DNA of 64,000 nt from Rhodovulum strictum (GTDB lineage: Bacteria > Pseudomonadota > Alphaproteobacteria > Rhodobacterales > Rhodobacteraceae): NCBI RefSeq assembly GCF_009649175.1, contig NZ_WJPO01000008.1, positions 62,001-126,000 on the forward strand, read 5' to 3'. Shown here piece by piece: positions 1 to 64,000 of the stretch. The position numbers and the translations under genes were made by a program. Each line of letters starts with the position of its first letter. Position 1 is the first letter of the stretch. The notes under the pieces are model-generated. The model was given only the letters and a program-made list of their open reading frames with translations. It searched no databases and was not told the DNA's origin.

Positions 1-449
1 GCCTCGATGCTCATCCGCTCGACCCGGAAGCCGAGTGGGCCGGCGGCCTGCCGAAGGGACGCGGCCACCGCGGCCCCCGGCGCCTCGGCCAGACCGTTGC
101 AGGCCGAGCAGATCAGAAAGACCGGCACATGCGCCTCGCCCGGGTGCATGCAGGCGGCAAAGGCGTTCAGCCGCCGGATGCGATGGGCGAAGCCATGCTC
201 GACCAGGAATTCCAGCGCGCGATAGGCCACGGGCGGCTGGCGGCCGAACCCCTCTTCGGCCAGCCGGTCGAGCACATCATAGGCGCCCAGCGCCTGATGC
301 GACTCGAGCAGGATTTCCAGCGCACGGCGGCGCACGGGGGTCAGGCGCAGGCCCTTTGCCTCGGCCACGGCTTCGGCATGGGCCATCGCCCCGTCGCGGC
401 AGGCGGCGTGGTCATGGCTGGCAAAGGCCAGCGTGCCGTCGGGGTCCAT
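1..449 (-). CDS. zur: Zinc uptake regulator Zur (Fur family), C-terminus cut by window edge
   Basis: Reverse-strand frame from ATG at 449 that stays open to the window edge, about 149 residues seen. The translation is Fur-like: a winged-helix N-terminal part (about residues 25-85, with LTPVRRRALEILL and PPVAYRALEFL) followed by a metal-binding part with CMHPGEAH and the CSAC Cys-x2-Cys pair typical of the structural zinc site. Zur represses zinc import when zinc is sufficient. The call as Zur rather than Fur or PerR rests on the divergent neighbour znuA and on the dyad between the two genes. The last residues lie outside the window. Confidence 0.88.
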   Translation of the reverse strand, partial: MDPDGTLAFASHDHAACRDGAMAHAEAVAEAKGLRLTPVRRRALEILLESHQALGAYDVLDRLAEEGFGRQPPVAYRALEFLVEHGFAHRIRRLNAFAACMHPGEAHVPVFLICSACNGLAEAPGAAVAASLRQAAGPLGFRVERMSIE

Positions 450-467
450 CCGATTCCCTCTTGACTA

Positions 468-480
468 GTTATCTTATAAC
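468..480. promoter_or_regulatory. Zur-type operator between zur and znuA
   Basis: GTTAT-CTT-ATAAC is a perfect 5+3+5 dyad in the 79-bp gap, 19 nt before the zur start and about 50 nt before the znuA start. A TTGACT hexamer at 461-466 could be the -35 of znuA, which would put the dyad inside the promoter. The core resembles AT-rich alphaproteobacterial Zur boxes (family knowledge). Binding is inferred. Confidence 0.65.
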
Positions 481-528
481 ATATTCCTTGCCAACCAAGC
501 CGCACAACCCGGAAATGACGGAGCCCCC

Positions 529-1488
529 ATGCGTTCGCTGACCGCCCTCGCCCTTGTCCTGACCGCCGCCCCGGCACTGGCCGCGCCGCCCAAGGTAATG
601 ACAGACATCCCCGCCGTCCATGCACTGACCGCCGCGGTCATGGGGGAGCTTGGCACGCCCGACATCCTGCTCGACAAGGGGGCCGACCCGCATCACTTCC
701 AGCTGCGCCCGTCCCAGGCCAGGGCCTTGTCCGAGGCCGATCTGGTGCTGTGGATCGGGCCGCGCATGACGCCCTGGCTGGAACGCGCCATCGCGGGCGT
801 CGGGCTTTCGGGCGAAAGCGTTGCGCTCCTGGACCTGCCGGGCACGTTCCGGCGCGATTTCGGCGACACGGGCGGGCATGATCACGACCATGATCACGCT
901 CACGATCACGGCCATGGCCATGACCACGCGCATGAGGCGGCCGACACACATGACCATACCGGGCTCGACCCCCATGCCTGGCTCGACCCCGAGAACGGGC
1001 GGGTCTGGACCCGGGCCATCGCCGCGCGTCTGGCCGCGCTCGACCCCGACAACGCTGCCGCCTATGCCGCCAATGCCGAGGCGACACTGGCGATGATCGA
1101 CGCGGCCGAGGCCGAGACGCGCAGCCTGCTGGCGCCGGTGGGCGATGCCCCGATCATGGTGTTTCACGATGCCTATGGCTATTTCGCTGATCATTTCGGC
1201 ATCACGGTCGCCGGTTCCATCGCGCTGGGCGATGCCGCCTCTCCGGGTGCCGGGCGGCTGGCGGACCTGCGCGGCCAGCTGCGTGAGGGCGGGATCGCCT
1301 GCATCTTCCCCGAGGCCCAGCACGATCCGGCCCATGTCACCGCCATCGTCGAGGGCACGGACACCCGCATCGGCGGGCTGCTGGACCCGTCGGGCAGCAC
1401 GATGGAATTCGGCCCCGACCTTTACCCCGCACTCCTGACCGGACTTGCCCGGACCATCGCCGATTGCGTCGCGGGCGCGGGGGGCTGA
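529..1488 (+). CDS. znuA: Zinc ABC transporter substrate-binding protein ZnuA
   Basis: 319 residues. A Sec signal peptide (about residues 1-20, ending APALA-AP) sends it to the periplasm, where ZnuA captures Zn2+ for the ZnuBC importer. Metal-site features: His55/His56 in DPHHF, a HAWLDP motif near residue 150, a FHDAYGYF motif near 212, and a His/Asp-rich loop at about residues 114-146 with repeated HD units, characteristic of zinc-specific rather than manganese-specific cluster A-I proteins. The ATG at 529 starts directly at the signal peptide. It is divergent from zur with a Zur-type dyad between. znuB and znuC are not downstream here: the next gene is convergent, so they would lie elsewhere, perhaps beyond zur. 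Confidence 0.93.
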   Translation: MRSLTALALVLTAAPALAAPPKVMTDIPAVHALTAAVMGELGTPDILLDKGADPHHFQLRPSQARALSEADLVLWIGPRMTPWLERAIAGVGLSGESVALLDLPGTFRRDFGDTGGHDHDHDHAHDHGHGHDHAHEAADTHDHTGLDPHAWLDPENGRVWTRAIAARLAALDPDNAAAYAANAEATLAMIDAAEAETRSLLAPVGDAPIMVFHDAYGYFADHFGITVAGSIALGDAASPGAGRLADLRGQLREGGIACIFPEAQHDPAHVTAIVEGTDTRIGGLLDPSGSTMEFGPDLYPALLTGLARTIADCVAGAGG

Positions 1489-1509
1489 GCCCCCCGCCAC
1501 CCGGCCCGA

Positions 1510-2475
1510 TCAGAAGTCGATCTCGACTGCGACGCCGCGCGCCCGCGCGATCTCGACCGCCCGGGCCGCGACCGCCAGATCCTGCAAGCCCACGCCGGTC
1601 CCGTCGAACAGCGTGATCTCGTCGGCCGATTGCCGCCCCGGCGCCAGCCCCGCGATCACCGCGCCGATCTGGGTGATGTCGCCCGCGCCGATCAGCCCCG
1701 CCGCCACCGCATGCTGCGCCTCGCCGATGCTGACCGATTGCGCGACCTCGTCGGTGAACACCCGCGCGCGCGCCAGAATCGCCGGATCGACCTCCTGCTT
1801 GCCCTTTGTGTCGGTCCCCATGCAGGCCAGATGCGTGCCGGGCCGGATATGGGCCTCCTTCAGTTGCGCCTCGAAACTCGACGTGATGGTGACGATCACA
1901 TCCGCCTGCGCGCCCAGTTCCTCCAGCGACACCGCCTCGAAGGGCAGGCCCAGTTCCTCGGCGGTCTCGGCCAGCCGGGGCAGCATCTCGGGGTGATAGT
2001 TCCAGCCCACCACCTTCTCGAACTCCCGCTCGCGCACCGCCGCCCGCAACTGAAAGGCCGACTGATGCCCCGCGCCGACCATGCCCAGGACCCTCGCATC
2101 CTTGCGCGCCAGATGCCGGATCGACACCGCACTCGCCGCCGCCGTCCTGAGCGCCGTCAACAGGTTGCCGCCCACCAGCGCCCTGGCCTGCCCGGTATCG
2201 GGATCGAACAGCACCACGGTCGATTGATGGTTGGTCAGCCCCCTTGCCATGTTGCCCGGCCAGTAGCCCCCCGATTTCAACCCCAGCACCAGCCCCGCCC
2301 GGTCAAAGCCCGACTTGAAACCATATAGCGCATCCGCATGGCCGATCGCCTCGCGCACCACGGGAAAGTTCCACGCCTCCCCCCGCGCCATCGCGGCAAA
2401 CACCGCCTCGACCGCCTCGAAACACTCCTCGGCCGAGATCAGCCCGGCGATCTCCTTCTCGGGAACGATGATCAT
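1510..2475 (-). CDS. bhcD: Iminosuccinate reductase BhcD (ornithine cyclodeaminase/mu-crystallin family)
   Basis: 321 residues from ATG at 2475, which has AAGGAGG just upstream; a GTG 21 nt further out overlaps that ribosome site and is less likely. The ornithine cyclodeaminase/mu-crystallin fold shows as a Rossmann motif GMVGAGHQS around residue 130 and DEVAQSVSIGEAQ near residue 240. On its own it could be any imine reductase of the family. Its place as the last gene of a bhcABCD order identifies it as the NADH-dependent enzyme that reduces iminosuccinate to L-aspartate, closing the beta-hydroxyaspartate cycle and regenerating the amino donor. A 174-nt gap holding a GC-rich hairpin and a dispersed motif separates it from bhcC. 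Confidence 0.88.
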   Translation of the reverse strand: MIIVPEKEIAGLISAEECFEAVEAVFAAMARGEAWNFPVVREAIGHADALYGFKSGFDRAGLVLGLKSGGYWPGNMARGLTNHQSTVVLFDPDTGQARALVGGNLLTALRTAAASAVSIRHLARKDARVLGMVGAGHQSAFQLRAAVREREFEKVVGWNYHPEMLPRLAETAEELGLPFEAVSLEELGAQADVIVTITSSFEAQLKEAHIRPGTHLACMGTDTKGKQEVDPAILARARVFTDEVAQSVSIGEAQHAVAAGLIGAGDITQIGAVIAGLAPGRQSADEITLFDGTGVGLQDLAVAARAVEIARARGVAVEIDF

Positions 2476-2532
2476 CCCTGCCCCTCCTTGTGACACCGAA
2501 ACAGGCGCCGGGACCGCGTCCCCGCGCCCTGT

Positions 2533-2585
2533 CTTCTTCTGGCCATAAATATCCCCGCCGGAGGCGCGCGGCCGTCAGGCCGCGC
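2533..2585 (-). repeat. Dispersed intergenic motif plus GC hairpin, copy 1
   Basis: Lies in the bhcC-bhcD gap. It has the motif CTTCTTCTGGCC, three variable bases and AATATCCC (2533-2555), next to a perfect hairpin GCGCGGCC-gtca-GGCCGCGC (2566-2585). A second copy of the motif with its own GC hairpin lies at 15535-15582. In both cases the element follows the stop codon of a minus-strand gene, so read on that strand it comes after the hairpin. No T-run follows. Role unknown; transcript 3' end or REP-like element are both possible. Confidence 0.5.
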
Positions 2586-2649
2586 CACGCCCAACCCCGG
2601 ACAAGCGGGGCGCATGCGTCCCGTGCCGGCCGGGGGCGGGAGCGCCCCG

Positions 2650-3813
2650 TCAGTATGCCTTGCCGCGCGCCGAAACCGGCCAGACCACCTCGACCTTGTC
2701 GCCGCGCACGCCCACATACCAGTCATGGACATTGCAGGTCGGGTCGCAATGGCCGGGCACCAGTTTCAGCTTCTCGCCGACCTTCAGCACGCCCTTCGGA
2801 TCCGAAATCACGCCATGCTCGTCCGAGCATTTGATGTATTCCACATCGTCGCGGCCAAAGATGAAGGGCAGCCCGCTATCGACCGATTGCGCCTTGAGCC
2901 CGGCATCGCAGATCGCGCGATCCGCCTTCACATGGCTCATCACGCTGGTCAGGATGAACAGCGCATTCTCCCATTCGCCCTGGTCGATCCGCTTGCCGTC
3001 CTTGTCGAGGATCCGCCCGTAATCGGCATCCATGAAGGCGTAGGAGCCGCATTGCAGCTCGTTATAGACCCCCGAATTGCCCTCGAAATAATAGCTGCCC
3101 GTCCCGCCGCCGCCGACGATGTCGCAGTCCAGCCCCGTGGCCTTCAGCCCCTCGACCGCATCGCGCACCATCGCCACCGCGATGTCGATCTTGGCCTTGC
3201 GGTCCTCGTAAAGGTCCATGTGCTGCATCGCGCCCTGATAGGCCTGGATACCGGCGAATTTCAGCCCCGGTGCCGCGTCGATCGCCCTGGCGATCTCGAC
3301 CACGGCTTGCGTACTCGTCACCCCGCAGCGCCCGGCGCCGCAGTCGATTTCCACAAGGCATTCGATCTGGGTGCCGTGCTTGACCGCGGCCGCCGACAGG
3401 TCGGCCACGTTGGCCAGGTCATCGACACAGACGATGGTGCGCGCGCCAAGCTTCGGGATACGCGCCAGGCGGTCGATCTTGGCCTTGTCGCGCACCTGGT
3501 TCGAGACCAGCACATCCTTGATGCCGCCGCGGGCAAAGACCTCGGCCTCGCTGACCTTCTGGCAGCAGACGCCGCAGGATCCGCCAAGGCGTTCCTGCAA
3601 CAGTGCCACATCCACCGACTTGTGCATCTTGCCATGCACCCGGTGGCGCATGCCATGCGCTTTGGCCCAGTCGCCCATCTTCCTGATGTTGCGCTCCAGC
3701 GCGTCGAGATCCAGCACCAGGCACGGGGTCTGGATGTCCGCCGCGTCCATCCCCGGCAGGGCGGGGATGTCATAGCCCACTTCGAGCCCTTGAAAATCCG
3801 TCACGTCCTTCAT
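2650..3813 (-). CDS. bhcC: beta-Hydroxyaspartate aldolase BhcC (D-threonine aldolase-like, PLP)
   Basis: 387 residues. The alanine-racemase-type barrel of the D-threonine aldolase family is seen: DIQTPCLVLDLDALERN near residue 27, the PLP-lysine segment VHGKMHKS around residue 60, and GGGGTGSYYFE near 235. The metal-site segment PGHCDPT lies near the C-terminus (about residue 355). In the beta-hydroxyaspartate cycle this enzyme condenses glycine and glyoxylate to erythro-beta-hydroxyaspartate. It starts 15 nt after bhcB on the same strand, consistent with one operon bhcABCD. Alone it could be called D-threonine or 3-hydroxy-D-aspartate aldolase; the neighbours decide. Confidence 0.9.
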   Translation of the reverse strand: MKDVTDFQGLEVGYDIPALPGMDAADIQTPCLVLDLDALERNIRKMGDWAKAHGMRHRVHGKMHKSVDVALLQERLGGSCGVCCQKVSEAEVFARGGIKDVLVSNQVRDKAKIDRLARIPKLGARTIVCVDDLANVADLSAAAVKHGTQIECLVEIDCGAGRCGVTSTQAVVEIARAIDAAPGLKFAGIQAYQGAMQHMDLYEDRKAKIDIAVAMVRDAVEGLKATGLDCDIVGGGGTGSYYFEGNSGVYNELQCGSYAFMDADYGRILDKDGKRIDQGEWENALFILTSVMSHVKADRAICDAGLKAQSVDSGLPFIFGRDDVEYIKCSDEHGVISDPKGVLKVGEKLKLVPGHCDPTCNVHDWYVGVRGDKVEVVWPVSARGKAY

Positions 3814-3828
3814 GGCGTTTCTCCCTGT

Positions 3829-4800
3829 TCAGCCCTTGATCCAGGGCAGCTTGTCCAGATCGACATTGCCGCCCGTGATGATGACGCCCACGCGTCTGCC
3901 CGCAAAGACGTCGCGGTTCTTCAGGATGGTGGCCAGCGGCACGGCGCAGCTTGCCTCCATCACGATCTTCATCCGCTGCCAGGTCAGCTTCATCGCGTCG
4001 ATGATCTCCTGCTCGGATGCGGTCAGGATGTCGGTCACGTGGTTCGACACGAAATGCCAGGTGAGTTCCTTCAGCGGCACTTTCAACCCGTCGGCCACCG
4101 TCTCGGGGGCGTCGTCGGCAATGATGTGACCGGCCTTGAAGCTGCGACAGGCATCGTCGGCCTGTTCCGGCTCGGCGGCATAGATCCTGATCCCCGGCGC
4201 GATGGTGGACAGCGTCAGGCAGGTGCCCGACACCATGCCGCCGCCGCCGATCGGCGCGATCACCGCGTCCAGCCCCGGCACCTGTTCGTTCAACTCGCGC
4301 GCGCATGTCCCCTGCCCCGCGATCACCCGCCAGTCATTATAGGGATGCACGAATTCGGCGCCCGTGCGGGCCTGCACCTCGGCGAACACCGCCTCGCGGC
4401 TGGAGGTGGACGGTTCGCATTCGGTGATCGAGCCGCCATAGCCCCGCACGGCGTCCTTCTTGGCCTGCGGCGCGGTGCGCGGCATCACCACATGACAGGG
4501 AATGCCACGGCGCCCGGCCGCGTAGGACAGCGACAGCGCATGGTTGCCCGAACTGTGCGTCGCCACGCCCTTCTGCGCCGTCTCGTCGTCCAGACCGAAG
4601 ACCGCGTTGCAGGCGCCGCGCACCTTGAAGGCGCCAGCCTTCTGGAAATTCTCGCATTTGAAGAACAGCTCGGCGCCGGTCAGCTCGTTGAAATAGCTCG
4701 AGGTCAGGACCGGCGTGCGGTGGATATGGGGCGCGATCCGCGCATGCGCCGCCACCACGTCGTCATAGGTCGGGATATACATCTGGCTCTGATCCTTCAT
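3829..4800 (-). CDS. bhcB: beta-Hydroxyaspartate dehydratase BhcB (serine/threonine dehydratase family)
   Basis: 323 residues from ATG at 4800, 7 nt after bhcA. Fold-type II PLP enzyme: the PLP lysine is Lys59 in AGAFKVRGA, the substrate Ser/Asn loop is SSGNHA near residue 82, and the phosphate-binding glycine loop IGGGGM is near residue 183. It lacks the C-terminal ACT domain of biosynthetic IlvA, as expected for the serine racemase/hydroxyaspartate dehydratase subgroup. In the cycle it removes water from beta-hydroxyaspartate to give iminosuccinate, the substrate of BhcD. An in-frame extension to 4950 exists but runs into bhcA and is not needed. Confidence 0.9.
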   Translation of the reverse strand: MKDQSQMYIPTYDDVVAAHARIAPHIHRTPVLTSSYFNELTGAELFFKCENFQKAGAFKVRGACNAVFGLDDETAQKGVATHSSGNHALSLSYAAGRRGIPCHVVMPRTAPQAKKDAVRGYGGSITECEPSTSSREAVFAEVQARTGAEFVHPYNDWRVIAGQGTCARELNEQVPGLDAVIAPIGGGGMVSGTCLTLSTIAPGIRIYAAEPEQADDACRSFKAGHIIADDAPETVADGLKVPLKELTWHFVSNHVTDILTASEQEIIDAMKLTWQRMKIVMEASCAVPLATILKNRDVFAGRRVGVIITGGNVDLDKLPWIKG

Positions 4801-4807
4801 CGCACCC

Positions 4808-5986
4808 TCACGCTGCCGCCCGCACCGGGGCTGCCCTGGTTGCCCGGTAATGCGCCTGTGCCGCCGCCACGCCGCTGCCCAGCGTGACCGGAACGCCCAT
4901 ATCCGCCATCGCCATCTCGGCCGTCGCGATCCCCGACAGCGCCAGAACATCGGTCAGCATCCCCAGATGGCCGATGCGGAACACCTTGCCCGCGACCTCG
5001 CCCAGTCCGGCGCCATAGGCCACGCCATAGGCATCGGCCGCGTGCCGACAGAGCGCGTTGCCGTCGATCCCCTCGGGCAGGACGATGGCCGTCACCGAAT
5101 TGGAATAGAGCGCAGGCGCCACCGCGCAAGGCCGCAGCCCCCAGGCCGCAACCGCCTTGCGCACGCCCTCGGCGATGCGGTGATGACGGGCAAAGACGTT
5201 TTCAAGCCCCTCTTCCAGCAGCATGTCGCAGGCCACGCCCAGCCCGTTCAACAGCCCCACCGCAGGGGTATAGGGCGTGCCGAGTTTCAGCATGTCGCGG
5301 AAATCGAAGAAGCAGCGCGACAGCCTGGCCCCCTCCATCGCCGCCAGCGCCCTGGGGCTGACGCCGACAATGGCCAGGCCCACCGGCAGCATGAAGCCCT
5401 TTTGCGAGCCCGCGACCGCCAGATCGACGCCCCATTCCGTCATCCGGAAATCCATCGACCCGATGGAACTGACGCCATCGACCATCAGAAGCGCAGGGTG
5501 CTGCGCCGCATCCAGCGCCCGGCGCACCCCCGCCACATCCGAGACGACACCCGTCGCCGTTTCGTTATGGGTGACCAGAACCGCCTTGATCTCGTGCGCG
5601 GTATCGGCGGCCAGGATCTGGGCGAAGCGCTCGACCGGGGCACCCTCGCCCCAGGGGCAGGTCACGATCTCGACATCCAGGCGATGGCGCTGGCACAGGT
5701 CGATCCATTTCATCGAGAACATGCCATGCCGCGCGGCCAGAACCTTGTCGCCGGGGCTCAGCGTGTTGGTGACGGCGGCCTCCCAGCCGCCGGTGCCCGA
5801 GGCCGGGAACAGGATCACCTCGCCCTCGTCCATCCTGAGCACCCGCTTCACGCCCGCCTTGGCGCGGTCGAACAGCGGCGGAAAGGCGGCCGAGCGGTGG
5901 TCCATCGTGGGAATGTCGCAGGCCCGGCGCAGTGCCTCGGGGATGTTGGTCGGGCCGGGGATGAAGACGGGGTTCTGGCTGGACAT
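4808..5986 (-). CDS. bhcA: L-Aspartate-glyoxylate aminotransferase BhcA (class V)
   Basis: 392 residues; the ATG at 5986 has GGGAGGA just upstream. Class V aminotransferase of the alanine/serine-glyoxylate type: the N-terminal GPTNIPEALR, the SGTGGWEAA cofactor loop at about residues 63-71, the catalytic lysine Lys196 in AGSQKG. It moves the amino group of L-aspartate to glyoxylate, giving oxaloacetate and glycine, and is the first step of the beta-hydroxyaspartate cycle. It is the first gene of the operon, divergent from bhcR, with operator-like inverted repeats between. Generic serine-glyoxylate aminotransferase is the alternative name, but the four-gene context is specific. Confidence 0.92.
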   Translation of the reverse strand: MSSQNPVFIPGPTNIPEALRRACDIPTMDHRSAAFPPLFDRAKAGVKRVLRMDEGEVILFPASGTGGWEAAVTNTLSPGDKVLAARHGMFSMKWIDLCQRHRLDVEIVTCPWGEGAPVERFAQILAADTAHEIKAVLVTHNETATGVVSDVAGVRRALDAAQHPALLMVDGVSSIGSMDFRMTEWGVDLAVAGSQKGFMLPVGLAIVGVSPRALAAMEGARLSRCFFDFRDMLKLGTPYTPAVGLLNGLGVACDMLLEEGLENVFARHHRIAEGVRKAVAAWGLRPCAVAPALYSNSVTAIVLPEGIDGNALCRHAADAYGVAYGAGLGEVAGKVFRIGHLGMLTDVLALSGIATAEMAMADMGVPVTLGSGVAAAQAHYRATRAAPVRAAA

Positions 5987-6043
5987 GCGGTCGATCCTCC
6001 CTGTGTCGCGGCTTGTGGATAGCGCGGGCGGGGTGGGGCGGGC

Positions 6044-6060
6044 AATTTTTTTGAAAAATT
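6044..6060. promoter_or_regulatory. Inverted repeat in the bhcA-bhcR gap (site 1)
   Basis: AATTTTT-TTG-AAAAATT, a perfect 7+3+7 dyad 58 nt before the bhcA start, in an AT-rich island of an otherwise GC-rich region. It is a candidate binding site for BhcR, which is known in Paracoccus to bind the bhc promoter region and respond to glyoxylate. The assignment of this particular dyad is inference. Confidence 0.5.
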
Positions 6061-6067
6061 CATCCGC

Positions 6068-6097
6068 CTGACGAAAAAACACCCAACCCGCTATAAT
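6068..6097 (+). promoter_or_regulatory. Predicted sigma-70 promoter for bhcR
   Basis: CTGACG (6068-6073), an 18-nt spacer and a perfect TATAAT (6092-6097), 75 nt before the bhcR start. It lies between the two inverted repeats, so BhcR bound there could control its own gene as well as bhcA. Confidence 0.5.
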
Positions 6098-6119
6098 TCA
6101 TGCGATTTTTACCTTCCCG

Positions 6120-6142
6120 AAAATGAAAAAACATTTCATTTT
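6120..6142. promoter_or_regulatory. Inverted repeat in the bhcA-bhcR gap (site 2)
   Basis: AAAATGAAA-N5-TTTCATTTT, a perfect 9+5+9 dyad 30 nt before the bhcR ATG and downstream of its predicted promoter. It is the longest dyad in the gap and a good candidate for the IclR-type BhcR operator. Position fits autorepression. Inference from symmetry and context. Confidence 0.58.
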
Positions 6143-6172
6143 GCAGCGCAGCACGCGAAAGGACCGATTCGC

Positions 6173-6988
6173 ATGACCCAGCCCCGGCCCCGCGGCCGCC
6201 CCCGCGCCTTTCATGACAAGACCGACCAGAACACCATCCAGTCGCTAGACCGGGCGATGTCGCTGTTGCGTGCGCTGGCCAAGACCAACGGCCTGACGCT
6301 GAGCGAACTGGCCGACCGCACCGGGCAAAGCGCGGCCACGGTCTACCGCGTTCTGGTCACGCTTCAGGGCCATGAGATCGTCGAGTTCGAGGAGGGCGCC
6401 CAGCGCTGGCATGTGGGCGCAGGCGCGTTCCGCATCGGCTCGGGCTTCCTGCGCCGGGCCAATGTCGCGGAACGCTCGCGCGGGGCGATGCAGGCGCTGA
6501 TGCGCGCGACCGGCGAGACGGCAAATCTGGGCATCGAGAACCGCGACGAGGTGCTGTTTTTGACCCAGGTCGAGACGCATGAGGCGATCCGCGCCTTCTT
6601 TCCGCCCGGCACCCGCAGCCCGATGCATGTCTCGGGGATCGGCAAGGCGCTGCTGGCCTATTACCCCGAGGCGCGGGTGGCGGCCATCGTTGCGGAAAAG
6701 GGGCTGACGGGCTTCACCTCGCTGTCGATCACCTCCGAGGCAAGCCTTGGGCGCGACCTTGCCCGCACGCGGGAACGCGGCTTCGCCATCGACGACCAGG
6801 AACGCGCCGAGGGCATGCGCTGCGTCGCCGCGCCGGTCTTCAACGCTTATGGCGAGCCGGTCGCGGGGCTTTCCGTCTCGGGACCGGCCTTTCGCATGAC
6901 CCTGTCCGAGGCCACCCGGATCGGCCAGGAGGTGCGCCGCGCCGCAGATAGCGTGACGGCGGCCATCGGGGGCACGCCGCCGGGCTGA
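6173..6988 (+). CDS. bhcR: IclR-family regulator of the beta-hydroxyaspartate cycle, BhcR
   Basis: 271 residues. The N-terminal winged helix-turn-helix spans about residues 22-80 (LTLSELADRTGQSAATVYRVL) and the IclR effector domain about residues 95-260, with the SPMHVSGIGKALLAY and CVAAPVFN signatures of the family. It is divergent from bhcA, as in Paracoccus, where BhcR controls the operon and glyoxylate alters its DNA binding (known for that homologue, inferred here). Two strong inverted repeats lie upstream. The ATG at 6173 is followed by a basic tail (PRPRGRPRAFH) before the helix-turn-helix. Confidence 0.9.
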   Translation: MTQPRPRGRPRAFHDKTDQNTIQSLDRAMSLLRALAKTNGLTLSELADRTGQSAATVYRVLVTLQGHEIVEFEEGAQRWHVGAGAFRIGSGFLRRANVAERSRGAMQALMRATGETANLGIENRDEVLFLTQVETHEAIRAFFPPGTRSPMHVSGIGKALLAYYPEARVAAIVAEKGLTGFTSLSITSEASLGRDLARTRERGFAIDDQERAEGMRCVAAPVFNAYGEPVAGLSVSGPAFRMTLSEATRIGQEVRRAADSVTAAIGGTPPG

Positions 6989-7006
6989 TTCCGGCCCGCC
7001 CGTGGC

Positions 7007-10000
7007 CTAGGGCGTGCCCCAGCCACCGCCGCCGGGGGTGTTGATCTCGAACAGCGCCCCGGCCGGAAGGTCGATCCGGTCATTGCCCCTCAACTCGACC
7101 CGCTGGCCGCCGGGCAGTTCGGCGCGGTTCTCGCCCACCGCACCCGGATCGCCGCCGCCCACCCCGAAGGGCGGGATCTCCCGGTGCGAACACAGCGTCG
7201 TCACCGTCACGGGTTCAAGGAATCTGAGCCGCCGGATCACCCCGTCCCCGCCGCGCCAGCGCCCGCCCCCGCCCGAGCCGCGCCGGATCGCGAACGCCTC
7301 CAGCCGCACGGGAAAGCGCCGTTCCAGCACTTCCGGGTCGGTCATCCGGGTGTTGGTCATGTGGCTTTGCACCGCGTCGCAGCCCGGAAAGCCCGGCCCG
7401 GCCCCGGTGCCGCCCGCGATGGTTTCGTAGTTCTGGAACCGCGCATTGCCCCAGGCGAAATTGTTCATCGTGCCCTGGCTGCACGCGATCACGCCCAGCG
7501 CGCCGTATAGCGCGTTGCAGGCGGCCTGGCTGACCTCGGTATTGCCGGCGATAACGGCCGCCGGGTAGCGCGGGTTCAGCATCGAGCCTTCGGGCACGAT
7601 GATCTTCAGCGGTTTCAGGCAGCCCTCGTTCAGCGGGATCTCGGCGCCGACCATGGTGCGGAAGACATAGAGCACCACCGCCCGGCAGATCGCCAGGGGC
7701 GCGTTGTAATTGCCCGCATCCTGCGGCGAGGTGCCGGTGAAGTCGATCACCGCCTCGCGGCGGTCGCGATCCACGCGCAACGCCACCTTGATGACCGCGC
7801 CGTGATCCATCGGGTAGGAAAAGCTGCCATCGCGCAGCGTGCCGATCACCCGGCGCACGCTTTCCTCGGCATTGTCCTGCACATGGCCCATATAGGCCAT
7901 CACCACGTCGCGGCCGTATTGCTCGACCACCTTCAGCAATTCCCGCCGCCCGGTCTCGTTCGCGGCGACCTGCGCCTTGAGATCGGCCATGTTCTGCGCG
8001 ACGTTGCGGCAGGGCCAGCGCCCCGAGGCCAGCAGCGCAGCGGTTTCCTGCTCCATCAATCGGCCCTGATCCACCAGCCGGACATTGTCGATCAGCACGC
8101 CCTCGTCCTCGATCACGGTCGAGTCGGGCGGCGCCGATCCCGGCGTGCGCCCGCCGATATCGGCATGATGCCCGCGCGAGCCCAGCCAGAACAGGATCTC
8201 GTCGCCGACAAAGACCGGCGTCACCACCGTCACGTCGGGCAGATGCGTGCCGCCATTATAGGGCGAGTTCAGCATGAAGGCGTCGCCCGGCCGGATCGCG
8301 CCTGCATTCTCGCGCATCACCGCCTTGATCGAGTCCGACATGGAACCAAGATGCACCGGCACATGCGGGGCGTTGGCCACCAGATCGCCCCTGGCGTCGA
8401 AGATCGCGCAGGAAAAATCCAGTCGCTCCTTGATGTTGACCGACCAGGACGTGTTCGCCAGCGTAGCACCCATCTGCTCGGCCACCGACATGAACAGGTT
8501 CGACATCACCTCCAGCAGCACCGGGTCGGCCTCGGTGCCCAGCGCGCGGGGGCGGGACTTGGCCTGAACGCGGGTCAGGATCAGGTTGCCAAGGGCATCC
8601 AGTTCGGCGGCCCAGCCCGGTTCGACCACATTGGTCCCCGTGGGCTCGGCGATGATGGCGGGGCCGTCGATCCGCACCCCGGCGCCAAGGCTTGTGCGGT
8701 CGTAAAGCGGCACCTCGGCCCATGCGCCGTCCAGATGCACCGGAACGCGCGCCATGACCTGCGCCGAAGCCCCGGGCACCATCGCGGCGGGCGCCTCGCC
8801 GGTGGCGCCGATCGCCTCGACATCCAGCATGTCGAAGCAGAGCGCCCGTTCGGGCGAGGTGAAGCCGAAGCGCGCCAGATGCGCGGCCTCGAACGCCGCC
8901 TGCATTCCGGGCGGGGGGGCAAAGGGCACCTCCAGCGTCTGGTGCGAACCCTCATAGCGCAGATGCGCCCGGGCCACGGTGCGGATCGCGTCCTCGGGCA
9001 CACCCTGCGCGGCGACCTGCGCCATCGCCCGGGTCCGCAGCGCGGCAACGGCGGCCTCGGCCCCGGCGATATCGGCAAGCGAGGCGTCGAACTGGGTTTC
9101 CTCGATGGCCCGGATCTCGGCCAGGCCCATGCCATAGGCCGACAGCACCCCCGCAAAGGGATGCAGGAACACCCGCTTCATGCCCAGCGCATCGGCCACC
9201 AGACAGGCATGCTGCCCGCCCGCGCCGCCGAAACATTGCAGCGTGTAGCCGGTGACGTCATGGCCGCGCTGGACGGATATCTTCTTGATCGCGTTCGCCA
9301 TGTTGTCGACGGCGATCCGCAGGAAGCCTTCGGCCACCGCTTCGGGGCTGCGCGCGGTCTCGCCCGTGGCGGCCGCGATGTCATGGGCCAGTGCGGCGAA
9401 TTTCTCGCGCACGATATCCACATCCAGCGGCTGATCGCCCCCCGGCCCGAACAGGGCGGGGAAATGCGCGGGGTTCAGCTTGCCCAGCATCACGTTGCAA
9501 TCGGTCACCGTCAGCGGCCCGCCCCGGCGATAGCAGGCAGGCCCCGGATCGGCGCCCGCGCTTTCGGGACCGACCTGGAACCGGCCATCGGCGAAGCGGC
9601 AGATCGACCCGCCGCCCGCGGCAACGGTGTGAATGTCCATCATCGGCGCGCGCATCCGGACGCCCGCCACCTCGGTTTCGAAGCTGCGCTCATAGGTTCC
9701 GGCATAATGGCTGACATCGGTGGACGTGCCGCCCATGTCGAAGCCGATCAGCCGGTCGAAACCCGCGGCCTCCGCCGTTCGGACCATGCCGACGATGCCA
9801 CCCGCGGGCCCCGAGAGGATCGCGTCCTTGCCCTGGAACAGTGCGGCATCGGTCAGCCCGCCATTCGACTGCATGAACAACAGCCGCTCGCAGCCCCCCG
9901 CGCCGACATCCAGCGCGCCCGCCACCTGATCGACATAGCGGCGCAGGATCGGCGAGAGATAGGCATCGACCACCGTGGTATCGCCCCGCCCCACCAGCTT

Positions 10001-10597
10001 GATGAGGCGCGAGACGCGATGGCTGACCGAGACCTGGGTGAATCCCTCCTCGGCAGCGATTTCGGCCAGCCGGTCCTCATGCGCGCCGTTCAGGTAGCCA
10101 TGCATCAGCGCGATGGCGACCGCCCGGATGCCGCGGCCATGCGCCGCCCGCAGCGCCGCCCGCGCCGCGTCTTCGTCCAGCGGCAGCAGGATATTGCCGT
10201 CGGCATCCAGCCGCTCGGCCACCTCGGCCACGTCCTCGTAGAGCAGGTCCGGGCGGCGGATATGCAGGTCGAACAGCCGCGGCCGGGTCTGGTAGCCGAT
10301 GCGCAGCAGATCCGCGAAGCCCTGCGTGATCAGCAGCAGCACCCGCTCGCCCTTGCGCTCCAGAAGCGCGTTGGTGGCAACCGTCGTGCCCATCTTGACC
10401 GCCCGGATCGCGCCCTCGGGCAAGGACGTATCCGGCGCCAGCCCCAGCAGATCGCGGATGCCCTGCACGGCGGCATCGCGGTAGCGTTCGGGGTTCTCGG
10501 ACAGAAGCTTGTGGGTCATGAGCCGCCCATCGGGCGCGCGCGCCACGATGTCGGTAAAGGTACCGCCCCGGTCGATCCAGAATTCCCAGCCGCCCAT
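7007..10597 (-). CDS. 5-Oxoprolinase / hydantoinase HyuA-HyuB fusion
   Basis: 1196 residues from ATG at 10597; the open frame runs further upstream but only as a shadow of the divergent regulator. The first half is HyuA-like with [13 protein letters not shown] at the N-terminus, [14 protein letters not shown] near residue 70, and [15 protein letters not shown] near residue 285. The second half is HyuB-like, beginning near residue 680 with [20 protein letters not shown] and ending in GGGGWGTP. Full-length fusions of this kind open 5-oxo-L-proline or related cyclic amides using ATP. Substrate cannot be told from sequence. A divergent Lrp/AsnC regulator sits upstream, so amino-acid-linked control is likely. 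Confidence 0.9.
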
Positions 10598-10712
10598 GTC
10601 CCTGCCCCGCTGCCCCGCGCCACCATGTCCGCCGCGCGCGCGAAAGGTCAAGGCCAGCCCGGCGCCGGGCGGAACGCTGTCCCGACAGGCTGCGGATTTC
10701 CCTTGCATCCGG

Positions 10713-10725
10713 GGAACGGCGTTCC
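10713..10725. promoter_or_regulatory. Dyad between oxoprolinase and Lrp/AsnC genes
   Basis: GGAACG-G-CGTTCC, a perfect 6+1+6 palindrome 31 nt before the regulator ATG; a half-like GGAACGCTGTCC lies about 45 bp away. Candidate operator of the Lrp/AsnC protein that follows, which would control both divergent genes. Inference. Confidence 0.4.
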
Positions 10726-10756
10726 GATTGTAGGCCGACCCCGCAAGGAGAGGACC

Positions 10757-11236
10757 ATGGCCCGCACCGATGACAGACCCGAGCTTGACGCGCTGGACCG
10801 GCGCATCCTGGGCGAGTTGCAGGCCGATGCCGCCCAGTCGCTGGACGATATCGCGAAAAAGGTCGGCTCGTCCAAGACGCCGGTCTGGAACCGCATCCGC
10901 AAGATGCGCGAGGCAGGCGTGATCCGCCAGCAGACGGTGATCGTCGACCCGCGGGCGCTGGATCGCGGCACCTGTTTCTTCGTGCTGATCCGCACCTCGG
11001 AACACGAGGCGGACTGGCAGCGCCGTTTCCTTGCCGCGCTGCTGAAACGCCCGGAGGTTCTGGAAGCGCACAGGCTGGCAGGCGAGATCGACTATATCCT
11101 GAAGGTGCGCGTGTCGGATGCCGCGGCCTATGACACCTTTTATCAGGCGCTGATCGCGGATGTGCGCATCTTCAACGTCACGGCCCTGTTGTCGATGGAG
11201 GAGATCAAGGCGACCACCGTCCTGCCGGTCGGATGA
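10757..11236 (+). CDS. Lrp/AsnC family transcriptional regulator
   Basis: 159 residues from ATG at 10757 with AGGAGAGG just upstream. The N-terminal helix-turn-helix (about residues 10-60: [13 protein letters not shown], then [23 protein letters not shown]) is followed by the RAM/AsnC ligand domain (about 70-150, including [13 protein letters not shown]). Lrp proteins usually sense amino acids and act on neighbouring catabolic genes. This one is divergent from the 5-oxoprolinase gene, which is the likely target. Ligand unknown. Confidence 0.88.
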
Positions 11237-11323
11237 ACCGGCACGCCGCCCGACCATGACGCTTGACTTGTCGGCGCCGATGGCCCATTGACAGGGATCG
11301 CTGCGCTGCCGCGTGAGCAGGCC

Positions 11324-11467
11324 ACGCCCCGGTGCGGGGCGTATCAGCGCAAAAGACATCTCCGTTCCCCATCACGCAGGGTTCACGACGCGACGGCCGG
11401 ATGGCGCGGGCGATTCCCGTCTGTCCCGAGGCCGCGCCAACCCACTTGCGCCGCGCGATCCGCGCGG
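11324..11467 (+). promoter_or_regulatory. Structured leader before the DEAD-box helicase gene
   Basis: The 289-bp gap 11237-11525 has no convincing gene. It holds two perfect stems: ACGCCCCG-gtg-CGGGGCGT (11324-11342) and CCGCGCG-atc-CGCGCGG (11451-11467). Neither is followed by a T-run, so they do not look like simple terminators. Long structured leaders are common before cold-induced RNA helicase genes (family knowledge); a regulatory role here is inferred. Confidence 0.4.
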
Positions 11468-11525
11468 TGTTCCGGTTTTCCCGCGCGGGGCCGCATGCCC
11501 TTGCGCGACCAGAAAAGGACGTCCC

Positions 11526-12782
11526 TTGAGCGATTTCACCACCCTCGGCCTCGTGTCGACCCTGACCGATGCGCTGCACCAGGCAGGTTTTGCGACCCCC
11601 ACCCCGATCCAGACCCAGGCGATCCCGCTGGCGCTGGAAGGCCACGACATCCTGGGCCTTGCCCAGACCGGCACCGGCAAGACGCTGGCCTTCGGCCTGC
11701 CGCTGATCCAGAACCTGATGGCAAGCCCCGGCAAGCCCGCGCCGAAATCCGCCAAGGCGCTGATCCTGGCACCGACGCGCGAACTGGTCACCCAGATCGC
11801 CGACGCGCTGCGCGCCCTGACCGCGGGCACGAAACTGCGCGTTGCGACCGTGGTGGGCGGGCAGTCGATCAACCGGCAGGTCAGCCTGCTGGAACGCGGC
11901 ACCGATATCCTGGTCGCAACACCGGGTCGGCTGATCGACCTGATGGACCGCCGCGCGGTCGATCTGGGCACGGCCCGCCATCTGGTGCTGGACGAGGCTG
12001 ACCAAATGCTGGATCTGGGCTTCATCCATGCCCTGCGCCGGATCGCCCCGAAACTGGGCACGCCGCGCCAGACCATGCTGTTCTCGGCCACGATGCCGAA
12101 ACAGATGGAGGAACTGAGCCGCGCCTATCTGACCGATCCGCGCCGGGTGCAGGTTTCGCCCCCGGGCAAGGCCGCCGACAAGGTCACCCAGTCGGTGCAT
12201 TTCCTTGACAAGGCCGAGAAACCCGCCCGCCTGCGCGACATCTTGGCCCGCGATCCCGGCGCGCTGACGCTGGTCTTCGCGCGCACCAAGCACGGCGCCG
12301 AAAAGCTGATGAAGGGGCTGGTCGCCGACGGGCACAACGCCGCCTCGATCCATGGCAACAAGAGCCAGGGCCAGCGCGACCGCGCGATCAAGGCGTTCCG
12401 CGAGGGCACGATCACCACGCTGGTCGCCACCGATGTCGCCGCGCGCGGCATCGACATTCCCGGCGTGGCCTATGTGGTGAATTTCGACCTGCCCGAAGTG
12501 CCGGACAACTATGTTCACCGCATCGGCCGCACCGCCCGCGCCGGGCGCGAGGGCGAGGCGATCGCGCTGTGCGCCCCCGACGAGGTGGGGCTGCTGCAAC
12601 AGATCGAACGCCTGATGAAGATCGAGATCCCCGTGGCCAGCGGCGACCGCCCGTCCGGCAGCGGTGCCCCCCGAACGGCAGGCAAGCCGCAGCCGCGCGG
12701 TGGCAAACCCGCCGCACGCCCGCGCGCCGAGAACCCGGCCCCGGGCAAGGCACGGCGCCCGCGCCGCCGCCGCGCGGCCTGA
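11526..12782 (+). CDS. DEAD-box ATP-dependent RNA helicase (RhlE-like)
   Basis: 418 residues. All helicase motifs are present: the Q motif (FATPTPIQTQAIP, residues about 21-33), motif I AQTGTGKT, PTRELVTQI, DEAD near residue 158, SAT near 190, and HRIGRTARAGR in the C-terminal RecA domain. The tail from about residue 375 is basic and rich in Pro, Arg and Ala, common for RNA contact. I chose the TTG at 11526 because AAAGGA sits about 7 nt upstream and the family N-terminus begins there; the frame is open further out but without family sequence. Likely role: unwinding RNA in ribosome assembly or RNA turnover. Confidence 0.9.
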   Translation: MSDFTTLGLVSTLTDALHQAGFATPTPIQTQAIPLALEGHDILGLAQTGTGKTLAFGLPLIQNLMASPGKPAPKSAKALILAPTRELVTQIADALRALTAGTKLRVATVVGGQSINRQVSLLERGTDILVATPGRLIDLMDRRAVDLGTARHLVLDEADQMLDLGFIHALRRIAPKLGTPRQTMLFSATMPKQMEELSRAYLTDPRRVQVSPPGKAADKVTQSVHFLDKAEKPARLRDILARDPGALTLVFARTKHGAEKLMKGLVADGHNAASIHGNKSQGQRDRAIKAFREGTITTLVATDVAARGIDIPGVAYVVNFDLPEVPDNYVHRIGRTARAGREGEAIALCAPDEVGLLQQIERLMKIEIPVASGDRPSGSGAPRTAGKPQPRGGKPAARPRAENPAPGKARRPRRRRAA

Positions 12783-12801
12783 GCCGCGGACAGGCGCGGG
12801 G

Positions 12802-13239
12802 TCAGCGGGGGACGAAATCCGCCGCGCTGATGGCCCCGTCGCCGTTGCGGTCAAGCAGCGCCAGCCAGTCCGCCCCGGCCAGCCGCAGCTCGGCCGGGCT
12901 GATCCGGCCATTGCCGTCAAGGTCGTTGCGCTTCAGCCGCAGCCCGCTGGCCAGCCGCGCGATCTCGGCCCCGCTGCGCCCGCCCACGGCACGCAGATCG
13001 GACTGCCGCGCCGCATCGAAGCGGGCGGCCTCGTGCGGGTCGAGGATGCCGTTGCCGTCGCTGTCGAACCGGGCGAACACCCCGGGCGGGATCTGCATGA
13101 TCTCGGCCAGGGTGGCGATGCCATCGCCGTTGCGGTCCCATTCCGCAACAAAGCGCCCCTCCAACCCGCCGGGACTGCCCGCCGCGGCGGCGCTGGCAAA
13201 CAGACCTAGGATCAGGGCGGCCGGGACAGGACGGGGCAT
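12802..13239 (-). CDS. Secreted four-EF-hand calcium-binding protein
   Basis: 145 residues. A signal peptide (about 1-20, ending ASAAAAG) precedes four canonical EF-hand loops: DRNGDGIATLAE, DSDGNGILDPHE, DLDGNGRISPAE and DRNGDGAISAAD. All have the Asp at positions 1, 3 and 5 (or D-D-N variants) and an acidic residue at 12, so calcium binding is likely. The protein is nothing but EF-hands in two pairs, calmodulin-like but periplasmic. The cellular role is unknown. Its neighbours do not point to a pathway. Confidence 0.85.
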   Translation of the reverse strand: MPRPVPAALILGLFASAAAAGSPGGLEGRFVAEWDRNGDGIATLAEIMQIPPGVFARFDSDGNGILDPHEAARFDAARQSDLRAVGGRSGAEIARLASGLRLKRNDLDGNGRISPAELRLAGADWLALLDRNGDGAISAADFVPR

Positions 13240-13319
13240 GGGCGCGGCTCCTTGCAGGGATCTGACCCCAAAGCTGTAGGCCAGTCCTGCCGGTCAGGCA
13301 ACCGCGGCGCCGCAGACGC

Positions 13320-13676
13320 CTATTCGACCGCCTGCGCCTTTTCCTCGGTCAGCTGATCGTAACATTCCATCGCGGCAGCCGCATACATCATCGCCGGGCC
13401 GCCCCCCATCTGGATCGCCATGGCCAGCACATCGCCCACCTCGTCGCGGGTGGCGCCCACACGCACCAGCGCCTCCATATGCAGCACGATGCAGGCTTCG
13501 CAGCGGGTCGCGACCGCAATGCCCAGCGCGACGAATTCCTTGGTCTTGAAATCGAGCGTGCCGCCCTCCTTGACCGCCTTGCCCAGCGCCCCGAACGCCT
13601 TGGTCGCCTCGGGGATCGCCTTGTTCAGCCGCTTGAGCTGATCCTTGGTCGTGTCGCGTTTTGCCGTCCAGTCCAT
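13320..13676 (-). CDS. AhpD-like carboxymuconolactone decarboxylase family protein
   Basis: 118 residues from ATG at 13676. The family core TRCEACIVLHMEALVRVGAT holds the Cys-x2-Cys pair and downstream His of the AhpD-like redox site, followed by the GDVLAMAIQMGGGPA helix. Members act as small peroxidases or disulfide reductases, usually as trimers or hexamers. An FNR-type dyad lies 67 bp before the start, inside the end of the upstream gene, suggesting oxygen-linked control. A 12-residue upstream extension is open but lacks family sequence. Confidence 0.88.
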   Translation of the reverse strand: MDWTAKRDTTKDQLKRLNKAIPEATKAFGALGKAVKEGGTLDFKTKEFVALGIAVATRCEACIVLHMEALVRVGATRDEVGDVLAMAIQMGGGPAMMYAAAAMECYDQLTEEKAQAVE

Positions 13677-13708
13677 GCCTGTCTCCCTGCGGCTCAAACT
13701 CGCATCCC

Positions 13709-14410
13709 TCACACCAGTTTTCCTGCCCCCTTTCCTTGACCCGGGTCAAGGCAGACGGGTTTCCCGGCGATCAGCGTCAGGTTGTTCGCGGGCATTTCGG
13801 CCGGGGGCTCGGCCACCAGCCCCGCTGCCTGCATCCAGCCCAGCACCTCGGCGACGGATTTGTAGCCGATACCGGGATCCTGCGCGACAAGGCTCGCGTG
13901 AAAGGCCGCATCGCCTTCGCTGGCGAATCCCTCGTCGCGGCGGAACGGGCCGTAGATCATCAGCACGCCCCCCGGCGCCAGCGCGGCGGCGGCCTCGCGC
14001 ACCAGCGTCCCGGCCTCGGTCTGGCTGACAAGATGCAGGATGTTGCTGGCAAAGATCAGATCCTGGCCCCGATACGCCGCCCCCCAGCCCGGCGCACAGG
14101 CATCCAGCGCAATGGCGGGCCGGATGTTCGCCAGTCCCGCATGGGCGGCCCAGGCGTCGATGCTGGCCCGTCGCGCGGGGTCGATCTCGGTGGGTTGCCA
14201 GTCGAGCCCGGGCAGGTCCGCCGCGATCCGCACCGCATGTTCGCCCGTCCCGCTGGCGATCTCCAGCGCCCGGCCCGTTTGCGGCGCCCGCGTGGCGATC
14301 ACCGCGCAGATGGCGTCGGCATTGCGCGCGGCAGACGGCGCGTGCATCCGCCCATCCGCGCCGGGCTGCGCCACCGAGGCGCTGTCGGGAAGGCTCAACC
14401 GCCGGCTCAT
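13709..14410 (-). CDS. DUF938 family SAM-dependent methyltransferase-like protein
   Basis: 233 residues. The SAM-binding motif LEIASGTGEHAVRIA lies near residue 50, with SNILHLVS near 120 and APGGVLMIYGPF near 145, as in DUF938 proteins. These are predicted class I methyltransferases of unknown substrate. The start overlaps the stop of the upstream oxidoreductase gene by 4 nt (ATGA), so the two are probably translated together. The last 14 or so residues (from LDPGQG) contain the FNR-type palindrome of the next gene. Confidence 0.85.
   Translation of the reverse strand: MSRRLSLPDSASVAQPGADGRMHAPSAARNADAICAVIATRAPQTGRALEIASGTGEHAVRIAADLPGLDWQPTEIDPARRASIDAWAAHAGLANIRPAIALDACAPGWGAAYRGQDLIFASNILHLVSQTEAGTLVREAAAALAPGGVLMIYGPFRRDEGFASEGDAAFHASLVAQDPGIGYKSVAEVLGWMQAAGLVAEPPAEMPANNLTLIAGKPVCLDPGQGKGAGKLV
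13736..13749 (-). promoter_or_regulatory. FNR-type box before the AhpD-like gene
   Basis: TTGAC-CCGG-GTCAA, inside a perfect 18-bp palindrome (13734-13751). Its centre is 66.5 bp before the ATG at 13676, the same distance as the box before the DUF6455 gene at 51164. The FNR/FnrL consensus is TTGAT-N4-ATCAA. The palindrome also lies within the 3' end of the DUF938 gene, so it is coding as well. Confidence 0.5.
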
Positions 14411-15483
14411 GGCGCGAACCGCCCGGGGCTGAAGACCGCGGCCAGTTCGGCCCCGATGGCAGGCGCGCGCCCCGCGACCAGATCGGCCGCCAGATTGCTG
14501 GCCGCGGGGGCTGTCTGAAACCCCACGCCACCCTGCCCCGCCTGCCAGAAAAAGGCGGGCTCGGCCGGATCGAAACCGATCACCAGCAGCCGGTCCGGCG
14601 CAAAGGTCCGCAAGCCCGCCCAGTTCGTCTCGACCCGGGTGACGGGCTCGGTCACCATTTCCTCGTAACGCGCCAGCCCCTCGGCCAGAACCATGTCATC
14701 GGCAAAGGCGTCATGCGGCGCCACCGGATCCTCCTCGGCGGGCGAAACCAGCAGCTTTCCGGCATCGGGCTTGCAATACCACCGCTCGCCCGCGCCCACC
14801 ACCATGGGCCAGCCGCGCAGATCCTGCCCCCCCGGTGCAGGCAGCCGCGCCATCGACCGGCGCATCGGGACAAAGCCCAGCGGCGCCACCCCCGCCATCC
14901 GCGCCACCTCGTCCACCCAGGCGCCCGCGGCATTGACCAGAACGCGCCCCTCGACGGGGCCCTTGCCGGTCTCGACCCGCCAGCCAGCGGCAATCCGGGT
15001 GATCGCCGTGACCCGCGCGCCGGTCGTCACGCTGCCGCCCCCGGCCCGGATCTCGCGGACATGGGCCTGGATCATCCGGTCGGTGTCCAGATCCCAGGCC
15101 TCGGGGTTGAACCCGGCAAAGGCCAGGCTTGCGGGGTTCAGCACCGGCATGCGCGCCCGCGCCTCCTCCGGCGACAGGCGCACAAGCCCCATATGCGCGA
15201 CATCGCGCGCAAACGCCGCCGCGTCCTCGGCACGGCCGACCACCATCAACCCGCGCTCGGACAGGCCCCCCATTGCCGCATGCGCGTCATGGCTGGCCCG
15301 GTTCAGCGCCACGATGGGCGGGGCGCCCAGGCACATGTCGAACAGCGCCGCCGACCGCCCCGAGGCGTGATAGCCCAGCCCCGCCTCGGCCTCGACCAAC
15401 GCGACGCGCCCCAGATCGGACAGCCGCGCGCCGACCGACACCCCGGCGATCCCGCCGCCGATCACGATGAAATCGTTGTCCAT
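14407..15483 (-). CDS. FAD-dependent oxidoreductase of the DAO (D-amino acid/glycine oxidase) family
   Basis: 358 residues from ATG at 15483. The N-terminal dinucleotide motif VIGGGIAGVSVGARL and the acidic end of the second strand (LVEAEAGLGYHASGRSAA) mark the DAO family; NWAGLRTFAPD and FFWQAGQGGVGFQTAP near the C-terminus are the second FAD segment. Such enzymes oxidise amines or amino acids with FAD. Substrate unknown. It overlaps the DUF938 gene by 4 nt. It has no obvious partner electron carrier nearby. Confidence 0.85.
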   Translation of the reverse strand: MDNDFIVIGGGIAGVSVGARLSDLGRVALVEAEAGLGYHASGRSAALFDMCLGAPPIVALNRASHDAHAAMGGLSERGLMVVGRAEDAAAFARDVAHMGLVRLSPEEARARMPVLNPASLAFAGFNPEAWDLDTDRMIQAHVREIRAGGGSVTTGARVTAITRIAAGWRVETGKGPVEGRVLVNAAGAWVDEVARMAGVAPLGFVPMRRSMARLPAPGGQDLRGWPMVVGAGERWYCKPDAGKLLVSPAEEDPVAPHDAFADDMVLAEGLARYEEMVTEPVTRVETNWAGLRTFAPDRLLVIGFDPAEPAFFWQAGQGGVGFQTAPAASNLAADLVAGRAPAIGAELAAVFSPGRFAP

Positions 15484-15534
15484 GCCCCCGACATAACGCA
15501 AGCGCGCGGCAAAGCCAAAGCCCCGCCGCGCGCC

Positions 15535-15594
15535 CTTCTTCTGGCCGGAAATATCCCGGGGGAGCCGCCGCGCCCGCGGCGGCGGGGGCAGCGC
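15535..15594 (-). repeat. Dispersed intergenic motif plus GC hairpins, copy 2
   Basis: CTTCTTCTGGCC, three variable bases and AATATCCC (15535-15557), followed by the hairpins CCGCCGCG-ccc-GCGGCGG and GGGGGC-a-GCGCCCCC up to about 15598. It lies between the BMP-type binding protein stop and the DAO gene start. It matches copy 1 at 2533-2585 in the motif and in position relative to a minus-strand stop codon. Confidence 0.5.
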
Positions 15595-15603
15595 CCCCCT
15601 GCC

Positions 15604-16677
15604 TTATTTCGGAACTTCGGCGGTCAGCCCCTCGACATAGAAGTTCATGCCCAGAAGCGTCGCGTCATCCGCCACCTCGCCCTCGGCCAGCCAGGGCGTG
15701 CCGTCCTGCCGGTTCAGCGGCCCGGTAAAGGCGTGATACTCGCCGCTTGCCAGCGCGGCGATCAGCGCCTCGGCCTCGGCCTTGACCTCGGCGGGCACTG
15801 CCTCCGAGATCTCGCCGATCTCGACCATGCCCGGACCGATCCCGTCCCAGGTGTCCGTGCTTTCCCAGGTGCCGTCGATCACCGCCTGAACGCGGTCGAT
15901 GTAATAGGGCGACCAGTTGTCGATGATCGAGGAGATCCGCGGTTTCGGCGCATATTCGGCCATGTCCGAGGCCTGCCCGAAAGTATAGACATTGCCCGCC
16001 CGCTCGGCCGCGGCCTGCGGCGCGGTCGAGTCGGTGTGCTGAAGGATCACATCGGCCCCTTGTTCGATAAGTGCAGTTGCCGCATCGGCCTCCTTGGCCG
16101 GATCGAACCAGGTATAGGCCCAGACGATCTTGAACTGGACGTCGGGATTGACTTGTTTTGCATGGATGTAGGCGGCGTTGATCCCCTGGATCACCTCGGG
16201 GATCGGATAGGCGCCGATATAGCCGATGATGTTCGATTCCGTCATGCGCCCGGCGATCAGACCCTGCACCGCGCGGCCTTCGTAGAAGCGGGCGGAATAG
16301 GTGCTGACATTGTCGGCGCGCTTGTAGCCGGTGGCGTGCTCGAATTTCACATTGGGGAATTTCTGCGCGACATTGATGACCGGATCCATGTAGCCGAACG
16401 AGGTCGCAAAGATCAGATCCGCCCCCGACAGCGCCATCTGGGTCATCACCCGCTCGGCATCCGCGCCTTCGGGCACGCTTTCCTGATAGACGGTTTCCAC
16501 CGCATCGCCGAACTGCGCCTCGATCGCCAGCCGGCCCTTGTCATGTTCATAGGTCCAACCGCCATCGCCGATCGGGCCGACATAGACGAAGCCGACCTTG
16601 ATCTTGTCCTGGGCAGCCGCGGCCCCGGCAAGGCCCAACGCGAAGGCAGCCGAGGCAAGGAGTGTTCTGCGGTTCAT
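15604..16677 (-). CDS. BMP-family ABC transporter substrate-binding protein (purine nucleoside type)
   Basis: 357 residues with a signal peptide (about 1-22, cut after AAAAQ). The Bmp/PnrA-like fold begins KIKVGFVYVGPIGDGGWTYEHDKGR; the FATSFGYMDPV and IGYIGAYPIPEVIQGINA segments are characteristic. Bmp proteins bind purine nucleosides or related compounds in the periplasm. It is the last gene of a complete four-gene importer transcribed ATPase, permease, permease, binding protein. Because the binding protein is at the end, it may also have its own promoter. Ligand not determinable here. Confidence 0.9.
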   Translation of the reverse strand: MNRRTLLASAAFALGLAGAAAAQDKIKVGFVYVGPIGDGGWTYEHDKGRLAIEAQFGDAVETVYQESVPEGADAERVMTQMALSGADLIFATSFGYMDPVINVAQKFPNVKFEHATGYKRADNVSTYSARFYEGRAVQGLIAGRMTESNIIGYIGAYPIPEVIQGINAAYIHAKQVNPDVQFKIVWAYTWFDPAKEADAATALIEQGADVILQHTDSTAPQAAAERAGNVYTFGQASDMAEYAPKPRISSIIDNWSPYYIDRVQAVIDGTWESTDTWDGIGPGMVEIGEISEAVPAEVKAEAEALIAALASGEYHAFTGPLNRQDGTPWLAEGEVADDATLLGMNFYVEGLTAEVPK

Positions 16678-16731
16678 GGATCGTGATCTCCCGTGTTGGC
16701 GGCGGCTGACGGGCCGCCGGTTGGCAAGGCC

Positions 16732-17664
16732 TCAATTCGAGGCGTGGAACACCCGGCCCAGCGAGGCGGGCGCGTTCAGTGCCGCGCGGCCCCGGTCGGC
16801 CGACATGATGACGAGCACAAGGATCGTTACCAGATAGGGCGAGGCGGACAAGAGTTCGACCGGAACGGCAACGCCTGCGGCTTGCAGGTTCAGTTGCAGC
16901 ACCGCCACCCCGCCGAACAGATAGGCACCCAGCAGTACCCGCCCCGCCCGCCAGCTGGCAAAGACCACTATGGCCAGCGCGATCCAGCCTGCGCCCGCGG
17001 TCATGCCTTCGGTCCATTGCGGCACGCGGATCAGGCTGAGATAGGCCCCCCCCAGCCCCGCGCAGGCACCGCCAAAGGCGATGGCGGCCAGCCGGATGCG
17101 CACCACGTGATAGCCCAGCGCATGGGCCGCGTCGTGGTTTTCGCCCACCGCGCGCAGGATCAGCCCGGGCCGCGTGAAGCGCAGGAAGACCCAGACCGCG
17201 ACTACCAGCCCAAGGCTGAGATAGACGATCAGATCGTGGGAAAACAGGATGCGGCCCAGAACCGGGATATCGGCCAGCGGACCCAGATCGGGTTTCGCCA
17301 TCGCGGGGGGCTTGATGCCGACATAGCCCTGCCCGATCAGCGCCGAAAAACCCAGCCCGAACAGCGTCAGCGCCAGCCCCGTCGCCACCTGGTTCGACAT
17401 AAGCACCTGGGTCAGGAAGCCGAAGACCAGCGACAGCGCCGCCCCCCCGAGCATCGCCGCCAGAAAGCCCAGGACAGGGCTTCCGGTCTCGACCGCGATG
17501 GCAAAGCCGCAGATCGCGCCGGTGATCATCATGCCCTCGACGCCTAGGTTCAGGACGCCCGATTTCTCGACCACCAGTTCGCCGATCGCGGCCAGCAGGA
17601 TCGGCGTCGCCGCCACCATCAGCGAGGCCGCCAGCACCGCCGGATTGATCGCGGACAGATCCAT
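16732..17664 (-). CDS. ABC transporter permease (BMP/nucleoside importer, second subunit)
   Basis: 310 residues, about eight or nine membrane segments, BPD_transp_2-type permease with GVLNLGVEGMMITGAICGF near residue 40, the signature loop of this group. The ATG at 17664 shares its A with the stop codon of the upstream permease (TGATG), showing translational coupling. Together they form the membrane channel of the nucleoside-type importer. Confidence 0.88.
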   Translation of the reverse strand: MDLSAINPAVLAASLMVAATPILLAAIGELVVEKSGVLNLGVEGMMITGAICGFAIAVETGSPVLGFLAAMLGGAALSLVFGFLTQVLMSNQVATGLALTLFGLGFSALIGQGYVGIKPPAMAKPDLGPLADIPVLGRILFSHDLIVYLSLGLVVAVWVFLRFTRPGLILRAVGENHDAAHALGYHVVRIRLAAIAFGGACAGLGGAYLSLIRVPQWTEGMTAGAGWIALAIVVFASWRAGRVLLGAYLFGGVAVLQLNLQAAGVAVPVELLSASPYLVTILVLVIMSADRGRAALNAPASLGRVFHASN

Positions 17665-18749
17665 CAGGCAACCCTCCGCCGCCCAAGGCGAATGTGGTAA
17701 TTGGACAAGACATCGACCCCCAGCAGGAAGAAAAGCAACATTCCCTGAAAGGCCTGGATTGCAGCAGCCGGGATGCCAAGCATGAATTGTGCAAGCTCGC
17801 CGCCGATATAGGTCAGCGCCATCAAGAGCCCCGCCAGCAGGATTCCGACCGGATGCAGCCGCCCCAGGAAGGCGACGATGATCGCGGTGAAGCCATAGCC
17901 CTGGTTGAAGCCGATATTGACCCGCCCGGCCGGCCCCGACACCTCGAACATGCCCGCAAGCCCCGCCAGCGCCCCCGACAGCCCCAGGCAGATCAGCACC
18001 AGCGCGTTCGGATTGACACCCGCAAAGCGCGCGGCGCGGGGGCTCTGGCCCGCCAGCCGGATCTGAAAGCCCAGCATGTGCCGGGTCAACATCACATAGG
18101 CCGCGATGACCGCGATGAAGGCGGCGGCGACGCCCCAATGCATGCCGGTGCCCGCGATCAGTTCGGTATTGGCCGCCGCCGGATAATGCTGAAGGTTGCG
18201 GCTGCCCGGAAAGCCGCCGCCCTCGGGGTTCTTCATAAGCCCCAGCGCCATCGCGGCCAGCACCTGCTCGGCCACATAGACCAGCAGCAGCGAGACGAGG
18301 ATTTCGTTGGTGCGGAACCGCGTCTTGAGGATCGCCGGGATCATCGCCCAGGCCCAGCCGCCCAGCGCCCCGGCCAGCACCATCAGCGGGAACAGGAACC
18401 ACGCATCCAGCGGGTAAAGCGCCAGTGCCACGCCCGCCCCCGCAAGCGCGCCCATGATGTATTGCCCCTCGGCGCCGATGTTCCAGATGCCCGCGCGAAA
18501 GCCCAGCGACAGCCCCGTGGCGATCAGGATCAACGGCCCCGCCTTTACCAGCAATTGCGGGCGCGAATAGCTGGCGAACTGTTCGTTGAACAGCGGATCC
18601 CAGAAGATCGTGCGGATCGCCACGACCGGATCCTTGCCCAGTGCGGCGAACATCAGCCCGCCCGCCACCATGGTCAGCGCCACGGCAAGAACCGGGGTGG
18701 CCACCGTCCAGATGCGCGAGGGCTGGGGGCGTTTTTCAAGGCGGATCAT
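17664..18749 (-). CDS. ABC transporter permease (BMP/nucleoside importer, first subunit)
   Basis: 361 residues, polytopic. The BPD_transp_2 signature GIWNIGAEGQYIMGALAGAGVAL lies near residue 95. The N-terminus (KRPQPSRIWTVATPVLAVAL) is a short cytoplasmic stretch and first membrane segment. It starts 9 nt after the ATPase gene and overlaps the next permease by one base. It pairs with that permease as a heterodimer in the BMP-type importer. Confidence 0.88.
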   Translation of the reverse strand: MIRLEKRPQPSRIWTVATPVLAVALTMVAGGLMFAALGKDPVVAIRTIFWDPLFNEQFASYSRPQLLVKAGPLILIATGLSLGFRAGIWNIGAEGQYIMGALAGAGVALALYPLDAWFLFPLMVLAGALGGWAWAMIPAILKTRFRTNEILVSLLLVYVAEQVLAAMALGLMKNPEGGGFPGSRNLQHYPAAANTELIAGTGMHWGVAAAFIAVIAAYVMLTRHMLGFQIRLAGQSPRAARFAGVNPNALVLICLGLSGALAGLAGMFEVSGPAGRVNIGFNQGYGFTAIIVAFLGRLHPVGILLAGLLMALTYIGGELAQFMLGIPAAAIQAFQGMLLFFLLGVDVLSNYHIRLGRRRVA

Positions 18750-18758
18750 GGCTGCCCC

Positions 18759-20279
18759 CTAGTCGGCCACATGGGCCACCTCCATGTCATGCGCGCCGCC
18801 CAGCATCAGGCCGATTTCCTCCAGCGTCAGGCCCTGCGCGGGGCGCGGGGGGGACAGCCGACCTTCGTTCAGCGCGGCGAAGCGGTCCGAGATCTCCATC
18901 AGCTCGTCCAGATCCTGGCTGATGACGATGACCGCCGCGCCCGCTTGCGCGAGATCAAGCAGCGCCTGCCGGATCGCGGCGGCCGCCGCCGCATCGACGC
19001 CCCAGGTCGGCTGGTTCACGACCAGAACCTCGGGGCGCTGCAAGACCTCGCGGCCGATGACGAATTTCTGAAGGTTGCCCCCCGAAAGCGAGCGCGCGGC
19101 ATTGCCCGGCCCCGGCGTGCGCACGTCGAAATCCGCGATCACCCTTTCGGCAAAGGCGCGCGTCGCGGGCCAGTTCAGGAAACCGCGCGCGGCCAGCCCT
19201 TCGCGGATCGCGGCGGTCAGCAGCGCGTTTTCGGTCAGGCTCATGTCTGGCGCGGCGGCATGGCCCAGCCGTTCCTCGGGCGCGGCCAGCACCGCGATGC
19301 GCCGCCGCGGGCTTGGCCCCAGCGCCCCGATCGGCCGCCCCTTGAGCCGCACCGCCCCCGGCGTGACCGGCGTCTCGCCCGAAAGCGCGGCCAGCAATTC
19401 GTCCTGCCCATTGCCCGCGACCCCACCGACGCCCAGGATCTCGCCCGCGCGGACGCTGAACGAGATGTCGCGCAGCGATGTGCCGAACGGCGTGGCCGAG
19501 GGCAGCGACAGCCCCGTGACCTCTAGCACCACCTCGCCGGGGCTGCCGCCCGCCCGAGCAGGCGTGTCAAGCCGCGCGCCCACCATCATCTCGGCCAGAT
19601 CCGCGGCGCTTTTCTCGCGCGGGATGCAGCTTTCGACAACGCGACCGCGGCGCAGGATCGTCGCCCGGTCGCAGAGCGTGCGGATTTCCTCGAGCTTGTG
19701 CGAGATGTAAAGGATCGCGGTCCCCTCGGCGGCCAGTTTCCTGAGCGTTGCGAACAGGATCGACACCTCTTGCGGGGTCAGCACGCTGGTCGGTTCGTCC
19801 ATGATCAGCAGCTTGGGATCCTGAAGCAGGCAGCGGATGATCTCGACCCGCTGGCGTTCGCCGGCGGACAGATCGCCGACCAGCCGCGCGGGGTTCAGCG
19901 GCAGGCCATAGGTTTCGCTGACCGCGCGGATCCGGGCGGCAAGCTGGCGCATCGGCGGCGGCGTCTCCATGCCCAGCGCGATGTTCTCGGCCACGCTGAG
20001 CGCGTCGAACAGGCTGAAATGCTGGAACACCATCGCCACGCCCGCCTTGCGTGCCGCACTGGGTTCGGCGGGCGCATAGGCCCGGCCGCGCAGCGTCATG
20101 CCACCCGCATCCGGCTGCACAAGGCCGTAGATCATCTTGACGAGGGTGGATTTCCCCGCGCCGTTCTCGCCCAGAAGCGCGTGGATTTCGCCTTCGGCGA
20201 TATCGAAGCTGACGCGATCATTGGCGACCACCCCGGGATAGGCCCTGGTCAGGCCCTCGACTTTCAGTAGTGCTGTCAC
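18759..20279 (-). CDS. ABC transporter ATP-binding protein with two ABC domains (BMP/nucleoside importer)
   Basis: 506 residues with two ATPase domains. Domain 1 (about 1-240): Walker A GENGAGKST, signature LSAGERQRVEI, Walker B LLIMDEPTS. Domain 2 (about 255-500): a degenerate Walker A (GVAGNGQDELL) and LSGGNLQKFVIGRE, as in the RbsA/NupO-type proteins where the second site is weak. It energises the two permeases downstream. First gene of the importer operon; the upstream 20280-20554 holds no clear promoter that I could fix. Confidence 0.9.
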   Translation of the reverse strand: MTALLKVEGLTRAYPGVVANDRVSFDIAEGEIHALLGENGAGKSTLVKMIYGLVQPDAGGMTLRGRAYAPAEPSAARKAGVAMVFQHFSLFDALSVAENIALGMETPPPMRQLAARIRAVSETYGLPLNPARLVGDLSAGERQRVEIIRCLLQDPKLLIMDEPTSVLTPQEVSILFATLRKLAAEGTAILYISHKLEEIRTLCDRATILRRGRVVESCIPREKSAADLAEMMVGARLDTPARAGGSPGEVVLEVTGLSLPSATPFGTSLRDISFSVRAGEILGVGGVAGNGQDELLAALSGETPVTPGAVRLKGRPIGALGPSPRRRIAVLAAPEERLGHAAAPDMSLTENALLTAAIREGLAARGFLNWPATRAFAERVIADFDVRTPGPGNAARSLSGGNLQKFVIGREVLQRPEVLVVNQPTWGVDAAAAAAIRQALLDLAQAGAAVIVISQDLDELMEISDRFAALNEGRLSPPRPAQGLTLEEIGLMLGGAHDMEVAHVAD

Positions 20280-20462
20280 CCGGCGGCGTCCCCAGCGGTC
20301 CTTGCTTCCTTTCGTCTACTAGACCGACCGTGCGCCCCCCTGCAACGGTCTCGGGCCGCATCCGGCCCGCAACCCGCCCGGATCGTCGGCATCTGCCCAC
20401 AAAACGATCACCCGCCATGGGCGCAAGCAGGCCAGCCAGTTCCGCGCGGCATGAGGGCCCCC

Positions 20463-20497
20463 AGGACGCGGCGCATCGTTTCCTTGAGGTTTTCCTG
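20463..20497 (-). pseudogene. 35-bp near-copy of an internal rpoD segment
   Basis: 31 of 35 bases match rpoD positions 21117-21151: a 9-bp block AGGACGCGG, six variable bases, then 20 identical bases, with the same spacing. Read on the minus strand both encode QENLKET followed by similar residues (TTRVLASL in rpoD, MRRVLGAL here). The copy lies beyond the GIY-YIG gene that follows rpoD and has no start of its own. It is best read as a remnant of a duplicated or displaced rpoD piece. The rest of 20280-20536 holds nothing else recognisable. Confidence 0.55.
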
Positions 20498-20536
20498 CGG
20501 TCGGCGGGGTAGACGGTGCGCGACGGGAAGGGGGGC

Positions 20537-20554
20537 GGTGGGTTGGCACCCACC
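20537..20554. repeat. REP-like hairpin after the GIY-YIG gene
   Basis: GGTGGGT-tggc-ACCCACC, a perfect 7-bp stem directly after the GIY-YIG stop codon. On the minus strand it reads TAGGGTGGGTGCCAACCCAC, similar to short REP-like palindromes seen in many proteobacteria (general knowledge). No T-run follows, so it is a weak terminator at best. Confidence 0.45.
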
Positions 20555-20878
20555 CTACGCCTTCTCGGGCCGCGTCCTTTGCAGCACCCGTCTATGCGTC
20601 TTGTTATAGCCTATTTCCGGATCGTTCGAACGCAGGGCAATGATGAACTCGGATTCCTTGCGCGAGATCTCTGCCTTGTCGTCGCTTTCAAACAGTATTT
20701 CCTTTCGCAACGAGAAGTCGCGCAACTCCTCAACAGAGAAGTCGGCCTCGACATCCAGCACATTCCAGGAGCCGAAATACCGCAGGGAATGGCCGGGCTC
20801 GCCTATGTCCTTGCCAACATAGATTTTCCCGTTGGGGAAGGAGATTTTATAGACCACATATCGGAGCTTCCGCGGCAT
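20555..20878 (-). CDS. Small GIY-YIG nuclease domain protein
   Basis: 107 residues. The fold is seen in YVVYKISFPNGKIYVGKD (GIY and YIG strands, here VVY and YVG), with the later RKESEFIIAL glutamate helix and GYNKT asparagine. No extra DNA-binding domain is present, so it is a stand-alone nuclease module. By hand count the gene is about 53% GC, well below its neighbours, which suggests transfer. It sits directly downstream of rpoD on the same strand, with a 39-nt gap, and an rpoD-like remnant lies beyond it. Homing-type behaviour is possible but not shown. Confidence 0.75.
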   Translation of the reverse strand: MPRKLRYVVYKISFPNGKIYVGKDIGEPGHSLRYFGSWNVLDVEADFSVEELRDFSLRKEILFESDDKAEISRKESEFIIALRSNDPEIGYNKTHRRVLQRTRPEKA

Positions 20879-20917
20879 GTCAGCAAATGGATCGGGCGTA
20901 GCTTGCTCGTGTCAATC

Positions 20918-22906
<1,989 letters not shown>

Positions 22907-23001
22907 GGAGTGCTCCTTGCGGGGGAGGCTGATTCGTTCAGGCTACTGGACCCGACTCATTAGCGCGAATCATCGGGAAGGCCACCCGATTCCCCTGGTT
23001 G

Positions 23002-24990
23002 TCACGACGTTTCCCGACCTCCTGCGCCCGGAATGCGTCGCTTTCCGCGGCTGTAGTCGATTCGTTCCAGCAATTCGTCAAAGGCGTCCTTCTCGTCGCG
23101 GCTGATCCGGGCGCCGTTCGGCCCGATCTGGAAGTCGGTTCGATCCTCGGTCTGCTTGCGGCCCGCGCGGTTGCGCGCCTCGGCCGCCTGGCCCAGACGC
23201 CAGGTCAGCCCCTCGTCCGCCAGACCCTGAAGATCGTGCATCGCTTCCTCGATCTCCCGTTCCGCACCCCGCTCTGCCGACAGTTTGGCCAGTTCCTCGG
23301 CCAGACACAGCGCAGCCTTGGTGGCATCACCGGGGTCGCGGATCGGCGGTGCTATGCGGACATGGCCGAGCGCATGCAGCTTTTCAAGGGGCGCGGCGCC
23401 GACACGGGCCGTCAGCGCGGCGCGGAATGCCGCAGGCGCGTCATGCGGCGTGGCATGGGCCTCGGCCAGAAGCGCGGCCAGCAGGCGCGCGTGTTCGGCA
23501 GAGGCGCAGTCCAGCCGTTCCAGTTCGCTTTCGAATTCGGGGATCAGCGCGGGATGGGCGATCAGCGTGGCCAGGATCACCGCCTCGCGCAGTTCTTCCT
23601 CGAACCGCGCGGGGGCGGCGACCAGCGCCGAGCCGCGCGTGCTGGGGCGCGGGGCGGCGGGGGCCGGGCGCCCCTTCCATTCGCCCTTGCGGGCTGGGCT
23701 GCGGGCGGGGCGGAACAGGGCCCAGCGCAGGCGGTTGATCTCGTCGCCGTAATGGCGCCGCAGCGAGGGATCCTTGATCCGGACCAGCGCCTGACGCAGG
23801 TCGCGGTCCAGCGCGGCGCGGCGTTCGGGGCTGTCAAAGGATTTGCCCTCGGTCTCGCGCTCCCACAACAGTTGCACCATCGGGCGCGCGGCCTCGATCA
23901 GCTTGCCCATGGCCCCCGCCCCGCCGCTGCGGATCACGTCATCGGGATCCTGCCCGGGCGGCATCAGGGCAAAGCGCAGCGCATGGCCCGCCTCTAGCAG
24001 CGGCAGCGCCAGGTCGATCAGGCGGCGCGCGGCATTGATCCCCGCCTTGTCGCCGTCAAGCGCGATCACCGGCTCGGGATGGATGCGCCAGAGCAGGTGC
24101 AACTGCGCCTCGGTGATCGCGGTGCCCAGGGGGGCCACCGCCGCCGGGAACCCCGCCTCGACCAGCGCGATCACGTCCATGTAGCCCTCGGCCACGATCA
24201 GCGGCTGGCCCTTGCCCGCCGCCTCGCGCGCGGGGCCGTGGTTGTAAAGGTTCAGCCCCTTGTCGAACAGCTCGGTCTGCGGCGAGTTCAGGTATTTCGC
24301 GCCATCCGCCGGGTCCATCGCCCGGCCGCCAAAGGCGATGGCACGCCCGCGCGCGTCGCGGATCGGGAACAGGATGCGGTTGCGGAAGATGTCATAGGGT
24401 GTGCCCCCGCGGTCGGAGGGCCGCGCCAGCCCCGCCCCCAGGATCAGATCCTCGGCGACGCCGCGGCTGCGCAGATGTTCCCACAGCCCCTGCCAGCCCG
24501 GCGGGGCAAAGCCGATTTCCCAACGGTCGCGCGCCGCCTCGTCCAGCCCGCGCCGGTCGAGATAGGCCCGCGCCTCGGCCGCCGCAGCGCTGCGCAACTG
24601 CATGCGGTAATGGCGCAGCGCCTGTTCCATCACCTCGGCCAGTTGCGCGCGGCGGTCGGCCTTTTGCTGCGCCTGCGGATCGCGCGCGGGCATCTGCATG
24701 CCGGCCTCGCGCGCGAGGATCTCGACCGCTTCCATGAATCCGATATTCTCGGTCTCGCGCAGGAACGAGATCGCGTCGCCCTTCGCGTGGCAGCCGAAGC
24801 AGTAGTAATAGCCCTTGCGGTCATCGACATGGAAACTGGCGGTCCGTTCCTCGTGGAACGGACAGGGCGCCCACAGATCGCCCTTGCCCTGATTCGACTT
24901 GCGCAGATCCCAGGTGACCTTGCGGCCGACCACACCCGCCAGCGACACGCGGCTGCGCAATTCTTCGAGGAATCCGGGGGGCAGGCTCAT
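23002..24990 (-). CDS. dnaG: DNA primase DnaG
   Basis: 662 residues. The N-terminal CHC2 zinc finger (CPFH ... CFGCH, about residues 42-68) binds single-stranded template; the catalytic core follows with the TOPRIM VAEGYMDV (about residue 265) and ALDGDKAG (about 310) acidic motifs; the C-terminal part (from about 470) should bind DnaB. It makes RNA primers for replication. It precedes rpoD, as in many bacteria. The C-terminus is rich in charged residues and ends near the rpoD promoter region. Confidence 0.97.
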   Translation of the reverse strand: MSLPPGFLEELRSRVSLAGVVGRKVTWDLRKSNQGKGDLWAPCPFHEERTASFHVDDRKGYYYCFGCHAKGDAISFLRETENIGFMEAVEILAREAGMQMPARDPQAQQKADRRAQLAEVMEQALRHYRMQLRSAAAAEARAYLDRRGLDEAARDRWEIGFAPPGWQGLWEHLRSRGVAEDLILGAGLARPSDRGGTPYDIFRNRILFPIRDARGRAIAFGGRAMDPADGAKYLNSPQTELFDKGLNLYNHGPAREAAGKGQPLIVAEGYMDVIALVEAGFPAAVAPLGTAITEAQLHLLWRIHPEPVIALDGDKAGINAARRLIDLALPLLEAGHALRFALMPPGQDPDDVIRSGGAGAMGKLIEAARPMVQLLWERETEGKSFDSPERRAALDRDLRQALVRIKDPSLRRHYGDEINRLRWALFRPARSPARKGEWKGRPAPAAPRPSTRGSALVAAPARFEEELREAVILATLIAHPALIPEFESELERLDCASAEHARLLAALLAEAHATPHDAPAAFRAALTARVGAAPLEKLHALGHVRIAPPIRDPGDATKAALCLAEELAKLSAERGAEREIEEAMHDLQGLADEGLTWRLGQAAEARNRAGRKQTEDRTDFQIGPNGARISRDEKDAFDELLERIDYSRGKRRIPGAGGRETS

Positions 24991-25248
24991 GGCGCATTAT
25001 ATCGGGCGCGGGCGGGGTTCTGTCCAGTCGCCCTGCGGCCCTGTGCAACGCCTGTCCCGTCCCCGGCGGGCGATTGTCCCGGGGCGAACCACAATGCCGG
25101 AGAACGGCCGCAAAAACGCACGGATTCGGCCGAAGATTCACCTGAACGCAAGGTTTTCCGCCTCAATTTCGCCCCGGATTGCCCATCATACTGCGCCCGC
25201 GCGGTGTGTGCCAAACCGGCCCGCATGGCTCAGAGACCGAGGATATTG

Positions 25249-27060
25249 ATGATGTCGATCGTTCCGAAAACTTGCGGCGCCCCGGCAGGCCGGGGCTGGC
25301 GTGGCGCCCTGAACCGGCGGCTTGCCCGGTTCCGGCGGGACGAGGACGGGGGGCTGATCGCCTTCTCGCTGTTCATCCTCGTGGCGATGCTGCTGACCGC
25401 CGGGCTGGCAATCGACTTCATGCGCTACGAATCAACGCGATCGCGGCTTCAGAACACGATGGACCGCGCGGTGCTGGCCGCCGCCAGCCTCAGCCAGACA
25501 CAGGACGCCGAGGCGGTGGTGCGGGACTATTTCGAGAAGGCCGGGCTTGCCGACTATCTCGGCCCGATCTCGGTCGACGAGGAAAAGGCCGCCGGGATAA
25601 CCTCGTACCGCAAGGTGCGCGTCACCGCCGGGGCGACCTTGCGGCCGATCTTCCTGTCCTTCATCGGCATGGAGGAAATGCCGGTCATCACCAGCAGTTC
25701 AGCCGAAGAAGGCATCAGCGATCTCGAGATCTCGATGGTGCTGGACGTCTCGGGCTCGATGGCCTGGGCTGCCGCCTCGGGCAACACGCGGATCCATGAC
25801 CTGAAGGAGGCGGCCAAGGATTTCGTCTATCACATGCAGTGCAACCCCAACGCCAGCCGCGCCTCGGCCAAGTCGTGCGAGGTCGAGCACGGGAAGGTCT
25901 CGATCTCGATCGTGCCCTATTCCGAACAGGTGAACGCCGGTCCGCTCCTGCTGTCCCAGTTCAACGTCACCAACGAGCACAGCAGTTCCTACTGCGTCGA
26001 CTTCTCGGAAGACGATTATTCCGAAGTGAGCATGGGCAATTACGTTACCGACCCCTTGTCGGCCCTGATCCCGGCACCTCAGGACATCCTGCGCCGCACC
26101 GGCCATTTCGATCCCTGGAAATCCTACTCATCCACGCCCTCGTCCTGGACCTGCGATGTCAAAAGCGGGCGCTGGATCGCGCCACTGATCGATTCCCACC
26201 TTGCCGCCTATACGGTGATCGACGGGCTTGTTGCCGAGGGCAACACCTCGATTGATGTCGGCATGAAATGGGGGACGGCCCTGCTTGACCCCGGGCTCAG
26301 GCTTCCGGTGACGACCCTGACCGCAACACCCGTGGCCGCCGGCTCGCCCAAGACGGTGATCGACCCGAAGCTGGCCGGGCGGCCCTACAATTACGGCCAG
26401 AGCTACAACATGAAGGCCGTGGTGCTGATGACGGATGGTGTGAACACCGATCAGCATTACCTCAAGGACCAGTACCGCTCCGGCCCGTCAGAGGTCTGGC
26501 ACTACAGGAATCCGGACGGCACGCCCGGGGATCCCGTCTATTCGGTCTACAATCCCGGCACAAAAAAGTACCGCTGGGTCAACAAGAACGGCAGCACGTT
26601 CAAGACCGGCGATTTCGACAATGTCTATGTCGGCGATGCGGAAACCTGCAGCTACCAGACCGTTACCTATTACGACCCCTGGTGGCGGTTGCGGACGCGT
26701 CAGGAACTTGTCTGCACGCCCCTTCCCGTCGGGACACCCTATCAGCTGACCTTCCCCGAGGTCTGGGCGACCTTTACGACCAGATGGTACAGCCGGTTCG
26801 CCTGGCTCAGCAATCCCTTGCTCGCCCATGGCAACGCCACCAAGAACGCGCGCCTGCAAGAGATCTGCAACGCCGCGAAGAAGCAGAACATCCTCGTCTA
26901 CACGATCGGCTTCGAGGTCGGCAAGGACAGCGAGGAAGAGCGCGTCCTGCGCAGCTGCGCAACCACGGTGAACCACTTCTTCCTTGCCGACGGGCTGAAC
27001 CTGTCCGACACGTTCGGCGCCATCGCCTCGTCGCTCAATCAGTTGAGGCTGACCGAATGA
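25249..27060 (+). CDS. Tad-type pilus-associated protein with von Willebrand A domain (TadG-like)
   Basis: 603 residues. An N-terminal membrane segment (GGLIAFSLFILVAMLLTAGLA, about residues 37-57) with an upstream DEDG motif is the TadE/TadG-type leader; a vWA domain follows with the MIDAS motif DVSGSM near residue 165 and MTDGVN near 395. The start at 25249 has GAGG about 7 nt upstream; an ATG at 25225 lacks a ribosome site. TadG-like proteins are anchored pseudopilin-related factors in tight adherence systems. It overlaps the next gene by 4 nt (ATGA). The secretion ATPase and outer membrane genes of the Tad system are not in the window. Confidence 0.85.
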   Translation: MMSIVPKTCGAPAGRGWRGALNRRLARFRRDEDGGLIAFSLFILVAMLLTAGLAIDFMRYESTRSRLQNTMDRAVLAAASLSQTQDAEAVVRDYFEKAGLADYLGPISVDEEKAAGITSYRKVRVTAGATLRPIFLSFIGMEEMPVITSSSAEEGISDLEISMVLDVSGSMAWAAASGNTRIHDLKEAAKDFVYHMQCNPNASRASAKSCEVEHGKVSISIVPYSEQVNAGPLLLSQFNVTNEHSSSYCVDFSEDDYSEVSMGNYVTDPLSALIPAPQDILRRTGHFDPWKSYSSTPSSWTCDVKSGRWIAPLIDSHLAAYTVIDGLVAEGNTSIDVGMKWGTALLDPGLRLPVTTLTATPVAAGSPKTVIDPKLAGRPYNYGQSYNMKAVVLMTDGVNTDQHYLKDQYRSGPSEVWHYRNPDGTPGDPVYSVYNPGTKKYRWVNKNGSTFKTGDFDNVYVGDAETCSYQTVTYYDPWWRLRTRQELVCTPLPVGTPYQLTFPEVWATFTTRWYSRFAWLSNPLLAHGNATKNARLQEICNAAKKQNILVYTIGFEVGKDSEEERVLRSCATTVNHFFLADGLNLSDTFGAIASSLNQLRLTE

Positions 27061-27608
27061 GGACGCGGCCCCGCCTGCTGCCCCGGATCGCCCCTGCGCT
27101 GCGCCGGGAGGACGGGACCGCCACGGTCGAGGTGGTCCTTGCCCTGCCGATCGTGATGCTGGTGTTCCTGATGGGGCTGGAGGCGTCGATCCTGATGACC
27201 CGCCAGATGCTGCTTGAACATGCGCTGGACGTGTCGATGCGGGACATCAGGCTGGGCAAGCATCCCGGCCTGGACCATGACAAGTTCAAGGATATCGTTT
27301 GCAGTCAGGCCAACCTGTTCCCCGATTGCAGGAACGTCGTCAGGATCGAACTGTCGCCGATCTCCAAGACCACCTGGACCCTGCCCGGCCAGGCTGCGAC
27401 CTGCGTGGACCGGCGGGCCGAAATGCAGCCGGTGACCAATTTCACCCAAGGCCCCCAGAACAGCCTGATGATGGTGCGTGCCTGCGTCGTGGTCGACCCG
27501 TTCTTTCCCGGGATCGGCCTTGGCCTGCGGCTGCACACCACCTCTGGCGACGGCTATGCGCTGGTGGCCACGTCTGCCTTCGTCAATGAACCGGGCGCCG
27601 GAACCTGA
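27057..27608 (+). CDS. TadE/TadG-like pilus assembly protein
   Basis: 183 residues. REDGTATVEVVLALPIVMLVFLMGLEASIL (split over residues about 18-47) is a TadE-type segment: a short basic N-terminus, Glu in the start of the hydrophobic helix, and a following periplasmic domain with several cysteines. It overlaps the vWA gene upstream by 4 nt and is followed after 3 nt by a second TadE-like gene, so the three form one operon. Likely a minor pseudopilin of a Tad pilus. Confidence 0.82.
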   Translation: MRTRPRLLPRIAPALRREDGTATVEVVLALPIVMLVFLMGLEASILMTRQMLLEHALDVSMRDIRLGKHPGLDHDKFKDIVCSQANLFPDCRNVVRIELSPISKTTWTLPGQAATCVDRRAEMQPVTNFTQGPQNSLMMVRACVVVDPFFPGIGLGLRLHTTSGDGYALVATSAFVNEPGAGT

Positions 27609-27611
27609 GCC

Positions 27612-28199
27612 ATGCTGCGCGCCATTCTCGCCCCGTTCCGCCGTTTCGCCCGCGATACACAGGGCAACATGGTGATCGAACTGCTGCTGATGCTGCCCTT
27701 CTTCCTGTGGGCGATCCTTGGCATCATCACCTATTTCTACGGCTTTCACATGAAGACGATCAACCTCAAGGGCGCCTACACGGTCTCCGACCTGCTGAGC
27801 CGGGAAATGGAAGGCCCGGTGACCCCCGCCTATATCGAGGGGCTGGACAATGTCTTCAACTACATCACCAACACGGCCGACGATCTGGGCCGGCTGCGCG
27901 TCACGCTGGTCACATGCACCCAGAATTGCGGGGTGAACGATACCGGCCGCGTCCTGGAAATCGACTGGTCCTACGGCACGGGCGGTCTGAACCCGATGAC
28001 CACGGACGACCTGAACACGACCTTCGAGCCCAACATTCCGATCATGCCGTCAAACGAACGCGCGATTCTGGTCGAAACCCAACTGCTCTACCGGCCGCCG
28101 GTCACGTCGATCTGGTTCGGGGTCGAGACCATGCAGATGGACAGCTTCGTCGTCACCCGGCCCCGCTTCGTTCCCAAGCTGGAATGGTCCGGAGGCTGA
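27612..28199 (+). CDS. TadE-like minor pseudopilin
   Basis: 195 residues. DTQGNMVIELLLMLPFFLWA is the conserved TadE-type N-terminal helix with its Glu near residue 25. The outer domain has a Cys-x3-Cys (CTQNC) and no other known motif. It follows the other TadE-like gene by 3 nt and ends the three-gene cluster. A convergent membrane protein gene follows after 123 nt of sequence in which I see no feature. Confidence 0.82.
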   Translation: MLRAILAPFRRFARDTQGNMVIELLLMLPFFLWAILGIITYFYGFHMKTINLKGAYTVSDLLSREMEGPVTPAYIEGLDNVFNYITNTADDLGRLRVTLVTCTQNCGVNDTGRVLEIDWSYGTGGLNPMTTDDLNTTFEPNIPIMPSNERAILVETQLLYRPPVTSIWFGVETMQMDSFVVTRPRFVPKLEWSGG

Positions 28200-28322
28200 C
28201 CCGCGCCGCGCCGGGTTTGACCACGGCCAGGAGTTTCGCCGAAGCAGGGCAGGATGCGATCGTCCCGCGGTGCCGATCGGCGGCAGGACGGGCGCAGCGC
28301 GCAGGGATGCGGCGTGCCGGTC

Positions 28323-28826
28323 TCAGCGCCCGGCGCCGCTATCCTGCGCACCGTCGCGCTCGCGTTTCTGCAAGTGCAGGGCGAGGATGTCGGCCATGGC
28401 CCGCGCCTCGACCGCCGAGGTCACGCCGCCCACGCCGATCCGGCGGCCGATCCGCCACCAGACGCCCGGCACCCAGACCGGCGGCCTGATTGCCACCAGC
28501 AGAACGGTGAACCCGTTCGAGGGTTTCAGCGCGAATGCCCCGCGTTCGACGCGCGCGATCTCGTCGATCCGGGCCAGTTCGCGGCCGGTGCTGTCGAACA
28601 GGCCGTCGCGGGTCAGCCGCAGCCGGCAGGTCGTGGCGCGGCGCATTGCCTCACCCAGCGCCAGGATCGCGACCCCCAGCGCCGCAAGGAACCCGCGCCA
28701 CAGCGCGTCCTCGGGCGGGCGGACCAGCGCCACCGACAGAAGCAGACCGGCCAGAATCACCAGAATGCCCAGCGCGAAGATGCGGCGCGGCGCTGACACG
28801 TTCAGAACGGCGAGTTCGTCGCTCAT
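28323..28826 (-). CDS. Two-helix membrane protein of unknown function
   Basis: 167 residues from ATG at 28826. Two hydrophobic helices at about residues 15-35 and 42-62 are followed by a soluble part resembling a bacterial PH-like domain (CRLRLTRDGLFDSTGRELARIDEIARVERG, in pieces, about 68-100). I do not recognise the family with certainty. The upstream 24-codon extension is open but has no ribosome site advantage. No operon partner is evident. Confidence 0.7.
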   Translation of the reverse strand: MSDELAVLNVSAPRRIFALGILVILAGLLLSVALVRPPEDALWRGFLAALGVAILALGEAMRRATTCRLRLTRDGLFDSTGRELARIDEIARVERGAFALKPSNGFTVLLVAIRPPVWVPGVWWRIGRRIGVGGVTSAVEARAMADILALHLQKRERDGAQDSGAGR

Positions 28827-29077
28827 CGGCCCTTGCCCCTCCTCTGCCGGGATCACCCGGGACCGTCTAGCGGCGGGCGCGGACCGCGCCAAGGCCAAAC
28901 AGCGACTCGAAATCCGGCGGACAATCGCCTAGATTACAAGCGCAGCGGGCGAAAGGGGGGTCGTCAAGCCAAAGAACCCCAGACGCGGCGAAAAGGCACC
29001 TTGCCCGCAGCGCATAACGCGGCATCTTGGGACGGAAGCCAATTCGTTTTGGTGGACAGGATCAACGTAGGTGGACC

Positions 29078-29443
29078 ATGACTGACAAACTTGAAATGCC
29101 CTCGCAGCTTTCCAACGAAGCGACCCCGCTCTCGTCCAAGATGAACTGGCCCCTGCTGAGCGGCCGGAAAACCAATGTCGAACTGAAGACCGACGATCCG
29201 ACCCCGTTCTCGTCCAAGATGAACTGGCCGCTGATCGGCGGGCGTGGCGAAGGCAATGTCGAGCTGATGACCGGCAACCCCACCATCTTCTCGAGCAAGA
29301 TGGGCTGGCCGCTGCTCAGCGACAAGCCGACCATGTTCGACACCCAGCTGAACACCACCCAGGGCGGCGGCAGCAGCAGCACCGGCGATGGCGGCTTCAG
29401 CAAGTTCCTGCGCGGCATCATGACCGGCGAAGTGCAGAAGTAA
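29078..29443 (+). CDS. Repeat protein with three SSKMNWPL units, unknown family
   Basis: 121 residues from ATG at 29078, after TAGGTGG. Three repeats of 26-27 residues: cores LSSKMNWPLLSGR, FSSKMNWPLIGGR and FSSKMGWPLLSDK, each of the first two followed by NVEL and a T-x-(D/N)-P turn. The C-terminal part is Gly/Ser-rich with a final FSKFLRGIMTGE helix. There is no signal peptide or membrane helix. I do not recognise the family. It stands alone, with a 250-bp upstream gap and a strong terminator after it, so it is a single-gene transcript. Invariant Trp-Pro and basic/aromatic cores suggest a structural or binding repeat. Confidence 0.75.
   Translation: MTDKLEMPSQLSNEATPLSSKMNWPLLSGRKTNVELKTDDPTPFSSKMNWPLIGGRGEGNVELMTGNPTIFSSKMGWPLLSDKPTMFDTQLNTTQGGGSSSTGDGGFSKFLRGIMTGEVQK
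29131..29310 (+). repeat. In-gene tandem repeat encoding SSKMNWPL cores
   Basis: A 21-bp core is identical at 29131-29151 and 29209-29229 (78 bp apart) and recurs with four changes at 29290-29310 (81 bp apart). The first two copies are identical at DNA level, so duplication may be recent or maintained by conversion. Confidence 0.8.
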
Positions 29444-29467
29444 GCACGCGCCTCTGACCGTTTCCAG

Positions 29468-29502
29468 CACCCGGCGATTCGCTTCGCCGGGTGTTGTCTT
29501 TT
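29468..29502 (+). terminator. Rho-independent terminator of the repeat-protein gene
   Basis: CACCCGGCGA-ttcgct-TCGCCGGGTG, a perfect 10-bp stem, then TTGTCTTTT. It starts 25 nt after the stop codon of the repeat protein. It is one of the two clearest terminators of the window. Confidence 0.88.
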
Positions 29503-29526
29503 CGGCGGGCTGCGCCCCCGGGGGTC

Positions 29527-30114
29527 TCAGGCGCCGACCGCCTTGCGCACCATGTCCCAGTAAAGCCCGGCCACCCTCTCGCGGCTGAGCCGCCCGGCAT
29601 CGCGATACCAGGTGGTCACGCCGGTCAGCATCGCGATCACCGCAAGCGTCGCCAGCTTGGTATCGGGCAGGTCGAACACCCCCGCCGCCTGACCCGCGCG
29701 CAGGATATCCTCCAGCTCGGTTTCGTAGCGTTTGCGCAGCGCCTCGATCCCGGCAAAGTTCTCGGGCGCGAGGTTGCGCAATTCCATATAGGCGATGAAG
29801 ACCGCATCGGGCCGTTCCAGGTGAAAGCGGATATGGAACCGCGTGAACGCCTCAAGCGCGCCCAGCGGCCCCTCGCCCCGGGGTTCGTCCGCCCAGGCGG
29901 CCAGCAAGTCTTCGAGATGGGCGCGCATCAGGTCGGCCAGAAGCCCCTGCTTGTCGGGGATGTAATTGTAAAGCGCCCCCGCCTGCACCCCCACCTCGGC
30001 CGCGATCTGGCGCATCGTGACGGCGGCATAGCCATGGCGCGCAAACAGCCGCTGCGCGGCCTCGCGCAGCCGCGGGCCGGTGATCTCGGAATGGGAACCG
30101 GAGGTGCGGGCCAT
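29527..30114 (-). CDS. TetR/AcrR family transcriptional regulator
   Basis: 195 residues from ATG at 30114. The helix-turn-helix is at about residues 10-55 (LREAAQRLFARHGYAAVTMRQIA, VQAGALYNYIPDKQGLL in pieces); the C-terminal ligand domain (about 60-190) is of the TetR type with MELRNL and TWYRD segments. An ATG 30 nt further upstream (30144) is also open, but it overlaps a palindrome that looks like the operator, so the inner start is preferred. The divergent lipoprotein gene may be the target. Ligand unknown. Confidence 0.85.
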   Translation of the reverse strand: MARTSGSHSEITGPRLREAAQRLFARHGYAAVTMRQIAAEVGVQAGALYNYIPDKQGLLADLMRAHLEDLLAAWADEPRGEGPLGALEAFTRFHIRFHLERPDAVFIAYMELRNLAPENFAGIEALRKRYETELEDILRAGQAAGVFDLPDTKLATLAVIAMLTGVTTWYRDAGRLSRERVAGLYWDMVRKAVGA

Positions 30115-30129
30115 GGGGTCAGTGTTATC

Positions 30130-30143
30130 TGAACAGCCGTTCA
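30130..30143. promoter_or_regulatory. Palindromic operator candidate for the TetR regulator
   Basis: TGAAC-AGCC-GTTCA, a perfect 5+4+5 palindrome 16 nt before the regulator ATG (30114). It resembles TetR/AcrR-type operators with TGAAC half sites (general knowledge). Autoregulation is inferred. Confidence 0.5.
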
Positions 30144-30233
30144 TTTCAATCCCTGCGCGAGTGCGCGGGCAGCGCGGCTTGCCGCGGGGCGGAATGCGGG
30201 GATATGGTCGGCCCGCAACAAGAGGGCGGCGGG

Positions 30234-30470
30234 ATGACGGCAGGCATCGCGGGAAGAATGGCGGGGGCGGCGCTGGTCGTGGCGCTGGCAGGCTGCGCAG
30301 CGCCCGGCCCCACACCCGCAACCGGCGCCTATCCCCGGCTCGTGCCGGTCGAGCCGATCCTTGACCGCGCCGCCGAACCCGGTGCCACCGCGGCGGAGAC
30401 GGAGGCGCTCGAGTCCCGCGCCGCCGCCCTGCGCGCCCGGGCCGCTGCCCTGCGCGCCCGCGACATCTGA
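30234..30470 (+). CDS. Small predicted lipoprotein
   Basis: 78 residues. A signal peptide with lipobox VALAGC (Cys near residue 20) is followed by a Pro-rich linker and an Ala/Arg-rich helix with two copies of AALRARAA at the end. ATG at 30234 has GAGGGCGG upstream. It is divergent from the TetR gene and precedes hom with an 83-nt gap. Function unknown; a membrane-anchored helix protein. Confidence 0.65.
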   Translation: MTAGIAGRMAGAALVVALAGCAAPGPTPATGAYPRLVPVEPILDRAAEPGATAAETEALESRAAALRARAAALRARDI

Positions 30471-30553
30471 GCCCCGGCCGCGTTGCAAGCCCCGCGCCTT
30501 CGCGCTAACACCCCCGCGAAGCCTTGGCCCGAGACCAACCCGGAGCACGCCCC

Positions 30554-31840
30554 ATGACCACCCCCCTGCGCCTCGGCATCGCCGGGCTTGGCACCGTCGG
30601 CGCCGGTGTCGTCAAGATCGTCCAGACCCGCGCGAATCTGATCGCCCAGCGCGCCGGGCGGCCGGTGACGGTCACGGCCGTTTCGGCCCGCAGCCGCGAT
30701 CGCGACCGGGGCGTGGACCTGTCCGCCTATGCCTGGGAGGACGACCCCGTGGCGCTGGCCCGGCGCGAGGATGTCGATATCTTCGTCGAGCTGATGGGCG
30801 GATCGGACGGCCCCGCCAAGGCCGCGACCGAGGCCGCGATTGCCGCGGGCAAGGACGTGGTGACCGCCAACAAGGCGATGCTGGCGATCCATGGCCAGGC
30901 GCTGGCCGAGGCCGCCGAGGGCGCAGGCCGGGTGATCCGGTTCGAGGCGGCGGTGGCGGGGGGCATCCCGGTCATCAAGGCGCTGACCGAGGGGCTGGCG
31001 GGCAACCGGGTCACCCGGGTCATGGGCGTGATGAACGGCACCTGCAACTACATCCTGACGCGCATGGAATCCGAGGGGCTGCCCTACGAAACCGTCTTCG
31101 AGGAGGCGCGCGCGCTGGGCTATCTCGAGGCCGATCCCACGCTGGACGTGGGCGGGATCGACGCGGGCCACAAGCTGTCGCTTCTGGCTGCCATCGCCTT
31201 TGGCACCAAGGTCGATTTCGCCGCGATGGAGCTTGAGGGGATCGAGCGGATCTCGATCGGCGATATCCGCCACGCCGCCGACATGGGCTTTCGGATCAAG
31301 CTGCTGGGCGTCGCGCAGATGACCGGGCGGGGGCTGGAACAGCGCATGTCGCCCTGTCTGGTGCCCGCGACATCGCCGCTGGGCCAGCTTGAGGGGGCGA
31401 CCAACATGGTGGTTCTCGAAGGCGATGCGGTGGGGCAGATCGTGCTGCGCGGCCCCGGTGCGGGTCAGGGGCCGACCGCCAGCGCGGTGATGGCGGATGT
31501 GATCGACATCGCCCGCGGTTTCCGGGTGGCGACCTTCGGCCAGCCTGCCGCCGGGCTGGAACAGGCGCGCGGGGCGCGGGCCTCGGCCGCGGCGCCCTAC
31601 TACCTGCGCATGGAGCTTGAGGACAAGCCCGGCGCGCTGGCCAAGGTGGCCGCGGTGCTGGGCGAGGCGGGCGTCTCGATCGACCGGATGCGGCAATATG
31701 GCCATGCCACCCCGACCGCGCCGGTGCTGTTCGTGACCCACAAGACCACGCGCGACGCGCTGGATCATGCGCGCAAGGGCTTTGCCGCAACCGGCGTCGT
31801 GGTGGGCGAGCCGGTGGCGATCCGGATCGAGGAGGTCTGA
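30554..31840 (+). CDS. hom: Homoserine dehydrogenase
   Basis: 428 residues from ATG at 30554. The NAD(P) motif GIAGLGTVGAGV is at residues about 8-19; KDVVTANKAMLA near 105 and GVMNGTCNYILTRM near 160 are catalytic signatures, with LGYLEADPTLDVGGIDAGHK near 195. A C-terminal ACT domain (about 350-428, YYLRMELEDKPGALAKVA) suggests feedback control by threonine. The enzyme reduces aspartate semialdehyde to homoserine for threonine and methionine. It is a single gene here. Confidence 0.96.
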   Translation: MTTPLRLGIAGLGTVGAGVVKIVQTRANLIAQRAGRPVTVTAVSARSRDRDRGVDLSAYAWEDDPVALARREDVDIFVELMGGSDGPAKAATEAAIAAGKDVVTANKAMLAIHGQALAEAAEGAGRVIRFEAAVAGGIPVIKALTEGLAGNRVTRVMGVMNGTCNYILTRMESEGLPYETVFEEARALGYLEADPTLDVGGIDAGHKLSLLAAIAFGTKVDFAAMELEGIERISIGDIRHAADMGFRIKLLGVAQMTGRGLEQRMSPCLVPATSPLGQLEGATNMVVLEGDAVGQIVLRGPGAGQGPTASAVMADVIDIARGFRVATFGQPAAGLEQARGARASAAAPYYLRMELEDKPGALAKVAAVLGEAGVSIDRMRQYGHATPTAPVLFVTHKTTRDALDHARKGFAATGVVVGEPVAIRIEEV

Positions 31841-31896
31841 GCCACGCCTGCGCGGGGCGCATCCCGCGCAAGGCAGCCCTTTACGGCTCATTAACC

Positions 31897-31911
31897 TTAA
31901 CCGGCCATTAA
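31897..31911 (+). promoter_or_regulatory. CtrA-type box before the GT2 gene
   Basis: TTAA-CCGGCCA-TTAA, an exact TTAA-N7-TTAA as in CtrA sites, 28 nt before the glycosyltransferase ATG, with another TTAA just before it (31891-31894). CtrA controls motility and envelope genes in Rhodobacterales (known). Binding here is inferred. Confidence 0.5.
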
Positions 31912-31939
31912 GTCTGGGTCTTGTGCGAGAGGCCCTTTC

Positions 31940-34003
31940 ATGCCGCCGGTCATTTCCCTTGCAACAGTCCGGCAATCCTCTGCCGCGCCCGCCGAATTCA
32001 TCCCGCAGCCGAACCACAGCGCCCTGCGCCTGGGCGAGCATCTGCTTGCCGCCGGTGCGGTCGCCCCCGAGGCGCTTGACCGCGCGCTGGCCGACCATGC
32101 GCGGATGGAGGTTCAGCTTGGCGAGCTTCTGGTCGCCGAGGGCGACACCACAGCCGAGGACGTGGCCGAGGCGCTGTGCCGCCAGTTCGGCACCGGCCGC
32201 GCCGATTTCGCCGCCTACCCGCCCGATCCGCGGCTGATCGACGTTCTGGGCGCGCGGACCTGTCTGAAACAGGGGCTGCTGCCCTGGCGCCGATTCGCGG
32301 GGGCGACGCTGATCGCCACATCGCGCCCCGACCGGTTCGAGCAGCTTGCCCCGACACTCCCCCCCGACCTGGCCCCCGCGATCATGGTCATCTGCCGCGA
32401 GGACGAGTTGCAGGCGGCGCTGGCCGGGTGCCGGGCCGATGTCCTGGCCCGCGCCGCCGAGACCCGCGTGCCCGAACATGAAAGCTGCCGCGCCTGGCTG
32501 CGCGCCGGTCCGCGCGCGGCGCTTATGGCCATGCTGGCCGTGATCGGGCTGGCGGCGGTGCTGGCACCGCTGACGGTGCTAACGGTGCTGACGCTTTGGG
32601 CGCTGGGCTGGATGCTGGCCGGAAGCCTGCTGAGGGCGGTCGCCGCGCTGACCCAGGCGCGCGCGCTGATGCGGGCGCGGCACATGCCCCCGCCCGTCGC
32701 CCCCACCATAGCGCGGCTGCCGCGGATCTCGATCCTGGTGCCGTTGTTTCGCGAATCGGAAATCGCCCCGCGCCTGATCGCGCGGCTGTCGCGGCTCGAC
32801 TATCCGCGCGCGCTTCTGGATATCTGCCTGGTGACCGAAGCGGGCGACGAGGAAACCCGCGCGATGCTTGACGCAACACCGCTGCCGCCCTGGATGCGGC
32901 GGCTCAGCGTCCCCGCGGGTGCGCTGAAGACCAAGCCGCGCGCGCTGAACTATGCGCTCGATTTCTGCCGCGGCTCGATCATCGGGATCTACGACGCCGA
33001 GGACGCCCCCGCCCCCGACCAGTTGCGCAAGGTGGTCGCGCATTTCCACAGCTGCGGGCCGGATGTGGCGGTCGTGCAGGGGGTTCTGGACTTCTACAAC
33101 CCCCGCGCCAACTGGCTGGCACGTTGCTTTACCATCGAATACGCCGCCTGGTTCCGTGTCGTGCTGCCGGGGCTCGCGCGGCTGGGCGTGCCGGTGCCGC
33201 TGGGCGGCACGACGCTGTTCTTTCGCCGCCGGGTGCTTGAGGATCTGGGCGGCTGGGACGCGCATAACGTGACCGAGGACGCCGATCTGGGCCTGCGCCT
33301 TGCCCGGCACGGCTATCGCACCGAATTCCTGGACAGCGTGACCGAGGAGGAGGCCAATTGCCGGACCTGGCCCTGGGTGCGGCAACGCTCGCGCTGGCTC
33401 AAGGGCTATGCGATGACCTGGGCCACCCATATGCGCCACCCCGTCCTGCTGCTGCGTCAGTTCGGGCCGCTGGGCTTTGTCGGCATGCAGGTGCTGTTCC
33501 TGGGCACGCTGACGCAATTCGCGCTGATGCCGCTGATCTGGTCGTTCTGGCTGCTGCCGATGGGGGTGACACATCCCTTGACGCAGGTGATCCCGGCGGG
33601 CGGGTTCGTCGCCTTGTTCGCGCTGTTCATCGCGGCGGAACTGGTCACGCTGGGCGTGGGGGCGATGGGGCTGGAACGGGCGGGCAAGCGCGGGCTGATC
33701 CCGTGGCTGCCGACGCTGCATCTGTATTGCCCGCTGGCAGCCATCGCGTCCTACAAGGCGTTGTGGGAAATGGCGGTGCGGCCGTTCTACTGGGACAAGA
33801 CGCGCCATGGGCTTGACGAACCCGAGGGCGGCGAGACCGCAGCCGCCGCGGCCACAAGGGCGCGCGTGCGTGCCGCGCTTGCGCGGGGGGGCGCCGTCGA
33901 TGTCGGACGGCACGCGGGCAAGGAACAGGCCGGGCCTCAGCCCTCGCCCATCAGAGCCTCGGCGTCATGGCGCAGGCGGGCCTCGAAGGCCAGCGAGATG
34001 TGA
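31940..34003 (+). CDS. GT2 family membrane glycosyltransferase with N-terminal GspE/MshE-N-like domain
   Basis: 687 residues. About residues 30-170 resemble the MshEN/GspE N-terminal domain (LRLGEHLLAAGAV, then LGELLVAEG and EALCRQFG), here without the ATPase. Two hydrophobic helices follow (about 190-235). The GT2 catalytic domain (about 250-490) has ISILVPLFRE, YDAED, GTTLFFRRR, TEDADLGLRL and QRSRWLKG (the D, D, D, Q-x-x-R-W set of processive synthases). Three or four C-terminal membrane helices follow. It likely polymerises or exports an envelope polysaccharide. Its 3' end overlaps the convergent GntR gene by 67 nt. A CtrA-type box lies upstream. Confidence 0.85.
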   Translation: MPPVISLATVRQSSAAPAEFIPQPNHSALRLGEHLLAAGAVAPEALDRALADHARMEVQLGELLVAEGDTTAEDVAEALCRQFGTGRADFAAYPPDPRLIDVLGARTCLKQGLLPWRRFAGATLIATSRPDRFEQLAPTLPPDLAPAIMVICREDELQAALAGCRADVLARAAETRVPEHESCRAWLRAGPRAALMAMLAVIGLAAVLAPLTVLTVLTLWALGWMLAGSLLRAVAALTQARALMRARHMPPPVAPTIARLPRISILVPLFRESEIAPRLIARLSRLDYPRALLDICLVTEAGDEETRAMLDATPLPPWMRRLSVPAGALKTKPRALNYALDFCRGSIIGIYDAEDAPAPDQLRKVVAHFHSCGPDVAVVQGVLDFYNPRANWLARCFTIEYAAWFRVVLPGLARLGVPVPLGGTTLFFRRRVLEDLGGWDAHNVTEDADLGLRLARHGYRTEFLDSVTEEEANCRTWPWVRQRSRWLKGYAMTWATHMRHPVLLLRQFGPLGFVGMQVLFLGTLTQFALMPLIWSFWLLPMGVTHPLTQVIPAGGFVALFALFIAAELVTLGVGAMGLERAGKRGLIPWLPTLHLYCPLAAIASYKALWEMAVRPFYWDKTRHGLDEPEGGETAAAAATRARVRAALARGGAVDVGRHAGKEQAGPQPSPIRASASWRRRASKASEM

Positions 34004-34590
34004 GCCTTGAGCGCCGCATAGGCGGCATCCCCGTCGCCTGCCTCGATGGCGGCAACGATGGCGTCATGCTCGGCCAGCGCATCCCGGTCCCGCCCCTCGA
34101 TCGCCAGCGAGGTGGTCGCCATCAGCGCCATGGTCCGATGCACAAGGTCAAGTTGCTGCACCAGATAGCGGTTGTGCGAGGCCAGATGGATCTGCTTGTG
34201 GAACCGCCGGTTCGCGCGGGCCATTGCCGACAGATCGCGCAACAGGCGGCGGTCATCCTCGACCATCGCGCGCAGAACCCGCACTTCCTCGGCGGTGGCA
34301 TGGCGCGCGGCAAGGCGGGCGGCCAGCCCCTCCAGCTCGGCGCGGACGACGTAAAGCTCGGCCATCTGGTCATGGCTCAGCGCGGCGACGATCAGGCTGC
34401 GCCCGTCGCGGGTCAGCAGCGACTGGGTTTCCAGCCGTTGCAGCGCCTCGCGGATCGGGGTACGAGACACGCCGAAGCGTTCGGCCAGTTCGCTTTCCAC
34501 CAGACGGTCGCCGGGACAATACACGCCCAGGTCGATCGCCTCGAGGATAAGTTCATACGCGTCCTTCTGCGCGGGGCGGGCGTCCTTCAT
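33937..34590 (-). CDS. GntR family regulator, FadR/FCD subfamily
   Basis: 217 residues. The N-terminal winged helix (about 5-70) has VESELAERFGVSRTPIREALQRLE; the C-terminal FCD domain (about 80-205) has the RRFHKQIHLASHN and EHDAIVAAI histidine segments that bind a metal and a small acid. Such regulators control carbon catabolism. Its 3' end overlaps the convergent GT2 gene by 67 nt. A dyad lies in the gap upstream, before the divergent HAD gene. Confidence 0.86.
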   Translation of the reverse strand: MKDARPAQKDAYELILEAIDLGVYCPGDRLVESELAERFGVSRTPIREALQRLETQSLLTRDGRSLIVAALSHDQMAELYVVRAELEGLAARLAARHATAEEVRVLRAMVEDDRRLLRDLSAMARANRRFHKQIHLASHNRYLVQQLDLVHRTMALMATTSLAIEGRDRDALAEHDAIVAAIEAGDGDAAYAALKAHISLAFEARLRHDAEALMGEG

Positions 34591-34614
34591 CTCGGGGTGG
34601 CTCCTGCATACGAT

Positions 34615-34635
34615 GGTCCACAATAATGTGTGACC
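34615..34635. promoter_or_regulatory. Dyad before the GntR gene
   Basis: GGTC-CACA-ATAA-TGTG-t-GACC, an inverted repeat with one base of asymmetry, centred 35 nt before the GntR start and 70 nt before the divergent HAD gene. FCD-type regulators bind short dyads of this kind. Candidate operator. Confidence 0.45.
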
Positions 34636-34694
34636 CCGTGCAAGTTCAAGGCTTCGTGATTGTTTCCGTTGCCGCAGTCGGTTAGGCAGGATCC

Positions 34695-35345
34695 ATGGTG
34701 GTCGATGATTTCTCGCATGTCCGGGGCTGGGTGTTCGATCTGGACAACACGCTCTATGCGCCCGAGGTGCGTCTGTTCGACCAGATCGAACAGCGGATGA
34801 CCGGATTCGTGATGGATCTGCTGGGCGTCGACCGGACCGAGGCCGACCGACTGCGCAGGCTGTACTGGGCGGAATACGGCACCACGCTGGCGGGCCTGAT
34901 GGAACGGCATGGCATCGAGCCTGGCCCCTATCTGGCCGCGGTGCATGACATCTCGTTCGACGCGCTGACGCCTGATCCGGACCTGCGCGCCCGTATCGCC
35001 GCCCTGCCCGGCCGCCGGATCGTGCATACCAATGCCAGCGCCCCCTATGCCGAACGGGTGCTTGCGGCGCGCGGGCTGTCGGGGGTGTTCGATGCGGTCT
35101 TCGGGGTGGAACATGCGGGTTTCCAGCCCAAACCGCGCCGCGCGGCCTTCGAGACGGTCCTTGCCCAGGGCGGCATCGTGCCCGTCGAGGCGGCGATGTT
35201 CGAGGATGACCCGCGCAACCTGGCGGAACCCCACGCCATGGGCATGCGCACCGTCCATGTCGCCCCCGCGCCCGAACCCGCCCCCCATGTGCAGCATCAT
35301 ACCGACGATCTGGCCGCCTTCCTTGCCCGGCTGGACCGGGGCTGA
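34695..35345 (+). CDS. HAD-superfamily pyrimidine 5'-nucleotidase-like phosphatase
   Basis: 216 residues. HAD motif I FDLDNTLY (about residues 14-21), motif II VHTNA near 115, motif III lysine in FQPKPRRAAF near 147 and motif IV FEDDPRNL near 170 are all present. The group is the SDT1-like pyrimidine 5'-nucleotidase/haloacid dehalogenase type. It removes phosphate from small metabolites such as nucleoside monophosphates. It is divergent from the GntR gene and has no operon partner. Confidence 0.87.
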   Translation: MVVDDFSHVRGWVFDLDNTLYAPEVRLFDQIEQRMTGFVMDLLGVDRTEADRLRRLYWAEYGTTLAGLMERHGIEPGPYLAAVHDISFDALTPDPDLRARIAALPGRRIVHTNASAPYAERVLAARGLSGVFDAVFGVEHAGFQPKPRRAAFETVLAQGGIVPVEAAMFEDDPRNLAEPHAMGMRTVHVAPAPEPAPHVQHHTDDLAAFLARLDRG

Positions 35346-35388
35346 GGCACCCTATCCCAAGGTCTGTCTGGTCCGCGGGTTTTCGGCA

Positions 35389-35412
35389 TGCATAGGTATG
35401 CAATATGTTGCA
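35389..35412. promoter_or_regulatory. Two overlapping inverted repeats before a small membrane protein gene
   Basis: TGCATA-gg-TATGCA (35389-35402) and TGCAA-tatg-TTGCA (35399-35412) share TGCA. They lie 55-78 nt before the start at 35467. The dense TGCA half sites suggest a protein-binding site, of unknown owner. Confidence 0.45.
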
Positions 35413-35466
35413 ATGCACCGTCCGGGGCCATAAGCTTCGGGCGGCAGAGGTTCCAAGGGGACGAAT

Positions 35467-35652
35467 ATGGCTGACGGTCACGAGGAAAAGACAAGCATCT
35501 GGACAGAGGCCGGGATCTGGCTGGTCGTTCTGGCGGCGATGGGGCTCTGGGCGCTTTCGATCGTGAAATGGGGCGTGCTGGGGCTTTACATGCCCGCCGT
35601 GATCTCGGTTCCGATCATCCTGCTGATCCTTGTCTGGATCAGCCGCGGCTGA
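35467..35652 (+). CDS. Small two-helix membrane protein
   Basis: 61 residues with a charged N-terminus (ADGHEEKTS) and two hydrophobic helices (about residues 15-32 and 38-57). The ATG at 35467 is preceded by AAGGGGACG. It has no known family that I recognise. Its short length, ribosome site and clear membrane pattern support a real gene. A UbiH-like gene follows after 61 nt. Confidence 0.65.
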   Translation: MADGHEEKTSIWTEAGIWLVVLAAMGLWALSIVKWGVLGLYMPAVISVPIILLILVWISRG

Positions 35653-35713
35653 CCCCGGATCGCCTCTTGGACCGGGCGGCCCGGCGGGCTATGTCCGGGG
35701 CAGGAGGCATCCC

Positions 35714-38043
<2,330 letters not shown>

Positions 38044-38062
38044 GCCGGTCCCCCGGCCAGCG

Positions 38063-38092
38063 AAAGGGCGCCCCCTGCGGGGCGCCCTTTTT
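38063..38092. terminator. Bidirectional rho-independent terminator between ilvC and glmM
   Basis: AAAGGGCGCCCC-ctgc-GGGGCGCCCTTT, a perfect 12-bp stem followed by TT, just after ilvC and before the convergent glmM stop. A-run on the left and T-run on the right mean it can serve both genes. Confidence 0.9.
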
Positions 38093-38099
38093 CGTGGCC

Positions 38100-39446
38100 T
38101 CAGCCCGCCGCGCGACTGACGGCCTCCACCACACCGCCCACTACCTCGGCCAGCAGCGCCTCGTCCTCGCATTCGGCCATGACGCGGATCAGGGGCTCGG
38201 TGCCCGAGCGGCGGATCAACAGCCGCCCGCAGCCGGTCAGCCGGTCTTCGGCGGCGGCGATGGCGGCCTTGACGGGCGCCGCGCCCATCGGATCCGCCCC
38301 TGCGCCATAGCGGACGTTTTGCAGCATCTGCGGCACGGGCGCGAACCGGCGGGCAAGCTCTGATGCCTTGCGTCCGGTCTCGACCATCGCCGCAAGGAAC
38401 TGCAACCCGGCCAGCAGCCCGTCGCCGGTGGTGCCGTAATCGGTCATCACGATATGGCCCGACTGCTCGCCGCCCAGGTTCCAGCCGCCCCGCCGCATCG
38501 CCTCGACCACATAGCGGTCGCCGACAGCGGTACGTTCCAGCCGCAGCCCGCGGGCGCCCAGATGCCGTTCCAGCCCGAGGTTCGACATCACCGTGGCGAC
38601 CAGCGTGCCATCCTTCAGCCGCCCCTCCTCGGCCCAGCGTTCCGCGAACAGCGCCATGATCTGGTCGCCATCCGCCACCGCGCCGGTTTCGTCGAGGATC
38701 ATCACCCGGTCGGCATCGCCATCAAGGCAGATGCCGATGTCCGCGCCATGCGCCACCACGGCCGCGGCCGCCGCATCCGTGTGGGTCGAGCCGCATTTGT
38801 CGTTGATGTTCAGACCGTTGGGCGACACGCCCAGCGGGATCACCTCGGCCCCCAGTTCCCACAGCACCTCGGGCGCGACGCGATAGGCCGCGCCGTTGGC
38901 GCAGTCGATCACCACCTTCAGCCCGTCGAGCCGCCGCCCCGCGGGGAAGGTCGTCTTGGCATATTCGGCATAGCGCCACAGCCCGTCGTCGATCCGCTTG
39001 GCGCGGCCGATATTCTCGGGCTTGGCCAACTGGATCTCGCCGTTCAGGATCGCCTCGATCTCGGCCTCGGCCTCGTCCGACAGCTTGAAGCCTTCGGGGC
39101 CGAAGAACTTGATGCCGTTGTCATGGTGCGGGTTGTGGCTGGCCGAGATCATGATGCCCAGATCCGCCCGCATCGACCGCGTCAGGAACCCCACCGCGGG
39201 CGTCGGCACCGGCCCCAGCAGCAGCACGTTCATCCCCGTCGAGGTCAGCCCCGCAGTAAGCGCGTTTTCCAGCATGTAGCCGGACCGGCGGGTGTCCTTG
39301 CCGATCACGACGCGGTGCTTGTCGGATCGGTCCTTGCGGAAATACCGCCCCGCCGCCGCGCCCAGACGCAGCGCCATCTCGGCGGTCATGGGATAGCTGT
39401 TGGCGCGCCCGCGCACGCCATCGGTGCCGAAAATCGTTCTGGTCAT
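38100..39446 (-). CDS. glmM: Phosphoglucosamine mutase GlmM
   Basis: 448 residues. FGTDGVRG (residues about 6-13), the phosphoserine site [12 protein letters not shown] near residue 100, the metal loop DGDADR near 243, and the C-terminal [14 protein letters not shown] phosphate loop are all present. It converts glucosamine-6-phosphate to the 1-phosphate for peptidoglycan and lipopolysaccharide precursors. The start overlaps the folP stop by 4 nt, so folP-glmM are coupled. Confidence 0.97.
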
Positions 39447-40456
39447 ATGACTTCTCCATATCCTTTCAGCGCGCCATCAAGCCGGATCGCCTGTCGCGTC
39501 TCGGCGACGTCATGCACGCGCACAATCTGCGCCCCCTGCGCGATTCCGGCCAGCGCCACGGCAATCGAGCCCGGCCCGCGCTGATCCGCCCGCTCTGCCC
39601 CGCCCAGCGTGCCGATGAACCGCTTGCGCGAGGCGCCCAGCAGGATCGGGCAGCCAAGCCCGTGGAACAGGCTGAGGCCGCGGATCAGCGCCAGATTATG
39701 CGCCACGGTCTTGCCGAAGCCGATGCCCGGATCGACCATGATGCGCGCGCGCGGAATTCCTGCGGCCTCGGCCGCGGCGATGCGGGCGGCAAGGAAATCG
39801 TAGACATCCAGCAGCACGTCATCATAGCGCGGATCGTCCTGCATCGTCGCGGGGTCGCCCTGCGCATGCATCAGGCACACCGGCACCCCGGCCTGCACCA
39901 CGGCCCCCGCCAGCGCGGGATCGAAACCCAGCGCAGCCACGTCGTTCACCATGTCGGCCCCTGCGGCCAGCGCCGCCGCGGCGACCGCGGCCTTGCGCGT
40001 GTCGATGGAAATGGGCGTTGTCACCCCCGCCGCGCGCAGTGCCGCGATCACCGGGGCGGTGCGGGCGATCTCGTCAGCCTCGGGCACCGCGGCCGAGCCG
40101 GGCCGGGTCGATTCGCCGCCGATATCCAGAATGTCGGCCCCAGCCGCCAGCGCCCGGCCATGGGCCAGCGCCGCCTGCGGATCGGCAAAGCGGCCGCCAT
40201 CGGAAAAGCTGTCGGGCGTGACGTTGAGGATGCCCATGATCCGCGGCCGGTCCAGGCTCAGCCCGGCCAGCGCGGGGCGTGGGGCGGTCAGAGTGGCGCG
40301 CACCTCCTCGGGCAGGTCGGTGGCGCGCAGCAGCCGGGGGGGCGCGTCGCGGCGCAACTCCTCGGCCAGCGTGAACCAGGCCCAGCCGTCTGCCAGCGGC
40401 AAGGCATCGGCCGGCCGCGCGGCGTCGGTCTGAACAAGGGGGCGAAAGTAGCGCAT
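39443..40456 (-). CDS. folP: Dihydropteroate synthase
   Basis: 337 residues, longer than the usual 270-285 because of an N-terminal extension of about 70 residues. The core begins at [20 protein letters not shown] (the pterin-phosphate loop), with GGESTRPGS next and DPGIGFGKT near residue 225. It joins p-aminobenzoate to the pterin in folate synthesis. It follows folB with a 39-nt gap and overlaps glmM by 4 nt. Confidence 0.95.
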
Positions 40457-40495
40457 GCCGGTTGAATGGGCGATGCGCCGCGCCTTGGCAAGCCC

Positions 40496-41446
40496 TCAGA
40501 GCGCGTCGAGCAGCGCGCCCGGCGCCACCGCCGCGACGCCCGGCCCGGCCTCCGGCGCGACCTCGCCCATGCCCACCACCAGCACCCGCGCGGCCTGTAA
40601 CTGGCGGGCCAGCCACAGCGCCAGCGCCACCGCGTCGCGCGGGCTGGCAGAGGGGTGTTCGACGGAATCGAGCACGATCTTGGAGGGCGCCCAGACAGTG
40701 AACTGCCGATGCTTCATCGCCCAGTCGATCTCGGTCCGGCTGCCGCGCACGACACAGCGCGGATCGCGGCCTGCCAGCACCCAGGCATTCTGTTCGATGG
40801 CCAGCAGGTCGATCCGCCGCTGAGCCGGCGCGATGGCCGAGCGCGGCGCAGGCGTATCGGCCGCGCCAACGCACAGCACCACCGGATGCGCCCCCGCCCC
40901 CATACGGTCAAGCCAGTGCGGCAGCGCCGGATCGGCGATGGCCGCGTTCGACAGGAACACCACCAGCGGGTGATGCAGCGCCTCCTGTTCGGGATCGGCG
41001 GACTGCACCAGCCGCGGCGCATCGGGGCGGCGGTCGCGCACGATCTCGACCCCCAGCGCGCCGGGACCGCGGTCCAGCTTCTCGACCCGGACATAGGCGC
41101 GCATCGCCTGCGGCTCGGTCAGGATGCGCTCGGCGATGCGTTCGGCCAGCGTTTCCAGCAGGTTCAGCCGCTCGCAGGACAGTTCCGCCGCGATGGCCTC
41201 GGCGATGGTGTCATAGGACAGCACCCGGTCCACGTCGTCGTCCAGCGGCGCGGGATGGGGGCGCACCTCGACCACCACGTTGAAGCGCACCCGCTGGGTG
41301 GTGCCGCGCTCGGGCTGAAAGGCACCGATCTCGACCTCGACCACATGATCGCGCAGCGAGATGCGGTCGCGCATGGGCCGCGCGGGGTCCAGCGCCGCCG
41401 CCCGCTCGGACGGGTGGGCAAAGGCAAGGCGGATGTCGTCACTCAT
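40496..41446 (-). CDS. folB: Dihydroneopterin aldolase FolB with long C-terminal extension
   Basis: 316 residues. The FolB core is in about residues 27-135: RISLRDHVVEVEIGAFQPERG, a DDDVDRVLSYDTIAEAI stretch and LNLLETLAERIAERIL. Typical FolB is about 120 residues. The extra 180 or so residues (DPEQEALHHPLVVFLSN to the end) have no motif that I recognise, though a Rossmann-like AARVLVVGMGEV is visible near the C-terminus. It precedes folP in a folate cluster. Confidence 0.85.
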   Translation of the reverse strand: MSDDIRLAFAHPSERAAALDPARPMRDRISLRDHVVEVEIGAFQPERGTTQRVRFNVVVEVRPHPAPLDDDVDRVLSYDTIAEAIAAELSCERLNLLETLAERIAERILTEPQAMRAYVRVEKLDRGPGALGVEIVRDRRPDAPRLVQSADPEQEALHHPLVVFLSNAAIADPALPHWLDRMGAGAHPVVLCVGAADTPAPRSAIAPAQRRIDLLAIEQNAWVLAGRDPRCVVRGSRTEIDWAMKHRQFTVWAPSKIVLDSVEHPSASPRDAVALALWLARQLQAARVLVVGMGEVAPEAGPGVAAVAPGALLDAL

Positions 41447-41579
41447 GGGGCCTCCGGGCCGGATGCTGGGCCGGTCTTGCCCCCTGATACGCCGGATCGT
41501 CCGCCGGGGACAGCCCCGGCGCGGCAGGGCATGGGCCGCAAGCGACCGAACCGCGCGCCGCGGGCAGGGGACGGCCGGT

Positions 41580-42194
41580 TCAGACGCCGTCCTTCTTGCT
41601 GGCCTCGATCCCGTATTTCTCGAACAGCTTGCCCTGCGTCATGAAGAACAGAAAGATCGCGATGGTCAGGCCGAAAGTCTTGAAATTGACCCACATATCG
41701 GTGGACATCGTGCGCCAGATCACTTCGTTCAGCACCGCAAGCCCGGCAAAGAACCCCGTCAGCCGCCGGGTCAGGATCATCCAGCCCGCCCGCTGCATCG
41801 GCACCATCTCTTCCATCACGAATTGCAGGTAGGACTGGCCGCGCAACAGACCTACGCCCAGCACGCCCGCGAACAGCGCATAGATGATCGTGGGCTTCAT
41901 CTTGAAGAAGCGTTCGTCGTTCAGCCAGACCGTCAGCCCGCCGAACACCACGACCAGCACGGCCGTTGCCACCTGCATCTTGGAGACATGGCCGGTCAGC
42001 CGCCACAGAAGCCCCGTGGTCAGCAGGATCAGCGGGATGAAGCCCGCGGTCGCCAGCACGAAGCCGTCGTAATCCCTGCCCGCGATGGTGAAGACATGCT
42101 CGCGCAGCATCAGATAGGCGATGAAGAAGGCCGCGATGGGGCCAAGTTCCAGCGCAAGTTTCAGGCCGGGTTTGATCGGTTTCCTGTCATCCAT
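41580..42194 (-). CDS. yciB: Inner membrane septation-type protein YciB/IspZ
   Basis: 204 residues with five or six membrane helices. The family pattern is seen in KLALELGPIAAFFIAYLML near residue 10, KPTIIYALFAGVLG near 96, and NEVIWRTMSTDMWVNFKTFG near the C-terminus. YciB/IspZ is involved in septation and envelope integrity. It follows the EamA-type transporter gene and ftsY on the same strand, a common alphaproteobacterial order. Confidence 0.92.
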   Translation of the reverse strand: MDDRKPIKPGLKLALELGPIAAFFIAYLMLREHVFTIAGRDYDGFVLATAGFIPLILLTTGLLWRLTGHVSKMQVATAVLVVVFGGLTVWLNDERFFKMKPTIIYALFAGVLGVGLLRGQSYLQFVMEEMVPMQRAGWMILTRRLTGFFAGLAVLNEVIWRTMSTDMWVNFKTFGLTIAIFLFFMTQGKLFEKYGIEASKKDGV

Positions 42195-42200
42195 CGGGCT

Positions 42201-43106
42201 TCAGCCTCCCATCTCGACGATCACGGCGCCTGCCGCGATCAATGCCATCAGCGCCAGCCGCCGCGGCCCGACCGTCTCGCGCAGGACCAGCCAGCCGATC
42301 AGCGCCGCAAACACGGTCGAGGTCTCGCGCAGTACCGCCGCCTGCCCCACCTTGTCCAGCCGCGTCGCCAGCATGACCGCGCCAAAACTGAAGAACGCCA
42401 CCACGCCCCCCGCCAGCCCGCGCAGCATCAACGGCCCCAGTTCAGGCCGATGCGCCATCCTTGCCCAGCGCGCGGCGGCAAGCCAGGGCATCACCGTCAG
42501 CCCGTCGATGAAGAAGAACCACGCCAGAAAGGTGAACGGATCCGCCGTGGCCCTTATGCCATAGGCGTCATAGGTGGTGTAAAGGGCGACGAACCCGCCG
42601 GTCAGCACGGCCAGCATCAGCGCGGGTTTCAACGTCTCGCGGTCAAGCTGCCAGTGGATCAGGTTATAGGCCGCCAGTCCGAAGATCCCCGCCAGCAGCA
42701 CCGCCACCCCCAGCCATTGCACCGGCGTGAACACCTCGCCGAACAGCAGATAGGCCCCGATCACCGTGAACAGCGGCCCGGTCCCGCGCACCACCGGGTA
42801 GACCACCGTGTAGGCGCCGCGCGCATAGGCATGGCCCTGCGCGATCTTGTAGCCCAGATGGATCACGAAGACCCAGGCAAAGATCGGCCACATATGCGGC
42901 TCGGGCCATGGAACCACGAACAGCGCCAGCGGCGCGGCCATCGCACCATAGGAAAAGTCGATGGCCCCGCGCGACAGCCAGGGATCGTGCCGCCCCTTCT
43001 GCAACGCACCAAAGACCGCATGCAGGACCGCCGCCATCAGCGCCAGCATCACCGCGACCCGATGCCCGGTCGCGGTTCCCTCGATCGAGATCAGCCAGTC
43101 GGTCAT
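42201..43106 (-). CDS. DMT superfamily (EamA-like) transporter
   Basis: 301 residues with about ten membrane helices arranged as two EamA halves (about 15-140 and 160-300). LRETSTVFAALIGWLVLRE near residue 262 is the typical second-half motif. It lies 6 nt upstream of yciB and 18 nt downstream of ftsY. Likely an exporter of a small metabolite; substrate unknown. Confidence 0.85.
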   Translation of the reverse strand: MTDWLISIEGTATGHRVAVMLALMAAVLHAVFGALQKGRHDPWLSRGAIDFSYGAMAAPLALFVVPWPEPHMWPIFAWVFVIHLGYKIAQGHAYARGAYTVVYPVVRGTGPLFTVIGAYLLFGEVFTPVQWLGVAVLLAGIFGLAAYNLIHWQLDRETLKPALMLAVLTGGFVALYTTYDAYGIRATADPFTFLAWFFFIDGLTVMPWLAAARWARMAHRPELGPLMLRGLAGGVVAFFSFGAVMLATRLDKVGQAAVLRETSTVFAALIGWLVLRETVGPRRLALMALIAAGAVIVEMGG

Positions 43107-43124
43107 CGCTGGCCCTGACGGCCC

Positions 43125-45512
43125 CTAGGCATCCAGCCCCGCCAGCGCACGCGCGAAATCCTCGGGCTCGAAGGGGGCCAGATCGTCGATCTGCTCGCCC
43201 ACCCCGATGGCATGGATCGGCAGGCCGAACTTGTCGGCCAGCGCCACCAGAACGCCGCCCTTGGCGGTGCCGTCGAGCTTGGTCATCACCAGCCCCGAGA
43301 CATCCGCCAGCTTGCGGAAGATCTCGACCTGGGTGACCGCGTTCTGCCCGGTGGTCGCATCCAGCACCAGCAGCGTGTTATGCGGCGCGGTCTCGTCGCG
43401 CTTGCGGATCACGCGCACGATCTTTTCCAGCTCGGCCATCAGGTCCTGCCGGTTCTGCAACCGCCCCGCCGTGTCGATCAGCAGCAGATCCGCGCCCTCG
43501 GCCTCGGCCCGCGCCATGGCGTCGAAGGCCAGCGAGGCCGGGTCCGTGCCCTGCGCCGCGGTCATCACCGGCACCCCCGCGCGCTGGCCCCAGACCTGCA
43601 ACTGCTCGACCGCGGCTGCGCGGAACGTGTCGCCCGCGGCGATGATCACCGACTTGCCGGCCGCGCGGAACTGGCTGGCCAGCTTGCCGATCGTCGTGGT
43701 CTTGCCCGAGCCGTTGACGCCGACGACCAGCACCACCTGCGGCTTCTTCGGATAAAGCGGCATCGGGCGGGCGACGGGTTCCATGATCCGGGTGATCTCG
43801 TGCGCCAGAAGCTCCTTGATCTCCTCGACCGACAGCCGCTTGCCGAACCGGCCTTCGGCCATGTTCGCCGTCACCCGCATCGCGGTGTCCACCCCCAGAT
43901 CCGAGGTGATGAGCAATTCCTCCAGGCTTTCCAGCATGTCGTCATCCAGCTCGCGCCGGATCACGGTCTTCTTGCGGATCGTGCGGCCAAGGACGCGGCC
44001 GAAGAAACCGCGGCGCGGCGCCTCCTCCTCTTCCTCGACCTCCTCGACGACCCCGCCCCGTTCCAGCGCCTCCAGCGCCGAGACGCCGCGCTCATAGGGC
44101 ATCTCGACCGGGGCTTCGGGCGGCGGCATTTCCTGCGGCGTCCAGTCGGGCTGTTCGGCGGGCAGGTCGGGCAACTCGACAGGCGGGGGCGCAGGCGCCT
44201 CGGGCTCTGCGGGCGGCAGCTCGACCGGCGCGGGTTCGGGTTCCGGCTCGGGTTCCGGCGGCAAGTCGGGTTCCGGTTCCGGTTGAGGCTCTGGTTCGGG
44301 CTCTGGCGCAGGTTGAGGCTCTGGCTCCGGCTCGGGTTCCGGAATGGCCTGCGTCACAGGCTCTGGTTCTGGCTCGGGCTCAGGCTCGACGACCGGTTCG
44401 CAGATCTCGGGCTCGCCCGGTTCAGCCAAGACTGGAGCTTCGGGCGACAGGTCCACAAGCTCGGGTTCAGGCTCTGGCTCTGGCTCCGGAACGGCCTGCG
44501 CCAACGGCTCTGCCTCTGGTTCCGGCTCGGGCCCCGCCGCCGGTTCCTGGGCCTCGGGCTCTGTCGGTTCTGTTGCGGCCGCGATGTCAAGCGGCTCCGG
44601 TTCAGGCTCAGCCTCCGGCTCAGGTTCAGGTTCAGGTTCGACCGACAAAACGGCCTGCGTCAGAGGCTCCGCTTCTGCTTCGGGCTCGGGCTCAGGTTCG
44701 GGCTGCGCAACGATCTCTGGTTCGGCCTCGACCTCCGCTTCGGCAATCTCGTCGGCGGCCGTCCCGGGTTCGGGTTCGGACGGACCCGATTCGGCCGCAG
44801 GTTCCACGGCTTGCGCCGGAGGTTCGGCCGGGGCGGGCGCTGCGGGCCAGGCGGGGGCGGGCGCCCAGCCCGTGGCTGGTTGTTCGGGGGCGGGCGGCCA
44901 GGCGGGCGCGGGTTCCCAGCCAGTCGCGGGTTCGGGCGCTGCGGGCAAGGCAGGCGCCGGTTCCCAACCGGTGGCTGGCGGGGGCGGAACCGAGGACTCG
45001 GGTTCGACCACGGGTTCCGGCGCGACAACGGGTTCGGGCGCAACCTCTGGCTCAGGTTCCGCCTCGGCAACGATTTCCTGCTCGCCTGAATCGGGCTCCG
45101 CGGCCTCCGGTTCCGGCAATTCCGCGCTGGGCTCGGGTTCGGCGGGAACCTCGAACGGCGCAGGCGGTTCGGCTGGTGATGGCCCGTCCTGATCGGAAAC
45201 GGCAATCGGCGCTTCTGCGGCATGCGCCTGCGCCTCGGGCTCTTGCGGCGCGGCAACCGGCTCCACCGGCACCGGCCCCGGAGCAACCGCGAACTCTGCG
45301 CCCAGCACCAGGGGCGCGGGGGCGGGCTCTGCCGGGCGATCCGGTTCGGGGGGCGGCTCGGCCTCGGCCGGGCTTTCGGGCAGATCGGGGCCGGGCTCCT
45401 CGACCTCGATCACCTCTTCCTTGCCGCCGTCGCGCACGATGGCCTCAAGCCCTTCCTCGATCTTCGAGGACGAGCCCCGGAGCTTGTCCCTGAGCTTCTT
45501 GAAGAACGCCAT
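43125..45512 (-). CDS. ftsY: Signal recognition particle receptor FtsY with very long acidic Pro/Glu-rich region
   Basis: 795 residues, against about 300-500 for most FtsY. The N-terminal [16 protein letters not shown] basic helix (1-20) targets the membrane. About residues 45-485 are a low-complexity region made of PEPEPE, EPEPEP and AEPEP runs with Trp-Glu-Pro-Ala units. The NG domain (about 500-795) is intact: [10 protein letters not shown] near 596, DTFRAAA, DTAGRLQ, and [10 protein letters not shown]. It receives SRP-bound ribosomes at the membrane. The low-complexity DNA also creates long open frames on the other strand (for example 44344-45192) that are not genes. Confidence 0.95.
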
Positions 45513-45720
45513 CTTGCCTCCTGCGGGTCTTGCCGCCGAACTCGCATGACCTAAGCGCAAACGGCGCCCATGGGAAGAGGGCCACCCCCGGCCGCTGCGC
45601 GCCCCATCCTGCCCCGGACACCGCTGGGCCGCGATGCCGCCTGCCGCCGCACCCCGGGGCTACTGGCCATTCCCCCCCCGCTCTGGCAAACTGCGGCCTG
45701 ATGTTCGAAAAGGAAACGGA

Positions 45721-46131
45721 ATGCGCCCCCTTTTGACTGCCCTGCCCCTGATCGCTGCCCTGGCAGCCCCCGTCCAGGCGGCAGAGCCCCAGTTGATGAG
45801 CGGCGACGAGTTCGAGCGCTATGCGACGGGCAAGACATTGTTCTATGCGTCCCGCGGGATTGCCTATGGGGCTGAACAATATCTCAGCGGGCGGCGGGTG
45901 ATCTGGACCTTCCTTGACGGGGAATGCACCGAAGGGGTGTGGTACGAGTCGAACGGCCAGATCTGCTTTGCCTATGAACACCGCCCCGACGACCCGCAAT
46001 GCTGGAGCTTCTACCGCTCGGCGACGGGCCTGATGGCGCGGTTCGAGAATGACCCCACCCAGACAGAACTGATCGAGGTGGAGCAAAGCCGCGAGCCGCT
46101 GATGTGCACCGGCCCCGAGGTCGGCGTCTGA
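45721..46131 (+). CDS. Small secreted protein of unknown function
   Basis: 136 residues from ATG at 45721 after AAGGAAACGG. A signal peptide (1-20, ending PVQAA) is followed by a soluble domain with paired cysteines (DGECTEG, GQICFAYEH, DPQCWSFYR) and many aromatics. I do not recognise the family by name, although short periplasmic proteins of this look are common in Rhodobacterales. It is convergent with xseA, with no operon partner. Confidence 0.75.
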   Translation: MRPLLTALPLIAALAAPVQAAEPQLMSGDEFERYATGKTLFYASRGIAYGAEQYLSGRRVIWTFLDGECTEGVWYESNGQICFAYEHRPDDPQCWSFYRSATGLMARFENDPTQTELIEVEQSREPLMCTGPEVGV

Positions 46132-46141
46132 GGCAACGGGC

Positions 46142-47698
46142 CTAGAACAGCGAGCCCTGATCCGGCGGATCGCCTGCCTTGCGGGGGCGTCTGGCGGGTT
46201 TCTCGGCGGCGGCGCCCATGGCAAGTGTGCCGTCCTGAAACTCGATCTCCAGCGCCCCGGCGGCTTCGGCGGCGGCTTTGGTGGTCACGACCCGGCCATC
46301 GCCGCGCACGACCGCAAAGCCCCGGCGCAGCGTTTCCTGATAGCCCAGCCCCTGGCGCATGCGGTCCAGCGCCTCCAGCCGGGTGCGGCGGCGTTCGAGT
46401 CCCGCGACAAGGGCTGCGGCCAGCCGCCGGTCGAGCGCGGCAAGCGCCGTCTGCCGCGCCGCGATCTGGCGCCCCACGGCCTCGGGCCGCAGCCGCGCGC
46501 TGCGGGCGTCGAGTTGCTGGCGGCGCAGGGCGATCAGCCGTTCGAGCGCGGGCGCCACCCGTCCCGCGCGATCCGTGAGCCGCCAGGCCTCCTGCGCGAT
46601 GCGCCGCCGCAGCGACGCGGGGCGCAGGGCCGCGGCAGCCTCGGACAGGCGCAGCCGCTCGCGGCTGACGCGGGCGCGGATCGCCATGGGCAGCCGGTCC
46701 GACGCGCGGTCCAGCCGCTGCGCCGCCGCCTGCACCAGCGTTTCGGGCCGGGGCAGCGCGCGGGCCAGATCGGTCAGCCGCTGGCGGCGCTGGCCCAGCG
46801 CCCGGGCAATCGCCATCGAGCGGCGCGCCTCCAGCCCGTCCAGCCCGGCCAGCAGGTCCAGCCGCACCGGCACCGCCATTTCGGCGGCGGCCGTGGGCGT
46901 GGGCGCGCGGCGGTCGGCGGCAAGGTCGATCAACGTTGTATCGGTTTCGTGCCCCACCGCCGAGATCAGCGGAATCGCCGACGTGGCCGCGGCGCGCACC
47001 ACGATTTCCTCGTTGAAACCCCACAGATCCTCCAGGCTGCCGCCACCGCGCGCCACGATCAGCAGATCGGGCCGCGGGATCGGCCCGCCCGGGGCCAAGG
47101 CATTGAAGCCGCGGATCGCGCGCGCCACTTCGGGCGCACAGGCCGCCCCCTGCACCGCCACCGGCCAGATCAGCACGGGGCGGGGAAAGCGGTCGCGCAA
47201 ACGGTGCAGGATGTCGCGGATCACCGCCCCCGAGGGCGAGGTCACCACCCCGATCACCTGCGGCAGATAGGGCAGCGGACGCTTGCGGTCGGCGGCGAAC
47301 AGACCTTCGGCGGCCAGCGCGGCCTTGCGCTTTTCCAGCATCGCCATCAGCGCGCCCAGCCCGGCGGGCTGGATGTCGTCGATCACCATCTGATAGCGCG
47401 ACTGCCCGCCAAAGGTGGTCAGCCGCCCCGTCGCGATCACCTCCATCCCCTCTTCGGGCTGGGTCGCCAGACGGGCGGCCGCGCCCTTCCAGATCACCGA
47501 AGCCAGCACGTTCCGGTCATCCTTGAGGTCGAGATAGACATGGCCCGAGCGCGGGCGGCTGACGCGCCCGACCTCGCCGCGCACGCGGATATGGGAAAAC
47601 GCGCCCTCGACGGTGCGTTTCACCGCGCCCGAGATTTCGGAAACGGTGAATTCCGGGGCATTGCCGCCCGGCCCCTCGTCCTCGATCAGATCGGACAT
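46142..47698 (-). CDS. xseA: Exodeoxyribonuclease VII large subunit
   Basis: 518 residues. The N-terminal OB-fold (about 15-110: FTVSEISGAVKRTVEGAF, then VYLDLKDDRNVLASVIW) is followed by the catalytic core (VTSPSGAVIRDILHRL, GGGSLEDLWGFNEE, SAVGHETDTTLIDLAAD) and a coiled-coil C-terminal part rich in Arg, Ala and Leu. The ATG at 47698 shares its A with the stop of the upstream gene (TGATG); a GTG one codon earlier is also open. The small subunit gene is not in this window. It degrades single-stranded DNA. Confidence 0.95.
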   Translation of the reverse strand: MSDLIEDEGPGGNAPEFTVSEISGAVKRTVEGAFSHIRVRGEVGRVSRPRSGHVYLDLKDDRNVLASVIWKGAAARLATQPEEGMEVIATGRLTTFGGQSRYQMVIDDIQPAGLGALMAMLEKRKAALAAEGLFAADRKRPLPYLPQVIGVVTSPSGAVIRDILHRLRDRFPRPVLIWPVAVQGAACAPEVARAIRGFNALAPGGPIPRPDLLIVARGGGSLEDLWGFNEEIVVRAAATSAIPLISAVGHETDTTLIDLAADRRAPTPTAAAEMAVPVRLDLLAGLDGLEARRSMAIARALGQRRQRLTDLARALPRPETLVQAAAQRLDRASDRLPMAIRARVSRERLRLSEAAAALRPASLRRRIAQEAWRLTDRAGRVAPALERLIALRRQQLDARSARLRPEAVGRQIAARQTALAALDRRLAAALVAGLERRRTRLEALDRMRQGLGYQETLRRGFAVVRGDGRVVTTKAAAEAAGALEIEFQDGTLAMGAAAEKPARRPRKAGDPPDQGSLF

Positions 47699-48183
47699 CA
47701 CCCGCGCACCCCCAGATCCTTGCGTGCCGCCGCGATCACCTCGACCAGCGCATCATTGGTGACCGTCGCGCGCTCGATCAGCCGTTCCATGCCGCTTTCC
47801 TTGCCGCGCGCAAGATCCATTCCGCGGAAATAGCGCCGGATCGCGTCCTGGCTGTCGGGCGACATCAGCAACAGCCCCTCATTGGCAAGCCGACGCAGGT
47901 GCTGGCGCGCTTCCTCGTGGTCCCAGGCGGCGCGGTCCGCCGCATCCCCGTCCTGCGCCCGGCCGTCGGTCTCGTCCTGCAAGGCGGCATCCTCGAACTG
48001 CTTGAGCTGGCCCAGCACCGCGACAACCTCCTGGTAGAAGGCCGCCTTCTTCTCCCACCAGTGCCGGCTGCGCAAGCGGCGCAGCGCCACAAGGCCGGGC
48101 AGCCAGATGCCCAGCCCGATCGCCGCCAGCGCCACGACCAGATCGCGCAGCATGGCCGGTGCGAAAAGCTCTGCCCATGTCAT
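47698..48183 (-). CDS. Membrane-anchored protein of unknown function upstream of xseA
   Basis: 161 residues from ATG at 48183. One N-terminal hydrophobic helix (about 10-33) is followed by a charged, mostly helical domain (RHWWEKKAAFYQEVV, then repeated Asp/Glu/Ala segments) that may be a coiled coil. I do not recognise the family. Its stop overlaps the xseA start by one base, so the pair is translationally coupled. Confidence 0.68.
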   Translation of the reverse strand: MTWAELFAPAMLRDLVVALAAIGLGIWLPGLVALRRLRSRHWWEKKAAFYQEVVAVLGQLKQFEDAALQDETDGRAQDGDAADRAAWDHEEARQHLRRLANEGLLLMSPDSQDAIRRYFRGMDLARGKESGMERLIERATVTNDALVEVIAAARKDLGVRG

Positions 48184-48274
48184 CCGTCGCTGCGCCTCCG
48201 CCCGGGAATCCGAGTTGCCTCTGCCTCGGCGCGAGCCTAGAACGCCCGGGGTCGAAGGCCAAGCGGAGAGCCCC

Positions 48275-49537
48275 ATGAACATCCTGATCCTCGGCGGCGG
48301 CGGGCGCGAACATGCGCTGGCCTGGGCGATCCTGCAAAACCCGAAATGCGACCGGCTGATCGTGGCGCCAGGCAATGCCGGGATCGCCGAACTGGCGGAA
48401 TGCGCGGCGCTCGACATCGAGGATGGCGGCGCGGTCGCGGTCTTCGCCGAGGAAAACGCCGTCGATTTCGTGGTGATCGGCCCCGAGGCGCCGCTGGCCG
48501 CAGGGGTGGCCGACCGGTTGGCGGCGGCGGGCATCCTGTGCTTCGGCCCCTCACAGGCCGCCGCAGCGCTGGAAAGTTCCAAGGCGTTCACCAAGGCCAT
48601 CTGCGACGCCTGCGGCGCCCCCACGGCGGCCTATGGCCATTTCACCGATGCCGATGCGGCCAGGACCTATGTGCGGGCGCAGGGCGCCCCCATCGTGGTC
48701 AAGGCCGACGGGCTGGCGGCGGGCAAGGGCGTGATCGTGGCCGGAACCGTCGAGGAGGCGCTTGCCGCCATCGACGAGATGTTCGGCGGCAGCTTCGGCG
48801 GTGCGGGCGCCGAGGTGGTGATCGAGGAATTCATGGAGGGCGAGGAAGCCTCGTTCTTCGTGCTCTGCGATGGCGAGACCGTGCTGCCGATCGGCACCGC
48901 GCAGGACCACAAGCGCGTGGGCGACGGCGATACCGGCCCCAACACGGGCGGGATGGGCGCCTATTCCCCCGCCCCGGTGATGACAGATGCCGTCTGCACC
49001 CGCGCGCTGGACGAGATCGTGAAACCCACGATTGCCGAAATGGCGCGGCGCGGAACGCCCTATCGCGGCGTGCTGTATGCCGGGCTGATGATCAAGGACG
49101 GGGTGCCGCGGCTGGTGGAATACAATGTCCGCTTCGGCGATCCGGAATGTCAGGTGCTGATGATGCGGCTGGGTGGGCAGGTGCTGGATCTGCTGCTGGC
49201 CTGTGCCGAGGGGCGGCTGGCCGAGGCGCGGGTGAACTGGGCCGACGATCACGCGATGACGGTGGTTATGGCCGCCCGGGGCTATCCGGGGGCGTATGAA
49301 AAGGGCTCGGCCATTCGCGGGCTCGATGGCCTGCCCGAAGACAGCGCGCATATGGTGTTCCATGCAGGGACCGCGCGGCGCGACGGGCAGGTGGTGGCCA
49401 CGGGCGGGCGGGTGCTGAACGTCACCGCGCGGGGGGCAAGCCTGGCCGAGGCACGGCAGCGCGCCTATGGCATGGTCGACCGGATCGACTGGCCCGAGGG
49501 GTTCTTTCGCCGCGATATCGGCTGGCGGGCGCTATAG
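48275..49537 (+). CDS. purD: Phosphoribosylamine-glycine ligase
   Basis: 420 residues. GGGGREHALAW (residues about 6-16) is the N-domain signature; the ATP-grasp part shows KADGLAAGKGV near 148, the VIEEFMEGEE motif near 187, and QDHKRVGDGDTGPNTGGMGAY near 210 (in two pieces). NVRFGDPECQ near 287 is the metal site. It makes glycinamide ribonucleotide in purine synthesis. ATG at 48275 has GCGGAGAG upstream. It is divergent from the small membrane gene before xseA. Confidence 0.97.
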   Translation: MNILILGGGGREHALAWAILQNPKCDRLIVAPGNAGIAELAECAALDIEDGGAVAVFAEENAVDFVVIGPEAPLAAGVADRLAAAGILCFGPSQAAAALESSKAFTKAICDACGAPTAAYGHFTDADAARTYVRAQGAPIVVKADGLAAGKGVIVAGTVEEALAAIDEMFGGSFGGAGAEVVIEEFMEGEEASFFVLCDGETVLPIGTAQDHKRVGDGDTGPNTGGMGAYSPAPVMTDAVCTRALDEIVKPTIAEMARRGTPYRGVLYAGLMIKDGVPRLVEYNVRFGDPECQVLMMRLGGQVLDLLLACAEGRLAEARVNWADDHAMTVVMAARGYPGAYEKGSAIRGLDGLPEDSAHMVFHAGTARRDGQVVATGGRVLNVTARGASLAEARQRAYGMVDRIDWPEGFFRRDIGWRAL

Positions 49538-49657
49538 TCCGGCTTGCATCCGGGCTGTCCGAACCGGGGATTGCGGTGACGCCGGACAAGAGCGCGTCTT
49601 GACCGGCGTGCAGGTCCACCCGCAAACGGCTATGATCAACGCGACCAGTCAGCCGGG

Positions 49658-49975
49658 ATGCCCATGATCCATGTCACCACCACCTGCCCCGATCTCGACA
49701 CCGCCCGCGCCATCGCGCAGGCGGCGCTGGCCGAACGGCTGGCGGCCTGTGCGAACATCACCCCGGGCGTTCTGAGCCTGTTTCACTGGCAGGGCGAAAT
49801 GTCCGAGGAGGAGGAGGTGCAGATCACCTTCAAGACGACCGAGGCCGCCCGCGCCGATCTGGTCACGCTGATCGAGGTCGAACACCCCTACGAGCTGCCC
49901 GTCATCACCTGGGAAACCGTCGCCAGCACGCAGGAAGCCGAGGATTGGCTGGCCTGGGAAACGCGCCGGGGCTGA
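49658..49975 (+). CDS. cutA: Divalent cation tolerance protein CutA
   Basis: 105 residues. The CutA1 pattern is clear: HVTTTCPDLDTARAIAQAAL, LAACANI, then EVQITFKTT, and HPYELPVI near residue 83 with a final WETVAS. CutA forms trimers related to PII proteins; it is linked to copper tolerance in E. coli but its general role is unclear. The start could also be the ATG at 49664, two codons later. Confidence 0.93.
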   Translation: MPMIHVTTTCPDLDTARAIAQAALAERLAACANITPGVLSLFHWQGEMSEEEEVQITFKTTEAARADLVTLIEVEHPYELPVITWETVASTQEAEDWLAWETRRG

Positions 49976-50055
49976 CAGCTTGTCGCACCCCGACGGAACC
50001 GAAAGGGCGGTCCGTATGACGCCTCGATACTCCCACACGGATCGAGGTTTCCGCA

Positions 50056-50568
50056 ATGTCCGCCCAGTCTACCCTTCGCAAATTCGCCACGCCGCTGACC
50101 ATCGGGGCCTCGCTGCTCCTTGGCGTGACAGGTATCCTTTTGTTCTTTCACGCCAATACGGGGCTGAACAAGCTGGCCCACGAATGGGTGGGGCTGGCTT
50201 TCGTGGCCATCGTGGCGCTGCATGTGGCGGTGAACTGGCGGCCCTTTCTCGGCCATCTGAAGCGCCCGACGGGGCAGGCCGCGACGGCGCTGTTCGCGGT
50301 GCTGCTGGCGCTGACCTTCCTGCCGTTGGGGGGCGCGCAGGGCCAGGGCGGGCGGCCCGATTTCGCGCTGCTGAACCGGGTTGCGGCCGCGCCGCTCGAC
50401 ACGCTGGCGGTGGTGCTGAACGAAAGCCCCGAGGCACTGGCCGAACGGCTGCGCGATGCGGGCTATGCGGGCGCGGATTACGACGCCTCGATCGCGGCGC
50501 TGGCGGGCGGCGACCGGCCGGCGCAAATGGAACTGATCAAGGTCATCCTTGCCACGCCGCGCGGCTGA
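50056..50568 (+). CDS. DUF4405-like membrane protein with possible haem histidines
   Basis: 170 residues. Three membrane helices are seen (about 15-32, 42-62 and 76-95). Histidines lie in and next to them (FFHANTG, LAHEWVG, LHVAVNW), as in cytochrome b-like DUF4405 proteins that may bind haem. A helical C-terminal domain (about 115-170) ends in KVILATPRG and resembles a DUF4405-linked tail. It is followed by a convergent DUF6455 gene across a GC-rich hairpin. The FNR box at 51224 lies on the far side of the DUF6455 pair. Confidence 0.75.
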   Translation: MSAQSTLRKFATPLTIGASLLLGVTGILLFFHANTGLNKLAHEWVGLAFVAIVALHVAVNWRPFLGHLKRPTGQAATALFAVLLALTFLPLGGAQGQGGRPDFALLNRVAAAPLDTLAVVLNESPEALAERLRDAGYAGADYDASIAALAGGDRPAQMELIKVILATPRG

Positions 50569-50584
50569 ACGCCCCCCAGAATGC

Positions 50585-50615
50585 ACAAGGCCCCGTCCGG
50601 TTGGCGGGGCCTTGT
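50585..50615. terminator. Hairpin between convergent genes
   Basis: ACAAGGCCCCG-N9-CGGGGCCTTGT, a perfect 11-bp stem in the 59-nt gap between the DUF4405 and DUF6455 genes. It lacks a long T-run on either side, so termination strength is uncertain. Position fits a shared terminator. Confidence 0.6.
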
Positions 50616-50627
50616 AGCGTTCCGGGG

Positions 50628-50888
50628 TCAGGCGCGGGGTTTCAGCGCCTCGAGCCGGGACTTGAGCGGGCACCAGTCCGGCACGGCCTCGGCCCCCGCA
50701 CCCTGCCGGGCGAGCCAGGGCATGCAGCGTTCGGTCCGGTCGCAATGGCAGCAAGTCGCGACCATCCCGGCAAACTCGCCCCGGGCCAGCCGCCCGGCCT
50801 GAAGCGCGCCGTTGACATTGACGCCGATGGTCCGCGCCATACCCTGCGTCAGCCAGAAATGCTTTGACAGCCTGCCCCGCTCTTCCAT
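50628..50888 (-). CDS. DUF6455 family cysteine-rich small protein (second of a pair)
   Basis: 86 residues. ATCCHCDRTERCMPW has a C-C-x-C-x5-C cluster and a later PDWCPLKSRLEAL adds another Cys, like the C-x2-C-x5-C ... C pattern of its upstream paralogue. The spacing suggests a bound metal or iron-sulfur group, which is inference. The genes are 6 nt apart and share an upstream FNR-type box. Function unknown. Confidence 0.72.
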   Translation of the reverse strand: MEERGRLSKHFWLTQGMARTIGVNVNGALQAGRLARGEFAGMVATCCHCDRTERCMPWLARQGAGAEAVPDWCPLKSRLEALKPRA

Positions 50889-50894
50889 CGCGCC

Positions 50895-51164
50895 TCAGGC
50901 AGACACCAGCCGTGTCCGCATCGCCTCCAGCAGATCCTTGTTGCGGCAATAGTCCGGCGTTTCCTCGGTGCCCTCCGCGTGCTCGCCCAGCCAGCCCTTG
51001 CAATGGGCCGGGTCGGTGCAGCCCAGACAGCGGGACACGGTCGATTGCATGTCCTCGGGCGTCCAGTTGCCGGCCATCATCTCTTCGGTCAGATCGAGGC
51101 CCAGCGCCTCGGCCATCTTTTCCACCAATGCGGCATGTTCGCCGTATTTCGTCTGGCCAGACAT
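50895..51164 (-). CDS. DUF6455 family cysteine-rich small protein (first of a pair)
   Basis: 89 residues from ATG at 51164. SRCLGCTDPAHCKGW gives C-x2-C-x5-C, with a further Cys in TPDYCRNKDLLEAM. It resembles the downstream gene in layout (helical N-terminus, Cys cluster, PD-W/Y-C tail), so the pair arose by duplication. An FNR-type box sits 67 bp before the start, suggesting expression at low oxygen. The N-terminal extension to 51197 is open but unlikely. Confidence 0.72.
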   Translation of the reverse strand: MSGQTKYGEHAALVEKMAEALGLDLTEEMMAGNWTPEDMQSTVSRCLGCTDPAHCKGWLGEHAEGTEETPDYCRNKDLLEAMRTRLVSA

Positions 51165-51223
51165 CCGCGATCTCCCGTTGGCTCTTGACTTCGCCACTAA
51201 AGCGAAAGGCGCAGGCGGGCGCC

Positions 51224-51237
51224 TTGATGCGTGTCAA
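51224..51237 (-). promoter_or_regulatory. FNR-type box before the DUF6455 pair
   Basis: TTGAT-GCGT-GTCAA matches TTGAT-N4-ATCAA at nine of ten positions. Its centre is 66.5 bp before the ATG at 51164, and a possible -10 (TTTAGT read on the minus strand) lies at 51196-51201. It is also 60 bp before the divergent start at 51297, so it could serve both. Confidence 0.62.
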
Positions 51238-51296
51238 GTCGGCCGGACCCGCCGCAATCGCTTCACAAGGCGCGCGGCGGCGGCTAGCCTGAGCCC

Positions 51297-51536
51297 ATGT
51301 TCACCATCGAGCACGATTTCGACGCCACCGTGATCACCCTTGTCGACGAGGGGCGGCAGGGCTTGCAGGAGGATGTGACGATCACCGCCTTCGAGGATTG
51401 CGTGACCATCGAACAGCTTGATGCGCGCACGGGCGAGGTGCAGAAGATCACGCTGTCGCTGGGCCAGGTGCACGAACTGGGCGCCGCGCTGGACCTGCCC
51501 GAAGGGATCTACCGCATCGGTCCCGAGCGCGACTGA
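51297..51536 (+). CDS. Small conserved-looking protein of unknown function
   Basis: 79 residues with no signal peptide or membrane helix. The sequence MFTIEHDFDATVITLVDEG to RIGPERD looks like a compact beta-rich domain (alternating hydrophobics, many acidic residues). I do not recognise a family. It is divergent from the DUF6455 pair with the FNR-type box between, and followed by a convergent DUF167 gene after 6 nt. Confidence 0.65.
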   Translation: MFTIEHDFDATVITLVDEGRQGLQEDVTITAFEDCVTIEQLDARTGEVQKITLSLGQVHELGAALDLPEGIYRIGPERD

Positions 51537-51542
51537 CAACCC

Positions 51543-51791
51543 TCAGCCCAGCACCCGGATCAGCTTGTCCCGCGCGGTGTGGCCGCGGATGATCTCGAGC
51601 CGCGATTTCGGCACGCCCAGCGCCTTGGACAACAGCTTGATGACCGCTGCATTCGCCTTGCCGTCCTCGGGGACGCAGGTGACATAGACGCGCAACAGGC
51701 CGTCCTCGGCCACGATGCGGTCGCGCGACGCCTTGGGGGTTACGCGCAGGGCGATCTCGGTTCCGGGGGTCGCAAGATGGGCAAGGTCCAT
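51543..51791 (-). CDS. DUF167 family protein (YggU-like)
   Basis: 82 residues. The DUF167 pattern is seen: LRVTPKASRDRI near residue 15, VTCVPEDGKANAAVIKLLSKAL near 38 and VPKSRLEIIRGHTARDKLIRV at the end. The family is widespread and small, and its biochemical role is not settled. It is divergent from the nitroreductase gene and convergent with the small gene on its other side. Confidence 0.9.
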   Translation of the reverse strand: MDLAHLATPGTEIALRVTPKASRDRIVAEDGLLRVYVTCVPEDGKANAAVIKLLSKALGVPKSRLEIIRGHTARDKLIRVLG

Positions 51792-51873
51792 CCCCCTTGC
51801 TTGCCACAGGCGCGCGGCGCGTCAAGCCGGGCTTGCGCCGCGCGCCGCGATATCCGACATCAGGGGCGACAAG

Positions 51874-52464
51874 ATGGAGACGCGCATGCCCGCCCCCCGC
51901 CCCGAGGTGATGGACTTCCTGCTGACCCGCCGCTCGCGCCCCGCCAAGACCCTGTGCGCGCCTGCGCCCGACCGTGGCCAACTGGGGCCGATCCTGACCG
52001 CGGCGCTGCGCAGCCCCGATCACGGCAAGCTGGAACCCTGGCGGCTGATCGTGCTGGAGGCACCCGCCTTGCGCCGACTCGCGGGGCTGGTGCGCGCCCG
52101 CGGCACAGAGCTGGGCCATGCGGCCGAGGCGATCGACAAGGCGGCCGCCGCCTATGAGACAAGCCCGCTGGCGGTTGCCGTGATCTCGTCGCCGAAGCCG
52201 TCGGACAAGATCCCCGAGATCGAACAGGTCTATTCGGCGGGCGCGGTCTGCCTTGCGCTGCTGAACGCGGCGCATGCCTCGGGCTGGGGGGCGAACTGGC
52301 TGTCGGGCTGGCCCGCCCATGACCGCGGCTTTGTCGAGGCCGGGCTGGGGCTTGCACCGCAGGAACGGGTCGCGGGCCTGATCCATATCGGCACCGAGAC
52401 CGCCGCCCCGCCCGACCGCCCCCGCCCCGATCTGGACGCGATCACGCGATGGGTGTCGGAATGA
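51874..52464 (+). CDS. Nitroreductase family protein (YdjA-like)
   Basis: 196 residues from ATG at 51874 (an ATG four codons later is also possible). The FMN-binding pattern includes LTRRSRPAKTL near residue 17, LRSPDHGKLEPWRLIVLE near 46 and AGLIHIGTET near 168. It is a short nitroreductase of the YdjA type, acting on nitro compounds or quinones with NAD(P)H. The stop overlaps the next gene by 4 nt (ATGA), linking them. Confidence 0.87.
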   Translation: METRMPAPRPEVMDFLLTRRSRPAKTLCAPAPDRGQLGPILTAALRSPDHGKLEPWRLIVLEAPALRRLAGLVRARGTELGHAAEAIDKAAAAYETSPLAVAVISSPKPSDKIPEIEQVYSAGAVCLALLNAAHASGWGANWLSGWPAHDRGFVEAGLGLAPQERVAGLIHIGTETAAPPDRPRPDLDAITRWVSE

Positions 52465-53150
52465 TCTTCTCGGCCTTTCTCAAGGCACTGGGCCAGCTTG
52501 GCGACCGCACCTTCCGCAAGGTGCTGCTGCTGGGAATCGGGCTGTCGGTGGGGCTGCTGGCCGCGATCTATGCGGTGGTCTTCCTGCTGATCGGCTGGCT
52601 GGTGCCCGACAGCATCACCCTGCCCTGGATCGGCACGGTGGCCTGGGTGGACAATCTGCTGTCGGGGGCCTCGCTGATCCTGATGATCGTGCTGTCGGTG
52701 TTCCTGATGGTGCCCGTGGCCTCGGCCTTCATCGGCATTTTCCTCGATGACGTGGCCGAGGCGGTCGAGGCGCGGCATTACCCGTCGCTGCCGCCGGTCA
52801 AGCCCGTGCCCGTGCTGGACCAGATCCGCGATTCGCTGGGCTTTCTGGCGGTCGTGGTGGGGGTGAACCTTGTGGCGCTGGTGGCCTATTTCTTCGTCGG
52901 TCCGCTGGCGCCCCTGCTGTTCTGGACGGTGAACGGGTTCCTGCTGGGGCGGGAGTATTTCCAGATGGCGGCCATGCGGCGGCTGGGGCGCAAGGGGGCG
53001 AAGGCGCTGCGCCGCCGCCATGCGGGCATGATCTTCGTGGCCGGTGTCCTGATGGCGGTGCCGCTGTCGGTGCCCGTGGTGAACCTGTTGATCCCGATCC
53101 TGGGCGCTGCGGTCTTCACCCATATGGTGAACCGCTTGCAGGCGGGCTGA
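52461..53150 (+). CDS. EI24/CysZ-like membrane protein
   Basis: 229 residues from ATG at 52461, overlapping the nitroreductase stop by 4 nt. About four or five membrane helices are seen, with the family-like SAFIGIFLDDVAEAVEARHYP near residue 90 and FLLGREYFQMAAMRRL near 168. EI24/CysZ-like proteins include sulfate uptake channels, but most alphaproteobacterial members are uncharacterised. An upstream in-frame ATG (52449) adds four residues. Confidence 0.8.
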   Translation: MIFSAFLKALGQLGDRTFRKVLLLGIGLSVGLLAAIYAVVFLLIGWLVPDSITLPWIGTVAWVDNLLSGASLILMIVLSVFLMVPVASAFIGIFLDDVAEAVEARHYPSLPPVKPVPVLDQIRDSLGFLAVVVGVNLVALVAYFFVGPLAPLLFWTVNGFLLGREYFQMAAMRRLGRKGAKALRRRHAGMIFVAGVLMAVPLSVPVVNLLIPILGAAVFTHMVNRLQAG

Positions 53151-53186
53151 GCGGGGCGGCCGGGCACCGCCCCCGCAACCGGTCGG

Positions 53187-53591
53187 TCAGACCTGTTCCA
53201 GTTCGACCAGGCAGCCGTTGAAATCCTTGGGGTGCAGGAACAGCACCGGCTTGCCATGCGCGCCGATCTTGGGCTCGCCAGTGCCCAGCACCCGCGCGCC
53301 TTGCGCCTTGAGCCGGTCGCGGGCGGCCAGGATATCCTCGACCTCGTAGCAGATATGGTGAATCCCGCCCGCGGGGTTCTTTTCCAGGAACCCCTTGATC
53401 GGGCTGTTCTCGCCCAGCGGATAAAGCAGTTCGATCTTGGTGTTCGGCAGTTCGATGAACACCACGGTCACCCCATGGTCGGGCTCGTCCTGCGGCGCGC
53501 CGACCTTGGCGCCCAGCGTGTCGGCATATTGCGCGGCCGCAGCGGCAAGATCCGGAACGGCGATGGCGACATGGTTCAGACGTCCGATCAT
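53187..53591 (-). CDS. Methylmalonyl-CoA epimerase
   Basis: 134 residues, vicinal-oxygen-chelate fold. LNHVAIAVPDLAAAAAQY at the N-terminus, IELLYPLGENSPI near residue 53, GGIHHICYEVED near 75 and the C-terminal FLHPKDFNGCLVELEQ are typical, with metal ligands His7, Glu (IEL), His (HHICYEV) and Glu (VELEQ). It interconverts methylmalonyl-CoA epimers in propionyl-CoA use or the ethylmalonyl-CoA pathway. Symbols mce and epi are both used for it. It stands alone here, without the mutase gene. Confidence 0.94.
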   Translation of the reverse strand: MIGRLNHVAIAVPDLAAAAAQYADTLGAKVGAPQDEPDHGVTVVFIELPNTKIELLYPLGENSPIKGFLEKNPAGGIHHICYEVEDILAARDRLKAQGARVLGTGEPKIGAHGKPVLFLHPKDFNGCLVELEQV

Positions 53592-53653
53592 GGGCTTTCT
53601 CCTCGGGCTTGGTCGTGGGGGTTATCCGTCACGCCGCGCCGCGGCGCAAGCCC

Positions 53654-54370
53654 TCAGGCCAGCGCCGGATCGCGCGCCGCAAGGATGGGCCGGGTCAGGT
53701 CCGACAGCCGCAGCCGCTGCCGCCCGTCCGCGTCGAAATTGGCGGGCTCAAGCCAGGCCGCATAGGCCGCCTTCAGCGCCGGCCATTCGCTGTCGATGGC
53801 GGCGAACCAGGCGGTGTCGCGGTTACGGCCCTTGACCACGGTGGCCTGCCGAAAGATGCCCTCGTAACTCAGCCCCAGCCGTTCCGCCGCCCGGCGCGAG
53901 GCAAGGTTCAGCGCGTTGCACTTCCATTCCACGCGCCGATAGCCCGCCCCAAAGGCCCAGCCGATCATCAGCGTCATCGCCTCGGTCGCCGCGGGCCTGC
54001 GCTGCATCCCCGCCGACAGCGCAATATGCCCGATCTCGATCGAGCCCGCCTCGGGCGCGATGCGCAGATAGCTCATCGCGCCACCTGCACGCCCTGATCG
54101 GGCATCGCGGACGGCGAAGAACAGCGGATCATCGGTCGTCGCGGCGCTTTCGGCCCAGTGGCGATAGGCGTCTTCGGAGGCGAACGGCCCATAGGGCAGG
54201 TAGGTCCACATCGCGGGATCGGCCAGGTTCGCGGCGTGCAACTCGGCGCAATGCCGGTCGGGGTCCAGCGGTTCCAGCACCGCATGGCGCCCCGCCATCG
54301 CCTGCCGCGCGGGCCGGGGCGGGGGCGTCCAGCCCGCGACCTCTGCGCCCAGGGGTAACGCCGCATCCAT
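53654..54370 (-). CDS. GNAT family N-acetyltransferase (RimJ/RimL-like)
   Basis: 238 residues from ATG at 54370, just after GGAGGG. The RimJ/RimL-type GNAT domain is at about residues 25-195: VLEPLDPDRHCAELHAAN, GSIEIGHIALSAGMQRRPAATEA, then VEWKCNALNLASRRAAERLG. It acetylates an amino group on a protein or small molecule; the substrate is unknown. It is divergent from the small ORF at 54514. Confidence 0.87.
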   Translation of the reverse strand: MDAALPLGAEVAGWTPPPRPARQAMAGRHAVLEPLDPDRHCAELHAANLADPAMWTYLPYGPFASEDAYRHWAESAATTDDPLFFAVRDARSGRAGGAMSYLRIAPEAGSIEIGHIALSAGMQRRPAATEAMTLMIGWAFGAGYRRVEWKCNALNLASRRAAERLGLSYEGIFRQATVVKGRNRDTAWFAAIDSEWPALKAAYAAWLEPANFDADGRQRLRLSDLTRPILAARDPALA

Positions 54371-54513
54371 ACCCGCCCTCCGAACTGTCGTCGCCATTCC
54401 TGCCGGTTCCGGGGCCGCCTGCAAGCCCCATCTGCCCGGATCCTGCGCGGCCCGGGTCCAATTCGCGCCCGAATCCCCGGGCAACGTCGGCCCTACCAAG
54501 AAGGAGCGCCGCC

Positions 54514-54615
54514 ATGTTCGTCGACCGCGTCAAGACCCTGTTCGACCGTGCCGTGTTCTGGGGCGGCGCCAGTTCGCTCACGCTTGCGCTTCTGGGAACG
54601 GTCTGGCCCGCCTGA
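54514..54615 (+). CDS. 33-residue small ORF with strong ribosome site
   Basis: ATG at 54514 preceded by AAGAAGGAG at ideal spacing; the frame runs to a TGA at 54613. The peptide MFVDRVKTLFDRAVFWGGAS-etc. is an amphipathic/basic N-terminus followed by a short hydrophobic helix (SSLTLALLGTVW), so a membrane microprotein is likely. It lies between the divergent GNAT gene and the methyltransferase promoter. It has no known family that I recognise. Confidence 0.55.
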   Translation: MFVDRVKTLFDRAVFWGGASSLTLALLGTVWPA

Positions 54616-54640
54616 TCCCGGCCGCGCGCACGGAAAGGGT

Positions 54641-54669
54641 TTGTCAATCCGGATATGTTCCCTTATTGT
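54641..54669 (+). promoter_or_regulatory. Predicted sigma-70 promoter for the MT-A70 methyltransferase
   Basis: TTGTCA (54641-54646), a 17-nt spacer and TATTGT (54664-54669), 33 nt before the ATG at 54702. It lies in a more AT-rich stretch than the flanks. Confidence 0.55.
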
Positions 54670-54701
54670 TCCAGTTGGAGCATCGGGGGAAATCCGCCAA
54701 T

Positions 54702-55343
54702 ATGTTGGATATGACAATCTCTCCGGCACAAGACCTGCAACGATTTCTGGGCGGCGGCCGGTTCGGCACCGTGCTGGCGGACCCGCCCTGGCGATTCGTC
54801 AACCGCACCGGCAAGGTCGCGCCGGAACATCGCCGCCTGTCGCGCTATCCCACGCTAGAGGTTGACGAGATCTGTGCCCTGCCCGTGGCCGAGCATCTGG
54901 CCGAGCGGGCGCATTGCTACCTGTGGGTGCCGAACGCGCTGTTGCCGCAGGGGTTGCAGGTGCTCTCGGCCTGGGGGTTCGAATACAAGTCGAACATCGT
55001 CTGGCACAAGGTCCGCAAGGATGGCGGCTCGGACGGGCGCGGCGTGGGATTCTATTTCCGCAACGTGACCGAGATCCTTCTGTTCGGCACGCGGGGGCGC
55101 AATGCGCGAACGCTGGATGCAGGGCGGCGGCAGGTCAACATGCTGCAAACCCGCAAGCGTGAACATTCCCGCAAGCCGGACGAGCAATACGACCTGATCG
55201 AAAGCTGTTCCTGGGGCCCCTATCTGGAACTGTTCGGCCGCGGTGTCCGGCAGGGATGGACGGTCTGGGGCAATCAGGCGGACGAGGATTATCGCCCCGA
55301 CTGGGCCACCTACGCCTATAATTCCTCGCTGGCGGCCGAATAG
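54702..55343 (+). CDS. MT-A70 family DNA adenine methyltransferase (restriction-modification partner)
   Basis: 213 residues from ATG at 54702 (an ATG three codons later is also possible). The catalytic DPPW is in VLADPPWRFVNRTG near residue 28; LWVPNALLPQGLQVL near 76 and SNIVWHKVRKDG near 97 are family segments, and ELFGRG near 176 and GWTVWGNQ near 186 are the usual end motifs. MT-A70 enzymes methylate the N6 of adenine. The gene is convergent with, and overlaps by 28 nt, a BglII-like endonuclease gene, so the two are probably a type II pair. Recognition site unknown. Confidence 0.87.
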   Translation: MLDMTISPAQDLQRFLGGGRFGTVLADPPWRFVNRTGKVAPEHRRLSRYPTLEVDEICALPVAEHLAERAHCYLWVPNALLPQGLQVLSAWGFEYKSNIVWHKVRKDGGSDGRGVGFYFRNVTEILLFGTRGRNARTLDAGRRQVNMLQTRKREHSRKPDEQYDLIESCSWGPYLELFGRGVRQGWTVWGNQADEDYRPDWATYAYNSSLAAE

Positions 55344-56074
55344 GGCACGACCGCCGTCAGCGGCAGCCCGATCAGCAGGAGCGGGCACGGGTTCCCCACC
55401 CCGCGCGCAACGCGGTCGGCCAGTTTCGACCAATGCGTGGTCGCCACGCCGAACTTGTCGGCCACGAACTGACGGGCAAAGGCCGACGCAAAGTCCATCC
55501 CCGCATCGACCGCGCGGGCGACCGCCGCGCGCTGGCGCGCGGTCCGGTCCTTCATGCCCATCGCGACCAGCGGCGCCTCTCCGTCGATGCCCGCGCCGCG
55601 CAGAACCCCCTCGACCAGCCCGGGCAGCCCCGCCTGAAGCGCCGCGCCGCGGGTGACGATGATGCCTGCGCTGATGATCGACTGCGCATGCAGCCGCTGG
55701 AAATTCTCAAGGTCGCGGTCAAAGAACGGATCCTTGTTGTTCCATTCGATTTCCAGCGCCAGCGTGCCCGCCGCGCCGCGCCTGATATGGTCGATCTCGT
55801 GGCTGGTGCCGTCGCCCAGCGCCACGCCGTCAACCGTGGTCTCGATGCGGAAATTGTGCTTGCGCCAGCCCAGCGCCGCCAGTTCACGGCGCAGCCGCTG
55901 GGTCGAGCGTGCCTCGCCCCCGCCCGAGGCGATAAGCTCGCCCGCCGGGATCGACACGGCCAGAAGCGCGTCGATCAGTTCCGCCGTCTCGGCCGGGAAA
56001 TCGACGCCGAGGATGGCTTCGGCGTGGTTCTTCACCATCACGTCGAAGCCCGCCTGCCTCAGGCGTGCGAACAT
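55316..56074 (-). CDS. BglII/BstYI-like type II restriction endonuclease
   Basis: 252 residues. The RE_BglII-like core is in about residues 65-130: a conserved Asp in HEIDHIRRG, then LALEIEWNNKDPFFDRDLEN with the E-x-E pair and the WNNKDPF-DRD signature of the family. It should cut DNA at a short palindromic site protected by the convergent MT-A70 methylase. It starts only 4 nt after the aspS stop on the same strand, so it is probably read through from aspS. The gene has no own promoter that I could see. A related non-restriction nuclease is the alternative. Confidence 0.82.
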   Translation of the reverse strand: MFARLRQAGFDVMVKNHAEAILGVDFPAETAELIDALLAVSIPAGELIASGGGEARSTQRLRRELAALGWRKHNFRIETTVDGVALGDGTSHEIDHIRRGAAGTLALEIEWNNKDPFFDRDLENFQRLHAQSIISAGIIVTRGAALQAGLPGLVEGVLRGAGIDGEAPLVAMGMKDRTARQRAAVARAVDAGMDFASAFARQFVADKFGVATTHWSKLADRVARGVGNPCPLLLIGLPLTAVVPYSAASEEL

Positions 56075-56078
56075 CGCC

Positions 56079-58028
56079 TCATTCCTCGGGCGGCAAGACC
56101 CTGAGCCTGAGTTCGCGCAACTGCTCGTTCGTGGGCAGCGTGGGCGCCCCCATCATCAGGTCTTCGGCGCGCTGGTTCATCGGGAACATGATGACCTCGC
56201 GGATGTTCTGCTCGTCCGCCAGCAGCATCACGATCCGGTCGATCCCCGCGGCACAGCCCCCGTGCGGCGGCGGACCGAAGCGGAAGGCGTTGACAAGGCT
56301 GGGGAAGCGGCTGCGCACCTCGTCCTCGGCATAGCCCGCAAGCGCGAAAGCCTTGAACATCACGTCGAGGCGGTGGTTGCGGATCGCGCCCGAGATCAGT
56401 TCATAGCCGTTGCAGGCCAGATCGTACTGATAGCCCAGCACGTCCAGCGGATCGCCCTCCAGCGCCGCCATGCCGCCCTGCGGCATCGAGAACGGGTTGT
56501 GGCTGAAGTCGATGGCGCCGGTTTCCGGGTCCTTCTCGTACATCGGGAAATCGACGATCCAGGCAAAGGCGAAGCGGTCCTTCTCGGTCAGGCCCAGTTC
56601 CTCGCCGATCACGTTGCGCGCGCGGCCCGCTACCGCCTCGAAGGCCGCGGGCTTGCCGCCGAGGAAGAAGGCGGCGTCGCCCTTGCCAAGGCCAAGCTGG
56701 AGGCGGATCGCCTCGGTCCGTTCGGGGCCGATGTTTTTCGCCAGGGGGCCGGCGGCCTCAATCTCGCCAAAGTATGCGTTGGTTAGGAAGTGAACTCTAT
56801 CAAGATCACCTTGATCCAGAGCTTCAAGAATCTTGAGCTTTCCTTCAGCAGCTGCACCTTCAAGTTCTCGATTTTTGAATTTGTCGTAGTCCTCTGCCCC
56901 CACCAAAGCACGCACTACCAAGTTCTCAGTGTCTCCGTCACCGCGCTCACGCCAGAAGATGTAGCCCATCCCCGGCAGCCCTTCCTTCTGGGCAAAGGCG
57001 TTCATCCGGTCGCAGAACTTGCGGCTGCCGCCGCCGGGCGCGGGGATCGCGCGGATCTCGGTGCCGTCCTGCTCCAGCAGCTTGGCGAAGATGGCAAAGC
57101 CCGAGCCGCGGAAATGCTCGGACACGTCCTGCATCCTGATCGGGTTGCGCAGGTCGGGCTTGTCGGTGCCGTACCATTTCGCGGCGTCGGCATAAGAGAT
57201 TTGCGGCCAGTCCTGATCGACCCGGCGGCCATTGCCGAATTCCTCGAAGATGCCCGCGATCACCGGCTGGACGGTGTCGAACACGTCCTGCTGGGTGGCA
57301 AAGCTCATCTCCATGTCGAGCTGGTAGAAATCGGTGGGGCTGCGGTCGGCGCGCGGGTCTTCGTCACGGAAGCACGGCGCGATCTGGAAATAGCGGTCGA
57401 AGCCCGAGACCATGATGAGCTGCTTGAAGATCTGCGGCGCCTGCGGCAGCGCATAGAACCTGCCGGGATGCAGCCGCGAGGGCACGAGGAAGTCGCGCGC
57501 CCCCTCGGGCGAACTGGCGGTGATGATCGGGGTCTGGAATTCGCGAAAGCCCTTGTCCCACATCCGCCGCCGGATGCTGGCCACCACGTCCGAGCGCAGC
57601 TTCATGTTGGCCTGCATGCTGTCGCGGCGCAGGTCGAGGTAACGGTAGCGCAGGCGCGTTTCCTCGGGGTAGTCCTGATCGCCGAAGACCATCAGCGGCA
57701 GCTCCTCGGCTTGGCCCAGCACCTCGACCTCGCGGATGAAGACCTCGATCTCGCCGGTGGGCAGTTTCGGGTTCACCAGGCTTTCATCGCGCGCCTTCAC
57801 CACCCCGTCGACGCGGATGCACCATTCGCTGCGCACCTTTTCCACCGCGGCAAAGGCAGGGCTGTCGCTGTCGGCCAGCACCTGCGTCACGCCGTAATGG
57901 TCGCGCAGGTCGATGAACAGCACGCCGCCATGGTCGCGCACGCGATGCACCCAGCCCGACAGGCGCACGGTTTCGCCGACATTGGCCTTGGTCAGGCCGG
58001 CGCAGGTATGGCTGCGGAACGGGTGCAT
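56079..58028 (-). CDS. aspS: Aspartate-tRNA ligase with an unusual 58-residue insertion
   Basis: 649 residues from ATG at 58028; the usual length is about 590. The N-terminal anticodon-binding domain (1-105) includes [22 protein letters not shown]; class II motif 2 is [21 protein letters not shown] near 215 (in pieces) and motif 3 is [11 protein letters not shown] near 600. The charging enzyme is complete. Inside the GAD insertion domain, residues 366-423 form an extra block between FWRERGDG and [14 protein letters not shown], described separately. It has its own promoter and is followed after 4 nt by a restriction endonuclease gene. Confidence 0.95.
56760..56933 (-). other. Low-GC in-frame insertion within aspS
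   Basis: 174 bp, 58 codons (aspS residues 366-423). By hand, 56761-56940 has 84 of 180 G or C (47%), while flanking 60-base lines at 56641 and 57001 each have 44 of 60 (73%). Codons such as AGA, CGA, GTA, CTA, TTG, AAT, ATT and CTT, rare elsewhere here, are packed together. The peptide is charged and helix-like ([24 protein letters not shown]). An imperfect inverted repeat (AGCTTCAAG-aat-CTTGAGCT) is near 56820-56839, and a weak direct repeat GGxGAxAxTGAG marks both ends. Resembles in-frame palindromic-type insertions known in Rickettsiales, but identity is not established. Confidence 0.7.
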
Positions 58029-58063
58029 GGGGCGATCCTTCGGGTATGGGACAGGTCCGCGCC

Positions 58064-58092
58064 GATACACCCCCGATGGGGGCCGAAGTCAA
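58064..58092 (-). promoter_or_regulatory. Predicted promoter of aspS
   Basis: Read on the minus strand: TTGACT (58092-58087), a 17-nt spacer and TGTATC (58069-58064), 36 nt before the aspS ATG. The spacer carries a small CCCCC-atc-GGGGG stem. This makes independent aspS transcription from bchEJ likely. Confidence 0.6.
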
Positions 58093-58107
58093 GGGGAGGC
58101 AGGGCCC

Positions 58108-58707
58108 TCAGCCGCGGGTGATCTCGAACCGGCAGAGCGATGCGCCGGTCGCGGCACAGGCGGTTTCACGGGTGCGCAGGCGCTTGTCCACCAATGTCTG
58201 GAACAGGCGGTCGAACACCGCCTCGTGCCAGCCGCAGATCGGGTGGGGCGCATGTTCGCCCCGGATCAGCGGGTTGTCGGTCAGTTCGAAGACCAGAGGC
58301 CGGGTCGAGACGACGCGGAACGCGCCCGAACCGGCAAAGGTCCAGCTATGCTTGGCAATCGCCTTGGCCAGCACCGGCGCGGCCAGCGCGGGCGGCAGCG
58401 CCTTGAGCAGCCTTTGCGCAAGCGGCGGGATGCGGTGTGCAAGGATGTAATCCCCGGTCCGCGCACCCGCCTCCCGCAGGAGGTCGGGCGCGCGGCCGGG
58501 CAGGCGGCGGCGCAACGCGCGATGCATGGCGGCGGCCGGTCCCTCGTCCATGAGGCCGGTATCCGACGGGGGCGCTGAAAGGCCCGCCGCATCTAGCATC
58601 TCGTCGCGAAGCGCCGCACCGCCCGCCGCCTCCAGCACAGGGAGAAGCTGGAGCACGGCATTCGGTCCGATCCGGCCGGAACCGTGGCCGGACAGGGTGT
58701 CTTTCAT
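58108..58707 (-). CDS. bchJ: Bacteriochlorophyll 4-vinyl reductase-type protein BchJ (V4R domain)
   Basis: 199 residues. [18 protein letters not shown] at the N-terminus and the V4R-type C-terminal domain (about 75-195: [32 protein letters not shown], then [16 protein letters not shown]) identify BchJ. It is linked to reduction of the 8-vinyl (formerly 4-vinyl) group in bacteriochlorophyll synthesis, though its exact enzymatic role is debated. Its start overlaps the bchE stop by 4 nt, so bchE-bchJ form one operon under the FnrL/PpsR-type site upstream. Confidence 0.92.
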
Positions 58708-60353
58708 CGTGCGTCTTCCAGTTGCTGGTCGCCGCCGCCGCAGACCCTGACATCGGCGGCAGATGCGCCGCCTTCGGTCGGCATCTTGAAGCTGTTGTCC
58801 TTGGACTGCCGCTTGGCCGCGGCCTGCGCGGCCTTGTCGGCGTTCGACACCCAGTCGTCGATCTGGGCCTGGGCGGGACGCCGATCCATGTCGAACTCGA
58901 ACTTGACCTTGTCCTTGGATTGCGGACCCCAGTAGTTGTTCTTGCCCAGATCGTAGAAGGTCCGCCCCACACCCGCCTTGAGGAACGCCTTGAGGCAGCC
59001 CAGCAGATAGCGGCGGCGGAACCCGGTGCCGCGCCAGGGGTAATGGAACAGCGCCTTGCGCATGTAGAACCGGCGATAGTTGTTCATCACCCGGTCCAGG
59101 AGTTCCGCACGATCCATCGCCGCAGGCTTCATGATCGGGTTCACGAAGTTGTAGCGGCTGTAGTCGAACACCTCGACCTTGTTGTGCAGTTCCTGGAACA
59201 GCGGCGTGAACGGCCAGGGCGTGTACATCGCCCAGTTGGCAAGGTCGGGTTGCCAGTCCCAGGCCATCTGGAAGGTTTCTTCCAGCGTCTCGGGGGTCTC
59301 GTTGTCGAGCCCGACGATGAACTGCGCCTCGGTCAGGATGTCGGCCTCGCGCAGAAGCTGGATCGCGCGCTTGTTGTCCTCGACCCGGGTTTCCTTGTTG
59401 AACTGGTCAAGCTTCAGCTGCGCCGCGGCCTCGGTGCCAAGGCTGATGTGCACCAGCCCCGCCTTGCGGTAGAAGGCCAGGTATTCCTCGTCGCGCAGGA
59501 TGTCGGTGACGCGGGTGTTGATGCCCCATTTCACCTTGTCGGGCAGGCCGCGGTCGATCAGTTCCTGGCAGAAGGCGATGAACTTCTTGCGGTTGATCGT
59601 AGGTTCCTCGTCCGCAAGGATGAAGAATCCGACCTGGTGCTTGTTCACCAGTTCCTCGATCTCGTCGACCACCAGTTTCGGATCGCGGATGCGGTAGTCG
59701 CGCCAGAATTTCCACTGCGAGCAGAACGAGCAGGTGAACGGGCAACCGCGCGCCATGTTCGGGATCGCCACCCGGCAGTTGAGCGGGATGTAGATGTATT
59801 TCTCCCACTCCAGGATGTCCCAGTCGGGCTTGATCGCGTCGACATTCTTGATGGTGGGCGCGGCGGCGGTGGCCACGATCTCGTCACCATCGAGGAAGGC
59901 CAGACCCTTGATGTCGCGCCGGTTTTCCGGCCAGCGCTTGTCGCGGATCGCGTTCATCAGCTCGACGATGATCTCCTCGCCCTCGCCGCGAACGATCACG
60001 TCGATCCAGGGCGCCTCGGACAGGACCTGCTTGAACATGAAGGTGGCGTGGATGCCGCCCAGCACGCGCACCGCGTTCGGCACTTCTTCCCTAGCGATTT
60101 CCAGCAGCCGCTCGGCGGCATAGATCGACGGCGTGATCGAGGTCGTGGCGACGACGTCGGGCCGCAACTGCTTCAACTGCGCGCGGACCACATCCTCGGA
60201 AAGGTTGTTCGTCATCGCGTCGATGAAGACGATGTCATCGTATCCCGCCACCCGCAACGCGCCGGTCAGATAGGCCACCCAGGCCGGGGGCCAGTTGCCC
60301 GCGATCTCGGCACCGCCGGACTTGTAGTTGGGATGCAAAAAGACAATGCGCAT
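58704..60353 (-). CDS. bchE: Anaerobic magnesium-protoporphyrin IX monomethyl ester cyclase BchE
   Basis: 549 residues from ATG at 60353. The N-terminal cobalamin-binding domain (about 1-140, [27 protein letters not shown]) is followed by a radical SAM domain with the cluster motif CPFTCSFC (Cys-x3-Cys-x2-Cys) near residue 205 and the [14 protein letters not shown] segment. BchE closes the isocyclic ring of bacteriochlorophyll without oxygen. It is the first gene of bchE-bchJ. Overlapping PpsR- and FnrL-type boxes lie 43-68 bp before the start. Confidence 0.95.
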
Positions 60354-60395
60354 GGATCGACTCCCCTGTTTCGCGGGACAACATGACACATCCGC

Positions 60396-60413
60396 TGTCA
60401 ACCTGAATTGACA
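60396..60413 (-). promoter_or_regulatory. PpsR/CrtJ-type box before bchE
   Basis: TGTCAACCTGAATTGACA fits TGT-N12-ACA exactly and is close to palindromic. The centre is 51.5 bp before the bchE ATG. PpsR/CrtJ represses bacteriochlorophyll genes in air. It overlaps the FNR-type box at its right end. No second perfect PpsR site is visible in the gap. Confidence 0.72.
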
Positions 60414-60421
60414 CAAGTCAA
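60408..60421 (-). promoter_or_regulatory. FnrL-type box before bchE
   Basis: TTGAC-ACAA-GTCAA, a perfect dyad close to the FNR consensus TTGAT-N4-ATCAA, centred 61.5 bp before the bchE ATG. It shares five bases with the PpsR-type box, so the two factors should compete. bchE of Rhodobacter species is known to respond to FnrL. Confidence 0.65.
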
Positions 60422-60694
60422 ATCGCTGTCAGGTTCGTCTGCCAGCAGGGCGGGGCGCCGGATGGCGGCGCCATCACTCTGGAAAAAATGGCATTTCCGG
60501 CTCGTCGTCGAACAGGCTCCGGCCCGCGTGGCGGCGCCGAGCCTCTGCCGCGGGGCGTTCCCGACTCGTCCTGCCCCGCGCAGGGGCGATTCCGCGGCAC
60601 TGGCCCTCGCCGCGCCATGGGCATGGTCGCGGGAAAGGAGTCGTAAACCCGCACCGGACTATCCTGACGCCCCCGGCATGGGGTATTTCCAAGG
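60422..60694. other. Rest of the bchE upstream gap: no gene seen
   Basis: The whole non-coding gap 60354-60694 is 341 bp, the longest in the window. Its left part holds the bchE promoter sites. In 60422-60694 open frames are short, have no ribosome site and show no recognisable protein. AAGG at 60690-60693 may belong to the ribosome site of the next gene. I see no RNA gene. Confidence 0.5.
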
Positions 60695-62002
60695 ATGACA
60701 TTGCGCATGATCCTGACCCGTCCCATCCCGCTTCGCCTGATGATCCGGCGGGCGGCGCTCGTGGTTCTGGCGATGGGCGTTCTGGGCACCGTCCTTCTGA
60801 CCGTCCTGACCATCCCGCGACTGTCGGGCGATCTGTTACCGCTCTGGCTGGCCGGACAGGCTTTTGCCGACGGCGCGCCGGGCGAGGTCTATGCCCCGGT
60901 CGAACCCGTCTTCCGGATGCTGCCCCCAGACGGCTGGGCCGAACGGGCGCGCGCGGCGGGCTATGAGGGGTTCGTCTATCCCTTCGTCTACCCGCCGCTC
61001 TGGGCCTGGGTCTTCGGGCTGATCGGGCAGGTCGCCGATTTCCAGGCGATTGCCGCGCTGGCCAGCCTCGTCAACCCGGCCCTGTTGCTGGCGACCTGCC
61101 TGCTGGCATGGCGGGCCAGCGGCAGCGCGCAGGGCGTTGTCGTTCATGTGGCGATCGCGCTGGCGCTTCTGCTGATGACGCCGGTCGGCAGGATCGCGAT
61201 CATGCAGAACCAGGCTCAGATCCTTGTCGCCTTCCTGATCGTGCTGGCGCTGGAGCGGACGCGCGCGAACCGGCCGGTCAGCGCCGGGGCGGCGCTGGCC
61301 GCGTCGCTCAAGCTGTTCCCGGCGGTCTTCGCGCTGTTCTGGCTGGCCTCGGGCGAGCGGCGGGCCTTTGGCGCCTTTGCGGCCTTGGGGCTGGGGCTGG
61401 GGCTGATGTCGGTTGCGGTCGCGGGCTGGCCGCTGCATGCCGAGTTTCTGGGCCATGTCGCGTCAATAGGGCGGACCGGGTTCTTCAGTCCGCTGTCCTT
61501 CAGCCTTGATGCGGTGATGGTCAGGCAGCTGACCGATGCGCCGATCGAGGTTCTGCTGGGCCATACCACCCCGACCGCAGACCTGCCGCGCGCGATCACC
61601 GTGGCCGAAAAGGGCCCGGCGCTGGCCCTTGCCGGACAGGCAGCATTCGCGGCACTGACCGCGGGCTTCGCGCTGGCGATGGCCCGGGCCGGGCCGACGG
61701 CACGTTACGCCGCGCTCTGGCCTGCGGCACTGGCGCTGTTCCCGCTGATCGGGCCGATTGCCTGGGGCTATTATTTCATCGCGGCCACCGCATTCGCCCC
61801 CGCGATCCTGTCGCGCCAGGGCTGGCTGCGCGGCGGCGGCGTGCTGCTGGTCGTGTTCGGTCCGATGCACGCCTCGGTGCTGCCACTCATGTTCAAGCTG
61901 GGCGTCGACTTCCAGCTTCTGGGCGCGCTGCTGTTCCTGATCCTTGGCATGGCCTTCCTGTTCCCGGCCCGGGCGGGACCGGCGCCCAGCGCAAAAACCT
62001 GA
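60695..62002 (+). CDS. GT87-like membrane glycosyltransferase (DUF2029 family)
   Basis: 435 residues with about eleven membrane helices. The DUF2029/GT87 pattern is visible: an early loop with [15 protein letters not shown] near residue 48, [13 protein letters not shown] near 94, and [19 protein letters not shown] near 170 followed by [15 protein letters not shown]. The family transfers mannose or other sugars from polyprenyl donors. The ATG at 60707 is an alternative start. It is divergent from bchE and precedes carB by 71 nt. Donor and acceptor are unknown. Confidence 0.82.
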
Positions 62003-62011
62003 GCCGCACCC

Positions 62012-62039
62012 TTGCGTGCCCCCGGCGCTTGTCTATAAC
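62012..62039 (+). promoter_or_regulatory. Predicted promoter of carB
   Basis: TTGCGT (62012-62017), a 16-nt spacer and TATAAC (62034-62039), 34 nt before the carB start at 62074. GGGGGAAAG at 62060-62068 is a fitting ribosome site. Confidence 0.55.
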
Positions 62040-62073
62040 CCCCAGCAATTTGCCAGCCCCGGGGGAAAGACCC

Positions 62074-64000
<1,927 letters not shown>

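Follow-up and report, generated by a model that had tools for sequence, protein, structure and literature searches.

Aminoacyl-tRNA synthetases are textbook conserved enzymes. Conserved signature indels are found in housekeeping proteins, and diversity-generating retroelements are known for a protein segment that varies at a fixed position. The nearest known concept for the locus described here is that of the segmentally variable genes, in which, according to the available part of the source, a variable segment (at least 70 aa by the criterion applied) lies between conserved parts and is linked to environment, defence and interaction, and among which aminoacyl-tRNA synthetases are counted, with ProRS as an example (PMC387263). 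The Rickettsia palindromic elements (RPEs) are, in the part of the account available, 105-146 bp long and sit in frame in conserved protein genes of alphaproteobacteria, where they are translated and tolerated (PMC2229807). No description of an AspRS cassette site was found in the literature searched (open-licence PMC only).

The window, that is, the whole 64,000-nt stretch of Rhodovulum strictum DNA analysed here, contains an open reading frame (56079-58028) identified as AspRS (Pfam tRNA-synt_2 and OB fold; NCBIfam aspartate--tRNA ligase). The gene, its parts and its neighbours are the following.

54666-55343, plus strand: MT-A70-type DNA methyltransferase gene, convergent neighbour
55316-56074, minus strand: BglII-type restriction endonuclease gene, immediate downstream neighbour of aspS
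56079-58028, minus strand: aspS, aspartate--tRNA ligase, 649 aa from ATG, the sole AspRS match in the genome
56736-56759, minus strand: conserved 3' anchor EAAGPLAK (AspRS alignments)
56760-56948, minus strand: hypervariable cassette, residues 361-423, 63 codons against a 6-aa loop in relatives (alignment with 15 congeners)
56760-56933, minus strand: low-GC core, GC 0.46, GC3 outlier
56769-56804, minus strand: predicted helix at the C-terminal end of the cassette, residues 409-420 (AlphaFold2 model and type A alignment)
56943-57086, minus strand: N-terminal half of the GAD domain (sub-threshold Pfam match to model positions 1-50 of 95), interrupted by the cassette
56949-56963, minus strand: conserved 5' anchor YIFWR (AspRS alignments)

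A first, sequence-only reading had pointed to a 174-bp low-GC block lying in frame within aspS, and this was confirmed on the minus strand at 56760-56933, with a GC of 0.46; only about 1 of the 6383 overlapping 174-bp windows of the 64 kb is equally low. The length given, 58 codons, needs a small correction: the block is in frame, but the unit that is replaced is slightly bigger, with 63 codons (56760-56948, 48% GC) in place of the six residues of the congeners. The remainder of the gene, put at about 73% GC, was measured at 66%. The lowest 50 codons of aspS, which fall in the block, have a GC3 of 0.36, compared with 0.88 in its remaining codons, and this internal drop is the deepest (rank 1) among 314 genes, crudely called and 150 codons or longer, sampled from 464 kb made up of the window and 20 stretches of 20 kb. 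The next-deepest drops lie mostly near gene starts and may reflect over-extended starts. Elsewhere in the window, only the stretches 5971-6184 and 20591-20764 have a 174-bp GC of 0.50 or less. The Pfam match to the GAD domain (20.0 bits, under the cut-off of 23.4) breaks off at position 50 of the 95-position model, i.e., at the insert.

Sixteen genomes of the genus Rhodovulum were compared, including that of the window (G000). Twelve of their AspRS proteins are 591-592 aa long and have a short loop of six residues (e.g., DGENGM) between YIFWR and EAAGPLAK. The other four carry long inserts of 63 (G000), 75 (G003), 52 (G012) and 70 (G014) residues; their flank proteins are 94.7-97.6% identical, and no pair of the four inserts reaches an E value of 0.01. 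The alignment of relatives that had been proposed as a check therefore shows 12 of 15 congeners without the block and the remaining three with different inserts. Rather than the same 58 residues at normal GC in most relatives, which had been named as the outcome that would count against a foreign block, the loop insert differs in most carrier species. A sequencing or assembly artefact, named for the same reason, is very unlikely because different inserts occupy this residue in other assemblies, and no internal stop is reported in the aspS matches.

Nucleotide differences near the site and far from it were also compared in pairs of genes. In G014 and G012 (L002/L003), 52 of 540 aligned flank nucleotides differ near the insert against 28 of 1230 elsewhere (p = 8e-11, with the near-insert interval picked after inspection of the difference profile), and 16 of the 28 far differences lie in the last 150 nt, adjoining a second swapped site downstream. 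A pair with one long and one short allele (L158/L247) has a difference of 0.143 near the insert and 0.052 far from it. The near/far ratio is 1.01 for 83 short-short pairs (repeated short-loop genomes, e.g., L010/L017 and L012/L018/L180, are retained in these pair counts, in the 278-sequence tree and in the 160 short loci), 0.86-1.6 for the remaining seven long-long pairs and on average 1.68 for two mid-mid pairs. Genes that are otherwise near-identical thus diverge in a tract surrounding the site, clearly in L002/L003 and, as a hint, in L158/L247; exchange by homologous recombination is thus supported by one clear pair, and we infer it for the remainder. We give roughly even chances to the reading that the GAD loop is a surface domain swapped by recombination under diversifying selection, perhaps exerted by an antagonist that binds AspRS. 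This reading takes in the observations of a fixed site, an open frame, a foreign-like composition, incongruence between insert and flank, a scattered distribution, and near-identical hosts with unrelated alleles.

The distribution of the site states was followed in 394 Rhodobacteraceae genomes, about one per genus, 385 of which gave an AspRS match. Most genomes with split or weak AspRS matches were fetched and those with a single match mostly left unread, so that the insert counts are lower bounds: the 106 readable family loci, with G000 and G003 added, comprise at least 48 long inserts (37 aa or more), at least 44 inserts of 30-32 aa and 16 short loops. Five loci were left out of the counts as repeat genomes (L189, L256, L243, L239 and L163), and L245 was left out in part of the analyses. 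The anchor pattern failed in L155, L232, L032, L111, L114 and L115, as well as, in the later analyses, in L070, which was counted by hand in the tally of states; L125 (37 aa) stands outside the 67 long inserts analysed. In Paracoccus, long inserts occur in 12 of 110 AspRS-positive genomes (111 surveyed; all 12 fetched), and the only mutual best pair among these 12 inserts (L305/L309) is 45% alike over 44 residues. A class-wide survey covered 289 genomes, 282 with an AspRS match, of which 12 suspect genomes were searched again; among the matches listed, a lengthened loop was seen at this position in at least two genomes, G541 and G671. Both belong to other alphaproteobacterial families; the loop is a Ser/Gly/Asp-rich, repeat-like stretch in the first (L327) and an Ala-rich stretch in the second (L328). 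A further locus (L324, G457:C11:521000-530200) has two full-length aspS genes on the same contig, separated by about 6 kb, and the loop is short in each.

When the 67 long inserts were compared locally, 47 had a relative among the rest (E of 1e-3 or better) and 20 had none. Type A, with 24 inserts aligned, is the largest group and combines a variable N-terminal half with a C-terminal pattern like I..AL..G...RA.FL..AYFG; in the window, helix 409-420 overlaps the motif FLTNAYFGE, a similar form of which is common to type A inserts. Type B (9 aligned) has a common pattern like SGD.LD...A. For none of the 47 do the best insert relative and the nearest flank relative coincide, so the cassettes appear to move horizontally. 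Furthermore, two loci of one genus (L353/L355) have flank proteins that are 98.1% identical, with a 10% nucleotide difference, and inserts identical at 23 of 86 residues. When the states were mapped on a tree of 278 flank sequences, the long one required 47 Fitch changes on 60 tips, and 200 shuffles gave a mean of 54.8 and a minimum of 48; the count falls just under all of the shuffles, so some inheritance is present. Judged on this single-gene tree, in which long inserts were deliberately over-sampled, the long state is nearly, though not wholly, scattered. The 30-32-aa state, with 27 changes for 63 tips (57.5 in the shuffles), is fairly scattered.

A scattered occurrence, the 20 inserts without relatives, and the low-complexity or Ala-rich longer loops of G541 and G671 outside the family would all fit a neutral tolerance, by which a surface loop now and then accepts foreign or random low-GC DNA that drifts and is then lost. 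However, homologous families whose C-terminal motif is conserved recur at the same residue in distant genera, the cassette has a predicted fold (see below), and the frames are open, although an open frame was required when the long inserts were extracted and is still found in 13%, on average, of position-preserving shuffles. Neutral tolerance is for these reasons considered unlikely.

Among the inserts, that of 30-32 aa (EKTADAVAQELGI.. or KQSADSIAQERGI..) forms the conserved class; it was seen in 44 sampled genera (e.g., L064, L075, L090 and 41 more family loci). Its GC3 is 0.68 against 0.73 for the host (62 loci), and it may be a cassette that has become domesticated. With this spread and composition it resembles a stable, host-adapted module, and the AspRS of Alphaproteobacteria is frequently non-discriminating; both points favour a lineage-specific functional module, i.e., a fast-evolving domain that would tune AspRS, for example in the handling of tRNA-Asn or in contact with GatCAB. 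This explanation is nevertheless quite unlikely, given that the long insert is apparently absent from most of the relatives sampled and that enzymes 95-98% identical bear unrelated domains.

The long inserts differ from their hosts in composition. In the 67 alleles, which are 40-94 aa long with a median of 73 (63 aa in the window), the GC3 is 0.492 against 0.826 for the gene and is lower in all 67, while the mean GC is 0.50 against 0.63 and is lower in 65. Insert GC3 depends weakly on host GC3 (slope 0.29, r 0.35), and its standard deviation is 0.074, compared with 0.059 from sampling alone, in hosts whose GC3 spans 0.50-0.97. The boundaries are fairly sharp, with a dip of 0.04 in flank GC3 within 20 codons, mainly on the 3' side. 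The inserts are almost free of cysteine (seven residues in all) and acidic, with a mean net charge of -5. A few have a host-like overall GC, e.g., L134 and L137; these two type C inserts, from genera whose flanks are 85% alike, are 73% alike over 67 residues and are perhaps long-resident cassettes.

In its own genome, the window insert has no further protein copies (a single match), and the block has one full-length DNA match, the seven others extending over only 14-25 nt; with neither a protein nor a DNA copy elsewhere in the genome, a template-repeat reading was rejected. A targeted diversification that rewrites the loop where it stands, so that its composition lies near 50% GC whatever the host, would suit the low variance of insert GC3 around 0.5 across so wide a range of hosts and the fairly sharp boundaries, but it is highly improbable, as the missing template argues against a diversity-generating retroelement and the differences in length and family, together with relatives in other genera, are better explained by exchange.

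The swapped-domain reading is also consistent with the predicted structure. An AlphaFold2 run on the window AspRS with 37 relatives gave a best model with a mean pLDDT of 72 (58-62 for the other four), in which the cassette is predicted as a folded helical domain: four helices (365-374, 378-385, 392-405 and 409-420; block pLDDT 72-88) sit between strands 355-361 and 423-426. Modelled alone, the insert was poor (pLDDT 61), and Foldseek with that poor model gave no significant PDB match.

Neither a donor of the cassettes nor an antagonist or partner was found in the following searches. Outside aspS, the type A profile gave no convincing match in a survey of 198 genomes or in one of 292 genomes of the order; the 12 hits of the latter survey consist of five new ones between aspS anchors and others at already-known loci. 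Six borderline hits outside aspS (E 0.007-0.009), five of them in open frames of 824-900 aa that resemble one coiled-coil protein and the sixth in another protein, were treated as chance. Tblastn of three inserts against 50,697 phage records and of one insert against 72,556 plasmid records gave E values of 0.9 or worse, and one scan of viral contigs found no viral relative of the window peptide. Type A inserts (against Pfam, PHROGs and PADLOC) and type B inserts (against Pfam) yielded weak single-member hits only. Clustering of neighbouring genes in 19 contexts of inserted loci, which was swamped by antisense ORFs, pointed to no partner gene among the 25 widest clusters.

The RNA fold of the block has a z of -0.75, with 42 of 200 shuffles folding equally well; no long inverted repeat lies within the block, and the inverted pairs listed do not bound it. 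Of the three origins that the sequence-only reading had put forward, the mobile in-frame element was thus rejected, since the cassette is single-copy and without a palindrome, and the type A profile is, in the genomes surveyed, confined to aspS bar weak matches. The horizontally acquired block, with its foreign codon use and flank incongruence, and the new domain both hold at the level of sequence.

The restriction-modification pair beside aspS had been taken as a sign of a transfer hotspot. The pair is real but unlinked to the insert: both genes also adjoin an uninserted aspS in G011 and G007, and neither is found beside the inserted aspS of G003 (L172). An insert belonging to the adjacent restriction-modification system was rejected on the same lack of co-occurrence. 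In G012 (L171) the methyltransferase is present and a DndB/DpdB-like gene with a small hydrophobic protein replaces the endonuclease. The Rhodovulum homologues downstream of aspS (L170-L174) are 58-59% (endonuclease) and 87-92% (methyltransferase) identical to those of the window. The region directly 3' of Rhodovulum aspS looks like a separate site where defence genes are swapped.

Taken together, the site holds a loop of about 6 residues, the conserved insert of 30-32 residues, or one of many domains of 37-94 residues, mostly helix-like and unrelated or distantly related to each other. If the GAD loop is indeed exchanged as proposed, the alleles would pass from species to species through homologous recombination in the conserved flanks of aspS and would come from a shared pool near 50% GC. 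An antagonist recognising the AspRS loop, such as a phage protein, a toxin or a bacteriocin, would drive the turnover, and the domain would block its docking or act as a decoy. When one segment is exchanged rapidly while the rest of the protein is conserved, an adversary that recognises the protein is often the cause, and it is from this that we infer selection by an antagonist. That the turnover is driven by an antagonist recognising AspRS near the loop is plausible, if somewhat short of an even bet. The fuller picture, in which AspRS is a battlefield protein whose GAD loop is the docking site of a widespread antagonist and in which horizontally circulating shield or decoy domains keep being swapped, is put forward tentatively. 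If true, an essential aminoacyl-tRNA synthetase would be behaving like a variable surface antigen, which would indicate an unrecognised conflict targeting AspRS, or domain exchange inside essential genes, and the cassette alleles would be ready baits in a search for binding partners.

Compared with conserved signature indels, the 30-32-aa state resembles a lineage-conserved indel, whereas the long inserts show neither conservation nor restriction to a lineage. The AspRS loop shares with diversity-generating retroelements a variable segment at a fixed position, but no template repeat was found for the cassette, and its variants differ in length and family. Like the RPEs, the cassette is an in-frame insertion in a conserved gene; RPEs, however, are described in the available part of the source as dispersed palindromic repeats in many genes (PMC2229807), and the AspRS cassette occurs once, lacks a palindrome and, within the searches made, is restricted to one site of one gene. 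In the paper on segmentally variable genes the word "aspartyl" does not occur, and no comparable exchange was found described in the available text (PMC387263). AspRS does resemble those genes in having a variable segment of tens of residues in an otherwise conserved gene. In the segmentally variable aminoacyl-tRNA synthetases, as far as the available text goes, the variability goes with tRNA recognition and editing, whereas the AspRS loop differs wholly between near-identical enzymes and has a foreign codon use (PMC387263).
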